Positions 1-64,000 of a stretch of 64,000 nucleotides of DNA are shown one piece after another. The stretch lies in the NCBI RefSeq assembly GCF_000626635.1, contig NZ_CP007451.1, positions 1,240,001 through 1,304,000 on the forward strand. Reading direction: 5' to 3'. The DNA comes from Draconibacterium orientale. Its GTDB lineage: Bacteria; Bacteroidota; Bacteroidia; Bacteroidales; Prolixibacteraceae. The position numbers and the translations under genes are program-made. Within the stretch, counting starts at the first letter, position 1, and every line of letters begins with the position of its first letter. Under the pieces are notes generated by a model. The model was not told the origin of the DNA, searched no databases, and saw nothing but the letters and a program-made list of their open reading frames with translations.

Positions 1-110
1 ATAAGCACGCTACGAAAAACGTCTTCCAGCACGCTCATCATTGTAACCCTGTCAATGTTTTTCAGCTCCTTAAATTCGGCAAAAGTATCTATCAGGTTAA
101 TATTTTCCAT
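1..110 (-). CDS. nusA: NusA, N-terminal fragment (cut by window edge)
   Basis: The minus-strand frame from the ATG at 108-110 reads MENINLIDTFAEFKELKNID and runs off the window after about 36 codons. This is the conserved start of Bacteroidota NusA, the transcription elongation, termination and antitermination factor. It begins 11 bases after the rimP stop, which matches the widespread rimP-nusA(-infB) operon order. Only the beginning of the N-terminal RNA-polymerase-binding domain is visible. The call rests on the N-terminal sequence together with the rimP neighbour. Confidence 0.85.
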   Translation of the reverse strand, partial: MENINLIDTFAEFKELKNIDRVTMMSVLEDVFRSVL

Positions 111-121
111 CTTTCATCGCT

Positions 122-586
122 TTATTTAAATGAAATAACCGCTTTCGCACTTTTTATTTCGTCGTATTTTAAAATATGTTTTTTTACTACCATTTGCTTT
201 TTCTTGTGCCCCTCCACTTTTTCACGTTTCGAGGTTTCAAGTACTATGCCATCATCACTGTTTTCCAAAAGCAGCCCTTTCAATTTTTCATTGTCGGCTG
301 TTAAAACTTCAATTTCTTTGCCGGTATATTTTTCGTATTGTTGCTTTACTTTAAAACTCTCGGTTAGGCCCGGAGACGAAACCTGCAACGAAAAATCCTC
401 TTCATCCCTGTCGAGATTGTGCTCTACATTACGACTAACAGCAATACATTGTTCGATAGTAATGCCGTTAAATCCGTCAACGTACACATTAATGTCGTTG
501 GCCGAACTTATCGTCACATCAACAATAAACATCTCATCATCAAGACGTTCATTCACCAAATCTATTACTTTTTGTTTTGCTATCAT
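122..586 (-). CDS. rimP: Ribosome maturation factor RimP
   Basis: A 154-residue protein of the usual size, acting in 30S subunit maturation. The N-terminal domain has the family's pattern (MFIVDV, then INVYVDG, then CIAVSRNVEHNLDRDE and FSLQVSSPGL), followed by a small SH3-like C-terminal domain with basic KKK stretches. The frame is open up to 685, but I start at the ATG at 584-586 (MIAKQKVIDLVNERL). That matches where RimP proteins begin, and a good -7 promoter element (TATTTTTG on the minus strand, 655-662) lies inside the longer frame. It is first in an operon with nusA. Confidence 0.92.
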   Translation of the reverse strand: MIAKQKVIDLVNERLDDEMFIVDVTISSANDINVYVDGFNGITIEQCIAVSRNVEHNLDRDEEDFSLQVSSPGLTESFKVKQQYEKYTGKEIEVLTADNEKLKGLLLENSDDGIVLETSKREKVEGHKKKQMVVKKHILKYDEIKSAKAVISFK

Positions 587-654
587 TTCGTTGTATGTAA
601 CAAAATAGGGAACCAACGGTCCCCTAAAAATTTCGCTTTTTAGAAAATTCTCGG

Positions 655-662
655 CAAAAATA
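655..662 (-). promoter_or_regulatory. Promoter -7 element for rimP-nusA
   Basis: TATTTTTG on the minus strand fits the Bacteroidota -7 consensus TAnnTTTG. It lies about 70 bases upstream of the chosen rimP ATG. It argues against starting rimP at the upstream ATGs, which would sit at or before the transcription start. Confidence 0.5.
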
Positions 663-839
663 GTAATATTATCCAACATTAACAAATATACGCTCCTACA
701 TAAAATGCTGATTTTAAAGTAAAAAAATCATCAACCGCATTCTGTGCATAACAAATTCATTTTTACTTGCCTTTGCGTTTTATTTCCTAAAAAAAAGACT
801 GTCATTTGCATTAGCGAAAGTTTTATAGTTTTAATCCAA

Positions 840-2111
840 TTGAAAAACAGCACTGTGCAACAAGTCCAGCTTAATAAAAAGAAAATAATAAACGACCCCG
901 TTTTCGGATTTATCAACCTCCAGTCAGACATCATATTCGATCTGCTGGAACATCCTATATTTCAACGGCTTCGCTACATCAAGCAGCTGGGATTATCGTA
1001 CCTGGTATTTCCGGGAGCTAATCACACACGTTTCGAGCACGCCATTGGCACAGTACATTTAATGCGCCAGGCCATTTCGGTGCTAAAAATAAAGGGGCAC
1101 GAAATTACCGAAAAAGAAGCCGAAGCTGTTACCATAGCCATTTTATTGCACGATATTGGCCATGCTCCTTTTTCGCATGTGCTGGAAAATACGCTGGTAA
1201 ATATTTCGCACGAAGAAATTTCGCTGATGCTAATGCAGGAGTTAAACCAACAGTTTAACGGCAAACTTGATTTGGCCATTAAAGTTTTTACCAACAAATA
1301 CAAGAAACAGTTTTTGCACCAGCTTGTTGCCAGCCAACTGGATATGGACCGACTGGATTACCTGAGCCGTGACAGTTTTTTCACCGGCGTGGTTGAAGGC
1401 ACCATTGGTATCGATCGCATTATAAAAATGCTAAATGTGCACAACGACCAGCTGGTGGTTGATATAAAAGGAATTTACTCGATTGAAAAATTCCTGATCT
1501 CGCGACGACTGATGTATTGGCAGGTTTATTTGCACAAAACGGTTGTGGCTGCCGAATTCCTATTAATAAATGTGTTGAAACGTGCCCGGGAGATCATCAC
1601 AAACGGTGGCGAATTGTTTGTAACCCCCACCCTGAAAATTTTCTTAACAAACAATTTCACTCCTGAAGATTTTCATGCAAACATTAAAATACAAGGAAAA
1701 AATGTACTGCAGTGGTATACGCTGCTCGACGACAACGACATTTTGATCTCCATAAAAGAATGGCAAAATCATCCTGATCCGGTTTTGTCGGAAATGGCAA
1801 AAAGTATAAGCAACCGAAAATTGCCGCGTACAAAGTTCAGCGATAAACCTATTTCCCCAACCAAAGAGCAGAAGTATTTAAAGCAAATCGGAAAACAGTT
1901 GATTTCCGATCCTGAACTGGCAAAATACTTCCTGATGACAGGTGTTATATCCAACAACGCCTACAGCAAACACTACGAGAATATTTCGGTTTTATACAAG
2001 GATGGGACAGTGAAAGAAATCAACGATGCATCGGATATAAACTTGTCTGCACTCGCCAAAACGGTGAAGAAGTATTTTGTGTGTTATCCTAAAGAATTGG
2101 ACATTTACTAG
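840..2111 (+). CDS. HD-domain phosphohydrolase (COG1078, dNTPase-like)
   Basis: A roughly 423-residue cytosolic metal-dependent phosphohydrolase of the HD superfamily, in the group related to dGTPases and SAMHD1. It shows the motif order H..(x)..HD: HTRFEHAIGTVHL near residues 62-72 and AILLHDIGHAPFSH near 101-114. The later SQLDMDRLDYLSRD segment carries the distal Asp. No ATG precedes the conserved start (KIINDPVFGF). Candidate starts are TTG at 840, GTG at 855 and GTG at 744, and I give the TTG. The exact substrate is not visible; this group is usually assumed to act on nucleotides. lpxD follows after 36 bases but has its own promoter. Confidence 0.85.
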   Translation: MKNSTVQQVQLNKKKIINDPVFGFINLQSDIIFDLLEHPIFQRLRYIKQLGLSYLVFPGANHTRFEHAIGTVHLMRQAISVLKIKGHEITEKEAEAVTIAILLHDIGHAPFSHVLENTLVNISHEEISLMLMQELNQQFNGKLDLAIKVFTNKYKKQFLHQLVASQLDMDRLDYLSRDSFFTGVVEGTIGIDRIIKMLNVHNDQLVVDIKGIYSIEKFLISRRLMYWQVYLHKTVVAAEFLLINVLKRAREIITNGGELFVTPTLKIFLTNNFTPEDFHANIKIQGKNVLQWYTLLDDNDILISIKEWQNHPDPVLSEMAKSISNRKLPRTKFSDKPISPTKEQKYLKQIGKQLISDPELAKYFLMTGVISNNAYSKHYENISVLYKDGTVKEINDASDINLSALAKTVKKYFVCYPKELDIY

Positions 2112-2119
2112 TTAAAACC

Positions 2120-2127
2120 TATATTTG
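2120..2127 (+). promoter_or_regulatory. Promoter -7 element for lpxD operon
   Basis: TATATTTG matches TAnnTTTG exactly. A TTG at 2097-2099 sits 20 bases upstream as a -33 element, and the lpxD ATG is about 20 bases downstream. It should drive lpxD-lpxC/fabZ-lpxA. Confidence 0.6.
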
Positions 2128-2147
2128 CATCGCCAAAAAAACAGATA

Positions 2148-3185
2148 ATGGATTTTAAAGCTACGGATATCGCCTCTTTTTTGAATGGAGAAATTGTTGG
2201 TGATGGTGATGCAAGAGTATCAAATGTTTCAAAGATAGAGGACGGAAAACCAGGCACTTTGGCTTTCCTTGCCAATCCGAAATACGAGCACTACATTTAT
2301 GAAACCAAAGCCTCGGTGGTATTGGTTAATAAAAGTTTTTCTCCAAAAGAAGATATTTCAGCTACCCTGATAAAGGTTGATGATGCCTACCAGGCATTTG
2401 CATCGTTACTTGATTTGTATGTACAGGCAAAAGCCAGTATGAAACAGGGAATTGAACAACCTTGCTACATTGCAGAAAGTGCAACGCGTGGTGAAGACGG
2501 TTACGTTGGAGCCTTTGCCTACATAGGCAACAATGCTAAAATCGGGAATAACGTAAAAATATACCCGCAGGTACATGTTGGCGACAATGTTAAAATTGGC
2601 GACGATTGTATTCTTTACCCGGGCGCAAAAATTTACGACGATTGTGTTATCGGAAACCGCTGTATCATTCACTCTGGTGCGGTGATAGGCTCCGATGGTT
2701 TTGGTTTTGCCCCACAGAAGGACGGGACTTACAAAAAGATCCACCAAATTGGTAACGCCGTTTTGGAAGACGATGTGGAAATTGGCGCGAACACTACTAT
2801 CGACTGTGGCACAATGGAATCTACCATTATCAGAAAAGGCGTAAAACTCGACAACCTCATTCAAATCGCACATAATGTTGAAGTTGGCGAAAACACTGTT
2901 ATGGCTGCACAAACCGGAGTTTCCGGATCGGCCAAAATAGGTAAAAACTGTATGTTTGGCGGCCAGGTTGGTTTGGGTGGGCACATTACTATTGGCGATA
3001 ATGTTACGCTTGGTGCCCAGTCGGGCGTTGTTTCAAACCTTAAAAGTAATCAAACTCTTCTTGGCTCTCCGGCCATCGAAATCAGAACGGCCATGCGCGC
3101 CTATGTTCTTCTGAAAGACCTTCCGGAAATTCGCCGCGATGTGCTTCAATTAAAGAAAACAATCAATCCAGACAAAAAAAATTAA
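2148..3185 (+). CDS. lpxD: UDP-3-O-(3-hydroxyacyl)glucosamine N-acyltransferase LpxD
   Basis: A 345-residue acyltransferase for the third step of lipid A synthesis, adding a 3-hydroxyacyl chain from ACP to the 2-amino group. An N-terminal uridine-binding domain (about 1-100, with [21 protein letters not shown]) is followed by a long left-handed beta-helix of hexapeptide repeats (about 105-310, for example [20 protein letters not shown]). The likely catalytic His lies in [14 protein letters not shown]. Length and layout are normal. It is first of three co-directional lipid A genes, and lpxC-fabZ starts 18 bases after its stop. Confidence 0.96.
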
Positions 3186-3203
3186 GAAATATTTCACTTT
3201 TCA

Positions 3204-4583
3204 ATGGTTGTAAAACAAAAGACATTAGAAAACTCTTTTAAGATTGAGGGGAAAGGCTTGCATACCGGTGTTAATGTAACAATGAATTTTTTACCTGCAC
3301 CGGAGAACCATGGTTTTAAATTTAAACGTGTTGACCTGGAACACCAGCCAATTATTGACGCTGATGTAGACCTGGTAATCGACACTTCGCGAGGAACACT
3401 GCTTGAAAAAGATGGTGCACGCATAGGAACAATCGAACATGCACTTGCCGCCTTGGTGGGAATGGATCTCGACAACGTTCTTATTGAAGTAAATAACGAA
3501 GAAGCTCCGATTATCGACGGAAGCTCGAAATATTTTGTTGAGGCCATTGAGAAAGCGGGCGTTGCTGAACAGGAAGCGGAACGCGATTATTTCGAGATCA
3601 GCGAAAAAATCGAGATGTTCGACGAAAAGTCAGGCTCGCACATCATTGCGCTACCCGACAACGACTACAGTTTAAATGTAATGATCTCGTTTCCGTCGGC
3701 AGTGCTGAACAATCAATACGCTACGCTCGAGTCAATTAAGGATTTCAAAACAGAAATAGCCGAGTGCAGAACGTTTGTTTTCCTTCGCGAGATTGAATTT
3801 CTGCTCAGCCACAACCTTATTAAAGGCGGCGATTTAAATAATGCAATTGTAATTATTGATAAAGAAGTAAGCCAGGACGAACTCGACCGTTTGGCCGATC
3901 TTACCAACCATCCGCGTGTTGAAGTAAAACCACAGGGTATTTTAAATAACCTCGACCTTCATTTCGACAACGAATGTGCTCGCCACAAATTGCTTGATGT
4001 AGTTGGCGACCTGGCTTTGCTGGGCAAGCGTATCAAAGGCAGAATTATTGCATCGAAGCCAGGACACGGGCCAAACACCATGTTTGCCGCCACCCTGAAA
4101 AAGCAGTTAAAAAAAGAGGCTGATGCGGCTCCAAAATGTAATCCGAACGACGAGCCATTAATGGACGTTAACCGAATCCGGGAGCTACTTCCGCATCGTT
4201 ACCCGTTTTTATTGGTTGACAAAGTAGTTTGCATTCACGAGGATGAAATTATTGGTATTAAAAACGTTACGGTAAACGAGCCTTTCTTCCAGGGGCATTT
4301 CCCCGACGAACCGGTAATGCCGGGTGTATTACTGGTTGAAGCTATGGCCCAGTGTGGAGGATTACTCGTGTTAAGCAAGCAGGAAGGGCAATTTTCAACC
4401 TACTTTATTCGAATTGACAATGTTAAATTCAGAAAAAAAGTTGTTCCGGGCGACACACTGATTTTTAAATTAAAATTAACTTCGCCGATTAGAAGAGGAA
4501 TTGCCAACATGAAAGGCACAACATATGTTGGTGATAAAATTGTTGCCGAAGGAGAATTTATGGCGCAGATTGTAAAAAAATAG
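3204..4583 (+). CDS. lpxC-fabZ: Bifunctional LpxC-FabZ fusion
   Basis: A 459-residue fusion. Residues 1 to about 300 are LpxC, the zinc deacetylase that commits UDP-acyl-GlcNAc to lipid A, with metal ligands at H79 (IGTIEHALAAL), H261 and D265 (HKLLDVVGD) and a catalytic-region His at 288 (GHGPNT). Residues about 318-459 are FabZ, the 3-hydroxyacyl-ACP dehydratase of fatty acid synthesis, with the hot-dog active-site motif GHFPDEPVMPGVLLVEAMAQ (His365, Glu379). The two activities compete for the same hydroxyacyl-ACP pool. This fusion is known and characteristic of Bacteroidota. It sits between lpxD and lpxA. Confidence 0.97.
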   Translation: MVVKQKTLENSFKIEGKGLHTGVNVTMNFLPAPENHGFKFKRVDLEHQPIIDADVDLVIDTSRGTLLEKDGARIGTIEHALAALVGMDLDNVLIEVNNEEAPIIDGSSKYFVEAIEKAGVAEQEAERDYFEISEKIEMFDEKSGSHIIALPDNDYSLNVMISFPSAVLNNQYATLESIKDFKTEIAECRTFVFLREIEFLLSHNLIKGGDLNNAIVIIDKEVSQDELDRLADLTNHPRVEVKPQGILNNLDLHFDNECARHKLLDVVGDLALLGKRIKGRIIASKPGHGPNTMFAATLKKQLKKEADAAPKCNPNDEPLMDVNRIRELLPHRYPFLLVDKVVCIHEDEIIGIKNVTVNEPFFQGHFPDEPVMPGVLLVEAMAQCGGLLVLSKQEGQFSTYFIRIDNVKFRKKVVPGDTLIFKLKLTSPIRRGIANMKGTTYVGDKIVAEGEFMAQIVKK

Positions 4584-4611
4584 AAATTAAAAGACAGTTA
4601 AAAAGTATAGA

Positions 4612-5394
4612 ATGAAACAACCATTAGCTTATGTCCATCCCGATGCAAAAGTTGCTGATAATGTAGTTATCGAGCCTTTTGTTTCAATTGATCATGATGT
4701 TGTAATCGGTGAAGGGACAAGAATTGGTTCGAGCGTAACGATTTTACCCGGAACCCGCATTGGAAAGAATTGCAAGATTTTTCCTGGTGCTGTAATTGGT
4801 GCTGCACCTCAGGATTTAAAGTTCCAGGGCGAATATTCAACCGTTGAAATTGGCGACAACAACACCATTCGCGAGTTTGTGACTATTAACAGAGGAACCT
4901 CGGCAAAAGGAAAAACTGTTATTGGAAACAACAACCTTTTAATGGCTTATGTACACGTTGCTCACGATTGTAAAGTTGGTAATAACATTATTTTAGTGAA
5001 CAATGTACAATTGGCCGGCGAGGTACAGGTTGATGACTGGGCCATCCTTGGTGGCATGTCTGCCGTTCACCAGTTTGTAAGAATCGGATCGCACGTTATG
5101 ATTTCGGGCGGTTCGTTGGTTCGTAAAGACGTTCCTCCTTTTATTAAAGCAGGTCGCGAACCACTTTCATACGTTGGTATTAACTCAATTGGTTTACGCC
5201 GCCGCCAGTACAACAACGATAAAATTCGTGAAGTACAGGACATTTACCGTTACATCTACCAAAAAGGATTGAATACGGCACAGGCTGTTGAAATTATTGA
5301 GGCAGAAATGGCGGCAACTCCTGAGCGCGATGAAGTTTTACTTTTTGTAAAAGACTCGAAACGTGGTATTATCCGTGGTTATTTCCCGGATTAA
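4612..5394 (+). CDS. lpxA: UDP-N-acetylglucosamine O-acyltransferase LpxA
   Basis: A 260-residue protein of normal family length, catalysing the first step of lipid A synthesis: transfer of a 3-hydroxyacyl chain from ACP to the 3-OH of UDP-GlcNAc. The N-terminal two thirds are hexapeptide-repeat beta-helix, and the catalytic His lies in MAYVHVAHDCKVGNN (about residues 107-120). A C-terminal helical domain follows (GLRRRQYNNDKIREVQDIYR). It is the last gene of the lpxD operon, 28 bases after lpxC-fabZ, and is followed by a strong terminator. Confidence 0.97.
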   Translation: MKQPLAYVHPDAKVADNVVIEPFVSIDHDVVIGEGTRIGSSVTILPGTRIGKNCKIFPGAVIGAAPQDLKFQGEYSTVEIGDNNTIREFVTINRGTSAKGKTVIGNNNLLMAYVHVAHDCKVGNNIILVNNVQLAGEVQVDDWAILGGMSAVHQFVRIGSHVMISGGSLVRKDVPPFIKAGREPLSYVGINSIGLRRRQYNNDKIREVQDIYRYIYQKGLNTAQAVEIIEAEMAATPERDEVLLFVKDSKRGIIRGYFPD

Positions 5395-5424
5395 TTACCA
5401 TTCAAAAAAATATCAATTAAAAAA

Positions 5425-5453
5425 TGCCACCGGATTTCCGATGGCATTTTTTT
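5425..5453. terminator. Bidirectional terminator between lpxA and thiL
   Basis: A 9-bp stem with one mismatch (TGCCACCGG against CCGATGGCA, 5425-5446) is flanked by an A-run and a T-run. It lies between the convergent stops of lpxA and thiL and can serve both strands. Confidence 0.85.
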
Positions 5454-5467
5454 ATTATTGTTTATTA

Positions 5468-6508
5468 CTATAATTTCCCGTGGTTCCAGCCCTGGGCTTC
5501 CAGCGGAATTGACGAGCCACCTGTTGTTTGCAGATTTACGCCTTCCCCCGCCTCTGTCATGTGACCGATAACAGTAAAATCAGGATCATTTTTTATTTTC
5601 TCATAATCCTCTAACGGCAGTGTAAACAACAGTTCGTAATCTTCGCCACCGTTCAAAGCTGCCACCAAAGGATTAATATTTAACTCCTCGGCCATTTGTT
5701 TGGTTTGGTAATCCATCGGTACTTTATCTTCAAACAAACTGCAACCAACGCCCGAGTTTTTGCACAAATGCATAATTTCCGACGACAAACCATCCGAAAT
5801 ATCGATCATCGAAGTAGGTTTTATTCCCAGTCGTTTAAATGCCGCAATAATATCGCCCCTGGCCTCGGGTTTTAACTGGCGCTCCAGAATATAATCGTAA
5901 CCATCCAGTTTGGGCCGCATATTCTCGTTCACTTTAAAAACTTCATTTTCGCGCTCCAACAACTGAAGTCCCATATAGGCGCCCCCCAAATCGCCCGACA
6001 CACACAAAATGTCGTTTGGTTTTGCACCGCTTCGCATTACAATATCGCCTTTTTCAGCTTCGCCAATAGCTGTAATACTCAACGTTAATCCGGTTAACGA
6101 ACTGGTAGTGTCGCCACCTACCAAATCAACTTTATACTGCTCGCAGGCCAGGTGAATTCCTTCGTACAATTCCTCCAAAGCTTCTACCGAAAATTTACCG
6201 GAAACCGCCATGCTTACCGTTACCTGTTTGGGTATAGCATTCATGGCAAAAATGTCCGATAAATTCACCACCACAGCCTTGTAGCCAAGGTGCTTCAACG
6301 GAACATACATCAGGTTAAAATGAATCCCTTCAGTTAGCAGATCAGACGATACAACAACTTGTTTTTCTTTAAAATCAAGAATGGCTGCATCGTCGCCAAC
6401 TCCTTTAACCGTGCTCTCGTTTTTTATCGTTATCGCTTTCGTTAACCGGTCAATTAATCCAAATTCTCCCAGCTCTGAAATATTCGTTTGTTTTCTTTCT
6501 TTATTCAT
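5468..6508 (-). CDS. thiL: Thiamine-monophosphate kinase ThiL
   Basis: A 346-residue kinase that phosphorylates thiamine monophosphate to the active cofactor thiamine diphosphate. It has the AIR-synthase-like fold with metal/ATP motifs VKGVGDDAAIL near the N-terminus, DLVGGDTTSS in the middle, and DISDGLSSEIMHLC plus NGGEDYELLFTLP in the C-terminal half. The frame is open to 6544, but the start at 6508 (MNKERKQTNISELGEFGLI) fits the family and leaves room for the promoter at 6555-6562. It is divergent from the suf operon and convergent with lpxA. Confidence 0.94.
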   Translation of the reverse strand: MNKERKQTNISELGEFGLIDRLTKAITIKNESTVKGVGDDAAILDFKEKQVVVSSDLLTEGIHFNLMYVPLKHLGYKAVVVNLSDIFAMNAIPKQVTVSMAVSGKFSVEALEELYEGIHLACEQYKVDLVGGDTTSSLTGLTLSITAIGEAEKGDIVMRSGAKPNDILCVSGDLGGAYMGLQLLERENEVFKVNENMRPKLDGYDYILERQLKPEARGDIIAAFKRLGIKPTSMIDISDGLSSEIMHLCKNSGVGCSLFEDKVPMDYQTKQMAEELNINPLVAALNGGEDYELLFTLPLEDYEKIKNDPDFTVIGHMTEAGEGVNLQTTGGSSIPLEAQGWNHGKL

Positions 6509-6554
6509 TGTTAATAAAAGACAAATTGGTATGTTTTTATACACTTTTCACCTG

Positions 6555-6562
6555 CAAAAGTA
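6555..6562 (-). promoter_or_regulatory. Promoter -7 element for thiL
   Basis: TACTTTTG on the minus strand fits TAnnTTTG, about 47 bases before the thiL ATG. It is nearly back-to-back with the sufB promoter at 6575-6582. Confidence 0.55.
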
Positions 6563-6574
6563 CCTATAGTTTTA

Positions 6575-6582
6575 TATCTTTG
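6575..6582 (+). promoter_or_regulatory. Promoter -7 element for the suf operon
   Basis: TATCTTTG is an exact match to TAnnTTTG. Transcription from here would give sufB an untranslated leader of nearly 190 bases. The leader contains an inverted repeat (6639-6646 with 6700-6707). Confidence 0.6.
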
Positions 6583-6638
6583 CAATTTATACGTGAACAG
6601 GAACAAAAAAGCGTTGTTATTTAATCGAAATTGCTGTT

Positions 6639-6707
6639 ATTTATGGCATTATGCTTCGGGAATTAAAGGAGTAGAAATACCAGCGAAAACATTCCGGCAC
6701 CATAAAT
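6639..6707 (+). promoter_or_regulatory. Possible structured leader of sufB
   Basis: ATTTATGG (6639-6646) can pair with CCATAAAT (6700-6707), and a nested CGGGAA can pair with TTCC, enclosing most of the leader between promoter and sufB. No ORF of note lies in it. A regulatory role is inference only. Confidence 0.3.
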
Positions 6708-6778
6708 GAGATGAGTAGCAAGCTTTAAAAGAGACGCAAATTTTTTAATCATTCAAGAGAGAGAAAGAGAGTCAGAAA

Positions 6779-8224
6779 ATGGAAGAACAAGATAAAATAT
6801 TGAATGACGTAACGCAAGGCGAATACAAATACGGTTTTATTACCAATATTGAAACTGAAATTATCGACAAAGGCCTTAATGAAGACGTAATTCGTTTAAT
6901 ATCTGCCAAAAAGGAAGAACCGGAATTCATGCTGAATTTCAGGCTGGAAGCTTACCGGAAATGGCTGAAAATGAAAATGCCGAACTGGGCTTATTTAAAA
7001 GTTCCGCCCATCGATTTTCAAGCAATAAGTTATTACGCGGCCCCAAAAAAAGGCCCAAAATATGAAAGTCTGGACGAGGTTGATCCGGAACTGCTGGACA
7101 CCTTTAACAAGCTGGGAATTCCGCTTGAAGAGCAGAAACAACTGGCAGGTGTTGCTGTTGATGCTGTAATCGACTCGGTTTCGGTAAAAACAACTTTCAA
7201 AGAAACGCTGGCCGAAAAAGGAATCATATTCTGTTCGTTCTCGGAAGCAGTAAAAGATCATCCTGATTTAGTAAAAAAATACCTGGGGCAAGCCGTACCT
7301 GTTGCCGACAACTATTTTGCAGCTTTGAATTCAGCTGTATTTAGCGATGGCTCGTTCTGCTACATTCCGAAAGGCGTTCGCTGCCCGATGGAATTGTCAA
7401 CTTATTTCAGGATAAACGCAGCCAACACCGGGCAGTTTGAGCGTACACTTATTGTGGCCGACGACGACAGTTACGTAAGTTACCTCGAAGGTTGTACCGC
7501 ACCAATGCGCGACGAAAATCAGTTGCACGCGGCAGTTGTTGAAATTATTGCACTCGATCGAGCTGAGGTAAAATATTCAACCGTACAAAACTGGTATCCC
7601 GGAGATAAAAACGGAAAAGGCGGTATTTACAACTTTGTTACAAAACGCGGCATTTGTCGTGGCGTATCGTCAAAAATCAGCTGGACACAGGTTGAAACCG
7701 GATCGGCAATCACCTGGAAATACCCAAGTTGTATTTTGATGGGCGACAATTCAATCGGTGAGTTCAACTCGGTGGCAGTTACCAACAACCATCAGCAGGC
7801 CGACACCGGATCGAAAATGATCCACATCGGGCGCAACACCAAATCAACAATTGTATCGAAAGGTATTTCGGCCGGTAAAAGTGAAAACTCGTACCGTGGT
7901 TTGGTAAAAGTAATGCCAAAAGCCACCAACTCGCGAAACTTCTCGCAGTGTGATTCGTTGCTTTTGAACGACACTTGCGGGGCGCACACTTTCCCGTACA
8001 TCGAAGTGGGGAATAAATCGTCGGTTGTGGAGCACGAGGCAACAACATCGAAAATTGGTGAAGACCAGATTTTCTATTGTAACCAGCGTGGAATCGACAC
8101 TGAAACTGCAATTGGAATGATTGTGAACGGTTATGCAAAAGAAGTGCTGAACAAACTTCCGATGGAATTTGCCGTTGAAGCCCAAAAGCTGCTGCAAATT
8201 AGTCTTGAAGGTAGTGTAGGATAA
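6779..8224 (+). CDS. sufB: Fe-S cluster assembly scaffold SufB
   Basis: A 481-residue SufB, the scaffold on which the SufBCD complex builds nascent Fe-S clusters in the cytosol. It has the typical right-handed beta-helix core: [44 protein letters not shown] and [33 protein letters not shown]. The conserved C-terminal part has [27 protein letters not shown]. Length is normal. It heads the sufBCD(-S) cluster, with sufC 63 bases downstream. Confidence 0.97.
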
Positions 8225-8287
8225 ACAAATTTTAAATAACTCAGGGCGAGAGTTCAAGCTCTTTCCCGCAACAGTATAGGATTAAAG

Positions 8288-9040
8288 ATGTTAAAAATTA
8301 AAGACTTATATGCTTCCGTCGAAGGAATGGAAATCCTGAAGGGAATCAATCTTGAAGTTAAACCCGGCGAAGTTCATGCGATTATGGGACCTAACGGTTC
8401 AGGAAAAAGTACACTTGCCAACGTACTTGCCGGCAAAGAAGAATATGAAGTTACACACGGAGAAGTTATTTACGAAGGGGAAGATCTTCTGGAAAAATCT
8501 CCTGAAGATCGTGCCAAGGACGGAATCTTTTTAAGTTTCCAATACCCGGTCGAAATTCCTGGCGTACCGATGGTAAACTTCCTGAAAACTTCGGTTAACG
8601 CACACCGTAAGCACAAAGGACTAAAAGAACTTACTGCCGGCGAGTTCCTGAAACTGATGCGTGAAAAAATGGATTTGGTTGATATGCATACCAAATTGAC
8701 CAACCGCTCGGTAAACGAAGGATTCTCGGGTGGCGAGAAAAAGAAAAACGAGATTTTCCAGATGGCACTGCTCGAGCCGAAACTGGCAATACTTGATGAA
8801 ACCGATTCAGGACTTGATATCGACGCATTAAAAACAGTGGCCAACGGAGTTAACGCGCTAAAATCGCCCGAAAGAGCAACAATTGTAGTAACCCACTACC
8901 AGCGCCTGCTCGATTATATTGTACCCGATTTTGTGCATATTCTTTACAAGGGAAAAATTGTGAAAACGGCAGGAAAAGAACTCGCTCTTCATCTGGAAGA
9001 AAAAGGGTACGACTGGATTAAATCAGAAAACGGAAATTAA
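8288..9040 (+). CDS. sufC: Fe-S assembly ATPase SufC
   Basis: A 250-residue ABC-type ATPase that drives the SufBCD scaffold. Walker A is GPNGSGKST (residues 34-42), the Q-loop is in SFQYPVEIPGV, the ABC signature is FSGGEKKKNEI and Walker B is LAILDETDSGLD. The family-specific HYQRLLDYI follows with the switch His. It sits between sufB and sufD, with only one base between its stop and the sufD ATG, so the two are probably co-translated. Confidence 0.97.
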   Translation: MLKIKDLYASVEGMEILKGINLEVKPGEVHAIMGPNGSGKSTLANVLAGKEEYEVTHGEVIYEGEDLLEKSPEDRAKDGIFLSFQYPVEIPGVPMVNFLKTSVNAHRKHKGLKELTAGEFLKLMREKMDLVDMHTKLTNRSVNEGFSGGEKKKNEIFQMALLEPKLAILDETDSGLDIDALKTVANGVNALKSPERATIVVTHYQRLLDYIVPDFVHILYKGKIVKTAGKELALHLEEKGYDWIKSENGN

Positions 9041-9041
9041 C

Positions 9042-10409
9042 ATGAGCGTTTTAGTTGACAGAACAGATTTATCGCTAAAATATACCGCACATTACACCGA
9101 AGTAAAAGACGAACTTTTCGCTAACTCGTCCGATATCTTGAACGCTCAACGAAAAAAAGCGTTTCAGAACTTTGTGTTGCAGGGTATACCAACGCGAAAA
9201 AATGAAAATTACAAATACACCAACCTGAATCTGGCTTTTACGCCCGATTTTAAATTTATCCACACCAGGGAGGAAAAGAAAGCCGATATGGGCGAGGTTT
9301 TTCGTTGCGATGTTCCGCAACTGAATACGAACCTGGCACTGGTTTTTAATGGTTGGTTCTACAAAAACGAGACAGAAAAAGGAGATCTTCCCGAAGGTGT
9401 TATTCTCGACAGCCTCGACAGTATTTCGAAAGAAAGACCGGAGCTGCTGGAGAAATATGCCAGCCTGGCCAATGTTGAAGAAGACCCAATGGTAGCGCTG
9501 AACACTGCTTTTGCCAAAGATGGTTTTTTCCTTTATGTTCCGAAGAATGTAGTGGTTGAAAATCCAATTCAGATTATCAACCTGTTACAGGACGAAAAAG
9601 ATACATTCGCTACTCAACGGAATTTTATTTTGGTTGAAGATGGCGCTAAAGTTCAGGTGTTGTTATGCGATCATACGCTAAACCTGAACCAGTACCTGAA
9701 CAATTCGGTAACCGAAATTTTTGCCGGCAACAATGCAGAGGTGGAGTTTTACACGCTTCAAAATCAGCATAACAAAGCCACAAATATCAATTCGGTATTT
9801 ATCGATCAGCAGCGCGATTCGCGTGTTACTACACACACTGCATCGCTACACGGAGGATTGATTCGGAACAACCTGAAATTTGCGTTGAACGGCGAAAATG
9901 CCGAGGCCAATATGTTTGGAATGGCCTTTATGGACAAAAATCAACATGTTGATAATTTTACCCAGGTCATTCATGCTGCACCGCACTGCGAAAGTAACCA
10001 GCTGTATAAAAACGTGCTCCACGAAAAATCATCCGGTGCTTTTGCCGGAAGAATACACGTGGTTCGCGATGCACAAAAAACAAATGCTTTCCAGCGTAAC
10101 AATAATTTGTTGTTGACCGACGAAGCTACTATGCAAACAAAACCTCAGCTGATTATTGATGCTGACGATGTAAAATGTAGCCACGGTGCAACAGTTGGAC
10201 AGATTGACGAAGAAGCATTGTTTTACCTGCGTGCCCGAGGAATTAACGAAGACCAGGCACGCCTGATGATGATGAATGCATTTGCCCACGAAGTGGTAAA
10301 AGAGATCAAACTGGAGCCACTGCGCGACCGTATCGACGAACTGGTTGACAAACGCCTGAAAGGTGAAGTTTCCCGTTGTCACGATTGTGCTTACCAGTGC
10401 GATTGTTAA
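9042..10409 (+). CDS. sufD: Fe-S assembly protein SufD
   Basis: A 455-residue SufD, partner of SufB in the SufBCD complex and needed for iron entry. The beta-helix core ends in the conserved segment DDVKCSHGATVGQIDEEALFYLRARG and the helical tail AFAHEVVKEI. The extreme C-terminus is Cys-rich (RCHDCAYQCDC, four cysteines). I believe Cys-containing tails recur in Bacteroidota SufD but cannot check this here. A long palindrome follows 12 bases after the stop and probably ends the sufBCD transcript. Confidence 0.95.
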   Translation: MSVLVDRTDLSLKYTAHYTEVKDELFANSSDILNAQRKKAFQNFVLQGIPTRKNENYKYTNLNLAFTPDFKFIHTREEKKADMGEVFRCDVPQLNTNLALVFNGWFYKNETEKGDLPEGVILDSLDSISKERPELLEKYASLANVEEDPMVALNTAFAKDGFFLYVPKNVVVENPIQIINLLQDEKDTFATQRNFILVEDGAKVQVLLCDHTLNLNQYLNNSVTEIFAGNNAEVEFYTLQNQHNKATNINSVFIDQQRDSRVTTHTASLHGGLIRNNLKFALNGENAEANMFGMAFMDKNQHVDNFTQVIHAAPHCESNQLYKNVLHEKSSGAFAGRIHVVRDAQKTNAFQRNNNLLLTDEATMQTKPQLIIDADDVKCSHGATVGQIDEEALFYLRARGINEDQARLMMMNAFAHEVVKEIKLEPLRDRIDELVDKRLKGEVSRCHDCAYQCDC

Positions 10410-10420
10410 AATACAAAACA

Positions 10421-10453
10421 ACTTAGCAGGTGACTTGAAGTCACCTGCTAAGT
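10421..10453. terminator. Perfect 33-bp palindrome after sufD
   Basis: Two 16-base arms (10421-10436 and 10438-10453; left arm ACTTAGCAGGTGACTT) are exact reverse complements around one central base. It lies 12 bases after the sufD stop. It looks like an intergenic palindromic element used as a terminator. There is no strong T-run. Confidence 0.6.
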
Positions 10454-10758
10454 CAAGTTTAATACAAACCAAACTCCCGCGCCAACTCACTATTTACCAA
10501 GTCACCATTTCTTTTCCCCAAATAATCTCTAAACGAGGAAAACTCCCAGTCATCCAATCAACTTATAGCTTTTCATTTAATACACTCAATAGATTTGAAA
10601 AATATGATCGGGCGCAAAGTTCATAGGCAAATTAAGAATCAGATAAATAGGTATGAATTAAATTTGTATTCCCTTAAAATTACAAAATCTTTTGCATCTT
10701 TGCATAACATCGACTGAGCGGATGATTCTGAGTTACCCGCTCAGTAAACAATGAATAT
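10454..10758 (+). promoter_or_regulatory. sufD-sufS spacer with promoter and leader hairpin
   Basis: No gene is visible here. ATCTTTGC at 10696-10703 resembles the promoter -7 element seen before sufB and sufE. Just downstream, ACTGAGCGG (10713-10721) and CCGCTCAGT (10737-10745) form a perfect 9-bp stem that ends 13 bases before the sufS ATG, so it would lie in the sufS leader. Confidence 0.45.
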
Positions 10759-11976
10759 ATGAATTACGATATCGAAAAAATCAGATCATATTTCCCCATT
10801 CTTCAGCAGAAAGTTTACAATAAACCATTGGTCTATCTCGACACGGCTGCATCGGCACAAAAACCGGTTCAGGTACTTTTAAAGCTTGAGCAGCTGCACA
10901 ACGATTACTATGGCAACATTCATCGGGGTGCGCACTATATGGCCGATAAAGCAACGGTTGAGTACGAAGAGGTACGCGAGAAAGTACAGCATTTTATAAA
11001 CGCCGCTTCGCGAAAAGAAATAATTTTCACGAAAGGCGCCACCGAAAGTATCAACCTGGTGGCTAGTAGCTTTTGCGAAAAGTATATTTCGGAAGGCGAT
11101 GAAATCATCGTTTCGGAAATGGAACACCACTCCAATATTGTTCCCTGGCAAATTGCAGCCGGAAAACGAAATGCAAAAATCGTAAAGCTTCCGTTTAACG
11201 ACACCGGTTTGCTTGAGATAGAACAGTTACCCGAACTGATCACTCCGAAGACAAAACTAATTGCTATTAATCACGTTTCCAATGTATTGGGAACCATAAA
11301 TCCGATTGCCGAAATTATTAAAACAGCGCACCAACACAATGTGGCTGTTTTGGTTGACGGAGCGCAGGCATCAGCACACCTGAAAATTGATGTGCAAAAA
11401 TTAGATGTTGACTTTTATGCGTTCTCGGCACATAAAGTTTACGGACCAAACGGAGTGGGTGTTTTATACGGTAAAGAAAAGTGGCTGGAAGAAATGCCTC
11501 CTTATCAGGGTGGCGGACAAATGATATCGGAAGTGTCGTTCGACGGAACAACCTTTAACGATTTACCTTATAAGTTTGAAGCTGGAACTCCTAACATTTC
11601 GGGTTTGGCTGCTTTTGGGGCGGCAATTGATCTGGTAAACAAAATTGGCGTTGAAAATATTGGCCGCCACGAACACGAGCTGCTGGAATATGCTACCGAA
11701 AAACTAAAAGCCATCGATGGATTGAAAATTTACGGTGAAGCACCTCACAAATCAGGAGTGATCTGTTTTAATATCGATGGAATTCACTCGTACGATTTAG
11801 GAATGTTGATCGATAAAATGGGAATTGCCATCCGTACCGGCCATCATTGTGCCGATCCGGTTATGCAGCATTTTGGAATAACAGCCTGTGCACGCATTTC
11901 ATTTGGCATGTACAACACAAAAGAAGAGATCGATATTTTTATGGAGGCGCTGAATAAAGCAATTATGATGCTCTGA
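10759..11976 (+). CDS. sufS: Cysteine desulfurase SufS
   Basis: A 405-residue PLP-dependent group II cysteine desulfurase that takes sulfur from cysteine and hands it to SufE for cluster assembly. The PLP lysine is K226 in AFSAHKVYGPNG, and the catalytic persulfide cysteine is C364 in RTGHHCADP, the same positions as in the well-studied E. coli enzyme. Other conserved parts are TKGATESINLVA and EMEHHSNIVPWQ. It has its own promoter region and leader hairpin, and is convergent with the rubrerythrin gene. Confidence 0.97.
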   Translation: MNYDIEKIRSYFPILQQKVYNKPLVYLDTAASAQKPVQVLLKLEQLHNDYYGNIHRGAHYMADKATVEYEEVREKVQHFINAASRKEIIFTKGATESINLVASSFCEKYISEGDEIIVSEMEHHSNIVPWQIAAGKRNAKIVKLPFNDTGLLEIEQLPELITPKTKLIAINHVSNVLGTINPIAEIIKTAHQHNVAVLVDGAQASAHLKIDVQKLDVDFYAFSAHKVYGPNGVGVLYGKEKWLEEMPPYQGGGQMISEVSFDGTTFNDLPYKFEAGTPNISGLAAFGAAIDLVNKIGVENIGRHEHELLEYATEKLKAIDGLKIYGEAPHKSGVICFNIDGIHSYDLGMLIDKMGIAIRTGHHCADPVMQHFGITACARISFGMYNTKEEIDIFMEALNKAIMML

Positions 11977-12000
11977 TTGCACAACTCTGCTAAAAAGAAA

Positions 12001-12035
12001 ATGCCATCCGGAATGAACAAGCAACCGGATGGCAT
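12001..12035. terminator. Bidirectional terminator between sufS and rubrerythrin
   Basis: An 11-bp perfect stem (ATGCCATCCGG with CCGGATGGCAT), a 13-base loop, an A-rich left flank and a T-run on the right. It is shared by two convergent genes. Confidence 0.85.
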
Positions 12036-12067
12036 TTTTCATATTGGAAATTCCACTAAAAGTTTCC

Positions 12068-12647
12068 CTAGTAATTCGATTCTTTAATTTCAAAATAAGA
12101 CTGTGGGTGCTGACAAGCCGGACACAATTTCGGAGCTGCGGTTCCTTCGTGAATAAAACCACAGTTACGGCATTTCCACACCACTTTATCGCCGCGCTTG
12201 AATACTTTCCCTTCTTCAAGATTGTTGTACAAGGTGCGGTAACGGTTTTCATGCGCTTCTTCAACACGGGCAATCAGTTTAAAAGCCATGGCAATTTCTT
12301 TAAAACCTTCCTCTTCTGCCACCTTGGCAAATTCAGGATAAAGTTCGGTCCACTCTTCATTTTCACCATCGGCCGATGCTTTCAGGTTTTCCATGGTAGT
12401 ACCAATTTTACCTGCAGGGTAAGTGGCTGTAATTTCAACCATGTTGCCATCCTCTAAAAATTTAAAGAAACGCTTGGCATGCTCTTTTTCGTTCATTGCT
12501 GTTTCTTCAAAAAAAAGCGGCTATTTGTTCCAAACCTTCTTTTTTGGCTTGCTTTGCAAAATAATCGTAACGCATACGTGCCTGAGACTCACCGGCAAAT
12601 GCTTTTAATAAATTCTGTTCGGTTTTTGTACCTGCTAACTTTGTCAT
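12068..12647 (-). pseudogene. rbr: Rubrerythrin, broken by a +1 frameshift
   Basis: Rubrerythrin is a cytosolic non-heme iron peroxidase of anaerobes. The C-terminal 142 residues (12068-12496) hold the second half of the ferritin-like di-iron domain ([25 protein letters not shown]) and the rubredoxin-like domain ([16 protein letters not shown]). The missing first helix is intact upstream in another frame: from the ATG at 12645-12647 it reads MTKLAGTKTEQNLLKAFAGE and ends at ...EQIAAFF. The frames meet at a run of eight A (12509-12516, T on the coding strand), where seven would restore one protein of about 192 residues. This is either real slippage inactivation or an assembly error. Neighbouring suf genes fit an oxidative-stress setting. 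Confidence 0.85.
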
Positions 12648-12684
12648 TTTTCTCTTGATTTTTTAGTTTTTCTGTTCGCAACCA

Positions 12685-12692
12685 TAAAGATA
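12685..12692 (-). promoter_or_regulatory. Probable promoter -7 element for rubrerythrin
   Basis: TATCTTTA on the minus strand (TAnnTTTG with the last base changed), about 40 bases before the rubrerythrin ATG. Confidence 0.35.
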
Positions 12693-12783
12693 ATGAATTC
12701 GCCTTTTGAAACTATATATAAAGTTTGTTTTGAATTAGTCTGAATAAAAGGCATTCCATATTGTCATAAACAAGAAAATTACG

Positions 12784-12791
12784 ATCTTTGC
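12784..12791 (+). promoter_or_regulatory. Promoter -7 region for sufE
   Basis: ATCTTTGC has the same core as the elements before sufB, sufS and the M20 peptidase gene. The sufE ATG is about 20 bases downstream. Confidence 0.4.
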
Positions 12792-12811
12792 TAACTCTTA
12801 AAATGATATTT

Positions 12812-13234
12812 ATGAGCATGGAAGAAATTCAACAGGAGATTATTGAGGAGTTTTCGATATACGAAGACTGGATGGACAAATATGCATACCTGATTGAATT
12901 GGGGAACGATTTGGAAGCGCTTGACGCCAAAGATAAAAACGACCAGAACATTATAAAAGGATGCCAGTCGCGGGTGTGGTTGGTAGCCGAATTGAAAGAT
13001 GGTAAAGTCTATTTCAAAGGCGAGAGCGATGCAGTTATCGTTAAAGGTTTGGTGGCGCTGCTGCTACGCGTTGTTTCGGGCCGTACACCAAAAGAGCTGC
13101 TTGAAACAGAGCTGCACTTTATCGATGATCTTGGGCTAAAACAACACCTGTCGCCAACCCGTTCAAACGGTTTGCTTGCCATGGTAAAACAAATTCGTTT
13201 ATACGCTGTTGCTTATAGCAAGATTGCAGGATAA
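12812..13234 (+). CDS. sufE: Sulfur acceptor protein SufE
   Basis: A 140-residue SufE that accepts the persulfide from SufS and passes it to SufBCD. The active cysteine lies in NIIKGCQSRVW and falls at residue 51 if translation starts at the ATG at 12812, matching the known E. coli numbering. That supports this start over a TTG at 12788, which lies inside the promoter. The fold's VSGRTPKELLE and LSPTRSNGLLAMVKQI motifs are present. Its stop overlaps the strong ribosome-binding site of the next gene. Confidence 0.93.
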   Translation: MSMEEIQQEIIEEFSIYEDWMDKYAYLIELGNDLEALDAKDKNDQNIIKGCQSRVWLVAELKDGKVYFKGESDAVIVKGLVALLLRVVSGRTPKELLETELHFIDDLGLKQHLSPTRSNGLLAMVKQIRLYAVAYSKIAG

Positions 13235-13240
13235 GGAGGT
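13233..13240 (+). promoter_or_regulatory. Strong Shine-Dalgarno for the SufT-like gene
   Basis: AAGGAGGT lies 5 bases before the ATG at 13246 and overlaps the sufE stop. Such a full consensus is unusual in this window and suggests coupled, high-level translation. Confidence 0.7.
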
Positions 13241-13245
13241 ACAAA

Positions 13246-13551
13246 ATGGACAAAAGAATAGATTTAATAATAAATAACCTGAAAGAGGTTTACGACCCGG
13301 AGATTCCGGTTAACGTTTACGACCTGGGCCTGATTTACAATGTTGATATTGATGAAAACAACCAGGCGAATATTTTAATGACACTAACTGCACCGGGCTG
13401 TCCGGTGGTTGATGTGTTGGTTGACGATATTACCCAGGCCGCCCAATCGGTTGAAGGTGTAGAAAAAGTTGATGTAGAATTAACCTTCGAACCGCCGTGG
13501 GATAAATCGATGATGAGCGAAGAAGCCCGGCTTGAACTCGGATTCTTTTAA
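13246..13551 (+). CDS. SufT-like Fe-S assembly protein (MIP18/DUF59 family)
   Basis: A 101-residue MIP18-family protein, members of which help mature Fe-S proteins. It has the usual markers: EVYDPEIPVNVYDLGLIY near the N-terminus, LTAPGCPVVDVL with the conserved cysteine in the middle, and VELTFEPPWDKSMMSEEAR near the end. It directly follows sufE in what looks like a two-gene unit ended by the hairpin at 13558. I infer a role in cluster carriage or insertion. The name SufT is by family and context. Confidence 0.88.
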   Translation: MDKRIDLIINNLKEVYDPEIPVNVYDLGLIYNVDIDENNQANILMTLTAPGCPVVDVLVDDITQAAQSVEGVEKVDVELTFEPPWDKSMMSEEARLELGFF

Positions 13552-13557
13552 CGATAC

Positions 13558-13587
13558 AAGGGTTGTATTATTCGTATTACAACCCTT
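13558..13587. terminator. Terminator after sufE-sufT
   Basis: A perfect 10-bp stem (AAGGGTTGTA with TACAACCCTT) and a 10-base loop, followed by TTCTTGT. It begins 6 bases after the SufT-like stop. Confidence 0.8.
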
Positions 13588-13607
13588 TCTTGTCCGTTTA
13601 AAATAGC

Positions 13608-13615
13608 TATTTTTG
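13608..13615 (+). promoter_or_regulatory. Promoter -7 element for abiE
   Basis: TATTTTTG fits TAnnTTTG, about 70 bases before the abiEi ATG. A second weaker candidate (TATCTTCG) lies nearer the gene. Confidence 0.4.
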
Positions 13616-13684
13616 CATATTTAATCTATTTTAATTTGATTTTCTATGTATAATTAGCTATCTTCGAAAAAAGGAAGAACTTCA

Positions 13685-14314
13685 ATGGTGAATATTTCAA
13701 CATATCCGAATATACCAATCGAAACACCGGTTGTACGCGAGTTGATTGGTGAATACCAAGCGCCAAACAGCAAAATAAGCAGCATGGAGAAAGCCGGCGA
13801 CATTATCCGCCTAAAACGTGGATTATACATTGCCAATCCCCAACTCAACAACAAAGAAATATCACGAGAACTGGTTGCCAACAACCTTTATGGCCCGTCG
13901 TATGTAACTTGCGAAAGTGCACTTGCCTATCACGGGCTCACTCCCGAAAGGGTAAATACCATGGTTTCAGCAACCTTAAAAAGAGCTAAAAACTATTCTA
14001 CTCCACTCGGCATATTTGAATATATAACGGTGCCAGAAGCCTATTTTTCTATCGGAATCAATCAGGTGATAGCCAACGAGGAATATGCATTTTTAATTGC
14101 ATCGCCCGAGAAAGCGCTGTGCGATTTAATAATTACCACATCGGGTTTACGCTTTCAATCGGTAAAAGCGGCCCGCGAATATTTACTTTATGATTTGCGC
14201 ATTGATATTAATGAGCGAACCAACTGGAATGTGGAAATTATTACCGATTGTATGCAGTACAACAGAAAAAGACGGGAATTAAACTTTTTGAAAAGAGCTT
14301 TGACAAATGACTGA
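13685..14314 (+). CDS. abiEi: AbiEi-type antitoxin / transcriptional repressor
   Basis: A 209-residue protein of the AbiEi family, the antitoxin half of type IV toxin-antitoxin systems that can also give abortive phage resistance. An N-terminal winged-helix region (about 1-80) contains KAGDIIRLKRGLYI, the usual Arg-rich hinge. The family's core is SYVTCESALAYHGLTPE, then FLIASPEKALCDLII. In studied systems it represses its own operon and blocks the toxin's action without stable binding. The toxin ATG overlaps its last codons by 8 bases, so the pair is translationally coupled. Confidence 0.85.
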   Translation: MVNISTYPNIPIETPVVRELIGEYQAPNSKISSMEKAGDIIRLKRGLYIANPQLNNKEISRELVANNLYGPSYVTCESALAYHGLTPERVNTMVSATLKRAKNYSTPLGIFEYITVPEAYFSIGINQVIANEEYAFLIASPEKALCDLIITTSGLRFQSVKAAREYLLYDLRIDINERTNWNVEIITDCMQYNRKRRELNFLKRALTND

Positions 14315-15143
14315 TATTTTTAATCAAATGTTGTCGCGTTATTCTATAAAAACGCAGGATGACAGGCTCAATGCCTTGCATGAAACGATGCAACAGGTAT
14401 GCCTGGCAGGTTTAAATCGGGCTGGGTTCTTTGAAGATGCAGCTTTTTACGGAGGCACTTGCCTCCGTATTTTCCATAAACTACCACGCTTTTCAGAAGA
14501 CATGGATTTTTCGCTACTGAAAGCAAGGCCCGATTTTTCGATCGAAAATTACTTTGAAGCCATTCAAACTGAATTTTCGGCTGTTGGGAGAACAATAAAC
14601 ATTGAAAAAAAAGAGAAAAAACAAGCTACAGCTATTGAATCGGCGTTCCTAAAAGACAATACCGACATTGTTAATATTCGCTTTAACACAAGCCCCACTG
14701 TTAAAATTAAAATTGAAGTGTATAAAAATCCTCCTCAAAACTTTAGCACCGAATACAAACTACTTTTGCTCCCCTTTTCGTTTATGACACGCTGTTACAC
14801 CCTGCCCTCGTTGTTTGCCGGAAAAATGCATGCGCTGCTTTTCCGCAAATGGAGAAACCGCGTTAAAGGAAGAGACTGGTACGACTTTGAATGGTACATT
14901 CGCAATAATATTCCGCTCAATTTTGAACATTTTAAAGCACGCGCCATTCAAAGCGAAGGAGCAGAATTTGAAGATTTAACACATGACCAACTTATTGATT
15001 TGCTTAAAAATAAATTTACAACAACAAAAACAGAACAAGTTATTGAAGACGTTCGCCGCTTTGTTACCAATCCACAAAGCATGGAAATTTGGTCTACTGA
15101 ATATTTTTCTCAGCTGCTTGATTTTCTGCAATTTGAAAAATAA
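14307..15143 (+). CDS. abiEii: AbiEii-type nucleotidyltransferase toxin
   Basis: A 278-residue protein of the AbiEii/AbiGii family (DUF1814-like nucleotidyltransferase). The catalytic signature is GGTCLRIFHKLPRFSEDMDF (about residues 50-69), giving the GG(S/T)..R pattern and the D-x-D metal site. LPSLFAGKMHALLFRKWRNRVKGRDWYDFEWY is the conserved second half, split here as LPSLFAGKMHALLF and RVKGRDWYDFEWY. Related toxins transfer nucleotides to tRNA or other targets; the target here is unknown. It overlaps abiEi by 8 bases. Confidence 0.87.
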   Translation: MTDIFNQMLSRYSIKTQDDRLNALHETMQQVCLAGLNRAGFFEDAAFYGGTCLRIFHKLPRFSEDMDFSLLKARPDFSIENYFEAIQTEFSAVGRTINIEKKEKKQATAIESAFLKDNTDIVNIRFNTSPTVKIKIEVYKNPPQNFSTEYKLLLLPFSFMTRCYTLPSLFAGKMHALLFRKWRNRVKGRDWYDFEWYIRNNIPLNFEHFKARAIQSEGAEFEDLTHDQLIDLLKNKFTTTKTEQVIEDVRRFVTNPQSMEIWSTEYFSQLLDFLQFEK

Positions 15144-15147
15144 AAAA

Positions 15148-15170
15148 CCGCTTAGGAATATCCCAAACGG
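15148..15170. terminator. Imperfect bidirectional terminator between abiEii and lon
   Basis: CCGCTTAGGA pairs with TCCCAAACGG (8 of 10), with A-rich left and T-rich right flanks, between two convergent genes. Confidence 0.65.
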
Positions 15171-15198
15171 CTTTTCTATATCATTTTGCAATAAATGG

Positions 15199-17652
15199 TT
15201 ATTCAATCTTCATCGGCTTGTCTACTTTAGCCTTTAACAGTGCAATATCCAACACATCCATAATGGTATTTACAAAGTGGAATTTCAACCCTTTAATGTA
15301 AGCCTCCTTAATATCCTCAAGATTTTTCTTGTTCTGCTCCGAAAGAATGATTTCAGTAATTCCGGCACGTTTGGCAGCAAGAATCTTCTCTTTAATACCA
15401 CCAACCGGAAGTACTTTACCGCGTAATGTGATCTCACCCGTCATTGCCAGGTTTTTCTTCACTTTACGTTGTGTAAATGCCGATGCCAGCGATGTTACCA
15501 TCGTAACTCCTGCCGACGGACCATCTTTAGGAATAGCGCCCTCAGGAACGTGAACGTGTACATTCCATTTTTCAAAAACGTCAGGATTTACCTCCAGCTC
15601 ATCAGCATGCGATTTCAGGTATTCGTGTGCCAGCATCGCCGACTCTTTCATTACATCGCCCAGGTTTCCGGTAAGCGTTAAAGCTCCTTTTCCTTTGCTG
15701 AGGCTGGTTTCCACAAACAGAATTTCGCCACCAACGGCAGTCCAGGCCAATCCGGTAACTACTCCGGCAAATTCGTTGCCCTGGTATTTTTCTTTCGAAT
15801 ACTCGGTTACACCAAGGTATTCGCGTACGTCGGCTTTCGTGAGTTTTTTATTGTACGATTCCTCGAAAGCAATTTTTTTAGCGATACGACGAATCAGTTT
15901 TGCCAGCTTTTTATCCAGCTCTCGCACCCCACTCTCGCGGGTGTAACCATCGATTATCAGCTCAATAATATCTTTCGGAAAAGTGATATCCGATTTCTTT
16001 AAACCATGGTTTTCCAACTGTTTTGGAATCAGGTGTCGTTTCGCAATCTCCACCTTTTCCTCTAACAAGTACCCGCTTACTTCAATCAGTTCCAAACGGT
16101 CGCGCAACGGCGGTGCAATAGTACTCAACGAGTTGGCCGTAGCTATAAACATCACTTTCGACAAATCGTAATCGTGCTCAATATAGTTATCATGGAATTC
16201 TCCGTTTTGCTCCGGATCAAGTACTTCAAGCAGTGCCGAAGCAGGGTCACCATGAAAATGTTTCGACACCTTATCAATCTCATCCAGAATAAACACCGGG
16301 TTCGATGATTTTGACTTTTTAATATTCTGAATGATACGTCCCGGCATTGCACCGATGTAAGTTTTACGGTGTCCGCGAATCTCCGACTCGTCGTGTAAAC
16401 CGCCCAAACTCATTCGGGCATATTTGCGGCCAAGGGCGCGGGCTACCGATTTCCCCAACGATGTTTTTCCAACTCCCGGAGGGCCATATAAACACAGGAT
16501 CGGCGCTTTCATATCATTTTTCAATTTCAACACAGCCAGGTGCTCCAGCATACGTTCCTTCACTTTTTCCAGTCCGTAGTGGTCTTCGTCCAGCACTTTG
16601 CTGGCATGTTTCAAATCAAAATTATCTTTGGTGTATTCGTTCCAGGGCAAATCAAGCAAAGTCTGGCAGAACGTAAACTGCACCGAATATTCTCCGGCTG
16701 CCGGATTCAATCGGCCCAGCTTTTCCACCTCGCGATGAAAAAATTCGTCAACATCTTCGTTCCACTTTTTCTCTTTCGCCTTTTCTTTTAGCGCATTAAT
16801 CTCCTGCTCCACCGGATTTCCGCCCAGCTCATCCTGAATGGTTTTCATTTGCTGGTTTAACATGAACTCGCGCTGTTGCTTGTCCATATCGGTTTTCACC
16901 TTTTTCTGAATATCCTGTTTTAACTCCAGCATCTGCACTTCTTTCACCAAAAAACTAATGGCTTGCACACCACGGTCTTTCAGGCTTTCAATTTCCAGCA
17001 GCTTTTGTTTGTCATCAACATTAATGTCGGTATTCGAACAAATAAAATTGATCAGGAAAGTAGAGTTCTCAATATTCTTAACCGCAAAAGTGGCTTCGGG
17101 CGGCACATTGGCCGAAAACTGCGCAACCTTAATCGACAGGTCTTTCAGCGAACCAACAATGGCATTGAATTCATTGTCATCTTTTGATGTGACATCGGCC
17201 AACGGTTCTACGGATGCTTTAAAATAGGGCTCTTCGCTAACCATCTCGTTTATTCGAAAGCGGCGTTTCCCCTGAATGATTACAGAAGTTGATCCGTCGG
17301 GCATTTCCAGCACCTTCATAATTTCGGCCACCGTGCCAATTTCGTACAAATCGCCTGCTTCGGGCTTGTCAACCGTATAATCCTTTTGCGCAACGGTACC
17401 CAACAATTTGCTTCCCTGGTTTACATCGCGAATAAGCTTTAACGATCGCTCGCGGCCAACGGTAATTGGCAAAACCACACCCGGAAACAATACAGTGTTT
17501 CGCAGCGGTAAAATTGGCAGAACCGATGGCACTTCCACATTCTTTAAATCCTTGTCATCGCCATCGGCAATAATTGGTAGAAAGTCTGATTCGCCATCCA
17601 TCATTCCCGATCCGTATATTGTTTGAAAAGCTGTATTTCTATATTTACCCAT
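15199..17652 (-). CDS. lon: ATP-dependent protease Lon
   Basis: An 817-residue Lon, the AAA+ serine protease that degrades misfolded and regulatory proteins in the cytosol. The N-terminal substrate-binding LON domain (about 43-240, starting [15 protein letters not shown]) is followed by the ATPase (Walker [10 protein letters not shown] near 390-398, Walker [12 protein letters not shown]). The protease domain has the Ser-Lys dyad S713 (PKDGPSAG) and K754 ([16 protein letters not shown]). The acidic N-terminal extension is typical of Bacteroidota. Two inverted repeats lie upstream (17676-17697 and 17843-17862). No clear -7 element was found. Confidence 0.97.
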
Positions 17653-17675
17653 ATTTCTTATTTATTATAATGACA

Positions 17676-17697
17676 TTCTGTCGCTAAACCGACAGAA
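17676..17697. promoter_or_regulatory. Inverted repeat just upstream of lon
   Basis: TTCTGTCG and CGACAGAA are perfect 8-base arms around a 6-base spacer, 24 bases upstream of the lon ATG. It could be an operator or a leader hairpin for this stress protease. No regulator is assigned. Confidence 0.4.
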
Positions 17698-17842
17698 CAG
17701 GCAAAAGATTGCCGGTTTTATGTGCAGGCTACAATAACGCAATTGCCATGCCATTTAAACAGACTGCATACATTGTCGGATTGTTCACCGGAATTGGGGA
17801 ATTAACCCGACAAAATTGCACTAATGAGTTTGAAGGAACGAC

Positions 17843-17862
17843 ATTTCTGAACGTTCAGAAAT
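17843..17862. promoter_or_regulatory. Perfect 20-bp palindrome upstream of lon
   Basis: ATTTCTGAACGTTCAGAAAT is an uninterrupted palindrome, about 190 bases upstream of lon and next to the rpmE terminator. The symmetry looks like a dimeric repressor site, but a cruciform or terminator part is also possible. Confidence 0.35.
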
Positions 17863-17892
17863 AAAAAAAGCACTCATCTATCCGACGAATGC
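17863..17892 (-). terminator. Terminator of rpmE
   Basis: GCACTCATC can pair with GACGAATGC (two wobble pairs, 17870-17892). On the minus strand it is followed by seven T, and it lies 25 bases past the rpmE stop. Confidence 0.75.
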
Positions 17893-17916
17893 TTTTCCTA
17901 TTATTTGTAAGAAATA

Positions 17917-18180
17917 TTATTTCTTTCTGTTTTCCATGTGTTTACCGTAACGACTCATGAATTTATCAACACGTCCTGCAGTATCCACAAGTTTAGTTTT
18001 ACCAGTGTAAAACGGGTGCGAAGTGTTAGAAATCTCCAGTTTGTAAACCGGGTATTCAACACCGTCGATAGTCTCAGTCTCTTTTGTATCAACAGTAGAG
18101 CGGGTAATAAAAGTATGTCCGTTCGACATATCTTTAAATGCTACCAATCTGTATTCCGATGGATGAATGTCTTTTTTCAT
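17917..18180 (-). CDS. rpmE2: Ribosomal protein bL31, type B
   Basis: An 87-residue L31 of the B (zinc-free) type: MKKDIHPSEYRLVAFKDMSN at the start, then FYTGKTKLVDTAGRVDKFMSRYGKH. It lacks the CxxC zinc motif of type A. The frame is open further upstream, but the start at 18180 is the family start. The promoter (TATCTTTG on the minus strand, 18265-18272) then leaves a leader of roughly 80 bases. It is monocistronic with its own terminator. Confidence 0.95.
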   Translation of the reverse strand: MKKDIHPSEYRLVAFKDMSNGHTFITRSTVDTKETETIDGVEYPVYKLEISNTSHPFYTGKTKLVDTAGRVDKFMSRYGKHMENRKK

Positions 18181-18264
18181 TTTTGCTTTATTTTTTATTG
18201 AATGGTTACACTCTCTTGTGCAATCCATTCGAAAATTTATATTTCTACTCTAATTTTCGGGCTG

Positions 18265-18272
18265 CAAAGATA
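18265..18272 (-). promoter_or_regulatory. Promoter -7 element for rpmE
   Basis: TATCTTTG on the minus strand is an exact TAnnTTTG match, about 85 bases before the rpmE start. Confidence 0.55.
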
Positions 18273-18336
18273 TATATTGTTTGCAACTTTCCAAAAACTT
18301 ATTTCATTTATTTGCTTATCAAACAAGTTGTTAAAA

Positions 18337-19503
18337 CTATGAAATCAATGGTGCTTTTGTCACCTTCTTACTCCGATCGAACATATACCGCATGGTATAA
18401 TGCGTTTTGGCTTTTTTAGCGCCTGTTGCCTCGTAAATAGCAATAATTTTCGGGTTAAAATCGCCGGCCCACGACAACTCAACTTCTGTGTAATGCCTAT
18501 GTGATTTCTGTTTCATTATTTGCTCCTGGTGCCAGAAAATTCCAGACTCGATTCCTGCACGCTGGTATTTTGGATCAACCCCCATCAGGAAAATTCGGGT
18601 TCGGTTCATCACCTTTTTCTTTTTGTAATAAAAGAACTTCAGAATACCGGCCAGATTGAGCTTTCCGTTCAATTTTATCAGAATCTGGTTGATGTCAGGT
18701 ATCATGACAAACATAGCAATAGGCTTATCTTCGGCATACGCAAACCAGATCATTTCCGGATCGAGAATTGCTTTCGACTCGGTAAGAAAATCATACAAAT
18801 CATCTGGATCGAGCGGTTTATAATGCTCGTGGAACGACCACGCCGCGTCGTAAATCGTACAAAAGTCTTTTACAAATTTATCGGTTTGTTTAAAATCGAA
18901 ATGTTTGAACTGATATTGCGGTTTTTTAGCCACCCAGCCCGCAATTTTCCAGAAACGTTCGGGAAACGGCACCGTGTAATCAAGATGGAAACAATATTGC
19001 TCGAAATACACTTCGAATCCAAAACCCCGAAACAGTTTTTCGTAATATTTTGGATTGTAAGGCATGCCAAAACCCTGCGGCATAAAACCATCAACCAGCA
19101 GTCCCCAGTTTACGTAGTTTTCGCCAAAGTTAATCGGGCCATCCATAGCTTCCATGCCATTTTCTTTGTTCCAGTCGGCAGCGGCTTTAAAAAGTTTATT
19201 GGCTGCTTCCTCATCGTCGATGCACTCAAAAAAACCACAGCCTCCGGTCGGTTGCTCGTAAGTTTTTGCCAGGGTGAAATTGATAAATGCAGCAATCCGG
19301 CCAATCAGCTTGCCACTATCGTCAAGCAAAATCCAACGAATAGCTTTTCCATTCCGAAAAGTTTTGTTCTTTTTCGGATCAAAAATTCCTTCAACCATTC
19401 CCTGCAAAGGAGCGGCCCAGTTCGGATCATTTTTGTAAATGATGTGCGGTACCTGGTGAAACTGTTTCTTTGTCTTTTTGTCTACGACTTCTAGTAGCTG
19501 CAT
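18337..19503 (-). CDS. GNAT-like protein, paralogue 1
   Basis: A 388-residue protein that I assign to a Bacteroidota family with an acyl-CoA N-acyltransferase (GNAT-like) fold. The strongest hint is the C-terminal part, with ILMGVDPKYQRAGIESGIFWHQ as the acetyl-CoA-binding-like loop (the family's V.P.YQ..GIE), followed by VELSWAGDFNPKIIAIYEATGA. The N-terminal half has PTGGCGFFECIDDEEAA and AMDGPINFGENYVNWGLLVDG. The next gene upstream is a close paralogue of nearly identical length and motif order. Substrate unknown. Confidence 0.75.
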   Translation of the reverse strand: MQLLEVVDKKTKKQFHQVPHIIYKNDPNWAAPLQGMVEGIFDPKKNKTFRNGKAIRWILLDDSGKLIGRIAAFINFTLAKTYEQPTGGCGFFECIDDEEAANKLFKAAADWNKENGMEAMDGPINFGENYVNWGLLVDGFMPQGFGMPYNPKYYEKLFRGFGFEVYFEQYCFHLDYTVPFPERFWKIAGWVAKKPQYQFKHFDFKQTDKFVKDFCTIYDAAWSFHEHYKPLDPDDLYDFLTESKAILDPEMIWFAYAEDKPIAMFVMIPDINQILIKLNGKLNLAGILKFFYYKKKKVMNRTRIFLMGVDPKYQRAGIESGIFWHQEQIMKQKSHRHYTEVELSWAGDFNPKIIAIYEATGAKKAKTHYTMRYMFDRSKKVTKAPLIS

Positions 19504-19554
19504 CTCTCAAATTTGTGGCAATATTAGTTTAAAAAACTACAAATTGTACCAATT

Positions 19555-20718
19555 TTATTCAATAATCGGTGCCCGTACAAATTCTTTCTCCCGATCGAAT
19601 AAATAACGCAGTGTACAGTGCGTTTGTGTGCGGTCGGCACCAAACGATTTAAACATGGCATTCATCTTGGGGTTAAAGTCTCCGATCCAGCTCATTTCCA
19701 TATCGTTGTACCATTTTTTGCGCAACATTACTTTCTTCAGATGATGAAAAATTGCCGATTCAATTCCCTTGCCCTGGTAGCCGGGAACTACACCCAAAAC
19801 AATAACCCGGCACCGCGTTATTGATTTCCGCTTTTTTAAATACAGCAAACGAAGTGCCTGCCATAAATTCAATTTCCCGGTTTTTATTTTTTGTATAATC
19901 TGATTCAAATCAAGTATTTGCATAAAAAAGGCTATGGGTTTTCCGTTGTGGTAAGCATACCAGATAAATTCCTCATCGAGAATGATTTTTGCACCCGCCA
20001 AAAGATCTTTCAGCAACTGAAACTTAATCGGCTTGTAATTACTATGATTGCCCCATGCTTTTTCATGAATTTCGATAAAATCGCGAATAAACTTGTCCTG
20101 GTTTTTAAACGAAAAATGCTCAAACGAATAACCGGGCTTTTCAGCCACCCATTTTGCGATTTTCCAAAACCGATCAGGCAAATCGGGATTGGTAATGTCG
20201 AGCGAATAACTGTATTGTTCGTAGTAGGTTTTAAAACCATAGGCAGCAAATAAATCGTTGTAGTACGGCGGATTGTAGTTCATGCCAAAGGTTTGCGGCC
20301 GAAATCCGTCTTTTAGCAATCCCCAGAAAAAGAAATTCTCGTCGAAATTTACCGGCCCATCCATGGCCTCCATGCCTTTTCCTTTCAGCCAATCGCGCGC
20401 AGTATCAAACAACAGAAATGCTGCTTCTTCATCATTTACACACTCGAAAAAACCACAACATCCTGTAGGCTGATCGTAGCCCGAAGAATAATCATCGTCG
20501 TAAAATGCAGCAATCCTACCAATTAGTTTCCCCTTGTTTTTTACGACCCAACGTTGGGCATCGCCTTTTCGGAAACGGCCGTTTTTCCGCGGATCGAACG
20601 TATTTTCGATCATCACCCGAAGCTGCGAAATCCAATTGCGATCGTTCTTGTAAATTATTTCCGGTACTTTATGAAAATCATCTACCAGGCGTTTACCGGT
20701 AACCTGAATAAGCTCCAT
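19555..20718 (-). CDS. GNAT-like protein, paralogue 2
   Basis: A 387-residue paralogue of the neighbouring 388-residue protein, with the same motif order: PTGCCGFFECVNDEEAA, AMDGPVNFDENFFFWGLLKDG, VLGVVPGYQGKGIESAIF and MEMSWIGDFNPKMNAMFKSF. The two genes lie head to tail with 51 bases between them, so a tandem duplication is the simplest origin. They have diverged considerably, so it is not recent. An N-acyltransferase role is inferred from the fold-like C-terminal motif only. Confidence 0.75.
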   Translation of the reverse strand: MELIQVTGKRLVDDFHKVPEIIYKNDRNWISQLRVMIENTFDPRKNGRFRKGDAQRWVVKNKGKLIGRIAAFYDDDYSSGYDQPTGCCGFFECVNDEEAAFLLFDTARDWLKGKGMEAMDGPVNFDENFFFWGLLKDGFRPQTFGMNYNPPYYNDLFAAYGFKTYYEQYSYSLDITNPDLPDRFWKIAKWVAEKPGYSFEHFSFKNQDKFIRDFIEIHEKAWGNHSNYKPIKFQLLKDLLAGAKIILDEEFIWYAYHNGKPIAFFMQILDLNQIIQKIKTGKLNLWQALRLLYLKKRKSITRCRVIVLGVVPGYQGKGIESAIFHHLKKVMLRKKWYNDMEMSWIGDFNPKMNAMFKSFGADRTQTHCTLRYLFDREKEFVRAPIIE

Positions 20719-20775
20719 GCCTCTCTGGTTTTTGATTGAATAAAGTTCGAAAATAACACTTCGTCTGTAATAATA

Positions 20776-20815
20776 AAAAAAGGACTTATCCTTTCAGTTG
20801 GATAAGTCCCTTTTC
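20776..20815. terminator. Terminator of the BI-1-like gene
   Basis: A perfect 10-bp stem (GGACTTATCC 20782-20791 with GGATAAGTCC 20800-20809), an A-run on the left and T-rich on the right. It lies 44 bases past the stop of the minus-strand BI-1-like gene. Confidence 0.8.
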
Positions 20816-20852
20816 TTAAAATTGAATTGAGGTATTTTATATTATTCAATTA

Positions 20853-21623
20853 TTAATCGCGACTGGCCAGTTTTGATAACAGACGCAAAATCTCAAGGTA
20901 CAACCAGATTAGTGTTACCATTAATCCGAAAGCCCCGTACCACTCCATATATTTTGGAGCGCCTGACTCTGCTGCCCGCTCGATAAACGAAAAATCGAGC
21001 ACCAGATTTAATGCTGCAATGGCAACAACAACCAGGCTAATTCCGATGCTGAGGTTTGAATTACCGTATAAAAACGACATTTCGGCGCCAAACATTCCGG
21101 CAATAAAACTAACAAAATAAACCAGCGCAATACCGGCTGTAGCTGCAACAACTCCCAGCATAAATTTTTGTGTTACCTTAATAATTCCCGAGCGATACAA
21201 GAACAACATTACCATAAAAACGGCCAGTGTAAGCATTACGGCACGCAAAACAATATTGGAATATTGTGCCTCAAATATGGCTGATATTCCGCCAAGGAAC
21301 ATCCCTTCGAAAACAGCATAAATTGGTGCTGAAATTCCCGAACTCTGTGGTCGAAAAACCGTCACCAGAACCGTAATAAAACCACCGATTCCGCCAATTG
21401 CCAGCCACGGCCCAACGGCTGCCAAACCGCCTTCGATGGTTGTAGCGCCGGCATCAAAAAACTTATTCCAGGTAAAAACCGCACCGGCAATTACCAGCAA
21501 TAGCATTAATGCGGTTTTATTCACGGTGCCGTTTACAGTCATCACATCCGACTGAATGGTATAATCTCTGCTAAAAGCTTTTTCTTTTAAAACAGGATTT
21601 GAAGATTTTGAAAGATTCATCAT
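20853..21623 (-). CDS. Bax inhibitor-1 / YccA family membrane protein
   Basis: A 256-residue integral membrane protein with about seven hydrophobic segments (for example TALMLLLVIAGAVFTW, AVMLTLAVFMVMLFLY, LMLGVVAATAGIALVYFV as FMLGVVAATAGIALVYFV). It carries the family's late conserved motif AALNLVLDFSFIE followed by APKYMEWYGAFGLMVTLIWLYLEILRLL (given in part: YMEWYGAFGLMVTL). This is the Bacteroidota YccA-like subgroup. Relatives are Ca2+/H+ leak channels or modulators of membrane proteolysis; the role here is unproven. It has its own terminator. Confidence 0.88.
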   Translation of the reverse strand: MMNLSKSSNPVLKEKAFSRDYTIQSDVMTVNGTVNKTALMLLLVIAGAVFTWNKFFDAGATTIEGGLAAVGPWLAIGGIGGFITVLVTVFRPQSSGISAPIYAVFEGMFLGGISAIFEAQYSNIVLRAVMLTLAVFMVMLFLYRSGIIKVTQKFMLGVVAATAGIALVYFVSFIAGMFGAEMSFLYGNSNLSIGISLVVVAIAALNLVLDFSFIERAAESGAPKYMEWYGAFGLMVTLIWLYLEILRLLSKLASRD

Positions 21624-21639
21624 TTTCTTAAAATTAAAC

Positions 21640-21866
21640 GTTCAATGCCCGGTTATTTTAGATTTTACCGAGACGTGACAACAATAACAAAGAACCTGCC
21701 ACGAAGTTTCGTTATGACAGCTTTGCAGTTAAAGAAGGTTAATTGTCATAATAATGCCTTGCGAATATCAAGCATCCAGTATCAAGTATCCAGTATCCAG
21801 TTGAACGAAGTGAAATCCCGACCGATAGCGCCGGGGCATCCAATATCCAGTATCAACTGCCCCAAC
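21640..21866. other. Intergenic stretch with CAGTATC microrepeats
   Basis: No convincing gene. Around 21770-21860 the sequence repeats ATCCAGTATC/ATCAAGTATCC-like words several times, interrupted by a segment with CCCGACCGATAGCGCCGGGG. It looks like a decayed or expanding simple repeat of the kind common between genes in this group. Confidence 0.5.
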
Positions 21867-22571
21867 CTATTCTTTAAATTGTTCCTGAAAATACTCACTG
21901 TTTAATTCTTCGAACAAACTCTCGCCAAGCTTCACCGCATTTTCCGATTCGCTCAGCTGGAATGCTTTTGCCAGCTCGATGCATTGTTCGTTCAGAAATT
22001 TCGAGCGGTTTCCCATACCAATTACCGAACGATAAATTGGGGTATATAATTTTTTGTCTTTTGCCAGGGTTGTCAGCTCCTCGAAAAAAGGTTCGAACAT
22101 CTCGTCGATGGCATTTTTGTCGGCAATTGCCAGCCGGCCAATCAAGTGAACGCCGGTAAAACGCACCAAATGTTTTTTGCCGCGACACCACTCCAGTGCT
22201 TTTACAAAAGCAAATTTACTTTTCACCCATAAATTGGTTGAGGCTTGTTCTGCGATTTCTATATTCTCGAAACTTTTGGTCCAGAAATCCATCTGTTCTT
22301 CGGTTACCGCTTCCGGATCATCAATCAGTGTTGCCAGAATCATGGTTTCGCGCCACTGTTTGTTCCAGAGTTTAAGCGCCAGCAAATGATCGGCATCGTA
22401 CGATTGGGCAATTTCGCGCAAATCGAGTAACGACACGCCCCAATTCATTTTGTAAGAAATCCCTCGTTCGTTCATTGCATCAGAAACTTCGCCACTTTGA
22501 CGCAAACGAATTACTTTTATCAGCTGCTGAAATTTCTTTTCCGTTTCCTGGTTATCGAGAATAAAATCCAT
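21867..22571 (-). CDS. AlkD-like DNA alkylation repair protein
   Basis: A 234-residue all-helical protein resembling the HEAT-repeat DNA glycosylase AlkD family. GVSLLDLREIAQSYDADHLLALKLWNKQWRETMILA and LWVKSKFAFVKALEWCRGKKHLVRFTGVHLIGRL (both given as parts of longer helices) show the family-like W..RE...A pattern. Catalytic Asp/Trp/Arg residues cannot be assigned with certainty. The flippase gene lies upstream with only 3 bases between, so they are probably co-transcribed. Confidence 0.7.
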   Translation of the reverse strand: MDFILDNQETEKKFQQLIKVIRLRQSGEVSDAMNERGISYKMNWGVSLLDLREIAQSYDADHLLALKLWNKQWRETMILATLIDDPEAVTEEQMDFWTKSFENIEIAEQASTNLWVKSKFAFVKALEWCRGKKHLVRFTGVHLIGRLAIADKNAIDEMFEPFFEELTTLAKDKKLYTPIYRSVIGMGNRSKFLNEQCIELAKAFQLSESENAVKLGESLFEELNSEYFQEQFKE

Positions 22572-22574
22572 GTT

Positions 22575-23873
22575 TTAAAAAATTAGTTCGGCAAAAATAA
22601 AAATTACAATTATTATGGCCGAATAGATAAAGAAAATACGTTTGGGCAAATAGCCCGACAGGGAAATATTTAAACTTTGTTTTACGACTGCTGCCAAATA
22701 AATTTTTTCAAACAGATAGGCCACAAACGTTGCCATTGCAATTCCTGCTATTCCCCAGAATTGCACAAAAACAAGGCTCAATACAACATTTAAAATCAGC
22801 TCGAATAAAGCTGCTGCCATAATCGGCTTCGATCTTTTTAATCCATTCAAAATAGTTTGAGGAAACATTAATCGACTAATAATCAGCAATAAATAAATAT
22901 TAAAGATAGTGGCACTTTCCTGAAATTTCACATTAAAAATTACAGGAAACAATGGTTTCGAAACGAGTAACAAAATGGCCGTTAGCGGAAAAAGAAAGTG
23001 CATTAACTTTTGTACACTTTGCTTTAACTGTTGTAAGTTTTCAGCTAACAGTTCTTTTTGGGCAAAAACCGGAAGCATTGCATTACTTAATGCATTGGCA
23101 AGTAACATAGCTAACGGAAGTTCGCGGGCTCCATAACGAAACACAGCAAAAGTTGCTTCATCAAATCGTGAGGTAACGATAAAACCGTCGATAAACTGCG
23201 CCGAGCCACTTAACAAAGTGGCAATAACCAGCGGAAGCCCTAATTGTAAATGCTCGCGAACAAACGATTTCGAAAATACGATTTCGCGATTGGCAAAAAG
23301 TGTAATTAACAACCACAAATAGCGCCCAACAAAACTAAACACCAGGCCCTTCATTGCCAGCTGAACACCATACCCCAGCAATACCGGCAAAACAACCAAA
23401 ACAAATTGCACCGAAAAAGAAACCACCGCATAAATCACAATCGCTTTGTTTCGTTTCGTCAGTAGATAATAATATTCGACAAGGCTTGGTGCAGGACTAA
23501 CAACAATAAAAATCAGTAGCAAAACAAGCTCAGGAATCGGTTTCCCATTTAACAATACGTTTGAAAAAAAGGATTGAAAAAGGAATAAAAGAGTTGCAGC
23601 AAGCACACTAAAACTCTGTATAACAAGCAATGCACTAAAAACATTGGTTTTGTTGTTACTTTTATTCAAACCAATTGGCAGTAATGCTTTTAGCAAACCA
23701 TTCAACCAGAAAAAACTTACTGCACCGGCTAAAAACACAAAGGTTTCGTACTCACCAATTGCTTTCTGGGTTAAAGTTGTTTTGGCAAAAACAATACCTA
23801 CCAAAATTAAAGTTGAATAACGTGCCAGCTGAAAGATCTGGAAGGCAGAAATACTATTTATGTATTTTTTCAC
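22575..23873 (-). CDS. Oligosaccharide flippase-like (MATE/Wzx) membrane protein
   Basis: A 432-residue membrane protein with about 12-14 hydrophobic segments spread over its length, a size and hydropathy typical of polysaccharide flippases of the MOP superfamily. It starts MKKYINSISAFQIFQLARYS, the common N-terminal amphipathic-plus-first-helix layout, and contains GSAQFIDGFIVTSRFDEATFAVFRYGARE-like and NALSNAMLPVFAQKE segments typical of the family (each shown in part). It should move a lipid-linked glycan across the inner membrane. The neighbours give no glycan cluster, so the substrate is unknown. Confidence 0.8.
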   Translation of the reverse strand: MKKYINSISAFQIFQLARYSTLILVGIVFAKTTLTQKAIGEYETFVFLAGAVSFFWLNGLLKALLPIGLNKSNNKTNVFSALLVIQSFSVLAATLLFLFQSFFSNVLLNGKPIPELVLLLIFIVVSPAPSLVEYYYLLTKRNKAIVIYAVVSFSVQFVLVVLPVLLGYGVQLAMKGLVFSFVGRYLWLLITLFANREIVFSKSFVREHLQLGLPLVIATLLSGSAQFIDGFIVTSRFDEATFAVFRYGARELPLAMLLANALSNAMLPVFAQKELLAENLQQLKQSVQKLMHFLFPLTAILLLVSKPLFPVIFNVKFQESATIFNIYLLLIISRLMFPQTILNGLKRSKPIMAAALFELILNVVLSLVFVQFWGIAGIAMATFVAYLFEKIYLAAVVKQSLNISLSGYLPKRIFFIYSAIIIVIFIFAELIF

Positions 23874-23972
23874 GGATCGGATTTGAATTTAAAAGTATAA
23901 AAATTGCAACACATCCGGCTATAAAAAGCACCAGACTACGCTTACCGAAAAATTGGAAACCGATAAATCTAC

Positions 23973-23980
23973 TATATTTG
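23973..23980 (+). promoter_or_regulatory. Promoter -7 element for the AI-2E family gene
   Basis: TATATTTG is an exact TAnnTTTG match, with TTG at 23953-23955 as the -33. It lies within a longer open frame and so places the real start at the ATG at 23998. Confidence 0.6.
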
Positions 23981-23997
23981 TTAAAAAACGAACAAAA

Positions 23998-25128
23998 ATG
24001 ATTCAACTCAAAGGCTGGACCCGCAATACCCTTTTTATTGTCGGACTTCTTTTTATCATTTTTCTGTTGTGGTATTTTAGTGCCATTGTTACCTACATTC
24101 TTATTTCGGTGGTGCTATCGTTCGTTGGCCGCCCATTAACCCGCTGGCTGACAAAAATAAAATACAAACGTTTTAAAATCCCCAAAGGCCTGGCTGCTTT
24201 TGCAACGCTGGTAAGTTTATGGATTGTTTTTATTTCATTCTTCAGGTTCATTATCCCGCTCTTACTTAGCGAAGTTGAAACCCTGTCGCAAATTGATTTC
24301 ACCCTCGTTCTCGATTCCATAGAAGAACCCTTATTGAACCTGATGCACTTTTTTAGTAAGGACACCGTGAGTATCGAATCGAAGAATTTTATGGATATTG
24401 TTACGGAAAGCCTTGGTGCTGAGATAGATTTTTCGCAGGTATCGAACTGGTTCGGGCTCGTAGCAGGAACAATTGGAGAACTTTTAATCGGCTTCTTTTC
24501 CGTTTCGTTTATCACCTTTTTCTTTTTAAAAGAAGAAAGTATGTTCACCACCTTTATCATACTACTGGTTCCTACTCACTTAGAAGAAAAGGTTGCCCAC
24601 ATCCTCAATTCTATTTCCTACCTTTTACGACGCTATTTTATCGGCTTACTGTTAGAAGTTTTTATGGTAATGTTGCTCGATACCATTGGCCTCACCATTG
24701 TGGGCATTGAGTTCAATCATGCGGTTGTAATTGGTTTATTCTGCGGAATGTTCAACGTTATTCCTTACCTCGGTCCGTGGATGGGCGCTGCGCTTGGCTT
24801 ACTTATCGGAGCTGCTTTACATATTAATCTTGATTTTATGAACGAAGTCCTGCCAACTTTGGGATGGATGACCGTAGTTTTTCTTTCCGTTCAGGTAATC
24901 GATAATGTTCTTTTTCAACCCCTTATTTATTCCAGCAGCGTAAAAGCACACCCACTCGAAATTTTCCTGGTAATTATGGCTGCCGGAAGTATGGCCGGAA
25001 TTATCGGAATGATACTGGCTATTCCTGTTTACACTATTATCCGTGTTATTGCTGCCGAATTTTTCGAGAACATGAAACTGGTGAAAAAGCTTACCAAAAA
25101 CCTCGAAAAAGAGAAAACTGAAGGCTAA
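23998..25128 (+). CDS. AI-2E family transporter
   Basis: A 376-residue inner-membrane protein of the AI-2E/PerM family (DUF20), exporters or antiporters of varied substrates. Typical parts: an N-terminal hydrophobic pair, the long soluble loop (about 90-150), then FSVSFITFFFLKEE. The conserved C-terminal half has HILNSISYLLRRYFIGLLLE, GMFNVIPYLGPWMGAALG and a final IPVYTIIRVIAAEFF. I start at the ATG at 23998 (MIQLKGWTRNTLF) because the upstream part of the frame overlaps the promoter. Divergent from the flippase gene. Confidence 0.88.
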   Translation: MIQLKGWTRNTLFIVGLLFIIFLLWYFSAIVTYILISVVLSFVGRPLTRWLTKIKYKRFKIPKGLAAFATLVSLWIVFISFFRFIIPLLLSEVETLSQIDFTLVLDSIEEPLLNLMHFFSKDTVSIESKNFMDIVTESLGAEIDFSQVSNWFGLVAGTIGELLIGFFSVSFITFFFLKEESMFTTFIILLVPTHLEEKVAHILNSISYLLRRYFIGLLLEVFMVMLLDTIGLTIVGIEFNHAVVIGLFCGMFNVIPYLGPWMGAALGLLIGAALHINLDFMNEVLPTLGWMTVVFLSVQVIDNVLFQPLIYSSSVKAHPLEIFLVIMAAGSMAGIIGMILAIPVYTIIRVIAAEFFENMKLVKKLTKNLEKEKTEG

Positions 25129-25338
25129 AAAAATTCCGTGCCCAATCGATATTAGAAATCAAAAAATCACTTCCCATAAATGTAATCAATCGCATTCCCT
25201 AAACATTCTCAGCTATTTAACGTAAAAATTTTCATCATTTTAGAACCTTAAGGTCTTTTTATTGTTAATAGATTAAGTCTGAACAAAAAGGCCTTTATTT
25301 TAATACTAAACTTAACAGAATGAGAGAACACTTCTTTT

Positions 25339-25345
25339 GGGGAGG
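25339..25345 (+). promoter_or_regulatory. Shine-Dalgarno setting the actA start
   Basis: GGGGAGG ends 4 bases before the ATG at 25350, favouring that start over the in-frame ATG at 25320. Confidence 0.55.
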
Positions 25346-25349
25346 TTTT

Positions 25350-26480
25350 ATGAAAAAAACGCAAATTTTCATATCCCTGTTCGCATTTGTTACCTTTATT
25401 TTGCTTTCAACTAATCTGTATGCCGATTCCGCCGAATCTGTTGTTACTGAAGGGCATTCACACGAAGATGTAAAACGTGGCGAACGCTTTTTCAAAGGTT
25501 TATTACCCTTCGATCGTGAATATTCGTCCTGCGTTTCCTGTCATAACCTGAACCGTGTTGACACACTGAACTGGAATCCCTCGGCAATGGACATTGCAAT
25601 AAAATACGCCGATAAGGATTTTGAATCGTTTCAATCCTCGGTAATGAATCCGGTTGGCATAAAAATGGAAGCTTCGCATGTTAATTTCGATATTTCGGAA
25701 GAAGACCTGAAAACGGTAAAAGTTTATTTAGACAATTTGGCGCACACCGGAGTTCCTCCGGCAAAACCAACGCATTACAACCTCATTCTGTTCCTGTTTT
25801 TAGGATTGCTGATTACCTGGGCAGTGGTTGAACTGATCTTCATCCGAAAGATTAAATTGAAATTCATTCCTTTAATAATATTGCTTGGTGCTTTTGGCTG
25901 GCAGGTAAAAATGATTGTTACCGATGCTATTAAATTGGGCCGTCAGGAAAATTATGCCCCCGATCAACCCATTAAATTCTCGCATAAGGTACACGCCGGC
26001 GAAAACGGAATTGATTGTATGTACTGCCACACAACGGCCGAGCAAAGTAAATCGGCAGGTATTCCCGCCACAGATCTTTGTATGAACTGCCATATTCTGA
26101 TTCGTGAAGGAACAAACAGCGGCAAATTTGAAATTGCCAAAGTAGTTGATGCTGCAGAAAACGGGCACTCTATCGAGTGGAAACGAATTCACAACCTGCC
26201 CGATCATGTTTATTTCAGTCATGCGGTGCACGTTGGCTCCGGAAAACTCGACTGTATGCAATGTCACGGTCCGGTTGAAGAAATGGATATTATGCAGCAA
26301 CACAGCGATTTGTCGATGGGATGGTGTGTAAACTGCCATCGCGATACCGAGGTAGATTTTGGAAATAATGGCTATTACGAACATTACGTGAAACTGCACG
26401 AAGAAATGAAATCCGGAGCTATCGACTCGGTAAAAGCAGTTGATATTGGCGCCAATGATTGTATGCGCTGCCACTATTAA
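25350..26480 (+). CDS. actA: ActA, multiheme cytochrome c of Alternative Complex III
   Basis: A 376-residue periplasmic/membrane c-type cytochrome, the heme subunit of the quinol:cytochrome c / electron-acceptor oxidoreductase ACIII. It has a signal sequence (MKKTQIFISLFAFVTFILLS) and six CxxCH sites: CVSCH in an N-terminal mono-heme domain, then CMYCH, CMNCH, CMQCH, CVNCH and CMRCH in the classical pentaheme domain. Two hydrophobic segments lie between (LFLFLGLLITWAVVELIFI and FIPLIILLGAFGW). The extra N-terminal heme domain is an addition to the five-heme form. First gene of actABCDEF. Confidence 0.92.
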   Translation: MKKTQIFISLFAFVTFILLSTNLYADSAESVVTEGHSHEDVKRGERFFKGLLPFDREYSSCVSCHNLNRVDTLNWNPSAMDIAIKYADKDFESFQSSVMNPVGIKMEASHVNFDISEEDLKTVKVYLDNLAHTGVPPAKPTHYNLILFLFLGLLITWAVVELIFIRKIKLKFIPLIILLGAFGWQVKMIVTDAIKLGRQENYAPDQPIKFSHKVHAGENGIDCMYCHTTAEQSKSAGIPATDLCMNCHILIREGTNSGKFEIAKVVDAAENGHSIEWKRIHNLPDHVYFSHAVHVGSGKLDCMQCHGPVEEMDIMQQHSDLSMGWCVNCHRDTEVDFGNNGYYEHYVKLHEEMKSGAIDSVKAVDIGANDCMRCHY

Positions 26481-26512
26481 TCATTCAAGTTTAAAGCAGA
26501 ATCAAACAAACT

Positions 26513-29452
26513 ATGACAAAATATTGGAGAAGTTTAGACGAGTTAAATAATCCGGCGGAGTTTAAGCAAAACGAAATTAAACTGGAACTGGATGCTAAAC
26601 GTGCCGTAATTAAAAAGGCTTCCGGCTCATCGCGTCGCGATTTTCTGAAAGTTTTTGGGTTTAGTGTAGCAACCGCAGCGGTTGTTGCCAGCTGTAAACG
26701 GCCTGTCGACAAAGCCATTCCCTACCTGGTAAAACCGGAAGAAGTAACTCCCGGAATGGCTAACTATTACGCCTCAAGCTATTTTGAAGCCAACGAATAT
26801 TGCAGTGTTTTAGTGAAAGTGCGCGATGGACGCCCTATAAAAATTGAGGGTAACGACTTATCACCTGTTTCGCAAAAAGGTACTTCGGCGCGGGTGCAGG
26901 CTTCGGTTTTGGATTTGTATGATGACGCCCGTTTTAAAACGCCACTAAAAAGAGGCGAGGCAACCAACTGGGAAGAAGTAGACGGCTACATAATCAAAAA
27001 ATTGGAGCAGCTAAATAACGACAACAAGAAAGTTGTTCTGCTCACGTCGAGTATAATTTCTCCAACAACAAAAAAAGTAATTGCACGCTTTCAGGAAAAA
27101 TACGCAAATGTAGAGTGGGTAAAATACGATGCGGTTTCGGCAAGTGGAATTTTGGAAGCCAACCAACAGAGTTTTGGAACGGCATTGATTCCTGATTACC
27201 GATTTGAACGTGCAAAAGTGATTGCCAGTTTTGGTGCCGACTTTTTAGGTACCTGGCTTTCATCAACTGAATATACAAAAGGATACGCAGCCGGAAGGAA
27301 AGTGCTGGACAAAGGCGATGAAATGAGTCGTCATTATCAATTCGAATCAGGAATGACTTTGACCGGATCAAACGCCGATGTTCGCGTTCCGATAAAACCG
27401 TCGGAAGAAAAGACGATTTTAACAGCGCTGTATTATCAGTTATTGCAGGCAAAAGGATTTATGACCATTGCCGGTCCGGGCAGTCCGGTTGATGTAGAAG
27501 AATTGGCTGAAGACCTGCTGGCAAACGAAGGGGAATCACTTGTAATTTCGGGAAGCAACGATGTAAATATCCAACTGATCGTAAATGCCATTAATAATCT
27601 TTTGGGAAATTATGGTTCAACGATTTTATTCGACAGACCATTATATACACATCAGGCGATAGATGCCGATTTTGAAAAAGTAATCAGCGGATTAAAAAAT
27701 AAAGAAATTGCCGGAGTCCTTTGCTGGGGTGTAAACCCGGTGTACAATCATCCAAACGGTGAGGAAATAAAGGCACTGATCTCTGGCGCTGAACTCTCGG
27801 TTTCGTTCTCCGACCGGAAAGACGAAACAACAGCAGCCTGCCATTGGGTGTGCCCTGCCCCACACTACCTTGAAGCGTGGAATGATGCAGAACCTAAAAA
27901 GGGAGTATTCAGTTTGTCGCAGCCAACTATTTCAAAACTGTTCGACAGCCGTCAGGTTCAGGAAACGCTGTTAAAATGGAGCGGCGAAGAACAACCCAAC
28001 TATTACGAAATTTTAAAAGCAAACTGGGAAGAGAACTTCACCGGCTTGCAATCAAAATATTCCAATTCCCGATTATTCTGGAACGATGCTCTGCAGAAAG
28101 GAGTATTTCAAACTGAGATAACTGCTGAGACCCCAAGTTATAGCGAAAATGGATTAGAAAATGCCTTACAACTTGGCGACCAACAATCGCAGGGATGGGA
28201 AATTGTTTTCTACCAGAATGTGGCATTAAAAGACGGAAATTCTGCCAACAATCCGTGGTTACAGGAATTGCCCGATCCCATTGCAAAAATCAGCTGGGAT
28301 AATTTTGCTGCTGTGCCGGTAAAATGGGCCGAAGAGAATGGCGTTCAAAATGAATCGGTGATTACCATAAACGGTATTGAAATGCCGGTATTTGTGCAGC
28401 CCGGACAAGCTCCTGAAACCATTTCGGTAGCATTGGGTTATGGCCGCGAAGTTGCCGGAAAAGTTGGCGACGGTGTGGGTAAAAATATGTATGCACTGAC
28501 ATCGATTCAAAACAATGCCAAACAACTTTGGCTAAGTGGTGCCGATGTACAGACAACGGAAAAAACTTTCGAACTGGCTTTATCGCAAACGCACCACTCG
28601 ATGGAAGGCCGGCCAATTGTTCGTGAAACCAATTTCGATAAATGGCAACTCGATCCGGCTTCGGGTAACGAAATCCGTAAAGAACATTTGGAACACCACG
28701 TTTCCTTATATCCTGAACAGGAATTTAAAGGGCATCATTGGGCAATGGCAGTCGATCTGGGAAGCTGCGTAGGATGTGGAAACTGTTCCATCTCTTGCCA
28801 GGCCGAGAACAACGTTCAGGTAATTGGAAAAGAACAGGTGCGTAATCGCCGGATCATGCACTGGATTCGTGTGGATCGTTATTTCTCAAACGATGCAGAA
28901 AATCCGGATGTATATCACCAGCCGGTAATGTGTCAGCATTGCGACAATGCACCGTGCGAAAATGTTTGTCCGGTTTCGGCAACACCTCACAGCGAAGAAG
29001 GTTTGAATCAAATGGCCTACAACCGCTGTGTGGGAACCAAATATTGTGTGAACAACTGTCCGTATAAAGTGCGTCGTTTTAACTGGTTTCAGTATGTGCA
29101 AAATCCGGAGTTTGATTACGCATCAAACAGCGATTTGGGACGTATGGTTCTTAACCCTGATGTTACCGTTCGTTCGCGAGGAGTGGTAGAAAAATGTTCG
29201 TTCTGTGTACAGCGTATTCAGGAGAAAAAAGCAGAGGCAAAAGTTGACGGAAGAATGTTAAAAGACGGAGAAGTACAACCGGCCTGTGTTCAGTCGTGCC
29301 CGGCCGATGCGCTGGTTTTTGGCGATCTGAACGATGAGAACAGCAAAATAAACAAGCTGTTTAAAAACGAGCGGAATTACCATTTGCTGGAAGAATTGCA
29401 CACCCTGCCATCGGTAGGATATTTAACGAAGGTTAGAAATAAGAAGAGTTAA
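26513..29452 (+). CDS. actB: ActB, iron-sulfur subunit of Alternative Complex III
   Basis: A 979-residue fusion of a molybdopterin-oxidoreductase-like domain (about 50-700; the cofactor site is not used in this family) and a four-cluster ferredoxin domain (about 740-960). The cysteine motifs are CVGCGNCSISCQ, CQHCDNAPCENVC, CVGTKYCVNNCPY and CSFCVQRI with CVQSCPADAL. The N-terminus has a twin-arginine motif (SSRRDFLK) and a lipobox-like ASC near residue 60, so it is exported folded. It transfers electrons between the quinol site and the hemes of ActA/ActE. It follows actA by 32 bases. Confidence 0.95.
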   Translation: MTKYWRSLDELNNPAEFKQNEIKLELDAKRAVIKKASGSSRRDFLKVFGFSVATAAVVASCKRPVDKAIPYLVKPEEVTPGMANYYASSYFEANEYCSVLVKVRDGRPIKIEGNDLSPVSQKGTSARVQASVLDLYDDARFKTPLKRGEATNWEEVDGYIIKKLEQLNNDNKKVVLLTSSIISPTTKKVIARFQEKYANVEWVKYDAVSASGILEANQQSFGTALIPDYRFERAKVIASFGADFLGTWLSSTEYTKGYAAGRKVLDKGDEMSRHYQFESGMTLTGSNADVRVPIKPSEEKTILTALYYQLLQAKGFMTIAGPGSPVDVEELAEDLLANEGESLVISGSNDVNIQLIVNAINNLLGNYGSTILFDRPLYTHQAIDADFEKVISGLKNKEIAGVLCWGVNPVYNHPNGEEIKALISGAELSVSFSDRKDETTAACHWVCPAPHYLEAWNDAEPKKGVFSLSQPTISKLFDSRQVQETLLKWSGEEQPNYYEILKANWEENFTGLQSKYSNSRLFWNDALQKGVFQTEITAETPSYSENGLENALQLGDQQSQGWEIVFYQNVALKDGNSANNPWLQELPDPIAKISWDNFAAVPVKWAEENGVQNESVITINGIEMPVFVQPGQAPETISVALGYGREVAGKVGDGVGKNMYALTSIQNNAKQLWLSGADVQTTEKTFELALSQTHHSMEGRPIVRETNFDKWQLDPASGNEIRKEHLEHHVSLYPEQEFKGHHWAMAVDLGSCVGCGNCSISCQAENNVQVIGKEQVRNRRIMHWIRVDRYFSNDAENPDVYHQPVMCQHCDNAPCENVCPVSATPHSEEGLNQMAYNRCVGTKYCVNNCPYKVRRFNWFQYVQNPEFDYASNSDLGRMVLNPDVTVRSRGVVEKCSFCVQRIQEKKAEAKVDGRMLKDGEVQPACVQSCPADALVFGDLNDENSKINKLFKNERNYHLLEELHTLPSVGYLTKVRNKKS

Positions 29453-29493
29453 AAAATATTGAGATACGATTGATCAACATCAAAAACTGAGGA

Positions 29494-29555
29494 CGTCATT
29501 CCGAACTTGTTTCGGAATCTGTTTTAAAAGATGCTGAAACAAGTTCAGCATGACG
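29494..29555. repeat. Paired-hairpin intergenic repeat, copy 1
   Basis: Two hairpins in tandem: ATTCCGAA/TTCGGAAT with loop CTTGT, and ATGCTGAA/TTCAGCAT with loop ACAAG. The whole is bounded by CGTC and GACG, so the halves are also near reverse complements of each other. A second copy lies at 36048-36127. It sits in the actB-actC gap, inside an operon. Confidence 0.75.
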
Positions 29556-29610
29556 GCAACCACTTTACGAAGTTGACAATTAAGTAAGAAACAAAAAAGC
29601 ATAAACGCCT

Positions 29611-30996
29611 ATGTTTAATTCAGCCGTAAGGGGAAAGCTAATTGATGGCGACAAGTCATATAGCCAGATATCGAAGGAGATATTAGCGCCCATCCACGCC
29701 AAAACGCCACTGTGGTGGTATGCAGCCATGCTGGTGAGTTTAGGCATGTTCGGATTTGGTTTGTATTGTAAATACATTACCATTTCAACCGGAATTGGTA
29801 CCTGGGGAGTCAACAACTCGGTAGCCTGGGGTTGGGCCATCATCAACTTTGTTTGGTGGATCGGAATCGGACATGCCGGAACCGCATTTTCCATTTTCCT
29901 GCTCATTTTACGGCAAAAATGGAGAACCGCCATTAACCGCGCCGCCGAGGCAATGACAGTTGTTGCCGTGTTCTGTGCCAGCCTTTTCCCGCTGTTGCAT
30001 ATGGGCCGCCCGTGGTTGTTTTTCTTTATTTTCCCGTATCCGAATACACGTGGTCCGCTGTGGGTGAATTTTAACTCACCGCTTTTCTGGGACTTTGTGG
30101 CCATTTCGGCCTACCTGCTTATATCAGCAAGTTTCTGGTATTTCGGTATGGTGCCTGATTTTGCCACCATTCGCGACACGGCGAAATCGAAAATAAAAAA
30201 GGCTGTTTACGGATTTTTTGCTTTTGGCTGGACCGGATCGAGCCGCGAGTGGCTGCGTTTTGAAGGACTGAGTTTTGTGCTTGGCGGAATTGCTGCTGTT
30301 TTGGTGGTTTCGGTACACTCGATTGTATCGACCGACTTTGCGGTTTCAGTGCAAGCTGGATGGCACACCACCATTTTCCCGCCTTACTTTGTGATTGGAG
30401 CAATTTTCTCAGGATTCGCGATGGTGCTTACCCTTGTAATTACGATGCGCGGCTTATACAATATGAATGATTTCATTACCGACCGACACGTTGATGCGGT
30501 TTGCCGCATCCTGATATTCATTTCTCTGATTATGGGAACGGCCTACATGACCGAAATCTTTATTGCCTGGTATTCGGCTTCAGAATACGAAACGTATATG
30601 TTCTTTAAAAACCGTTTGTTTGGTGATTATGCCTTTCAGTTTTGGGCCATGTTTACGGCCAACGCTGTGATTCCGCAGTTGTTCTGGTTTAAAGCGGTAC
30701 GCAAACGCATGTGGATCGTATTCATTATTTCCATCATCATTAATATCGGGATGTGGTTCGAGCGTTTTAACATTGTGGTTACCACGCTTAGCCGCGATTA
30801 CCTGCCGGCTGCCTGGGCCAACTACTCGCCCACTTATGTTGAAATAGGATTTTTTGTCGGTACGCTCGGAATGTTTTTGGCCGGAGTTCTGTTGTTCTTC
30901 CGCTACATTCCAATGATTGCCATTTCAGAATTAAAGAGTGTGGCAAAATTCGACAAACCAAATAACGGACAACTAAAAGCAAAGAGTCATGAGTAA
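29611..30996 (+). CDS. actC: ActC, NrfD-like membrane subunit of Alternative Complex III
   Basis: A 461-residue polytopic protein with about ten membrane helices, of the NrfD/PsrC family, that forms a quinol-binding unit of ACIII. Telling pieces are PLWWYAAMLVSLGMFGFGLY, WGVNNSVAWGWAIINFVWWIGIGHAG (shown in part: GWAIINFVWWIGIGHAG), LFPLLHMGRPWLFFFIFPYP and SIVSTDFAVSVQAGWHTTIFPPYF (in part: AVSVQAGWHTTIFPPYF). The ActD ATG lies 8 bases inside its 3' end, showing tight coupling. Length fits the family. Confidence 0.95.
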   Translation: MFNSAVRGKLIDGDKSYSQISKEILAPIHAKTPLWWYAAMLVSLGMFGFGLYCKYITISTGIGTWGVNNSVAWGWAIINFVWWIGIGHAGTAFSIFLLILRQKWRTAINRAAEAMTVVAVFCASLFPLLHMGRPWLFFFIFPYPNTRGPLWVNFNSPLFWDFVAISAYLLISASFWYFGMVPDFATIRDTAKSKIKKAVYGFFAFGWTGSSREWLRFEGLSFVLGGIAAVLVVSVHSIVSTDFAVSVQAGWHTTIFPPYFVIGAIFSGFAMVLTLVITMRGLYNMNDFITDRHVDAVCRILIFISLIMGTAYMTEIFIAWYSASEYETYMFFKNRLFGDYAFQFWAMFTANAVIPQLFWFKAVRKRMWIVFIISIIINIGMWFERFNIVVTTLSRDYLPAAWANYSPTYVEIGFFVGTLGMFLAGVLLFFRYIPMIAISELKSVAKFDKPNNGQLKAKSHE

Positions 30997-31486
30997 AAAA
31001 TATATCCTTGGCGTTTTTGACGACGAAGCTACTTTGGTTGACGCTTTTGAGAAATTAAAAGACAAAGGAGTAATGCCGGTTGAGGTTTACACTCCCTACC
31101 CGGTACACGAAATACTGGAAGGAATGCCCATAAAAACACGCATTACACACGCAGCTTTCTTTTACGGATTATTTGCCGCGTTGGGTATCCTCGGATTTCT
31201 GACTTATGCAGCAGTAATCGACTGGCCCTTACGTTACGGCGGAAAACCGTTTAATGCTTTCCCGTCGTTTATTGTGGTTACTATCGTGGCTACTATTCTC
31301 GCTATAACGTTGCTTACGCTTTTTACTTTTTCGGCACGGGCGAAAGTATTCCCCGGCAAAAAAGCAGAGATCTTTCACGAGCGCGCTACCGACGATAAGT
31401 TTGTTATGGTTTTTGATGAGGAAGGTATTGCGAACGAAAGTGAATCGCTAAAAGCAATTCTAACTGAACATGGTAAAATTGAATAA
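30989..31486 (+). CDS. actD: ActD, DUF3341 subunit of Alternative Complex III
   Basis: A 165-residue DUF3341 protein, a small ACIII subunit with two membrane helices (AAFFYGLFAALGILGFLTYA and FPSFIVVTIVATILAITLLT). The N-terminal soluble part reads ILGVFDDEATLVDAFEKLKD and contains the typical YTPYPVHE. The C-terminal tail is soluble (FVMVFDEEGI). Start codon overlaps the end of actC by 8 bases. Exact biochemical role of ActD is not settled; it packs beside ActC in known structures. Confidence 0.92.
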   Translation: MSKKYILGVFDDEATLVDAFEKLKDKGVMPVEVYTPYPVHEILEGMPIKTRITHAAFFYGLFAALGILGFLTYAAVIDWPLRYGGKPFNAFPSFIVVTIVATILAITLLTLFTFSARAKVFPGKKAEIFHERATDDKFVMVFDEEGIANESESLKAILTEHGKIE

Positions 31487-31500
31487 ATAGATTTTGAACT

Positions 31501-32100
31501 ATGAGCATTGAGAAGAACAGATATAAAATGAAAGATAGACCTATAAAGCAAAGCGTAACTTTTGCCTTGATACTTTTAACTTTTGCCTTGATTTCATCCT
31601 GCGACTACAACCGCCGAACAACCGGCTGGCAGTATTTCGATGACATGGTTACCTCGCCGGCCTACGAGAGCTACACGCCCAATCCGAATTTTGCCGACGG
31701 TAAAACCATGCAACCGCCTGTTCCGGGAACAATTCCACGAGGAACAGTTCCTTACGCTTATGAGAAAAGCGACGAAGACCGGGCGCTGGCTGCTGCCACA
31801 CTGGTTAACAACCTGGAACCAAGTAAAGAAAACCTGCAACGCGGCGAAAGAATGTATGGCATTTATTGTATGCAGTGCCACGGCGAGAAAGGCGACGGAC
31901 AAGGATCGTTGTATGTAAGCAAAAAATACACTTATCCACCGGCCAGTTTGTTAAGCGAAAAAATGATGGACAATCCCGAAGCCGATATTTACCACGTTAT
32001 TACAGTGGGCTTTGGAATTATGGGCGAGCACGGTTCGATGATAAAACCAGACGACCGCTGGAAAATAGCAATGTACGTTAAAGAAGTACTACAAAATTGA
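31501..32100 (+). CDS. actE: ActE, mono-heme cytochrome c lipoprotein of Alternative Complex III
   Basis: A 199-residue lipoprotein with signal and lipobox (LILLTFALISSC, Cys at about 34) and one CMQCHG heme site near residue 120. It includes the family's MYDQ-like N-terminal part (WQYFDDMVTSPAYESYTPNP) and a distal Met candidate in IMGEHGSMI. It is the mono-heme ActE subunit that probably hands electrons onward. A second possible start is the ATG at 31528. Between it and actF lie 177 bases with a small palindromic repeat. Confidence 0.93.
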   Translation: MSIEKNRYKMKDRPIKQSVTFALILLTFALISSCDYNRRTTGWQYFDDMVTSPAYESYTPNPNFADGKTMQPPVPGTIPRGTVPYAYEKSDEDRALAAATLVNNLEPSKENLQRGERMYGIYCMQCHGEKGDGQGSLYVSKKYTYPPASLLSEKMMDNPEADIYHVITVGFGIMGEHGSMIKPDDRWKIAMYVKEVLQN

Positions 32101-32199
32101 AAAAAATAAAATGAGAAGTACTCTACATACAAAAATATCAGAACAGTTTTGAAGCAGTACAGAGCGTAACATGTTTCGCTCCGGCTCAAATTAAAACAT

Positions 32200-32232
32200 G
32201 CTCCCCTTTTGAGGGGAGCTCCCGACAGGGAG
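32200..32232. repeat. Double small palindrome between actE and actF
   Basis: GCTCCCC..GGGGAGC (32200-32219) overlaps CTCCCgacaGGGAG (32219-32232). This GC-rich double hairpin stands out from its AT-rich surroundings and looks like an intergenic repeat. Inside the operon it could attenuate or process the transcript. Confidence 0.55.
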
Positions 32233-32277
32233 AGGGGTAAACTAGTAACAGATTGAAAAAGAACTAAAGCAACAGAT

Positions 32278-33438
32278 ATGGAAGACCGATTAACACTTTC
32301 CAATAAGTTTAAAATGCTTACCTACGCGCTAATGGCCGTTGGTGTAGTTTCGTTTGCACTGGGTTTTGTTTTCGATGCCGAGCGCACCTGGGCAAACTAC
32401 CTTTTAAACAACTACTATTTTGTGTCGCTGGCCATTGGCGCCGCCTTTTTTGCCGCCATCCAGTACATTACACAATCGGGCTGGTCGGCCATGTTTAAAC
32501 GAGTGCCCGAGGCGATGGTTGCGTATCTTCCGTTTGCTGCGGTGTTCTTCCTGATTCTGTATTTTGGAATGCATTCGGTTTTTGAATGGACACACCACGA
32601 GGTGGTATCGCACGATCATATTTTGCAGCACAAATCGCCTTATTTGAATGTGCCCTTCTTTTTCGCACGCATTATTGTATTTTTTGCTGCATGGATCATT
32701 CTTTCGAAAGTATTGCGCAAATTTTCGCTAAAAGAAGACGAAGTTGGCGGCATGCTGTATTTCGAAAAATCGGAGTTCTATTCAAAGATCTTCATTTTTG
32801 TGTTGGCATTCTCATTCAGCCTGTTTTCGGTTGATATGTTGATGTCGCTCGAGCCGCACTGGTTCAGCACTATGTTTGCCGGAAAAAGCTTTATGGCAGG
32901 AGTTTTACATGCCTCTTCGATAATTGCACTGATTGTAATTATACTGTCAAAACAAGGGAAATTCCCGCTGCTAAACCACAGTCACCTGCACGATTTTACC
33001 CGGTATATTTTTATGTCGAGTATTGTTTGGGGCTACTTCAATTTTGCCGAATTCATGTTAATCTGGTACGGCAACATTCCTGAAGAAACATCGTGGTTTG
33101 TACACCGCTGGCACGGTGTTTACAAAATTCTGTTCTTCGCCAATATAGTAATTAACTGGGCCATTCCGTTCTTGGTACTGATGCCACGCAAAAGTTCGAG
33201 AAGCAAACTATTTATGATACCGGTAATTATTCTGTTGATAATCGGACAATACACCGAATTGTACTACATCATCTGGCCGGCAACGGTCCACGAAGCGAAG
33301 TTTGGCCTGCTAGAAATCGGGACTTTCCTCGGTTATGCCGGATTATTTTCGTGGGTAGTAGGAACTACGCTTACAAAAGCCAGTCTGGTTCCGAAAAATC
33401 ATCCTTATCTGGAAGAAAGTATTCAGCACCATTTCTAA
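32278..33438 (+). CDS. actF: ActF, membrane subunit of Alternative Complex III
   Basis: A 386-residue membrane protein with about ten helices, related to ActC and the usual sixth act gene. Recognisable parts are LLNNYYFVSLAIGAAFFAAI, YLNVPFFFARIIVFFAAWII, SVDMLMSLEPHWFSTMFAGK, HLHDFTRYIFMSSIVWGYFNF and FAEFMLIWYGNIPEET. It completes the ACIII set. Unlike many act loci, no cytochrome c oxidase genes follow; the next convincing gene is an unrelated ABC transporter about 290 bases on. Confidence 0.93.
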   Translation: MEDRLTLSNKFKMLTYALMAVGVVSFALGFVFDAERTWANYLLNNYYFVSLAIGAAFFAAIQYITQSGWSAMFKRVPEAMVAYLPFAAVFFLILYFGMHSVFEWTHHEVVSHDHILQHKSPYLNVPFFFARIIVFFAAWIILSKVLRKFSLKEDEVGGMLYFEKSEFYSKIFIFVLAFSFSLFSVDMLMSLEPHWFSTMFAGKSFMAGVLHASSIIALIVIILSKQGKFPLLNHSHLHDFTRYIFMSSIVWGYFNFAEFMLIWYGNIPEETSWFVHRWHGVYKILFFANIVINWAIPFLVLMPRKSSRSKLFMIPVIILLIIGQYTELYYIIWPATVHEAKFGLLEIGTFLGYAGLFSWVVGTTLTKASLVPKNHPYLEESIQHHF

Positions 33439-33531
33439 GGAATTATCTTCAGTATTTTAATTATTAGTTTTAGGAAGTATTCCAAAGGATTTCTCAATGC
33501 GATTTTCTCCTTTTGGAGCACACCCCAGGTT

Positions 33532-33672
33532 TCACAACTGAAGATTTATTGCTTTGGCAGTAGGCCCGAAGTCATCTTTATGAGCTATCCTGAATTCCGG
33601 TTCATCCCTGAAAAGTACCCATTCGCCGATATTTATTTCAAAAGCCTTTATTTTCAGGCTTACTTTATGCAT
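33532..33672 (-). CDS. Possible 46-residue protein
   Basis: A minus-strand frame with ATG at 33670-33672 and a TGA at 33532-33534 gives 46 residues starting MHKVSLKIKAFEINIGEWVL. Composition is protein-like (alternating charged and hydrophobic residues, no low-complexity). It fills half of the gap between actF and the ABC transporter. I recognise no family and see no clear ribosome-binding site. It could be chance. Confidence 0.35.
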   Translation of the reverse strand: MHKVSLKIKAFEINIGEWVLFRDEPEFRIAHKDDFGPTAKAINLQL

Positions 33673-33730
33673 ATTTAAATCCAAACCTGTAATTTGCAGA
33701 AGTTAAATCTTACTACTCAATAAAAACAAT

Positions 33731-34654
33731 ATGGAATTATTCGAAGCACGCAATGTAAACAAGGTTTTTGCCAGCACTCAGGCCTTAACCGATGTTAGCA
33801 TTTCGGTGAAAGAACAAAGTATTTTTGGTTTGCTTGGCCCCAACGGTGCGGGCAAAACCACCCTCATCCGCATTATTAACCAGATTACCGCCCCCGACAG
33901 TGGCGAGATTTTTCTGAACGGTAGAAAAATGAACCGCACAGACATTTCGCACATTGGCTACCTGCCCGAAGAACGCGGACTGTACAAAAAAATGAAGATC
34001 GGCGAGCAGGCCATCTACCTGGCTCAGCTGAAAGGAATGTCGCACCGCGATGCAAGCAGAAACCTGAAACACTGGTTCGAGAAATTCGACATTATGCCCT
34101 GGTGGAATAAAAAGGTGGAAGAGCTGTCGAAAGGAATGCAGCAAAAGGTTCAGTTTATTACTACCGTTGTTCATCAGCCCAAACTGCTGATTTTTGATGA
34201 GCCTTTTAGTGGTTTCGACCCGATAAATGCCAATCTGCTGAAAAAGGAAATTCTGAACCTGAAAGCAGAAGGTGCAACTATAATTTTCTCCACCCACAAC
34301 ATGGGATCGGTTGAAGAATTGTGCGACCACATTGCGCTGATCAACAAATCGAAAAAAATTGAAGACGGGCCAACCGACGAGATTCGCATGAAATACAAAT
34401 CGAATACGTTCGACATTAAATACCGGGGCGAATTCAATAATATCCACCTGGCTTTGGGTTCCGATTATAAAATCATCAGTCACGATGAGTCGGGAAAAGC
34501 GAAAACGCTGAAAGTGCAGTACCTGAACGGAAAATCGAATAACGAATTGTTACAGGCCATTATGCCGGCCGCCGAAATTATCTCGTTTGAGGAACTTATC
34601 CCGAGCATGAACGACGTATTTATTAAAGCCGTTGAAGAGTCGAACAAAAACTAA
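33731..34654 (+). CDS. ABC transporter ATP-binding protein (NatA-like)
   Basis: A 307-residue ABC ATPase: Walker A GPNGAGKT (about residues 35-42), signature LSKGMQQKVQF, Walker B LLIFDEPFSGFDP and H-loop FSTHNMGSVEEL. A C-terminal extension of about 90 residues (DUF4162-like) follows, as in NatA-type exporters. The next gene is the matching membrane subunit 10 bases downstream. The pair resembles Na+ efflux or drug/lipid exporters. The substrate cannot be told from the sequence. Confidence 0.93.
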   Translation: MELFEARNVNKVFASTQALTDVSISVKEQSIFGLLGPNGAGKTTLIRIINQITAPDSGEIFLNGRKMNRTDISHIGYLPEERGLYKKMKIGEQAIYLAQLKGMSHRDASRNLKHWFEKFDIMPWWNKKVEELSKGMQQKVQFITTVVHQPKLLIFDEPFSGFDPINANLLKKEILNLKAEGATIIFSTHNMGSVEELCDHIALINKSKKIEDGPTDEIRMKYKSNTFDIKYRGEFNNIHLALGSDYKIISHDESGKAKTLKVQYLNGKSNNELLQAIMPAAEIISFEELIPSMNDVFIKAVEESNKN

Positions 34655-34664
34655 AACAGCCAAC

Positions 34665-36008
34665 ATGAACAACACATTACTGATTTTAAAACAAGAATAC
34701 CTGAAACGGGTAAAAAAGAAATCGTTCATCATATTAACCATCCTAATGCCGTTTTTAATAGCCGGCGTTTACGGACTGGTCATCTATTTCTCGATAAAAG
34801 ACGATACTGAAGAACGCACCATCGCGGTGTACGATGCTACCAATTTATTTCTTGGCGAATTCAGCGAAGAAGGAACAACCAGCTACCATTTTATTCCAAA
34901 AGAAGAATTTACGGAATTGAAAACCAACCTGAAAGGCAGTGGTTATTATGGCCTTCTGTATATTCCATCCGATATTTATTCGAACAACCAGGCGCAGCTT
35001 TTCTCCGAGAAACAGTTGCCGTTTGAATTGACCGAACAAATTGAGCGCAAACTCAGCCGTTTTATCGAAAACGACAAGCGCCAAAAAGTAATTGCCGATT
35101 CGGGCATCCCCGATTTGGAAGAGCGCCTGAGCAAAACACGCACCAGCGTAAACCTTAGCACGCTAAAAGTATCGCAATCGGGCGAAACAAAGAAAAGTTC
35201 GTCGGTAGTAGCTTTTATTGCCAGTTACGCCATGGGGCTGCTCATATATTTCTTTGTATTTATGTACGGAGCCATGGTTATGCGCAGCGTAATGGAAGAA
35301 AAGAAAAGCCGCATTATCGAGGTAATTATTTCATCGGTAAAACCCAGCCAGCTAATGGCCGGTAAAATTATAGGTACCGCATTGGTTGGCCTCACGCAGG
35401 TTGCCATTTGGCTTGGGTTAGGAGGTATTGGACTGATAGTGGTACAAAGTTTCTTTTTCTCGCCCGAAACAGCACAGCAAATGAGCCAAAGTATTATGGA
35501 ATCGCAGGGGCAAATGAACCCGGCAGCCATGCAAACAGCGCAGTCGAACCAGGTTATGGAAGTGATGGAAATGATCGGCAACCTGAACATTCCACTCATT
35601 TTGTTTTCCTTTGTGTTCTATTTTCTGGCCGGTTATTTATTGTACAGCGCTTTATTGGGTGCTGTTGGTGCCGCTGTCGATAACGACGAAGACTCCCAAC
35701 AAATGGTATTCCCGGTAACTTTCCCGCTTATCCTTTCAATTATGCTGCTCTTCCCTATTGCCAAAAATCCTGAAGGTCCGCTGGCATTCTGGTGCTCTAT
35801 AATACCATTTACCTCACCGGTGGCCATGATGGCTCGTGTACCTTACGACCTGCCCATTTGGGAGCTTTTACTTTCAATGGGATTACTTGTGCTTACAACC
35901 ATCGTATGCATTATGGCAGCTGCAAAAATTTATCGCATCGGGTTGCTGATGTATGGTAAAAAGGTAAATATTAAAGAGCTGATTAAGTGGCTTCGGTACA
36001 AAGGCTAG
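34665..36008 (+). CDS. ABC transporter permease (NatB-like)
   Basis: A 447-residue ABC-2 type permease with one N-terminal helix (IILTILMPFLIAGVYGLVIYF, in part), a large extracytoplasmic domain (about 60-180) and five or six C-terminal helices. The conserved MEEKKSRIIEVIISSVKPSQ and LMAGKIIGTALVGLTQVAIW are typical of NatB/YhaP-type permeases. I start at the ATG at 34665 (MNNTLLILKQEYLKRVKKKS), not the in-frame upstream codon within the ATPase gene's end. It works with the preceding ATPase. Confidence 0.9.
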   Translation: MNNTLLILKQEYLKRVKKKSFIILTILMPFLIAGVYGLVIYFSIKDDTEERTIAVYDATNLFLGEFSEEGTTSYHFIPKEEFTELKTNLKGSGYYGLLYIPSDIYSNNQAQLFSEKQLPFELTEQIERKLSRFIENDKRQKVIADSGIPDLEERLSKTRTSVNLSTLKVSQSGETKKSSSVVAFIASYAMGLLIYFFVFMYGAMVMRSVMEEKKSRIIEVIISSVKPSQLMAGKIIGTALVGLTQVAIWLGLGGIGLIVVQSFFFSPETAQQMSQSIMESQGQMNPAAMQTAQSNQVMEVMEMIGNLNIPLILFSFVFYFLAGYLLYSALLGAVGAAVDNDEDSQQMVFPVTFPLILSIMLLFPIAKNPEGPLAFWCSIIPFTSPVAMMARVPYDLPIWELLLSMGLLVLTTIVCIMAAAKIYRIGLLMYGKKVNIKELIKWLRYKG

Positions 36009-36047
36009 TAACGAAAATAATGAGTCGTGCTAAAAAGTTAGCAACAA

Positions 36048-36127
36048 CGTCATTCTGAATTTATTTCAGAATCTATAGAACCTGGTTTCTAATTCTTAAA
36101 AGATCCTGAAACAAGTTCAGGATGACG
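36048..36127. repeat. Paired-hairpin intergenic repeat, copy 2
   Basis: Same plan as 29494-29555: ATTCTGAA/TTCAGAAT with loop TTTAT, a longer spacer, then ATCCTGAA/TTCAGGAT with loop ACAAG, bounded by CGTC and GACG. The stem bases differ from copy 1 but remain paired in each hairpin, so they have covaried. It begins 40 bases after the permease stop. Confidence 0.75.
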
Positions 36128-36247
36128 AAACAAAATCTTTTTTGACAGCCGTACAAATCCCGGTTTTCTTAACAAAGCAGACAAAAACATGATTTTTTTC
36201 ACATCTACTATTTAGAATAAATAAAAATTACATATATTGCGATCATT

Positions 36248-36322
36248 ATGAAAAACACCGGTAACAATATGATGATGTGTTGTTGTTTCCTGAAAAACGG
36301 GAAAGGTGTTGTAGTGTTTTAA
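36248..36322 (+). CDS. Putative Met/Cys leader peptide of cysK
   Basis: A 24-codon ORF (ATG 36248, TAA 36320-36322) whose codons 8-13 are ATG ATG ATG TGT TGT TGT (MMMCCC). It lies between a possible promoter (TATATTG, 36233-36239) and a terminator that precedes cysteine synthase. Three consecutive codons for each sulfur amino acid fit a ribosome-stalling leader. GGGAAAGG just after the Cys codons (36299-36306) can pair with CCTTTCC in the terminator's left arm as an antiterminator. The possible transcription start is close to the ATG, so translation may be nearly leaderless. The function is inferred, not shown. Confidence 0.65.
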   Translation: MKNTGNNMMMCCCFLKNGKGVVVF

Positions 36323-36347
36323 GTTGAGCTAAATTGCATGATTATAC

Positions 36348-36381
36348 AAGGCCTTTCCGTGAACGGAAGGGCCTTTTTTTT
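36348..36381 (+). terminator. Attenuator-type terminator before cysK
   Basis: A 13-bp stem (AAGGCCTTTCCGT with ACGGAAGGGCCTT, one G-T wobble) with a very small loop, followed by eight T. It lies between the Met/Cys leader ORF and the cysK ATG, so it must be read through for cysK expression from the upstream promoter. Its left arm overlaps the bases that can pair with 36299-36306. Confidence 0.85.
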
Positions 36382-36423
36382 GTTTAATGAATAGTTACCG
36401 AAATAACTCAATAATTAAAAAGA

Positions 36424-37335
36424 ATGAAAGCAAAGAACATTTTAGAGACCATTGGCAACACGCCACATGTAAAAATTAACCGCCTCTATCCGGAGGATTA
36501 CGAAGTATGGGTAAAAGTTGAGAAAACAAATCCCGGTGGGAGTATAAAAGACCGTATTGCCCTGGCTATGGTTGAAGATGCCGAGAAGAAAGGGATACTA
36601 AAAGAAGGTTCGGTTATTATTGAACCTACATCGGGAAATACCGGAATCGGATTGGCACTGGTAGCAGCTGTAAAAGGTTATCGTTTAATTCTTACCATGC
36701 CCGAATCAATGTCGTTGGAAAGAAGAAGAGCATTGAAAGTGTTTGGTGCCGAACTGGAGTTAACTCCAAAAGAAAAAGGAATGAAAGGTGCCATTGCCAG
36801 AGCTGAAGAACTGGCCAGCGAGCTGGGTAATGCCTGGATACCTCAACAATTTAACAATCCGGCAAACGTTGCCGTACACCGCGATATTACCGCACAGGAA
36901 ATTTTGAAGGATTTCCCCGAAGGTTTCGATTACCTGATTACCGGCGTTGGTACCGGAGGTCACATTACGGGCGTTGCCGAGGTTTTGAAAGCAAAATTTC
37001 CAAACCTGAAAGTTTTTGCTGTTGAACCGGATTCAAGCCCGGTAATTGGCGGAAAAGATCCCGGTCCGCATGCAATTCAGGGAATTGGTGCCGGTTTTAT
37101 TCCGAACAACCTGAATACAGAACTTCTTGACGGAACAGTAGAAATCAGTAAAGACGAAGCTTTCGAGTATGCACAAAAAGCTGCACGCGAAGAAGGTTTG
37201 TTTGTTGGTATTTCGTCGGGAGCATCGTTGGCAGCCGTTGCCAAAAAGATAAAAGAACTTCCGAAAGGATCGCGGATTCTTACGTTCTCGTACGACCACG
37301 GCGAACGCTACTTATCAATTGAAGGTTTGTATTAA
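36424..37335 (+). CDS. cysK: Cysteine synthase (O-acetylserine sulfhydrylase)
   Basis: A 303-residue PLP enzyme making cysteine from O-acetylserine and sulfide. The PLP lysine is K42 in NPGGSIKDR. The substrate loop is [12 protein letters not shown] (about 67-78), the phosphate-binding [10 protein letters not shown] is near 175-184, and SSGAS lies near the C-terminus. Length is typical. CysK and CysM types cannot be separated with certainty. The upstream leader ORF and terminator suggest control by Cys/Met supply. A terminator follows. Confidence 0.95.
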
Positions 37336-37355
37336 AACTAACGTCAATATACAGG

Positions 37356-37390
37356 AAGGGAATCATTCGAATGGGTGGTTCCCTTTTTCT
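37356..37390 (+). terminator. Terminator of cysK
   Basis: AAGGGAATCA pairs with TGGTTCCCTT (one wobble), loop about 10 bases, then a T-run. It starts 20 bases after the cysK stop. Confidence 0.8.
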
Positions 37391-37480
37391 TTTTCTGGAT
37401 TCGAAACACCATCAAGCAAATCTATCAAACAAAAGTTTCCAATTGTTTGTTCTTTCTTCGTATCTTATTAAAAACTAAGA

Positions 37481-37951
37481 ATGAAAGGATTAACTATGTT
37501 TTTAATCGGACTTATTGCAGGAATAATTTTAACAATCGTTCTTTTGATTGTGATTCTACCCAAACAGATGTTTGTTGTAAACGAAAGTAAATTGGGCTTT
37601 GATGAAACCGTTGCTGCCATTGAACAGTCGGCAAAAGACAATAACTGGAGCATGCCGCACTTATACGATCTGCAGGCAACCATGAAAAAACATGGTTTTG
37701 AGGTAAAACCCGTAAAAGTATTTTCGCTGTGTAAACCCGATCATGCTTACCAGATATTAAGCAGCGACCAGGAGCGTGTTGTTTCGGCCCTTATGCCATG
37801 CCGTGTTGCGGTTTACGAACGCAACGGCAAAACCTATGTATCGATGCTAAACTCCGGCCTGTTCTCGAAATTTATGGGGAACAAAGTTAAAACCGTTATG
37901 GGAGCTGCCAGCGAAGAAAATAAACAAATACTGGCTCCCGTTATCAAGTAA
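37481..37951 (+). CDS. DUF302 family membrane-anchored protein
   Basis: A 156-residue protein with one N-terminal membrane helix (MFLIGLIAGIILTIVLLIVI) and a periplasmic DUF302-like domain. Typical features are the DETVAAIEQSAKDNNW stretch, KPVKVFSLCKPDHAYQIL and LMPCRVAVYERNGKTYVSML. Two cysteines (CKPDHA and MPCR) are at places where DUF302 proteins can bind ligands or metal. Function of the family is unclear. A small metal-binding lipoprotein gene follows 27 bases later, so a metal or thiol role in the envelope is possible. Confidence 0.85.
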   Translation: MKGLTMFLIGLIAGIILTIVLLIVILPKQMFVVNESKLGFDETVAAIEQSAKDNNWSMPHLYDLQATMKKHGFEVKPVKVFSLCKPDHAYQILSSDQERVVSALMPCRVAVYERNGKTYVSMLNSGLFSKFMGNKVKTVMGAASEENKQILAPVIK

Positions 37952-37978
37952 GAAAAACTAAAAACAATAAAAACTACC

Positions 37979-38287
37979 ATGAAAAAACTATTGTATTTAT
38001 TCATCCTGGTTGTATTTGCAGCCTGTAATTCAGGAACACAAAAAACCACTGAAGTTGCCCAACCCGAACAAATTGTAGAATCCACCATTGCTATTGGCGG
38101 ATTGCATTGCGATGCCTGCGTGGCTTCGGTAGAAAAAGGTGTAAATTCCCTGAGTGGGATTGAATCGGTAAAAGTGACACTCGCCGATTCAACTGCCATT
38201 GTTACCTACAACGCATCGGCCGTGTCGATCGACGAAATTGAAAAAAGCATTGAAAAGCGCGGATACACGATAAAAGCCGTAAAATAA
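37979..38287 (+). CDS. Heavy-metal-associated (HMA) domain lipoprotein
   Basis: A 102-residue lipoprotein: signal and lipobox (LYLFILVVFAAC, Cys 16), a short linker, then an HMA fold with the metal motif GGLHCDACVASVEKGV (CxxC; about residues 40-55) and the usual VKVTLADSTAIVTY and IEKSIEKRGYTIKAV. It is probably a periplasmic copper or other soft-metal chaperone. It seems to be in one unit with the preceding DUF302 gene. No P-type ATPase is nearby in the window. Confidence 0.9.
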   Translation: MKKLLYLFILVVFAACNSGTQKTTEVAQPEQIVESTIAIGGLHCDACVASVEKGVNSLSGIESVKVTLADSTAIVTYNASAVSIDEIEKSIEKRGYTIKAVK

Positions 38288-38399
38288 GCTTCAACAACAG
38301 TTAAACTACTACTATTCACAATGTTCTGGTGATAACTGCCTGAAGTTTTCGGCATAATATTTGTAAAATTCCGTACATTGCAAAAAAGCCATAGAAACA

Positions 38400-38552
38400 A
38401 TGAAGGAAAATTTTAAAAACGGAAAACCGGAATTAAAGGAAACAGGGGCTATATGGAGCGTTAAAGTTGACATTCCAACTGCCGTTTCTCACGATTCCAT
38501 CAGGCTTTACAAAAAAGCCCGGGAATTGAAACTGAAAGTAATTTTGAATTAA
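38400..38552 (+). CDS. Small 50-residue protein of unknown function
   Basis: ATG at 38400 to TAA at 38550-38552 gives 50 residues starting MKENFKNGKPELKETGAIWS and ending KLKVILN. It ends 4 bases before a very strong terminator stem, and an AATATTTG promoter-like element lies about 40 bases upstream, so it looks like a real one-gene transcript. I recognise no family. It is charged and lacks a signal or membrane helix. Confidence 0.5.
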   Translation: MKENFKNGKPELKETGAIWSVKVDIPTAVSHDSIRLYKKARELKLKVILN

Positions 38553-38556
38553 ATAA

Positions 38557-38594
38557 AAAGCTTTGACCACGATTGGTTCAAAGCTTTTTTTTTA
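38557..38594 (+). terminator. Strong terminator after the 50-residue ORF
   Basis: AAAAGCTTTGA pairs with TCAAAGCTTTT, plus CCA/TGG with one bulge, followed by a long T-run. Confidence 0.85.
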
Positions 38595-38786
38595 TAAGTC
38601 TATTTTCAATTCATTCAGTCGCTTCTTTAACCTCTGCTCTCAACTAAAGCAGTTACAATTTTCGTGCGCAACAACCATCAGCGCTGAATAGCTTTCGCTC
38701 TGCAACTGCGAACTTGTGACCTGCACCCCCTCTCTCGCTGAACTTCCGTTTCCTTTTCTTAACTTCGCCACTAAAATTTTAGTAAC

Positions 38787-39269
38787 ATGGGCAACTGGTC
38801 AGAAGAACTTCACAATAAAATAGACGAACAATTACAAGGCGGCAGAGAGAAAGACCTGCGCTTTTTTCGTATCGATGAGTTTAAACGCAACATCTCGCGT
38901 GTTGATGAATTTTCGAATTCGTGTCCGGCATGTAAGAAAGAACAAATTGATATAACCAAAGCGGTAAACAACATCGCCCAGGCTGTAAACCACGTTGGCA
39001 AACCACGCCGCAATTACGACCGGCTAATCACCCGCCTCTCCAAACACATGCAAAAGGAGCACGGTTTTTACGCGCCCTACTATTTTACCTACCTTATTTC
39101 ATTCTTTGGAATTATTGGCGGCTCTGTTCTGGGCTACCTGTTGATGCAACTAAATGCCGACATCAAACTCGAACTTTTCCTTATTGGTTTTGCCATCGGG
39201 CTGTTGCCCACCTACATCTGGGGCTATTTAAAAGACAAAAAAATAAGAAAAGAGAAGCGGCTGATGTAA
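38787..39269 (+). CDS. Uncharacterised membrane protein with CxxC
   Basis: A 160-residue protein with a soluble N-terminal half containing a possible zinc or redox pair (SNSCPACKKEQ) and a His-rich-ended helix (LSKHMQKEHGFYAPYYF). Two C-terminal membrane helices follow (TYLISFFGIIGGSVLGYLLM and LELFLIGFAIGLLPTYIWGY) and a very basic tail. I do not recognise the family. It stands alone between the small ORF and the oligopeptidase gene. Confidence 0.7.
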   Translation: MGNWSEELHNKIDEQLQGGREKDLRFFRIDEFKRNISRVDEFSNSCPACKKEQIDITKAVNNIAQAVNHVGKPRRNYDRLITRLSKHMQKEHGFYAPYYFTYLISFFGIIGGSVLGYLLMQLNADIKLELFLIGFAIGLLPTYIWGYLKDKKIRKEKRLM

Positions 39270-39380
39270 ATTTAGTCAACAAAAAACGGTTTTTTACTGT
39301 TACCTTTCCAACACTCTCGTTACTGATACCACGGAAATTGTAATCAAGAAATAGAAAATTTAGCGAAAAACAACTGCACA

Positions 39381-41507
39381 ATGAAAAACACTGTTTTATT
39401 TGTACTGGCAGCAATTGTTCTGTTTGCCTGTAACGAACAACAACCAAAATTAGATTATCCGGTGACTAAAAAAGGAGAAGTAAAAGACACCTACTTTGGT
39501 GTTGAAGTGGCCGACCCCTACCGTTGGCTCGAAGATGACCACTCGGACGAAACTGCCGAATGGGTGAAGGCCGAAAACAAAGTAACTTACAGCTACCTGA
39601 ACCAGATTCCGTACCGCGAAGAGTTAAAAGAAAAACTTTCGTCGATATGGAATTACGAAAAAGTGGGCGCACCGTTTAAAGAAGGCGACTGGACCTATTT
39701 TTACAAAAACGACGGCCTGCAAAACCAATACGTAGTTTACCGTTATAAAACCGGTGAAGATGAATCAACAGCCGAAGTTTTTCTCGATCCGAATACGTTT
39801 GCCGAGGACGGAACAACATCGCTGGATGCCCTGAGGTTTTCGGAAAACGGAAAAATTGCCGCCTACTCGATTTCGGAAGGTGGCAGCGACTGGCGCAAGA
39901 TTATCATTATGGATACCGACTCCAAAACGCAAATTGGCGATACGCTGATTGATGTGAAATTTACCGGTATTGCGTGGAAAGGCGACGAAGGTTTTTTCTA
40001 CTCGAGCTACGACAAACCGGAAGGCAGCGAATTATCGGCAAAAACCGATCAGCATAAATTATACTACCACAAACTGGGCACTGCTCAAAACGAAGACGAG
40101 CTGATATTTGGAGGAACACCCGAAGAAAAACACCGTTATGTTGGCGGTGGAGTTACCGACGATAATCGTTACCTGGTAATTACTGCCAGTGTTTCTACAT
40201 CGGGAAACAAACTGTTTATTAAAGACCTTACCAAGCCCAACAGCAAACTAATTACTGTAATTGGCACCGACGAAAGCGACACCTACGTAATCGACAATGT
40301 AGGCACCAAACTATACCTGGTTACCAATTTAAATGCACCTAACCAACGCGTGGTTACCACCGATGTTAGTAATCCAACTCCCGAAAACTGGGTAGATTTT
40401 ATTCCTGAGACCGAAAACGTACTCAGCCCGTCAACCGGATGTGGCTATTTCTTTGCCGAATACATGATCGATGCCGTATCAAAAGTATTTCAGTACGATT
40501 ACGACGGCAAAATGATTCGCGAAGTGGAATTACCGGGAGTGGGTTCGGTTGCAGGTTTTGGTGCCAAGAAAAAGGCTACCGAAATGTATTACACCTTCAC
40601 CAACTACATTACGCCGGGAAACATTTATCAATACGACTTTGAGACCGGCAAATCAGAACTGTACCGCAAACCGGCTATCGATTTTAATCCAAACGATTTC
40701 GAAAGCAAACAGGTTTTCTACGCTTCGAAAGACGGCACTAAAATTCCGATGATTATTACCTATAAAAAGGGTACGGAATTGAATGGTAAAAACCCAACGA
40801 TACTTTACGGTTACGGTGGTTTTAATGTAAGCCTTCCGCCAAGTTTCTCGGTTACCAATGCAGTTTGGTTAGCGCAAGGTGGCGTGTATGCCGTGGCCAA
40901 TTTGCGCGGTGGCGGCGAGTACGGTAAAAAGTGGCACGACGCCGGAACCAAAATGCAAAAGCAAAATGTTTTCGACGATTTTATTGCCGCTGCCGAATAC
41001 CTGATTACAGAAAACTATACATCAAGCGATTACCTGGCCATCCGAGGCGGATCGAACGGCGGATTGCTGGTTGGTGCTGTAATGACACAACGTCCCGAGT
41101 TGATGAAAGTAGCACTTCCGGCAGTTGGCGTACTGGATATGTTACGTTACCATACCTTTACTGCTGGTGCAGGTTGGGCTTACGACTACGGCACAGCCGA
41201 AGACAGCAAAGAAATGTTTGAATACCTGAAAGCTTATTCTCCGGTGCACAATGTAAAAGCGGGTGTTGAATATCCGGCAACACTCGTAACTACCGGCGAC
41301 CACGACGACCGTGTTGTTCCGGCTCACAGCTTTAAATTTGCTGCCGAATTGCAGGCCAAACAAGCAGGCAACAACCCGGTTCTAATCCGCATTGAGACTG
41401 ATGCCGGACACGGAGCAGGAACACCGGTAAGCAAAACCATCGAGCAATATGCCGATATTTATGGCTTCACATTGTGGAATATGGGCATTAAAACACTGGC
41501 TGAATAA
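39381..41507 (+). CDS. Prolyl oligopeptidase family serine peptidase (S9A), lipoprotein
   Basis: A 708-residue peptidase cleaving peptides after proline. It has a lipoprotein signal ([10 protein letters not shown], Cys 17), then the N-terminal [22 protein letters not shown] motif (in part: [17 protein letters not shown]). A seven-bladed propeller (about 85-430) is followed by the alpha/beta-hydrolase domain with Ser558 (RGGSNGGLL), Asp642 or 643 ([12 protein letters not shown]) and His677 (DAGHGAG). Typical length and complete triad. Probably periplasmic, in peptide degradation. Followed by two hairpins (41540-41559, 41583-41636). Confidence 0.95.
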
Positions 41508-41539
41508 AAAAGTGGATTTCTGAATGAAAATATGAATAA

Positions 41540-41559
41540 CCCCATCCTTTAGGGTGGGG
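41540..41559. terminator. Hairpin after the oligopeptidase gene
   Basis: CCCCATCC pairs with GGGTGGGG (one wobble) around loop TTTA, 33 bases after the stop. Possibly a terminator or an intergenic repeat; the T-run is weak. Confidence 0.55.
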
Positions 41560-41582
41560 ATTAACAACTTCAGGTTTACCAC

Positions 41583-41636
41583 AGGATTAAAAGGGAATTT
41601 TGTAATTTTTAATTTACAAAATTCCCTTTTAATCCT
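41583..41636. repeat. Perfect 23-bp-arm inverted repeat
   Basis: Arms 41583-41605 (beginning AGGATTAAAAGGG) and 41614-41636 are exact reverse complements around an 8-base loop. It is 75 bases after the oligopeptidase gene and about 175 bases before the kinase gene. Such a long perfect hairpin can terminate both ways or be a small mobile palindrome. The rest of the 306-base gap holds only the neighbouring hairpin and the kinase promoter. Confidence 0.7.
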
Positions 41637-41756
41637 TATTTACATCCATATTCTGGCCCCGCCATAAATGACGGCATTAATCAGAATTATTACCAGGAAA
41701 CGATTATCCCGAAAAAATTAATTCCAGGCAAGTCCAAATTTTCAATCAAGAAATAC

Positions 41757-41764
41757 TACTTTTG
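41757..41764 (+). promoter_or_regulatory. Promoter -7 element for the deoxynucleoside kinase
   Basis: TACTTTTG fits TAnnTTTG. A hairpin (ATTCCCGGTA/TACCGGGAAT, 41766-41796) begins almost at the predicted transcript start and ends 17 bases before the ATG. Confidence 0.5.
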
Positions 41765-41765
41765 G

Positions 41766-41800
41766 ATTCCCGGTAGCACGATTTGTTACCGGGAATTTTT
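41766..41800 (+). promoter_or_regulatory. Leader hairpin of the deoxynucleoside kinase
   Basis: A perfect 10-bp stem with an 11-base loop, followed by five T, located between promoter and start codon. It has the form of a terminator inside the leader, so it could attenuate or stabilise the mRNA. Confidence 0.5.
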
Positions 41801-41813
41801 ATGTTGAAGGACG

Positions 41814-42443
41814 ATGCAATTTCTGGTTATTGAGGGAAATATAGGAGCCGGTAAATCAACACTTTCGCGTATGATTGCCGAAGATTACAACGCTAAACTG
41901 GTGATGGAACAGTTTGCCGACAATCCATTTCTGCCAAAGTTTTATAAAGACAAGGAACGCTATTCATTTCCGCTGGAACTTTCGTTTTTAGCCGACCGCT
42001 ACAACCAGATCAAAAACGAAGTACTCAACCTCGATCTTTTTCACTCGTTTATGGTGGCCGACTACTATTTTGCCAAAACCGCAATTTTTGCCGAAAACAC
42101 CCTGAAAAAAGATGAATACCATCTGTTCCGGCAAATCTTCAACATTATTTTCGAATCGATGCCCAAACCCGATTTATACGTTTACCTCCATTCGGATGTG
42201 AACCGGCTGATGAAAAATATAAAAATGCGCGGGCGCGATTATGAACAAAATATGGATCCTGATTACCTCGATAAAATTGGTAACGGATACTTTAATTTTT
42301 TTAAACAAATTTCCTCCTTCCCCATCCTGATTATTGACATTAATGGCATCGATTTTGTAAAAAATCCTGACCATTATCAGCAATTAAAATCAGCTATTTT
42401 TAATGGCGATTACAAACCGGGAATAAACCGTTTGATATTGTGA
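41814..42443 (+). CDS. Deoxynucleoside kinase
   Basis: A 209-residue kinase of the dGK/dCK/dAK family, which phosphorylates deoxynucleosides for nucleotide salvage. The P-loop is GNIGAGKST (residues 8-16), followed by LVMEQFADNPFLPKFYKD with the substrate Glu, the DYYFAKTAIFAENTL segment with the DR(S/Y)-like region altered, and the LID-type RGRDYEQNMDPDYLDKI. The substrate (dA, dG or dC) cannot be told. It has its own promoter and leader hairpin. Confidence 0.9.
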   Translation: MQFLVIEGNIGAGKSTLSRMIAEDYNAKLVMEQFADNPFLPKFYKDKERYSFPLELSFLADRYNQIKNEVLNLDLFHSFMVADYYFAKTAIFAENTLKKDEYHLFRQIFNIIFESMPKPDLYVYLHSDVNRLMKNIKMRGRDYEQNMDPDYLDKIGNGYFNFFKQISSFPILIIDINGIDFVKNPDHYQQLKSAIFNGDYKPGINRLIL

Positions 42444-42484
42444 TAAAAACATGGAGCACAGCTTTTAAATAATGAAAAGCTTTT

Positions 42485-42492
42485 TACTTTTG
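42485..42492 (+). promoter_or_regulatory. Promoter -7 element for the TPR lipoprotein
   Basis: TACTTTTG is an exact TAnnTTTG match, 37 bases before the TPR gene start. Confidence 0.55.
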
Positions 42493-42529
42493 TCTGCTCG
42501 AATGTGAATGTTTAATTTTAGTATAAATA

Positions 42530-44290
42530 ATGTCTGTTATGAGAAGAATCAACTTTAAACCTATCGCCTTGTTTGTTGGTGTAGCGGTTTTACTGTCTGG
42601 ATGTTCCGGACTAAACAAAATGAAAAATAATGCCGATCAAATCAACTTCAAAGTTACCCCCGAGGTGCTTGAAGCACACGCCAGCGAAGTTGCCGTTGCC
42701 ATCGACACCCGTTTCCCCGCCAAATACTTCAATAAAAAAGTTACACTAACGGCTACACCCGTGCTAAAATACGATGGTGGCGAAACGGCCTACAATCCTG
42801 TTTCAGTACAGGGCGAAAGCGTTGAAGCCAACAACAAAGTAATTAGCTACACCGGTGGAAGTGTAAATTACAAAGATGCTGTTGCCTACGATAAAGCCAT
42901 GGCAAAATCAGAGCTTTACGTAAATATTAAAGCAACGCAAGGTGCAAAATCGGTTGATTTCGAGCCAATAAAAGTTGCCGATGGTGTTATCGCTACCAGC
43001 GAAAAAGTGATTATGATCCCGAAAGCGATTTTAGGTGTTGAGCGCGAAGCTAACAACAGTGGAAAATACGATCCGAACATTGATGCTTTCATGCGTATCG
43101 TTCCTGACGAAATGACTGCCGACATCAAATACCTGATCAATCGCTCAAACATTCGCAGAGACGAAATTTCGAAAAGTGAAGTTACTGCATTGGAAGACTA
43201 CACTAAAAAAGCAAACGAAGACGAAAGAATTGATTTGAAAGATGTTGAAGTTTCAGCTTATGCATCACCTGATGGTACAATCGATCTGAACCTTGACCTT
43301 GCTGCAAAACGTAAAGAAACTTCTTCGGCATTTTTGGCCAAAAAATTAAAAGAAGCCGGTATTGACGTTAAGCTAAAAACAAAATACACTCCTGAAGACT
43401 GGGACGGTTTTAAAACCTTGTTGGAGCAGTCGAACATTAAAGACAAAGAACTGATCCTGCGTGTACTTTCAATGTACAACGACCCGGAAGTTCGCGAGCG
43501 TGAAATCCGTAACCTAAGTGAGACTTTTAATGAAGTAGCCGACGAAATTCTTCCACAGCTGCGTCGTGCAAAAATGACGACCAGTGTTGATATGATTGGT
43601 AAAACCGACGAAGAATTAAAAGCTGCTGCAAAAGCCGATCCGGCTTCATTAAACCCTGCCGAATTACTTTATGCTGCTACTTTGTTCCAGGATCTTAATG
43701 AACAACTTTCGGTTTACGATGCATTTATGGAAGTTTACCCGAACGACTGGAGAGGACCAAACAACGCAGGCTACGTAATGGTTCAGCAATACAAATATGC
43801 CGATGCAAAACCATTGTTCGAGAAAGCGGAAAAACTGGCTAACAACGAGCCGATCGTTAAAAACAACGTTGGTGCGGTTACTTTAACCGAAGGCGATGTT
43901 GACGCCGCTGAGGCTTTATTTGGTGCTGCTGCAGGTGCCGGCGATGCTGTTAACTACAACATGGGAATCGTTAGCGTTAAAAAGGCAGAATATGACAGAG
44001 CTGTTCAATATTTCAACCGCTTTGCCGATGTAAACTCAGGATTGGCAAAATTACTGGCCGGAAACAACAACGGTGCAGTTAAAGATCTTGACGCTTGTAC
44101 AATTGAAGGTTGCTACATGACTGAATATTTCAAAGCTGTAATTGGTGCCCGCACTGCTAAAGAATCGTTATTGTTCGACAGCCTGAAAGCTGCTGTTGAA
44201 ATGAATGCCGGTTTGAAAGAAGTGGCCAAAACAGATATGGAATTCGCAAAATATTTCGACAATGCTAAATTTAAAGCAATTGTTGACTAA
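42530..44290 (+). CDS. TPR-containing lipoprotein with OmpA-like middle region
   Basis: A 586-residue envelope protein. It has a lipoprotein signal (VGVAVLLSGC, Cys about 25), an N-terminal beta-rich domain typical of a Bacteroidota family (KVTPEVLEAHASEVAVAIDT, FPAKYFNKKVTLTATPVL), a middle part with DVEVSAYASPDGTIDLNLDL resembling an OmpA-type peptidoglycan-binding region, and C-terminal tetratricopeptide repeats (about 385-500). Such proteins occur widely in Bacteroidota as outer-membrane-associated lipoproteins. An alternative start is the ATG at 42539. The exact role is unknown. An IS has inserted just after the gene. Confidence 0.85.
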   Translation: MSVMRRINFKPIALFVGVAVLLSGCSGLNKMKNNADQINFKVTPEVLEAHASEVAVAIDTRFPAKYFNKKVTLTATPVLKYDGGETAYNPVSVQGESVEANNKVISYTGGSVNYKDAVAYDKAMAKSELYVNIKATQGAKSVDFEPIKVADGVIATSEKVIMIPKAILGVEREANNSGKYDPNIDAFMRIVPDEMTADIKYLINRSNIRRDEISKSEVTALEDYTKKANEDERIDLKDVEVSAYASPDGTIDLNLDLAAKRKETSSAFLAKKLKEAGIDVKLKTKYTPEDWDGFKTLLEQSNIKDKELILRVLSMYNDPEVREREIRNLSETFNEVADEILPQLRRAKMTTSVDMIGKTDEELKAAAKADPASLNPAELLYAATLFQDLNEQLSVYDAFMEVYPNDWRGPNNAGYVMVQQYKYADAKPLFEKAEKLANNEPIVKNNVGAVTLTEGDVDAAEALFGAAAGAGDAVNYNMGIVSVKKAEYDRAVQYFNRFADVNSGLAKLLAGNNNGAVKDLDACTIEGCYMTEYFKAVIGARTAKESLLFDSLKAAVEMNAGLKEVAKTDMEFAKYFDNAKFKAIVD

Positions 44291-44318
44291 TTAACTTTAT
44301 TGCAAAATTTAAGGAAAG

Positions 44319-44358
44319 AGGCTGTCCAAAAAGTAAAATTGGACAGCCTTTGTTTTTA
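44319..44358 (+). terminator. Insulating hairpin at the IS left end
   Basis: AGGCTGTCCA and TGGACAGCCT pair around an 11-base loop and are followed by TTGTTTTT. It would stop read-through from the TPR gene into the transposase and may also serve the TPR gene as terminator. Confidence 0.65.
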
Positions 44359-44392
44359 TTGTCCCTTTAAGATTTGTATCTTAAAGGTGGAT

Positions 44393-46063
44393 ATGACAAT
44401 AAGATCAAACGTACGATTTAAAAGCGTTACTTCCCAGCAATCGATGCTGTTTCCAAGTAATTTAAGCGATAAAATAGCGGCTAATCACCCTGTTCGTCTT
44501 GTTAACCAGATAGTTGATGGTTTAAACATCGACGATATTTTATCGACCTACAAAGGTGGTGGCACCAGTTCTTATCACCCTCGGATCATGCTTAAGATCC
44601 TGTTCTACAGCTATCTGAACAATGTTTATTCATGCCGGAAGATTGCACGCCAGTTGGAAGAAAACATCCATTACATGTGGCTTTCAGGCGAGGCAACGCC
44701 TAATTTCCGAACGATCAACAACTTTCGCAGTCAGAAACTGAAACACCAGATCCAAACCTTGTTTGCCCAAATGGTACAGCTAATGGCAGAGATGGGCTAT
44801 GTGAGCCTCGATGTTCAGTACATAGATGGGACGAAAATCGAGGCAGCATCTAACCGCTATACTTTTGTTTGGCGTGGGTCGGTTGAAAAATACAAGGAGA
44901 AACTTGAACATAAAATCCAGACTGTTTTAAAAGATATTGAGGCAAGTATTGATGTCGATTCTGCTGAACAAACAGAAGACGATCAGCCGCAACCAGTTAA
45001 TGCAGTGTTGCTTAAGAAGAAAATCGGTCAACTAAACGAGCAACGGTCGAAACTGGATAAGAAACAGCAAAAACAGGTAAAACAACTGGAAGAAGATGCA
45101 TTGCCACGACTTCAAAAGTATGAACAGCAATTGGAAACACTGGGCACCCGTAACAGTTACTCGAAAACCGATACCGATGCCACTTTCATGCGCATGAAAG
45201 AAGACCATATGAAAAACGGCCAGTTAAAGCCGGCTTACAACACGCAAATCAGTACCGAAAACCAGTTTATTACAGGCTTTTCACTTCACCAGCGCCCCGG
45301 CGATACAGCTACACTAATTCCGCATCTCGACCAGTTTGAAGCACTCTACAACAAACAATCATCTACCGTTGTGGCCGACTCAGGCTATGGAAGCGAAGAA
45401 AATTACCAGCACCTGGAAAATAAAGATATCCAGGCTTTTGTCAAGTATAACTACTTTCATAAAGAACAAAAAAGAAGCTACAGGAACAATGTTTTTCTGC
45501 AGGCAAACCTGTACTACAACCAGGAGCAGGACTATTATGTATGCCCCATGGGACAACACCTGCATAACGCAGGTAAAGGAAAACGGAAATCAGAGCTGGG
45601 ATTCGATTACCAGGTGAGTATTTACCAGGCACAAAACTGCACGGGCTGTCCGCTACGGGGGCAATGCCACAAAGCCAAAGGAGATCGGAAAATCGAAGTT
45701 AACCACAACCTGAATCGTTTACGACAAATTGCACGCGATAAACTGTTGAGCGATGAAGGACTTTACCATCGGAGCAAACGCCCCATTGAGCCCGAAGCTG
45801 TATTCGGACAGCTGAAATCGAACAACAAATTTAACCGGTTTACCCTCCGGGGATTGAGCAAAGTTGAAATCGAGTTTGGTTTAATGGCAATCGGGCATAA
45901 CCTGAGGAAGATAATAGCTATAATTATGTCCTCAAAACGGGAAAAAACAGTCTTTTGGGCCATTATTGTTGTTTTTGAAGTAGTAAGCACAAAAAACAAC
46001 AACTTGAAAAAGCAACAATCTAAAATCTGGATGAAAAACTACTATTCTGAAATTGCAGCATAA
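44393..46063 (+). CDS. IS1182 family transposase
   Basis: A 556-residue DDE transposase. The N-terminal domain ([20 protein letters not shown], then [20 protein letters not shown]) is typical of the family. The catalytic Asp residues are in [18 protein letters not shown] and [16 protein letters not shown], with Glu in [14 protein letters not shown] zinc-ribbon-like part ([22 protein letters not shown]) lies before the last acidic residue. I start at the ATG at 44393 ([12 protein letters not shown]), since the upstream frame crosses the terminal repeat. Length is normal, with no break. Confidence 0.92.
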
Positions 46064-46459
46064 AAAAAGAGACCGCCTTTTTGGACAGCCTCTTTTTTTA
46101 TTTTCATTTGGGAACTAATTACAGTTTTTCTAAAAAAGATTAGTAAAATTCTAATCCCCCGGGCTAATGCAACAAGTTCTTCGGCCAAACGCCATCTTAT
46201 TACCGTTTTCTTACAACAGAAGTGCAACAGAAGAATACAACTATTGAAAAAACCTACCAACCAATCACTTAGGCTAGTACTTGCCGTTAACAATAAAAAC
46301 AAATGCTTACATCATCAATAAATCCCAGTTATTCACATTTTTATTAATATTGTTAATAAATTCTCTTTTATTATGTATTAGAATATTCTAACTTTAACTC
46401 ATAATGCATGAAATGGACTATTATTCATTACTTTAACAAATAAAAATATTTTTTGCCAC

Positions 46460-46540
46460 TACTCATTTTTTGGGGATGTGAGCATTTAATTAAGTTGTGA
46501 TTAACTTACTAAAAGGGCATTCGCGGGGATGTCCTTTTTT
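46460..46540 (+). ncRNA. Possible small RNA ending at a terminator
   Basis: A TATTTTTTG promoter-like element (46447-46455) is followed after about 60 bases by a terminator (AAAGGGCAT with ATGTCCTTT, 46512-46535, then T-run) with no ORF to explain it. The word GGGGATGT occurs twice within the predicted transcript. Very tentative. Confidence 0.25.
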
Positions 46541-46541
46541 T
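46512..46541 (+). terminator. Orphan terminator
   Basis: A 9-bp stem with one wobble (AAAGGGCAT/ATGTCCTTT), loop TCGCGGGG, then a T-run. No gene upstream within 400 bases other than the transposase. Confidence 0.75.
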
Positions 46542-46735
46542 CTTGAAAATCCCCTATTATTTTCAAAACCCATATCTTCTACTAATCAGGTGTTATTCGG
46601 CACACCATTTAACGAAGAAAATAACACCTAGTCGTGTTGCTCTTACAGTATGGGCACCAGCTACTGAGGCTTTCCGAATAAACACTACAATTACATTACC
46701 CCTTTCAAAGTGAATCTGCCATTACAATAACTATG

Positions 46736-46743
46736 ATCTTTGC
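46736..46743 (+). promoter_or_regulatory. Promoter-like element for the M20 peptidase
   Basis: ATCTTTGC, the same core as the sufB, sufS and sufE elements, about 80 bases before the start codon. Confidence 0.35.
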
Positions 46744-46822
46744 ATGACAAAACCTCTTTTTTAATCCTGCCGAAAACACTATTTTTCAAACTCAAATATT
46801 AAGGGAAATTCAAGTAAAAGTT

Positions 46823-48193
46823 ATGGAGTATATTAATAAATATGTAGAGGAAAACAAAGACCGGTTTTTAGAGGAATTATTTGGATTGATCCGCATTCCG
46901 TCGATCAGTTCGATTGCCGCCCATAAACCGGATATGTACAAAGCCGCCGAGTACTGGAAAAAAACACTTTTGGAAGCCGGAGCCGACAAAGCCGAGGTTT
47001 TTGAAACTGCCGGAAACCCGGTTACCTATGGCGAAAAAATCATCGATCCGGCCTTGCCAACCGTATTGGTTTACGGCCACATGGATGTAATGCCGGTTGA
47101 TCCCATCGATTTATGGGACACGCCTCCGTTTGAACCACAGGTGCGTGATGGTAAAATATACGCCCGCGGTGCCGACGACGATAAAGGCCAGGGCATGATG
47201 CACGCCAAAGCTTTCGAGCTGATGGTAAAAACCAATACCCTGCCCTGCAACGTAAAATTTATGATTGAAGGCGAAGAAGAAGTGGGATCGCCAAACCTCG
47301 GCCTTTGGTGCGAGCAAAACAAGGAAATGCTAAAAGCCGATATCATTTTGGTTTCCGACACCTCGATGCTGGCTGCTGATATTCCATCCATTACCACCGG
47401 ATTACGCGGACTGGCTTACTGGCAGGTGGAAGTTACCGGACCAAACCGCGACCTGCACTCAGGGATTTTTGGTGGCGCTGTTGCCAACCCTATTAATGTA
47501 CTTTGTTCGATGATCGACCAGATGGTTGATGCTGATGGAAAGATAACCATTCCCGGATTCTACGACACCGTACAGGAAGTTTCGTCCGAAGAACGTGCCC
47601 TGCTGGCCAAAGCGCCGTTTAACGAAGAAAAATATAAAAAAGCCCTTGGCGTTGAGGAACTGAAAGGAGAAAAAGGCTTTACAACAAGTGAGCACACCGG
47701 CATTCGTCCGTCGTTTGATGTTTGTGGTATTTGGGGCGGTTACACCGGCGAAGGAGCAAAAACCGTGTTACCATCAAAAGCTTTTGCAAAAATCTCGTCG
47801 CGTTTGGTACCCGATCAGGACCACGAAAAAATAGCCGTTCTTTTTAAAGAGCACTTCGAGAGTATTGCGCCAAAATCGGTAAAAGTTGAAGTAACTCCGT
47901 TACACGGTGGCCCGGCGTATGTTTGCCCGATTGATATTCCAGCCTACCAGGCTGCCGAAAAAGCCTACACCGATACTTTTGGTAAACGTCCGGTGCCGGT
48001 TCGTTCAGGTGGAAGTATCCCGATTATCTCAACTTTCGAAAAAGTGCTTGGAATTAAATCAGTACTGATGGGTTTTGGTTTGGAATCGGATGCCATCCAT
48101 TCGCCCAACGAAAACTACCCGCTGGAGCAGTTTTACAAAGGCATAAAAACCATTCCACTGTTTTATAAGTATTTTGCTGAAATGAGTAAATAG
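46823..48193 (+). CDS. M20 family dipeptidase
   Basis: A 456-residue di-zinc peptidase of the M20 family (dipeptidase/carnosinase-like). Metal-site motifs are VLVYGHMDVMPVDP (His and Asp), YARGADDDKGQ (bridging Asp), MIEGEEEVGSPN (catalytic Glu and metal Glu) and a late His in SDAIHSPNENYPLEQF. The lid domain contains LHSGIFGGAVANPIN. No signal peptide, so cytosolic peptide degradation is likely. The MITE-like element follows 10 bases after the stop. Confidence 0.95.
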   Translation: MEYINKYVEENKDRFLEELFGLIRIPSISSIAAHKPDMYKAAEYWKKTLLEAGADKAEVFETAGNPVTYGEKIIDPALPTVLVYGHMDVMPVDPIDLWDTPPFEPQVRDGKIYARGADDDKGQGMMHAKAFELMVKTNTLPCNVKFMIEGEEEVGSPNLGLWCEQNKEMLKADIILVSDTSMLAADIPSITTGLRGLAYWQVEVTGPNRDLHSGIFGGAVANPINVLCSMIDQMVDADGKITIPGFYDTVQEVSSEERALLAKAPFNEEKYKKALGVEELKGEKGFTTSEHTGIRPSFDVCGIWGGYTGEGAKTVLPSKAFAKISSRLVPDQDHEKIAVLFKEHFESIAPKSVKVEVTPLHGGPAYVCPIDIPAYQAAEKAYTDTFGKRPVPVRSGGSIPIISTFEKVLGIKSVLMGFGLESDAIHSPNENYPLEQFYKGIKTIPLFYKYFAEMSK

Positions 48194-48203
48194 AATCAGA
48201 AGA

Positions 48204-48339
48204 ATGAGGCTGTCCCAAAAGTGAAAAATCTCAACACAAAGTCACAAGGCCACGAAGAAGATTATCTGAACACTAATATTTTGCGCCTTGGTGTCTTCGT
48301 GTTTGATTTTTGTTTCAGGACTTTTTTGGACAGCCTCAT
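48204..48339. mobile_element. MITE-like element related to the IS1182-like IS
   Basis: A 136-bp segment with near-perfect terminal inverted repeats (ATGAGGCTGTCC at 48204-48215 and GGACAGCCTCAT at 48328-48339, extended by A-rich/T-rich bases). They share GAGGCTGTCC with the ends of the IS at 44315-46095. It encodes nothing. The interior is itself an imperfect inverted repeat of CACAAAG/CACGAAG words and resembles the repeat at 58803-58935. It lies between convergent genes and probably acts as their terminator. Confidence 0.7.
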
Positions 48340-48352
48340 TGAAAGCTGAACA

Positions 48353-49081
48353 TTATTCCTTCTCCGGATCGTCGTCTTTCTTATTTCTCCCATCGCGCTG
48401 ACTAAGGCGATTGTTGTATTTTTCAATACGCTGGTTTAACTCCGAAATAAAAGCTTCGTAGGCTTCCGGGCCATCAACAAATGCCAAAGCATCAATCAGT
48501 TTGGCCACATTACGGTAAGCCGCTTCAAGTTGTTTGCGGGCAGCCTTCATTTTTAACGGTGGTTTGCCCGACTCATCGGTATAGCGCTCGCCCACCAATG
48601 CAACCACTGCCTGGTTTTTGGCTTTTAACTCGGGCACCCACGCTGTAAGGCCTACCAAAGCAACTTCGGCAGCATATTTTGTTTCCAGTAGCTCTGTAAG
48701 CTTATCGGTAGCCGCTGTTTGCTGGTCGTAGGGTTTTGTGGTGATGCCATCGAAACCATCAAAAACAATTTTAAGTTTTCGGGCGGCTTCGCGTACGTCC
48801 TCGTTAAAGTGGCGCAGGGCAGCGTCAACCATATCTTCCATACCAAGAGTTATGGTATCGCGTTCATGGTCGGCATCGGCAATGGGGCCGGTAAACATAC
48901 TTTTTTGAACTAAATCCAGGGCTGCACTTTCATCGGCCAGGGCTGCTTCGAAAGCAGGGTAATAACGCTGAACTTTTAGTGCGTCAACGGTAAAACGAAC
49001 AATTAGTTCGTTTACCTCGTTGTGAAAGTTGTGGTGCTCTTCGTTGCGAAGTCGCGAAAGATCAATTTTTAAAATTTCCAT
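48353..49081 (-). CDS. DUF6261-like protein
   Basis: A 242-residue, mainly helical, soluble protein. The start (MEILKIDLSRLRNEEHHNFH) and the EFxxLV-like second helix resemble the Bacteroidota family annotated as DUF6261. The tail is charged and disordered (RDGRNKKDDDPEKE). No signal, no catalytic motif seen. The function is unknown. Its upstream region carries five 42-bp tandem repeats. It is convergent with the M20 peptidase gene. Confidence 0.65.
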   Translation of the reverse strand: MEILKIDLSRLRNEEHHNFHNEVNELIVRFTVDALKVQRYYPAFEAALADESAALDLVQKSMFTGPIADADHERDTITLGMEDMVDAALRHFNEDVREAARKLKIVFDGFDGITTKPYDQQTAATDKLTELLETKYAAEVALVGLTAWVPELKAKNQAVVALVGERYTDESGKPPLKMKAARKQLEAAYRNVAKLIDALAFVDGPEAYEAFISELNQRIEKYNNRLSQRDGRNKKDDDPEKE

Positions 49082-49124
49082 TCGATTTTAATTTTTGGAT
49101 GATTAATAGTTATTAGTTGCATGA

Positions 49125-49352
49125 TCGGGAAGCCCCGAAAACGTGTAGATCGGTTATTTCTGCTTGCCGGGAAACTCCGAAACTTAGCCAGGAGTTTATT
49201 TTTAAGCGCCGGGAACGCCCGAAAGCTTGTTTTTACTTTTGTTCTTGCTGTCGGGAAGCCCCGACGGGTTGTTTTCATTTTATTTCCATGTGCCGGGAAT
49301 ACCCGATGGGCTGTTTTTAGTTTGGTTCTAATTTTCGGGAAGCCCCGGTGAT
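49125..49352. repeat. 42-bp tandem repeat array (5.4 copies)
   Basis: Units begin at 49125, 49167, 49209, 49251, 49293 and (partial) 49335 with exactly 42-base spacing. Each starts with CGGGAAnnCCCGA-like bases, themselves a small palindrome, followed by a T-rich half. Units are degenerate outside the core. 42 is a multiple of 3, and both strands stay open across the array (14-residue repeats such as FRGFP.. on the minus strand), but no good start or family supports coding. It lies directly upstream of the DUF6261-like gene. Confidence 0.85.
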
Positions 49353-49360
49353 GTTATAAT

Positions 49361-49393
49361 AGCCCTTCAAAGTTTTAAAAACCTTGAAGGGCT
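49361..49393. terminator. CCTTCAAGG palindrome after the T9SS-type gene
   Basis: AGCCCTTCAAAGTTTT against AAAACCTTGAAGGGCT (one mismatch), 5 bases past the stop of the minus-strand gene at 49398. Related palindromes lie at 52189-52215 and 63234-63266, also just after stops. Confidence 0.75.
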
Positions 49394-49397
49394 GGGC

Positions 49398-50735
49398 TTA
49401 TTTCACGATCAGCTTACCGGTAAGTATTTCCCCGTTATATTTAACACGTACCATATAAACACCCTCTTTCCAGCTTTGGGTACCTATTCTTGTGCTTTTG
49501 CCTTTTAGTTTTTGTTTTTTAAGTTTCAGACTTTGCATATTATCGTATACTTCTATATCCCATTCGGTGTTTTCGTCTAATGTTGTTTCGGTTGAGGTGG
49601 ATTTTAGAAATTCGTCTTTAGTAACTTCCGGCTCAATACTTACAGTAGTTTCTCCACTGGTTGGGTTGGGGCTTACGATTAGTACGCTTTTAAATGGTGC
49701 CTCATACATCATATAATTCCGTCCGGAAGTTCCACATGTATTGTGCAATTACAATCCGTAATAATCGGAGCCAAATCCAGAAGGAGCATTAAAACGGATG
49801 GTATAAGTACCTTGCCCCATTGTAATATTAAACCCATAAGGGAGATCCCATTGGTAATCATCAATATACATTTCTTCGGAAGCTGTAGCCATAAAAATAC
49901 TGTTTTTCGGCACTACCCAATCATCACCGGTAATGCTTATATTATCATGATCCGGAGTACCTACCCAAACGTTTTTTTGCGGTAAAGTAAAACTCGTACC
50001 ACAACCGCTTGTAAAACTGGCACTAACCCATCCCTGTCCATCGGAAACCGGGCTAAAACTACAAGGATTAGCTCCTTGAGACGATGAACGCGAAAGATTA
50101 TTACTTTGCCCCCAGGTGATCTCTCCACCCGGAGTATCGGATAAACTGTACTCCCCAGCAGAATTGCATAGTAAAGATGGTCCTGAAATTTGAAAATTTA
50201 ATTTGTAATATTTTAAATTACTCGTTCCGTATGGGGAATCATTTCATGCGTGCCTCATTAAAGGATATTCATTCCATTTTGAAATCAGGACACCTGGATT
50301 TTCCGTTGTTATTGCAGAATGATCACCTGATGACCAGTTTACCTTTCCAGGGTATGGAACAAAACCTGTAACTTCAATATAACTACCATCTTCCCAATAA
50401 ATATATTCATCAGCATTACCTTGATAATATCCGATCCACCTGTTAGTTCCTCCGTCAGAAACATGCCAAGCATAGCTATGACAATTGAATTTTTTAGTCG
50501 TACTGTAAATCCCATTAGTTGCAAGTATTTCAATATTTGGATAAGCACTGCCATAATAACTATCCCAGTAACTTTTTAACGAATCTGAATATTCAGAATC
50601 CATTGTCCAAGCAACTACATTACTGCCTTTCGGCGTACAAACGTCACTTCTGTAATCCTGACCATTGACAAGCCCCTGAAAAATTAGTTGTGAAACGATT
50701 AATATATTTACTATATGTTTCATAGTTTTATTCAT
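49398..50735 (-). pseudogene. Secreted Cys/His (CHAP-like) protein with T9SS sorting domain, two in-frame stops
   Basis: One reading frame of 446 codons is interrupted by TGA (50244-50246) and TAA (49749-49751). The first part (163 residues) has a signal peptide and a papain-like pattern (FNCHSYAWHVSDGGTNRW, then SSGDHSAITTENPGV). The second is an Ig-like part (FQISGPSLLCNSAGEYSLSD). The third ends in a type IX sorting domain (VLIVSPNPTSGETTVSIEP, GVYMVRVKYNGEILTGKLIV). The TGA follows MRHA and precedes NDSPYG, and looks like a Trp codon changed by one base. Decay is likeliest; recoding or error is possible. Last gene of a three-gene operon. Confidence 0.75.
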
Positions 50736-51093
50736 ATTTATAAATTAACTCTTCTTCTCCAAGTGAATCATAAAAACTCTGATCATCAATAGTTATACTT
50801 TCACCAGAACAATTAAATGTTGAAAACATGGATGATGTTAAACCAAAATCAACAACAACAATATCTTCTTCTTCATATTCTTTGATCCATGCATTTTCAA
50901 TAAAGCTCGTTTTTGAAGGATCTTTTCCTTCGATAATTTTTGATTTTAGCCAGTCTAATTGGTTTAACGGATCGTCATATCCACAAGCCGAAATTTCGTT
51001 AAGTGGCTTAATATAGTTGTTCCCCTCCTTTTCACACGAGAGGGTTAAAAAGATGACCCCAAATACTAATAATATTTTGGTTTTCATGATCAA
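50728..51093 (-). CDS. Small uncharacterised lipoprotein
   Basis: A 121-residue lipoprotein: signal and lipobox LLVFGVIFLTLSC (Cys about 20), then an acidic mature part with three more cysteines (SACGYDD, TFNCSGES) and IKEYEEEDIVVVDFG. The second Met (51087) is an equally good start. It overlaps both neighbours (4 bases with the upstream gene, 8 with the downstream one), so the three are tightly coupled. I do not recognise the family. It may assist the secreted CHAP-like protein. Confidence 0.75.
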   Translation of the reverse strand: MIMKTKILLVFGVIFLTLSCEKEGNNYIKPLNEISACGYDDPLNQLDWLKSKIIEGKDPSKTSFIENAWIKEYEEEDIVVVDFGLTSSMFSTFNCSGESITIDDQSFYDSLGEEELIYKYE

Positions 51094-51812
51094 TGATTTT
51101 TTAAGTACTTATTTGTTACCTGATCGATTTGATTTAGTATTTCCGGAGTGGTTAAAACACCAGAATAGATATAGGGAGATACCTTAGTCATATCAAGTTC
51201 TGATTTAAACTTGTCCGAATCGCTAAGAACTATGCTGGTAATGGCTAAATAATTTGTTTGAATTCCAGTTGTCTGGTACCAATCTGGCTGATTTTTCTTT
51301 TTTCCTTTTTTCAACAAAAGCTCTTTAATAATTTCTTTTTTACTGTTAGTATTAATTTTTTTTATTATTAAAGGATGCGAAATAAAAAGCTCAATAAAGG
51401 ACATGCTCAATACATAGTTTCCTTTTTCCAGTATAGTCCCGCTGGCAGGAATAGCTGACGGTTCTATTGACTTATATTTTTTCAATAATTCGTCTGGTGC
51501 ATCATCGCGCTTTAAAAGCTCTTGAAATCCATTGAAATCGTTTTCAAATTTGGTAAAACCATCTTTGATATTATTAAAAGCAAAGATATCGGGTAATAAG
51601 GGATAGTTCAGACAAACTTTTAATAAATCCCGGGTATTCATAGTAGCTAATACATCACTCGGAATTTGACAATTCTGAACCTTTTCCGCGTTGTTCTTTA
51701 ATGAATTCCAAACCTTTGAGCCAGGCTTTACGGGATAGTTCCATTTTGCACCTTCTGATTGTGAAAAAACAAGCATGGGTATAAGTAATATTGAAAATAG
51801 AATTAATTTCAT
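51090..51812 (-). CDS. Uncharacterised secreted protein, first of a three-gene operon
   Basis: A 240-residue protein with a signal peptide (MKLILFSILLIPMLVFSQS) and a helical mature part. The N-terminal motif KWNYPVKPGSKVWNSLKNNA, then CQIPSDVLATMNTRDLLKVC and LNYPLLPDIFAFNNIKDGFT, resembles a family I have seen in Bacteroidota without known function. Its stop overlaps the start of the next gene by 4 bases. A periplasmic or surface role is inferred from the signal and from the T9SS-type partner. Confidence 0.75.
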   Translation of the reverse strand: MKLILFSILLIPMLVFSQSEGAKWNYPVKPGSKVWNSLKNNAEKVQNCQIPSDVLATMNTRDLLKVCLNYPLLPDIFAFNNIKDGFTKFENDFNGFQELLKRDDAPDELLKKYKSIEPSAIPASGTILEKGNYVLSMSFIELFISHPLIIKKINTNSKKEIIKELLLKKGKKKNQPDWYQTTGIQTNYLAITSIVLSDSDKFKSELDMTKVSPYIYSGVLTTPEILNQIDQVTNKYLKNH

Positions 51813-52188
51813 ATTTAAAGTATTTAGTAGTTAAAAAGTACCATAGTACATAGAAAAACAGGTTCTTTTGAATTAAGAACCAGAAAAGAGCACATTAAAA
51901 AGGTCGGTTTCTGTTGCTTTGGCAACCTGGGGTTTGCGGCAGTATGGGTGGTTTACTGTCCAAACCGTTTGTTTTGTTCTTTGAGTATTACGAGGTATTC
52001 ATGGTTGGTTTTATTGTTATGTTTATGAAATTAAGATGTTTAAAGGTAAAAAAGGGTTGCGTTAAAACAAGATTATGGGCTTATGTTTAGCAACAGGTTG
52101 GATTGGGAATTAGTCATTGGGCATTAGTCACCGGTCATTGGGAATTGGAAAACGGTGTGTCTTAATACCTTTGCAAGAATCAACAAGG
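51813..52188. other. Intergenic stretch with decayed microrepeats
   Basis: About 375 bases without a gene. It includes a 7-bp hairpin (GGTTCTT 51861-51867 with AAGAACC 51875-51881) upstream of the secreted-protein operon and, near 52110-52150, repeats of ATTAGTCATTGGGCATTAGTC-like words (shown in part: ATTAGTCATTGGG) of the sort scattered between genes in this group. Confidence 0.45.
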
Positions 52189-52215
52189 CCTTCAAGGTTT
52201 TAAAAACCTTGAAGG
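52189..52215. terminator. CCTTCAAGG palindrome after the fucosidase gene
   Basis: CCTTCAAGGTTTT and AAAACCTTGAAGG are exact reverse complements around one base, 19 bases past the stop of the minus-strand fucosidase gene. Confidence 0.75.
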
Positions 52216-52234
52216 TCTAACCTATATGCAAAAC

Positions 52235-53989
52235 CTACAGTTTTATCAACTCCAAATACATCAACTGTTTATCGCTGTTATTTCCGGCCGCAGGTAACAG
52301 TGAAATGGCTTGTTCACCATTTTCCTTTATTTCCAGTTCTCCCAATTCTACGAGTTCATAATCCTCGCCCGTATCCGGTAGTTCAGTTTCTATTTTCTGA
52401 TCACCCAAACGAACTGTCACTCCTCCTTCTTCAGCACTCCACACCAAAGCTTCCACACGGTATTTGCCCGGTTCAGCATCAAAAATCCACTTCAATCGTG
52501 TACGTGCATCCACCCAATTGGTAATCACCGATTCTGATCCACTGCCTTTTAACACCGCATGTTCCCCATAACCGGGATTATAAATGTCGGCAAAATCGGC
52601 AGGTAACAACACGCTACCTTCTTTTAAGTGTGGCTTATTACTGGTTACCGTCATTTCGCCGCGAATTTTGACAACAACCACCGTATTTATCTCATCAAAT
52701 ATCACCGATGGCGCATGAACATGTAAATCGCCCTCTTCAAATTTCCAGGCAAAATGCTGCTCCGGGTTCGACAACAGGTAAACATCACGCACATTTGCTT
52801 CCAGCCCCGGCACGCTTAGCAAACCATCTTTGGGCCAGTCGAAAACATGAAGATACAAATTAGTTATGCCGCCCTCTTTTTTTGTGGTGCAGCGGCCCCA
52901 GGGTAATTTATAAAACGGGCTGGCACTTGTGCCATAAATCGAGTTGCCGTTTTGTTGCATCCAGTGGCCCATTTCTTTTAGCCGCTCAACACTGGCTTTC
53001 GGGAATTCGCCTGTTGCAGTTGGCCCCACATTCAGCAACAGGTTACCGCCTTTACTGGCAATATCAACCAGCATTTTTATCAGCTCTTCGGTCGGTTTCC
53101 AGTTTTCGTCGTACCATTTGTAGCCCCAACTGGTGTTCATGGTCATGCACACTTCCCAGTCGTAATCCAGCCCGGTTGGCGGCACATGCTGCTCGAGCGT
53201 TTGAAAATCGCCGGGCCACGGACGATAAAGCCGGTTATTCGTGATCAGGTTTGGGTAATCATCCGTAACTGCTTTTAATACATTGGCGGCTTCTTCTGTC
53301 ATTCCGCGTGGGGTGTCCCACCACAAAATATCCAGGCCACCATAATTTTCCAGAATTTCCTTTACCTGCGGCACCGCTTTCCCGTTAATGTAATTCATCA
53401 GTGGTTCGCGTTTCAGATCCGGATCCCAGTGTGGCTTCCCCTCTTCAATATTCCAGTACGTTCCGCCCGGTTCGCGCCAGTCTTGTGCCTGCGAGTAATA
53501 AAACCCAAGCCGTATTTCTTCCCTTTCGCATACTTCAGCCAGTTCTTTTAACGGATCGCGATCAAAAGGAGTAGCATCAACAATATTGTATTTGCTGGCT
53601 TTTGAATGAAACATCGCAAAACCATCGTGGTGTTTCGATGTGATTACAATGTATTTCATCCCCGCATATTTCGCCAGTTTCACCCATTCTTCGGCATCAA
53701 ATTTATCGGGATTAAACGTTTCGGCCAGTTGCTCGTATTCTTTCACCGGAATTTTCGCATTGGCCATAATCCACTCGCTGATACCCGGAATACGCTCGCC
53801 TTTCCATTCTCCGGCAGGATCGGCATACAGGCCCCAGTGAATAAACATTCCGAAGCGGGCTTCTCTCCACCACTCCATTTTTTGATCGTGGGCCGATAGT
53901 TCTACATTCTTGTGGGGATTCGGCTTCTTTTTCGAATCGCACGAAATAAAAAGCAGGGTAACCAGGGCTATTAGCAATAAGCGGTTCAT
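52235..53989 (-). CDS. Alpha-L-fucosidase (GH29), lipoprotein
   Basis: A 584-residue glycoside hydrolase family 29 enzyme that releases L-fucose. It has a lipoprotein signal (LIALVTLLFISC, Cys 17), so it sits at the periplasm or cell surface. Conserved parts are ARFGMFIHWGLYADPAGEW, YIVITSKHHDGFAMFHSK, DRDPLKELAEVC and the nucleophile region LDILWWDTPRG, then NLLLNVGPTATGEFP. A C-terminal beta-sandwich extends to the end. It stands alone, without SusC/SusD partners or a regulator nearby. Confidence 0.95.
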   Translation of the reverse strand: MNRLLLIALVTLLFISCDSKKKPNPHKNVELSAHDQKMEWWREARFGMFIHWGLYADPAGEWKGERIPGISEWIMANAKIPVKEYEQLAETFNPDKFDAEEWVKLAKYAGMKYIVITSKHHDGFAMFHSKASKYNIVDATPFDRDPLKELAEVCEREEIRLGFYYSQAQDWREPGGTYWNIEEGKPHWDPDLKREPLMNYINGKAVPQVKEILENYGGLDILWWDTPRGMTEEAANVLKAVTDDYPNLITNNRLYRPWPGDFQTLEQHVPPTGLDYDWEVCMTMNTSWGYKWYDENWKPTEELIKMLVDIASKGGNLLLNVGPTATGEFPKASVERLKEMGHWMQQNGNSIYGTSASPFYKLPWGRCTTKKEGGITNLYLHVFDWPKDGLLSVPGLEANVRDVYLLSNPEQHFAWKFEEGDLHVHAPSVIFDEINTVVVVKIRGEMTVTSNKPHLKEGSVLLPADFADIYNPGYGEHAVLKGSGSESVITNWVDARTRLKWIFDAEPGKYRVEALVWSAEEGGVTVRLGDQKIETELPDTGEDYELVELGELEIKENGEQAISLLPAAGNNSDKQLMYLELIKL

Positions 53990-54243
53990 AATATTAAGAT
54001 TGTCTGTTTTAATGTACAGGTATAAATTTCGGAATAATTATTACAAAATCAGGTCATTCCTCGTCTTTTGTGCCCTTAATTCAATGTGCGTATTATTTCC
54101 TCTGCCAATGAGGTCAACTCATCTGCAAAACAACAAGATTCATCGCCGTTAAAAGGCTATCTGTCTTAATTGATTGTTAAAGGCGGGCAAGCATTTTTAA
54201 GTTGAGCAGAATTTTGCTTATTTAGCTTTTCATTACCAAAAAA

Positions 54244-55026
54244 ATGACAAACAAAACTTGCCTGATTTTTTGCAACTGTGGTGCGGGCATCATTTCCGAC
54301 GACAAAAAGGAAGAGCTTTCCGAAGCTTTTAAACCGCTTGGCGTTGACATTTATGAGCTGCACGACCTGTGTGCTTTTTCACTGAATGAAAAGGACTTCC
54401 TGCACGAACTTGATCAGAATTATGACAAAACACTGATTGCCGCCTGCTATCCGCGAGCCATTAAAAATATGTTCGAACAGAACGGAGTTCAGCTGAGTAA
54501 TTACGAAGTTTTTAATTTCAGGGAAGCCGGCGTCGAACAAATTACTGCTGACGTATCAGCTAAGATTGAAGAAAAGCAAGACGAAACTTTTTACGAAATA
54601 AAAAACATCGACCTGAAAGTTCCGGCTTGGTACCCGATTATCGACAAATCGCGCTGCACCCTTTGCGGACAATGTGCGCGGTTCTGCGTTTTTGGGGTTT
54701 ATTCGTACAACAAAAAAAGCCTCGAGGTTGCCAATCCCTTGTCGTGCAAAAATAACTGTCCGGCCTGCGGACGAACCTGCCCCGCATCGGCAATAATTTT
54801 CCCGCGATTACCAGAGAATTCAGCATTGTCAGGTGCCGAACCTTCAGACAATAAAAAAGCTGCAGGAAACGATCAAAAAGGAAATTTGTTTGTTATGCTG
54901 AACGAACGCAACAACGCCCGGAGAAATATTTTCAGGCAAGGCGCTTTTCAACAAGCCGAAGAAGAGAAAAAAAGAGCCCTGGAAGAATTGAAGAACAGCT
55001 TAAAGAATCCAAAAAACGATGCTTAA
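54244..55026 (+). CDS. 4Fe-4S ferredoxin-type protein with HdrA-like N-terminal domain
   Basis: A 260-residue cytosolic iron-sulfur protein. The N-terminal part (about 1-115) with CLIFCNCGAGIISD and LIAACYPRAIKNMF resembles the N-terminal domain of heterodisulfide-reductase-A-like proteins. It is followed by a two-cluster ferredoxin motif (CTLCGQCARFC, then CKNNCPACGRTCPASAI). The C-terminus is a charged helix. It could supply electrons to the radical SAM protein, whose ATG overlaps its 3' end by 8 bases. The role is inferred from context. First gene of the putative terpenoid cluster. Confidence 0.8.
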   Translation: MTNKTCLIFCNCGAGIISDDKKEELSEAFKPLGVDIYELHDLCAFSLNEKDFLHELDQNYDKTLIAACYPRAIKNMFEQNGVQLSNYEVFNFREAGVEQITADVSAKIEEKQDETFYEIKNIDLKVPAWYPIIDKSRCTLCGQCARFCVFGVYSYNKKSLEVANPLSCKNNCPACGRTCPASAIIFPRLPENSALSGAEPSDNKKAAGNDQKGNLFVMLNERNNARRNIFRQGAFQQAEEEKKRALEELKNSLKNPKNDA

Positions 55027-56191
55027 ACAAATCCTGAAAACAGATAAAAAATGCTTGTATAAGTTTGCGTACAACATGGGCATAAAAGGTGCCCGTGGCA
55101 TTCAGCGTTTTCAAAAACGATTGAAAAAAGGCGACTTCTTTCCGGCATTTCATTTTATATCGGTTACCGACGACTGCAACCTGAATTGCCAGGGCTGCTG
55201 GGTAACCCATAAAAAACAAAATGCGCGTATGTCGCCCGAAATGCTGGATTCTATCATCACCCAATCAAAAACAAAAGGCTCCTATTTTTTCGGGATACTG
55301 GGCGGTGAGCCACTCATGTATAAACCGCTTTTCGATGTTTTTGAGAAACATTCCGACTGCTATTTTCAGCTGTTTACCAACGGCACTTTGCTCACAAAAG
55401 ATATTGCTGAACGTTTGCGTAAACTGGCCAACGTTTCGCCGCTGATCAGTTTTGAAGGCGATAGTGAAGTTGCCGACGTACGCCGCGGAGGAAAAAATGT
55501 TTACCAGAAAGCACAGGCTGCCATCGATCATTCAACCGACGCAGGATTGATTACCGGTGTGGCAATGAGTGTTTGCAAATCAAATATCGAGCTGGCTTTC
55601 TCGGATGAGTTTATTCAATCGCTGATCGATCGTGGCGTACTTTATTTGTGGTACTATATTTATCGTCCTGCGGGACAGGATGCAACGGTTGATCTCTGTC
55701 TTTCGGCCGAACAGATTGAGCAACTTCGCCAATTTATGGTTGACGCGCGCCGGAAATACAACATCGCCATTATCGACGCCTACTGGGATGAAAACGGAAA
55801 AGGCTTGTGTCCGGCTGCATCGGGACTGAGTCACCATATAAATGCATCCGGCGATATTGAACCTTGTCCGGTTATTCAATTTGCCACCAATAACGTGGCC
55901 GACGGCGATCTGGAAAGTATTTACCGCAACTCAGCCTTTCTGGCAGGATTTAAAACAGAAATACCAAAATTAACCACTGGCTGCATCGTTATGGACGATC
56001 CGCAGTGGTTGGTAAATTATACAAAACAACACGCCGCAAAAGATACCTCGGGCCGTGATAACGAAGCCGAACGCCTGAGCCGAATGGAAAAAGTTTCCAG
56101 TCATGGCTCGGCGAAAGAAATTCGCGAAAAAAGCTGGTTGTATCGCTTTGCAAAAAAACGGGCATTTTTTGGCTTTGGCGCCTACGGTTAA
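55019..56191 (+). CDS. Radical SAM / SPASM-type protein
   Basis: A 390-residue radical SAM enzyme. The SAM cluster motif is CNLNCQGC (CxxxCxxC, about residues 56-63) after ISVTDD, followed by GILGGEPLMYKPLFDVFEKH and LISFEGDSEVADVRRGG. A C-terminal part with GLCPAASGLSHHINASGDIE and PCPVIQFATNN looks like a SPASM-like auxiliary cluster region. The overall layout is closest to the HpnH-like/SPASM group. The substrate is unknown; a lipid- or isoprenoid-linked substrate is suggested by the prenyl synthase and cyclase genes downstream. Confidence 0.85.
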   Translation: MLKQILKTDKKCLYKFAYNMGIKGARGIQRFQKRLKKGDFFPAFHFISVTDDCNLNCQGCWVTHKKQNARMSPEMLDSIITQSKTKGSYFFGILGGEPLMYKPLFDVFEKHSDCYFQLFTNGTLLTKDIAERLRKLANVSPLISFEGDSEVADVRRGGKNVYQKAQAAIDHSTDAGLITGVAMSVCKSNIELAFSDEFIQSLIDRGVLYLWYYIYRPAGQDATVDLCLSAEQIEQLRQFMVDARRKYNIAIIDAYWDENGKGLCPAASGLSHHINASGDIEPCPVIQFATNNVADGDLESIYRNSAFLAGFKTEIPKLTTGCIVMDDPQWLVNYTKQHAAKDTSGRDNEAERLSRMEKVSSHGSAKEIREKSWLYRFAKKRAFFGFGAYG

Positions 56192-56192
56192 T

Positions 56193-57776
56193 ATGAAGGA
56201 GACAAACGGCATATTAAAAGTTCCTGAGGAATCGTTCGTGCGCAACAAAATGCGTAAGGCTGCTGCTGCTATGGTTGAAAGTATCGGGCTGCGTCCTCCT
56301 GTAAACATCTGGAAACTGGAAGAACTGGCCGCTGATTTGGTGCGCGGGCAGGAAATTTCTGCTGAATTTATTCCTTTTGCCATGGTTTTGCTGGGCAACG
56401 AATCGTGGCGAAAAACCGTGAAAGCCACACCCATGAACCGCCGTTTGTTGTTGTTGCCGCAATGTTTAAACAACAAAGAAAAATGCGAAGGCTTGTTCGA
56501 CGAGCTGGGCCTGAACTGTGCCGGTTGTAAAGCCTGCCCCATCGATGATTTGCTGATAGAAGCCGAATTAAAAGGTTACGCCAACCTGGTAGCCGAAGGA
56601 ACAACGGTTGCCGTTGGTTTAGTGGAAGAAGGATCGATAGATGCCGTAATCGGGGTGAGTTGTATGCCGGTGCTGCAACGGTCGTTCGAGCCGGTATCAA
56701 ATGCTGCGGTTCCGGTAATTGGCATCCCGCTGCTTTTTGATGGCTGCGAAAACACCCGTGCCGATATAAAATGGATTCTGGATGAAATGCGTTCGTATGA
56801 ACCTAATGAAGAGTACCAGCCCATTTCGGTATCGTTGTTAAAGAACCGGATCGAGGCTTTTTTCACCAAAGAAAAAATCAAAAAATACATTCCCGGCCGT
56901 GATAAAACGGAACAAATTGCACAGGAATATTTGCTGATCGACGGCCAACGAATACGTCCTCTGCTTGCAGCTTTAAGCTACCTGGCCTACTCAAATTCGG
57001 AGAACGATGAGTTTCTGCAGCCTTTAACGCTTATTATTGAGTGCTTTCATAAGGCATCGCTCATTCACGACGATATTGAAGACAATGCCAACGAGCGTTA
57101 CAACACGCTTACGGCGCATGCAAAACATGGCGTGCCTCAGGCAATTAACGCCGGCGATTTCCTTATTGGCAAAGGCTACGAGTTGTTGAGCGAACTGGAT
57201 ACATCGACTGAAACAATTAAAAACTGCCTGCGTTTTATAGCGCGTTCGCATTTGCAATTAACACGCGGCCAGGGTGTCGACATTCTTTTTAACGACGGAA
57301 AAATTCAACTGCTGCCCGATGAGATGATCGGGGTTTTTAAAAACAAAACCGGTGAAGCCATCAAAGTGGCACTGTTGGTGGGAGCTATCGTTGGCAAAGC
57401 CACCAAGCAGGAGCAGGAAATTCTGGAACAATTTGCCGATTTTATGGGAATTGCCTATCAAATTCGCGACGACCTGAATGAATACACCGAACCACACAAT
57501 GCTGAAAAAACCGGCGATTATCCTTTTCTGCTGGCCTTGCTGAACAAACATTTTGCCGATCAGGAAAAAGATACTCCGGCTAATTTATTCGGGCAAGTTG
57601 TAGAATTCAGAAAGTTGATTGATAAATTCGGCTTACAAGAAGTTGCAAAAGGATACCTACAGAAATACGTTGACAACTGTTACTCCGAACTCGATAAACT
57701 GGAAAATTCTAAACTTCGTCTGAGTCTTTATGGCGTAATGGGAAAAATATTTAAGTCAGAAACGACCAATGAGTAA
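56193..57776 (+). CDS. DUF116-polyprenyl synthase fusion
   Basis: A 527-residue fusion. The N-terminal half is a DUF116 domain with cysteine motif LNCAGCKACPIDDLLIEAEL and further cysteines (LLPQCLNNKEKC, GVSCMP), probably an iron-sulfur or metal site. The C-terminal half is a trans-isoprenyl diphosphate synthase: first Asp-rich motif LIHDDIEDN, then GDFLIGKGYELL, and a second motif YQIRDDLNEY (DDLNE rather than DDxxD). I start at the ATG at 56193, 2 bases after the radical SAM stop. I know no described protein with this pairing. Probably makes a prenyl diphosphate for the cyclase-like genes downstream. Confidence 0.82.
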   Translation: MKETNGILKVPEESFVRNKMRKAAAAMVESIGLRPPVNIWKLEELAADLVRGQEISAEFIPFAMVLLGNESWRKTVKATPMNRRLLLLPQCLNNKEKCEGLFDELGLNCAGCKACPIDDLLIEAELKGYANLVAEGTTVAVGLVEEGSIDAVIGVSCMPVLQRSFEPVSNAAVPVIGIPLLFDGCENTRADIKWILDEMRSYEPNEEYQPISVSLLKNRIEAFFTKEKIKKYIPGRDKTEQIAQEYLLIDGQRIRPLLAALSYLAYSNSENDEFLQPLTLIIECFHKASLIHDDIEDNANERYNTLTAHAKHGVPQAINAGDFLIGKGYELLSELDTSTETIKNCLRFIARSHLQLTRGQGVDILFNDGKIQLLPDEMIGVFKNKTGEAIKVALLVGAIVGKATKQEQEILEQFADFMGIAYQIRDDLNEYTEPHNAEKTGDYPFLLALLNKHFADQEKDTPANLFGQVVEFRKLIDKFGLQEVAKGYLQKYVDNCYSELDKLENSKLRLSLYGVMGKIFKSETTNE

Positions 57777-58221
57777 GCCAAAGAAAATCGCGATCTACAA
57801 AAAACTGGTTCGGCGACTTTCTTTAGGATTTGAAACTTTATCGCCCGAAATACAACAGGAAATCATTGATTTTATAAAAAGTCAGCAACACGCTTCGGGT
57901 GGCTTTTGCGACCGTGCCGGAAACCCCGATCCTTACTACTCGCTTTTCGGCTGCTGGTTAAGTTTAGCCACCGGACAAAACACAGCAATTGAGCAATTAA
58001 AAACATATATTTCAATACAACCGGCAACATCAAGTACCGTTGAAGAACTGGCGCTAAATCTGATGAAGACCGAGTTGTTTCCGCAACAAAAAAATGAGTC
58101 AGTGTTTTCGTTGCTTCGAAAGGTTTTCTCAGGGCATAACTTTATGGATATTTCTTATCGTTTTTCCTGCTGGCTTTATCCATTGATGCCACGGTTAAAA
58201 ACCGCTTTCTTTTTAACCTGA
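57769..58221 (+). CDS. Small terpenoid-cyclase-like protein, N-terminal part
   Basis: A 150-residue protein with one clear prenyltransferase/cyclase-type repeat (FIKSQQHASGGFCDRAGNPD) and helices of an alpha-alpha barrel type. It overlaps the prenyl synthase gene by 8 bases and the next ORF by one base (TGATG). The downstream ORF continues the same kind of protein, so this may be the first half of a single 280-residue protein split by a frameshift, or one of two coupled subunits. Function inferred from cluster context. Confidence 0.6.
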   Translation: MSKPKKIAIYKKLVRRLSLGFETLSPEIQQEIIDFIKSQQHASGGFCDRAGNPDPYYSLFGCWLSLATGQNTAIEQLKTYISIQPATSSTVEELALNLMKTELFPQQKNESVFSLLRKVFSGHNFMDISYRFSCWLYPLMPRLKTAFFLT

Positions 58222-58619
58222 TGGCACGTGTTTGGCTTCCATTTTACAATGTGAAAAAAAACTCGCCGTGTAGTTTGGTAGCGGCACTTTGTTTTGCCCG
58301 CTTCGATCTGGGATTAGGCTACAAAAATTACCATAAGCCGTTAATAGCCTTCCACTTGGAAAAAGCTGGATTCAGGGCATTTGAAACCACACCATTCAGC
58401 GATACACTATCAACCGGAGTGGCACTTTTTGCTTTGGCAGAAACCAATTACGATTTGCGCCTGATCACTCCCGATTGCCTTGATTTTATGCAAAATAATT
58501 ACCTTTCAGGAGCCTTTCTTTCGGGCGACGGCGATGAAACCCGCGATTTGGAATACACGTTTTATGGACTGCTGGCATTGGGAAGCCTTGTGAAGGAAAA
58601 AGGAAAAAGGCAAAAGTAG
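58221..58619 (+). CDS. Small terpenoid-cyclase-like protein, C-terminal part
   Basis: A 132-residue ORF starting at an ATG that overlaps the preceding stop (TGATG). It contains CSLVAALCFARFDLGLG and DTLSTGVALFALAETNYDLR, the helical repeat spacing of terpenoid-cyclase-like barrels. The frame also reads on upstream of its ATG with protein-like residues (DATVKNRFLFN), which supports the idea that the two ORFs are one broken or re-initiated gene. No DxDD-type acid motif is seen in either half. Confidence 0.55.
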   Translation: MARVWLPFYNVKKNSPCSLVAALCFARFDLGLGYKNYHKPLIAFHLEKAGFRAFETTPFSDTLSTGVALFALAETNYDLRLITPDCLDFMQNNYLSGAFLSGDGDETRDLEYTFYGLLALGSLVKEKGKRQK

Positions 58620-58924
58620 AAAGTAGAAAGGCAAAAGGAGGAAGAATGAATGACGAATGCTCAGTGACACTCCATTTTTAGGATCCGCAGTTATGGGGAA
58701 GAACTAAAAATGCTTAGTGGAACTAGTCCCGACCGAAGCGTCGGGAATGATTAACGATTGTTGATTTCAGAAGGACTTCGAGAGTACTTGGGTGGAAAAA
58801 AAACAAACCACAAAGTTGCACAAAGAAGGCACAAAGTCTCTCAACGAAAAAACAGGTAAATGGAAGTTAGCAAAACTTAGCGCCTCTGCGAGAAATAAAA
58901 AAATCTTAGTGTCTTCGGGGCTTT
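58620..58924. repeat. Gap with CACAAAG-type dispersed repeat
   Basis: No gene in 305 bases. It holds a CCCGACCGAAGCGTCGGGA hairpin near 58728 and, from about 58803, the words ACCACAAAG, GCACAAAG, GCACAAAG, with CTTTGTGTTT at the far end (58921-58930) as an inverted counterpart. The same words occur inside the MITE-like element at 48204-48339, which suggests a family of dispersed intergenic repeats. The gap breaks the cluster but all genes stay co-directional. Confidence 0.55.
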
Positions 58925-59569
58925 GTGTTTAAAATATTAAAGGTGAAAAAAGAAGAGTTGGAAATACGGTTTAAAGAATTGAGCGACATTTTGCTCAGTG
59001 AACTTAACGAAGATGGTTTCTGGTCGGGAGAATTATCGTCGAGTGCGCTGGGAGTGGCGGTGGCTGTTGCGGCACTTCATTTCCACGACGCCGGCCTTCA
59101 TCAACAGGAGATAGAAAAAGGACTGAATTGGCTTTCTGCAAATCAGAATAGCGATGGTGGTTTTGGCGACACCCCCGAAAGTCCGGCAAATATTTCAACT
59201 TCGTTACTTTCTTATGCTGCTCTGAATCTCTACGCAGAAAAAAATTCGGAGGTAAAATCAACACAGCAAAAACTGGCCCACTACTTAAAAACACAAAATG
59301 TTGATGTGAGCTCTGATCAGGTGGCCAAAGTAATTCTCAATCATTACCAAAAAGATTATACGTTTTCGGTGCCTATACTTACAATGTGCGCACTTTGCGG
59401 CATTCCCGGCGACGATGGTTTTAAACACATTCCGCAGCTGCCTTTCGAGCTGGCTTTGCTGCCACGCCGCTTTTATCGGTTGTTAAACCTGAGTGTGGTT
59501 AGCTATGCCATTCCGGCGTTGATCGCCGTTGGAATTGTAGTGTTCCGCAAGAAAAAACGAACGGAATAA
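58925..59569 (+). CDS. Squalene-hopene-cyclase-like protein, N-terminal part (before frameshift)
   Basis: A 214-residue frame that forms the beta-domain of a class II terpene cyclase. It has a QW-type repeat ANQNSDGGFGDTPESPANIS and the family's LPFELALLPRRFYRLL, VVSYAIPALIAVG ending. It then stops at TAA in FRKKKRTE*. The sequence after that continues the same protein in another frame (59575 on). The start is uncertain: GTG 58925 or GTG 58943. A single base missing from the A-run near 59557 would explain the break. SHC enzymes are membrane-associated monotopic proteins. Confidence 0.75.
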   Translation: MFKILKVKKEELEIRFKELSDILLSELNEDGFWSGELSSSALGVAVAVAALHFHDAGLHQQEIEKGLNWLSANQNSDGGFGDTPESPANISTSLLSYAALNLYAEKNSEVKSTQQKLAHYLKTQNVDVSSDQVAKVILNHYQKDYTFSVPILTMCALCGIPGDDGFKHIPQLPFELALLPRRFYRLLNLSVVSYAIPALIAVGIVVFRKKKRTE

Positions 59570-59661
59570 CTCGTGCCATCAGGGCAAAAGCGGAAAAGAA
59601 AGCCCTAAAACTTCTTGAACGATCGCTGCCGGAAAGCGGTGGTTTTCTGGAAGCGATTCCG

Positions 59662-60738
59662 TTGACTGCTTTTGTAGCATTGAGTTTGATAAATGCCGGA
59701 TCACGAGATTCGGTTATTATTGACAAAGGAATTGCCTTTTTAAAACGCACCCAACGCGAAGATGGCAGCTGGCCCATCGACATCGACCTTTCAACATGGG
59801 TGACTACACTCAGTGTAAAAGCGTTGGGAGAACGAAGAAACAAAGTGCTTTCGGAAACACAGCAAAAACGAATTCTCAATCACTTGCTTTCGGTGCAAAA
59901 TAAAACGGTTCATCCGTTTAACGGCACCTCGCCGGGTGGCTGGGGCTGGACAAATTATTCAGGGTCGGTACCCGACTGCGACGATACTCCCGGAGCTATT
60001 CTGGCACTTTTAGAGCTAGCGCCACATCATACAATTACCGAGGAGATGCTGGTTGGCGGCGAATGGTTGCTTCAACTACAAAATAACGATGGCGGCTATC
60101 CAACATTTTCGCGGGGCTGGGGAAAATTACCTTTCGACCAAAGTTGTGCCGACTTAACCGGGCATTGTGTTTTGGCGCTTGCAAAACTATTGGACATTTA
60201 CAAATCAAAGCTAAATTCAAAACAGAAACAACAGTACACAACGGCAATAAATAAAGCTGTCGATTATTTAAAGAAACACCAAAAAGAAAATGGTTCGTGG
60301 CTGCCGCTTTGGTTCGGAAATCAGCATACCAAAAACCATGAAAACCCAGTGTATGGAACCGCGCGAGTACTCACCTATTTTCAGAAAGCAAAGTTATTGT
60401 TGAAAGATGAGCCGGTTTTGGTCCCGGAAATTGAAAAAATGATTGCTAAAGGAACAAACTTCCTGTTAAAGGTTCAGAATGAAAATGGCAGCTGGGGCGG
60501 CGATTTTGGAATTGAAGGCTCGATTGAAGAAACAGCTCTTGCCATTGCAGCTTTGAATGAAATAAAATCAGAAACTGAGATAGAAAAAGGATTAGCGTGG
60601 CTCGAAGATTATTACAAAAAAAACGGGCTTAAAAAAGCCCCGATTGGATTGTATTTTGCATCGTTGTGGTACGATGAAAAATTATATCCTTTAACAGCTT
60701 ACCTCGAAGCCATTAAAGGATATATTGACAAAAATTAA
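59662..60738 (+). CDS. Squalene-hopene-cyclase-like protein, C-terminal part (catalytic)
   Basis: A 358-residue frame from a TTG, but the protein-like reading starts about 30 codons earlier (KALKLLERSLPESGGFLEAI), directly after the frameshift, so the real protein is the fusion with the preceding part (about 604 residues, normal for the family). It carries the class II cyclase acid motif in SVPDCDDTPGAI (DCDDT) and QW repeats LKRTQREDGSWPID, LQLQNNDGGYP, KHQKENGSWLP and KVQNENGSWGGD. It should cyclise a squalene-like or long prenyl substrate; the product is unknown. Its last 4 bases overlap the convergent OB-fold gene. Confidence 0.82.
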   Translation: MTAFVALSLINAGSRDSVIIDKGIAFLKRTQREDGSWPIDIDLSTWVTTLSVKALGERRNKVLSETQQKRILNHLLSVQNKTVHPFNGTSPGGWGWTNYSGSVPDCDDTPGAILALLELAPHHTITEEMLVGGEWLLQLQNNDGGYPTFSRGWGKLPFDQSCADLTGHCVLALAKLLDIYKSKLNSKQKQQYTTAINKAVDYLKKHQKENGSWLPLWFGNQHTKNHENPVYGTARVLTYFQKAKLLLKDEPVLVPEIEKMIAKGTNFLLKVQNENGSWGGDFGIEGSIEETALAIAALNEIKSETEIEKGLAWLEDYYKKNGLKKAPIGLYFASLWYDEKLYPLTAYLEAIKGYIDKN

Positions 60739-61481
60739 ATCTGGGTTCCCTCCTTTTGCACCAGGGTTCCGTCTTCCATAATTACCTCGTAGAAATAACC
60801 GGCGCCAAAATCTTTTTCCAGCGTAAGTTTTCCTTTAAAAGTAACTACGTCGCCTACTTTTACATCGGCTTGTGTCGTAATTGTGAGATCGAAATTACCA
60901 CCGACACCGGTACCGTCCTGAATGTGCACCCAGTTTTTACCCATCACCTGTTCGTTTACTTTTACAACAGCTCCTTTAATTTCAAATTCTTTACTGCTGT
61001 ATTCGGCTTTGTTTGCAAAAACATCGGCTATGCTCAATTCACTTTCGGCTTTAGTAATTTCAACTTCAGCATCGCTGGCTTCTACCTTACCCTGATGCGA
61101 CGCCGGCATACCGCCAGTCATTGCAGACTGTTCAGCCCCCGGTGTTTTGGTTATTTTATTCACAAAGTAAATTACATCAAAAGTTTTGTCGATTTCTTTG
61201 CTGTGGAAATTTTCCATTGGCAGAGCATCGTAGTAATACAAAACTTCGCCCGGATTCACCTCTTGTTTTGCTACTGCGATCCACTTTGCAATACCATTTT
61301 CAGTTGCACTAATGTACGTGTAACTTCCTCCCTGAATCACTTCTGAAACCTTAATCATATTGAATGCGCTCTCGCTCTGAGCCGGAGCCGAAGCGCCATT
61401 TTTATTTCGTACACACGCTAAAAACATGCCGGCAACGGCCAGTATCATCAAGACTTTACTTAAGTTCACTTTCATCTTCAT
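60735..61481 (-). CDS. OB-fold lipoprotein
   Basis: A 248-residue lipoprotein: signal and lipobox LMILAVAGMFLAC (Cys about 23), then a SH3-like/OB domain (SYTYISATENGIAKWIAVAK) and a C-terminal OB-fold domain with FEIKGAVVKVNEQVMGKNWVHIQDGTG (shown in part: VNEQVMGKNWVHIQDGTG). Such domains occur in envelope proteins that accompany redox or metal systems, but the ligand is unknown. Starts MKMKVNLSK; a Met two residues on is an alternative. Convergent with the cyclase gene, with 4 bases of overlap at the stops. Confidence 0.8.
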   Translation of the reverse strand: MKMKVNLSKVLMILAVAGMFLACVRNKNGASAPAQSESAFNMIKVSEVIQGGSYTYISATENGIAKWIAVAKQEVNPGEVLYYYDALPMENFHSKEIDKTFDVIYFVNKITKTPGAEQSAMTGGMPASHQGKVEASDAEVEITKAESELSIADVFANKAEYSSKEFEIKGAVVKVNEQVMGKNWVHIQDGTGVGGNFDLTITTQADVKVGDVVTFKGKLTLEKDFGAGYFYEVIMEDGTLVQKEGTQI

Positions 61482-61644
61482 TTTTCCTCAATTTTTAAAA
61501 TTTAATAAAGGTACAATCACTAAAACAACGTTAAATATTAAAATGTTGTCTTGCTTCGGAAAGATAAAAATTAAAATCAAAAACCGCCAATTTTACGGCA
61601 CCAGTTGAAAACGTGAAGTTTATACAATTGACCACAAATTGGCA

Positions 61645-62925
61645 TTAATTTATATCAGCTAACTCGGGAGTGGGTTCCCATTGAATTTTATGCAATTCCT
61701 GCATCAACGAATCCTTAACTGCTGTATAGCGGGTCATATTTTCCTCTTTAACGGGCTCAACCGGTGGAGCTTTTACTTTTAACGGATCGACATAACTGCC
61801 GTTTTTAGCCACCCTGAAATCGAGATGCGGCCCCGTTGCCAGTCCGGTTGCACCAACATACCCAATTACCTGGCCTTGTTTTACCCGCGCTCCGGTAGTA
61901 ATTCCTTTACCAAACCCCGCAAGGTGCATGTAAGTCGTAGTATATACTGAGTTGTGTTTTATTTTCACATAATTACCTCCGCCACGTTTTTGATAAGCTT
62001 TGGCAATAACAGTTCCGTCGCCAATACTCATTACCGGAGTTCCCTTTGGCGCTGCATAATCCACTCCGTGGTGCGGACGACGAATACGCAACACCGGATG
62101 CAAGCGGCTATTTGAGAATCGCGAACTTATTCGCGAGAACTGCAGAGGGGCTTTAAGGAATGCTTTCCGGAGACTTTTCCCCTGTTCATCAAAATAGTCC
62201 CAACGCTCGTCCTGATCGAATATAAAAGCGTAATTTTCTGCGCCATAATGATCAAACTGAACGGCATAAATTTCGCCAATGCCAATGGAAACGGAATCCA
62301 CAAACTGTTCATCATAAATCACCCTGAAACGATCGCCTTTCTGGATAGCGAAGAAATCGATGGTCCAGGCAAAAATATCGGAAAGTTCTAATGCCAGCAT
62401 CGGGTCTTGCCCGTTATCCACCATAGCATTCCATAACGACGATTCTACAACGCCATGTGCGGTTCGTTGCCGGGTTTTCACTTCCTTTGCCCCCTGGTAA
62501 ATTCCTAAGGTATCGGTTAACTCGAATATGGTATACTGAACCGGCGAGTTTTCGTAAACAAAATATTTGGCAACAGGAATGGAATCGCGGGTAGAAAGGA
62601 TGCAGAAATTTTCGCCACTCTTAATTTTTCGAACATCAAACACTGTTTTTGATTTTCGGGCAATTTTATCGATGGTTCCCATGCCTACGCCACGTGTATT
62701 TAAAATCTGGCTGAGGTACTGATTGTTTTTTACCTTACCCATTTCAAGCGTAAACGAATCAACCGGAAGTCCGTATTTTAACTCCGGCATTTTTACTTCA
62801 ACTACGGTATCCAACACCGGAACCTCTTCCTTTTGGGCCTTTTTAGGTGCACACGAAAACAACTGCCCCAGTGCAACAACAAGTCCCATCCCCACAACTA
62901 TCGATCTCAACTTCCTCATCTTCAA
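61645..62925 (-). CDS. M23 family metallopeptidase (LytM-type), lipoprotein
   Basis: A 426-residue lipoprotein with Cys about 25 (LVVALGQLFSC), a long N-terminal domain of LysM/OapA-like type (about 60-270), and a C-terminal LytM domain. The zinc motif is RLHPVLRIRRPHHGVDYAAP (H and D ligands). The usual HxH is HLD here (GPHLDFRVAK), so one zinc ligand is changed from His to Asp. It is therefore either a divergent peptidoglycan hydrolase or a non-catalytic regulator. Tandem repeats lie upstream. Confidence 0.9.
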   Translation of the reverse strand: MKMRKLRSIVVGMGLVVALGQLFSCAPKKAQKEEVPVLDTVVEVKMPELKYGLPVDSFTLEMGKVKNNQYLSQILNTRGVGMGTIDKIARKSKTVFDVRKIKSGENFCILSTRDSIPVAKYFVYENSPVQYTIFELTDTLGIYQGAKEVKTRQRTAHGVVESSLWNAMVDNGQDPMLALELSDIFAWTIDFFAIQKGDRFRVIYDEQFVDSVSIGIGEIYAVQFDHYGAENYAFIFDQDERWDYFDEQGKSLRKAFLKAPLQFSRISSRFSNSRLHPVLRIRRPHHGVDYAAPKGTPVMSIGDGTVIAKAYQKRGGGNYVKIKHNSVYTTTYMHLAGFGKGITTGARVKQGQVIGYVGATGLATGPHLDFRVAKNGSYVDPLKVKAPPVEPVKEENMTRYTAVKDSLMQELHKIQWEPTPELADIN

Positions 62926-62929
62926 ATTT

Positions 62930-63020
62930 TATTTAGGCAAAAATATAAAAACTGAGCAGAAAACAAGTTTAGTATGTTTACCTGTAAAAATTTCTTTGTT
63001 AAGCCTGTTTTTTACAAAAC
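62930..63020. other. Upstream region of the M23 gene
   Basis: Short AT-rich spacer before the repeat array. No clear promoter seen. Confidence 0.3.
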
Positions 63021-63165
63021 GGGGCGGAAGTAGAAATTCCCGGGCAGAAATGCCACAAACGAGGCAGAAATGTGATTGTACCGCCCGGAAATGTGATTGT
63101 ACCGCCCAGAAATGCATTGAACCAGCCGGAAATGTAATTACACCGGCCGGAAATGCATTTTACGG
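63021..63165. repeat. 20-21-bp tandem repeat array (7 units)
   Basis: Units with core CGGAAATG or CAGAAATG start at about 63026, 63046, 63066, 63087, 63108, 63128 and 63149, spaced 20 or 21 bases, each followed by TGATTGTACCGCC-like bases. After the array the complementary words TATTTCCGGGTGG and TTTCCGG appear in the opposite sense (to about 63230). No spacers of varied sequence, so not a CRISPR. It lies between the M23 start and the YitT-type gene's 3' end. Confidence 0.85.
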
Positions 63166-63233
63166 CGTTATGAGGTATTTCCGGGTGGTATTTCCTGTTT
63201 CCGGTTGGTTTCTTCCGGTATTGTATTGTTGCC

Positions 63234-63266
63234 ATACCTTCAAGGTTTCGTAAATCTTGAAGGTAT
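63234..63266. terminator. CCTTCAAGG palindrome after the YitT-type gene
   Basis: ATACCTTCAAG (63234-63244) and CTTGAAGGTAT (63256-63266) are perfect arms, 13 bases past the stop of the minus-strand YitT-type gene. Confidence 0.75.
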
Positions 63267-63279
63267 AAACGAATAAGCC

Positions 63280-64000
63280 TTACAGCTTCAGTTTATCGAA
63301 CCCCTGACCGTAAACGCCCATAACACTTCCCATCGAGATAAAAGCATCCGGATCGATCTGTTTTATCTTACGGAAAATGGCACCAGTCTCCTTTTTCCGA
63401 ACAACCGACATAATTACTTTCGTATCTTTTTTAGTGTACCAGCCTGTTCCGTCGAGCAAAGTAACCCCACGAATGGCCTCGTTATTAATGTATTCTGCAA
63501 TTTGTTCGTATTCTTTTGAAATGATAAACATTTGGGCCGAGCGGTTGGCACCACTTAAAAACGAATCGAGCGAATACGAAACCACCCACATAGAAACGTA
63601 ACCGTAAACCAGTTTTTCGGGCGAGCGGAATACCATATACGACGAAGCAATAATAATAACATCGCACAACAAAATAATGCGGCCCGGGCTAATGTTTCGG
63701 TATTTATTAATAATCATGGCAAAAATATCGGTACCACCAGTGCTGCCCCCTCTCGAAAAAACAACTCCTAAACCAACACCGCCGGCCATTCCGCCTAAAA
63801 TAGCCGAAAGGAAGGTATCGTTTACAAGCGGCTGTATCGAAAAATTCTGAAAAAGGGCGAAAAAACCAGTTAAAACCAGGATACTGTAAATGGTTTTCAC
63901 CCCATAATTGGCTCCTAAAATTTTAATGGCTATCAACACCAGAAAAACATTTATTACCAGATACGAGATACTTACCGGAATTTTTGTAGCAAAATAAATA
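63280..64000 (-). CDS. YitT family membrane protein (5' end outside window)
   Basis: At least 240 residues of a YitT-type (DUF161 plus DUF2179) protein; the frame stays open to the window edge (ATKIPVSISYLVINVFLVLI), so the start is beyond 64000. Several membrane helices come first, with the conserved GLGVVFSRGGSTGGTDIFAM, followed by a C-terminal soluble DUF2179 domain (GVTLLDGTGWYTKKDTKVIM, AFISMGSVMGVYGQGF). The function is unknown; relatives are suggested transporters. It is followed by a CCTTCAAGG palindrome. Confidence 0.9.
   Translation of the reverse strand, partial: IYFATKIPVSISYLVINVFLVLIAIKILGANYGVKTIYSILVLTGFFALFQNFSIQPLVNDTFLSAILGGMAGGVGLGVVFSRGGSTGGTDIFAMIINKYRNISPGRIILLCDVIIIASSYMVFRSPEKLVYGYVSMWVVSYSLDSFLSGANRSAQMFIISKEYEQIAEYINNEAIRGVTLLDGTGWYTKKDTKVIMSVVRKKETGAIFRKIKQIDPDAFISMGSVMGVYGQGFDKLKL

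What the first reader, a model, noticed from the sequence alone, without database searches (positions are those of the whole stretch)
36228..36423. Putative Met/Cys leader-peptide attenuator controlling cysteine synthase
A 24-codon ORF with ATG ATG ATG TGT TGT TGT (36269-36286) lies between a promoter-like element and a strong terminator (36348-36381), directly before cysK. GGGAAAGG at 36299-36306 can pair with CCTTTCC at 36352-36358 and so compete with the terminator stem. A ribosome stalled on the Cys codons would leave GGGAAAGG free (antitermination). One reaching the stop at 36322 would cover it (termination). This is the logic of classical attenuation, but sensing both sulfur amino acids with a run of six codons. 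Polycysteine leader ORFs are known in mycobacteria (leaderless cysteine-responsive attenuators). I know of no described case in Bacteroidota.
Basis: partly seen in the sequence, partly recalled or inferred. Interest (0 to 1): 0.85.

Follow-up and report, generated by a model that had tools for sequence, protein, structure and literature searches.

The report
Cysteine-sensing attenuator ahead of cysK
In front of the cysteine synthase gene of a Draconibacterium-like bacterium lies a conserved stretch with a tiny reading frame rich in cysteine codons followed by a predicted transcription terminator; it likely works as a cysteine gauge that would let the gene be copied only when cysteine runs short, and the same genome carries a second such element before its sulfite reductase genes.

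Summary
Comparative data support a ribosome-mediated transcription attenuator. A poly-Cys ORF precedes 31 of 32 cysK loci of the window's relatives, with a called terminator after 30 of the 31. The antiterminator pairing (36300-36307 with 36351-36358) co-varies: 0 of 20,000 partner swaps pair as well, and 36 of 37 peptides pair better than the mean of synonymous recodings. Cysteine is the constant signal: MMMCCC is kept in only 17 of 31. Met is still about six-fold enriched, so dual sulfur sensing stays open. The element is one of a set: Cys leaders also precede cysJI in this genome and, in relatives, OsmC/second cysK, carbonic anhydrase or cysE-cysK, though the leader is patchy across the phylum. 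Transcription, translation and any response to cysteine are untested. Leader-peptide attenuation is a known kind; my nine paper searches found no described Cys case in Bacteroidota.

The parts
36211..36240 (+). promoter-like stretch; -7-like box TATATTGC at 36233-36240, last base 7 nt before the leader ATG
   Evidence: sequence; conserved position in relatives; the generic scan is uninformative; start site not mapped
36248..36322 (+). leader ORF, MKNTGNNMMMCCCFLKNGKGVVVF
   Evidence: counterpart with adjacent Cys codons in 31 of 32 cysK loci of the own group
36278..36286 (+). regulatory Cys codons TGT TGT TGT (preceded by three Met codons 36269-36277)
   Evidence: Cys kept through 13 tract patterns in 34 sequences, 83 TGT and 21 TGC
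36254..36310 (+). predicted self-fold of the ORF: P1 36254-36259/36305-36310, P2 36262-36270/36277-36285, P3 36286-36292/36298-36304 (the '1:2' state)
   Evidence: P1-type pairing 24 of 24 representatives better than the synonymous mean, 0 of 20,000 swaps as good; P3 alone weak
36300..36313 (+). antiterminator strand ('2'): 36300-36307 and 36309-36313
36345..36358 (+). partner of the antiterminator strand ('3'); 36351-36358 and 36345-36349, overlaps the terminator 5' arm
36348..36381 (+). predicted intrinsic terminator ('3:4'): stem 36348-36359/36364-36375, T run to 36381
36424..37335 (+). cysK, cysteine synthase A

Best explanation
The leader before cysK is likely a ribosome-mediated transcription attenuator that would sense the supply of charged cysteine tRNA through a run of cysteine codons. 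What the sequence shows: a leader ORF with three Cys codons, a terminator-like hairpin between the ORF and cysK, and a strand inside the ORF that can pair either back into the ORF or with the terminator's 5' arm, both pairings conserved. Inferred steps: (1) with cysteine plentiful the ribosome runs through the Cys codons to the stop at 36320-36322 and covers the antiterminator strand, the terminator forms and transcription ends about 135 nt in. (2) With cysteine short the ribosome halts on the Cys codons; this breaks P1-P3 but leaves the antiterminator strand, 13 nt past the last Cys codon, free to pair with 36345-36358 before the terminator's 3' arm is made, and RNA polymerase reads into cysK. 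(3) With no ribosome, P1-P3 hide the strand and termination is the default. Similar Cys leaders would put other sulfur genes under the same signal.
For: Poly-Cys ORF upstream of 31 of 32 cysK loci in the own group; called terminator after 30 of the 31, and 20-36 nt after the stop codon in the 41-leader set (one, L131, at 19). Peptides diverge, the Cys tract stays with synonymous TGT/TGC changes. Antiterminator helix of 5 or more stacked pairs in 38 of 41 leaders; better than the synonymous mean in 36 of 37 peptides, mean z -2.0; own partners against swapped partners 0 of 20,000 (29 representatives). P1-type pairing 24 of 24 better than the synonymous mean, swaps 0 of 20,000. Antiterminator strand 9-23 nt after the last Cys codon in 34 leaders, just past a stalled ribosome's edge (footprint recalled). 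Downstream genes fit the signal: cysK, cysJI, second cysK, cysE-like genes.
Against: No transcript, translation or cysteine response is shown. L032 has no leader and L040 keeps only a promoter-like box. Outside the own group the leader is patchy: 4 of 40 upstream regions in a phylum sample. Antiterminator stability reaches the terminator's in only 20 of 41, and the full-length fold from the stalled position usually prefers the terminator, so the switch must work by timing. L052, L057 and L108 miss the 5-pair helix and L044 fails the synonymous test. P3 alone is weak (24 of 34, mean z -0.76). One terminator covariation measure (pairs with a double change) was reached by 82 of 500 shuffles. The sequences are related, so permutation counts are not probabilities.
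Confidence: 0.88

Rival explanations
1. The attenuator senses both sulfur amino acids: slow translation of Met as well as Cys codons triggers antitermination (as Thr and Ile codons do in the thr leader, recalled). A sub-case of the best explanation, so the odds overlap.
For: Met is 39 of 260 residues up to the end of the Cys tract in 22 cysK leaders against 2.4% in long ORFs of the window, and 48 of 249 (one of them a start Met left in by mistake) in 8 cysJI leaders. Sulfide made by CysJI could serve both amino acids (general knowledge).
Against: MMMCCC is kept in 17 of 31 only; L024 and L025 have no Met beyond the start. A SAM riboswitch elsewhere in the genome offers a separate methionine-side sensor.
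Confidence: 0.3
2. The ORF controls cysK by another route (translation coupling or Rho), as suggested for mycobacterial cysteine leaders, and the hairpin is incidental.
For: Cys leaders without conserved terminators exist in Actinobacteria, with Rho proposed (PMC1262725, passages).
Against: Terminator hairpin called after 30 of 31 leaders and both alternative pairings co-vary; cysK starts about 100 nt after the leader stop, with the hairpin between.
Confidence: 0.05
3. The ORF makes a functional small Cys-rich peptide (for example metal or redox binding) and its RNA simply ends at its own terminator.
For: CCC motif conserved.
Against: The peptide outside the Cys tract is not conserved between clades, and codon choice serves RNA pairing beyond the peptide.
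Confidence: 0.04
4. The hairpin is only the terminator of the upstream ABC-transporter gene (ends 36008) and the ORF is a chance ORF.
For: It lies downstream of that gene on the same strand.
Against: 340 bp and a positionally conserved promoter-like box lie between; ORF, spacing and pairings are conserved.
Confidence: 0.02

Closest known systems
Classical leader-peptide attenuators of amino acid operons (E. coli trp, his, thr, ilv; recalled)
   Same: Tandem codons for the pathway's product, intrinsic terminator, competing antiterminator, 1:2 pairing that hides the antiterminator strand
   Different: Cysteine as signal; host phylum that starts translation without Shine-Dalgarno pairing; antiterminator strand inside the ORF; ORF likely near-leaderless
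uORFC-8-2 motif before cysS, Rhodobacterales (PMC8632094, passages)
   Same: uORF with tandem Cys codons in a stem, terminator-like U run, predicted ribosome-mediated attenuation
   Different: Controls cysteinyl-tRNA synthetase, two Cys codons, Alphaproteobacteria; no sequence relation tested here
Mycobacterial polycysteine leaderless short ORFs (Canestrari 2020; title seen in a reference list, paper not held) and actinobacterial cys leaders (PMC1262725, passages)
   Same: Runs of Cys codons in a short leader ORF before cysteine genes; leaderless start there, likely near-leaderless here
   Different: PMC1262725 reports no conserved terminator hairpin there; here one is called after 30 of 31 leaders
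Leader-peptide attenuation reported for amino acid operons in Flavobacterium psychrophilum (PMC9723704, passages)
   Same: Same phylum, same general mechanism, from transcriptome data
   Different: The passages seen name no cysteine gene; its supplementary table could not be read here

Membership tests
Ribosome-mediated transcription attenuator (leader peptide) | short ORF with tandem codons for the amino acid made by the downstream gene | tested here: met
   CCC before cysK; 31 of 32 relatives
Ribosome-mediated transcription attenuator (leader peptide) | intrinsic terminator between leader ORF and structural gene | tested here: met
   predicted hairpin plus T run; called after 30 of 31
Ribosome-mediated transcription attenuator (leader peptide) | mutually exclusive antiterminator, conserved | tested here: met
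Ribosome-mediated transcription attenuator (leader peptide) | 1:2 pairing that hides the antiterminator strand | tested here: met
   P3 alone weak
Ribosome-mediated transcription attenuator (leader peptide) | leader is translated and read-through depends on the amino acid | not testable with these tools
   no expression data
Mycobacterial-type polycysteine leaderless leader | AUG at the 5' end of the mRNA | tested here: inconclusive
   -7-like box ends 7 nt before ATG; start site unmapped
Mycobacterial-type polycysteine leaderless leader | no conserved terminator hairpin (as PMC1262725 reports) | tested here: not met
   hairpin present and conserved
uORFC-8-2 (cysS leader) | located upstream of cysS | tested here: not met
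   downstream gene is cysK
Rfam riboswitch or T-box | match at a family's gathering score | tested here: not met
   0 matches in the window among 4227 families

The most novel reading that the evidence does not exclude
Prolixibacteraceae run sulfur assimilation (cysK, cysJI with siroheme genes, OsmC/second cysK, carbonic anhydrase) through one attenuation regulon that reads both cysteine and methionine supply, on a modular RNA chassis (ORF self-fold, antiterminator strand, terminator) whose sensor codons are swapped: Cys/Met before sulfur operons, Ile/Leu/Val before ilvD.
Probability: 0.3. Interest if true: 0.78.

Novelty: new member of a known kind. Interest (0 to 1): 0.6.

Why it matters
In the papers searched here, control of cysteine synthesis in Bacteroidota has no described RNA switch. 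A conserved cysteine gauge used on several sulfur operons would give these bacteria a cysteine regulon that needs no dedicated protein regulator, and a family of natural leaders in which ribosome-controlled attenuation can be studied where ribosomes start without Shine-Dalgarno pairing. The like layout of the cysteine and branched-chain leaders makes the idea of a reusable chassis directly testable by codon swaps.

Tried and rejected
Met as the primary signal: rejected, the Met run is not conserved. Rfam riboswitch or T-box: no match. A leader common to all Bacteroidota cysK genes: not supported. In a phylum sample 4 of 40 upstream regions (39 genomes) had a Cys ORF plus called terminator and 0 of 40 on the reverse strand; the same pattern for ten other residues gave at most 2 of 40 on the forward strand (Lys 2, Tyr 1) and 1 on the reverse (Asn). 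Of 8 regions before Bacteroides-type cysK copies (48-55% identity), 2 (L253, L259) list CC-containing ORFs; terminators were not scanned there and I saw none by eye near the L253 ORF. The sigma-70 promoter scan was uninformative. Model R1 has many weak hits (56 at E <= 10 in the own genome; 52 of 61 genomes at E <= 0.01). Of 40 hit regions that I fetched in relatives, 16 were cysJI-type Cys leaders, 5 OsmC-type, 1 carbonic anhydrase, 1 cysK, 3 ilvD, 2 look like thiM (name recalled) and 12 showed no poly-Cys leader. Literature: nine searches listed no paper on a cysteine attenuator in Bacteroidota; most subscription papers and all supplements were out of reach.

Choices before counts: one ORF taken as chance (MNFLKTFQHYCCFVI in L020/L055) and duplicate sequences were dropped before the 41-leader set. 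Representatives (29; 34; 22 for the cysK Met count, 8 for cysJI, 34 for codons and promoters; 24) were hand-picked for diversity. L027 and L049 have the ORF and a terminator by eye but failed the automatic terminator call and are not in the 41.

Full report
WHAT IS THERE. The window lies in a 5.13-Mb single-contig genome (window = G000:C1:1240001-1304000). Its CysK is 97% identical to those of Draconibacterium mangrovi and D. sediminis, family Prolixibacteraceae, order Marinilabiliales, Bacteroidota. The gene at 36424-37335 is cysteine synthase A (TIGR01139). Between the upstream ABC-transporter gene (ends 36008) and cysK lie, in order, a promoter-like stretch, the 24-codon leader ORF and a strong predicted terminator.

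CONSERVATION. Among 37 genomes of the window's own group (36 'same genus' plus own), 32 gave a cysK locus with readable upstream sequence (30, two more fetched); in the other five no cysK of this type was found, though G001 shows the leader at a contig end (L192). In 31 of the 32 an ORF with adjacent Cys codons begins 157-314 nt before cysK; the exception is L032. A terminator was called automatically after 30 of the 31 ORFs (not L027). The peptide changes a great deal (MTIIMYHTYMCCCSEISGKVLS, MINALYTTLMCCCPGNREGIIM, MKNTKINTCMCCCFLNVREGIFRG) but the Cys tract stays. It is written in 13 patterns over 34 sequences with 83 TGT and 21 TGC, so the amino acid and not the DNA word is kept. MMMCCC is found in 17 of the 31. 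Among 80 named loci from a public genome set, 25 have a Cys ORF plus called terminator within up to 1,500 nt upstream: Draconibacterium, Maribellus, Mariniphaga, Gaoshiqia, Sunxiuqinia and Prolixibacter, two Saprospiraceae MAGs, other Bacteroidota and four Ignavibacteria-labelled MAGs. In L064, L075, L078, L098, L245 and L261 the leader precedes a 255-278 aa ORF. L064, L098 and L261 match cysE models (TIGR01172 below its cut-off in all three; L098 exceeds the cut-off of the related NF041874) and L078 shows hexapeptide repeats; L075 and L245 were not searched. In an even phylum sample the leader is patchy: 4 of 40 cysK upstream regions, 0 of 40 on the reverse strand.

THE SWITCH. In the window 36300-36307 (GGAAAGGT) pairs with 36351-36358, extended by 36309-36313 with 36345-36349 (-21.9 kcal/mol, z -4.36). 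The terminator stem 36348-36359/36364-36375 has -19.7 kcal/mol. Over 41 non-redundant leaders with terminators, an antiterminator helix of 5 or more stacked pairs forms in 38 (misses L052, L057, L108); shuffling the leader part matched the real helix length in a median 2% (mean 10%) of shuffles. Against synonymous recodings of the same peptide, real pairing is better than the mean in 36 of 37 (mean z -2.0; exception L044). Own partners beat swapped partners: 0 of 20,000 permutations over 29 representatives (sum -395.6 against a mean of -320.5, sd 11.5). In the terminator 97.1% of cells pair and 5 of 11 pairs change on both sides; cells with a double change (40) exceed all 500 shuffles, but the count of such pairs alone was reached by 82 of 500. 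Clade forms include GGGAAAGG/CCTTTCC, GGGAAGG/CCTTCCC and GGAAAG/CTTTCC. The rows are related, so these counts are not probabilities.

A THIRD STATE. The whole-leader fold shows the ORF folded on itself: P1 36254-36259/36305-36310, P2 36262-36270/36277-36285 holding Cys codons, P3 36286-36292/36298-36304. P3 and P1 together hide the antiterminator strand. Pairing of codons before the Cys tract with codons after it was better than the synonymous mean in 24 of 24 representatives (mean z -1.81), and 0 of 20,000 swaps were as good. P3-type hairpins alone are weak (24 of 34 below the synonymous mean, mean z -0.76). This is the 1:2, 2:3, 3:4 set of classical attenuators (recalled).

HOW IT WOULD WORK (inferred). 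The antiterminator strand starts 9-23 nt after the last Cys codon in 34 leaders, just outside the footprint of a ribosome halted there (footprint size recalled). Such a ribosome would break P1-P3 and free the strand; a ribosome at the stop codon would cover it. The antiterminator is complete before the terminator's 3' arm is made, so it can win by timing. It must: with all RNA present the terminator fold is usually the minimum (by eye L025 and L043 are exceptions), and the antiterminator is at least as stable in only 20 of 41. The -7-like box ends 7 nt before the ATG here; the script put such a box 7-9 nt before the ATG in 17 of 34 leaders, three of them perfect TAnnTTTG (L022, L024, L051), and by eye 9 more have it at 4-7 nt. 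A near-leaderless mRNA is therefore likely but unmapped. Leaderless mRNAs are 5.5% of those examined in F. psychrophilum (PMC9723704, passages).

A SET OF LEADERS. A covariance model of the cysK leader (R1) found a second site in this genome, G000:C1:3020103-3020213 (E 1.3e-4): MVNSFSKITMMEMTCMTCMMCMCCNGIVVQRN plus a terminator, before genes that include a siroheme-type dehydrogenase (PF13241), cysJ and cysI (equivalogs above cut-off) and a tetrapyrrole methylase. At least 16 relatives have its counterpart; 5 have a third type before an OsmC-like gene, followed by a second cysK in L209, and one lies before carbonic anhydrase. The fold of each of these 23 (17+5+1) shows, by eye, an antiterminator against the terminator 5' arm. 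A second cysK copy in G031 also has a CCCC leader directly upstream (L131). The ilvD gene of this genome is preceded by MKVLSINIIVLLVVILGNTEKGH with the same layout, GAGAAAGG against CCTTTCTC and a terminator; three relatives show the like.

CYSTEINE OR BOTH. Met makes up 39 of 260 residues up to the end of the Cys tract in 22 cysK leaders against 2.4% in long ORFs of the window, and 48 of 249 in 8 cysJI leaders, one of these being a start Met left in by mistake. But Met is absent beyond the start in L024 and L025, and a SAM riboswitch elsewhere in the genome, before a 387-aa ORF that resembles homocysteine synthesis proteins (recalled, not searched), offers another sensor on the methionine side. 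Cysteine is the supported signal; methionine is open.

LITERATURE. Cysteine leader peptides were predicted in Actinobacteria without conserved terminators (PMC1262725, passages) and before cysS in Rhodobacterales with one (PMC8632094, passages). The mycobacterial paper was not held. Leader-peptide attenuation in Bacteroidota is reported in general terms (PMC9723704; PMC7366714; passages). PMC2965389 (passages) shows no Bacteroidota case. Nine searches listed no cysteine case in Bacteroidota.

VERDICT. An attenuator by anatomy and evolution (0.88), sensing cysteine; a new member of a known kind, with some variant features and a multi-operon reach.

Noticed in passing
L137 (G000:C1:4040577-4040688, minus strand); L188, L202, L206: ilvD genes are preceded by Ile/Leu/Val-rich leader ORFs (own genome MKVLSINIIVLLVVILGNTEKGH) with the same antiterminator/terminator layout as the cysteine leader: a branched-chain attenuator on a like chassis.
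   Followed up: partly
L172 around base 200-260 and cysJI-type loci such as L190, L201, L208: A palindrome of the type TGTGACAAAAGTCACA (Crp/Fnr-like by recall) sits between a TACATTTG-like box and the leader ORF of the cysJI-type leaders, hinting at a second control layer.
   Followed up: no
L263 (G000:C1:1609503-1609613, plus strand): The own genome has one SAM riboswitch match (RF00162, 66.2 bits), upstream of a 387-aa ORF that resembles homocysteine biosynthesis proteins (name recalled).
   Followed up: partly
window 36112-36127, 29540-29555, 29494-29509: CAAGTTCAGGATGACG, between the ABC-transporter gene and the cysK promoter, recurs in the window with up to 2 mismatches (3 matches, 0.02 expected); perhaps a dispersed repeat. 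No inverted repeat was reported at 36000-36240.
   Followed up: partly
L032 and L040 upstream of cysK: Two cysK loci of relatives lack the leader; L040 (a Mariniphaga MAG) keeps a promoter-like TTATATTGC box but has no Cys ORF with terminator, a possible natural loss.
   Followed up: no
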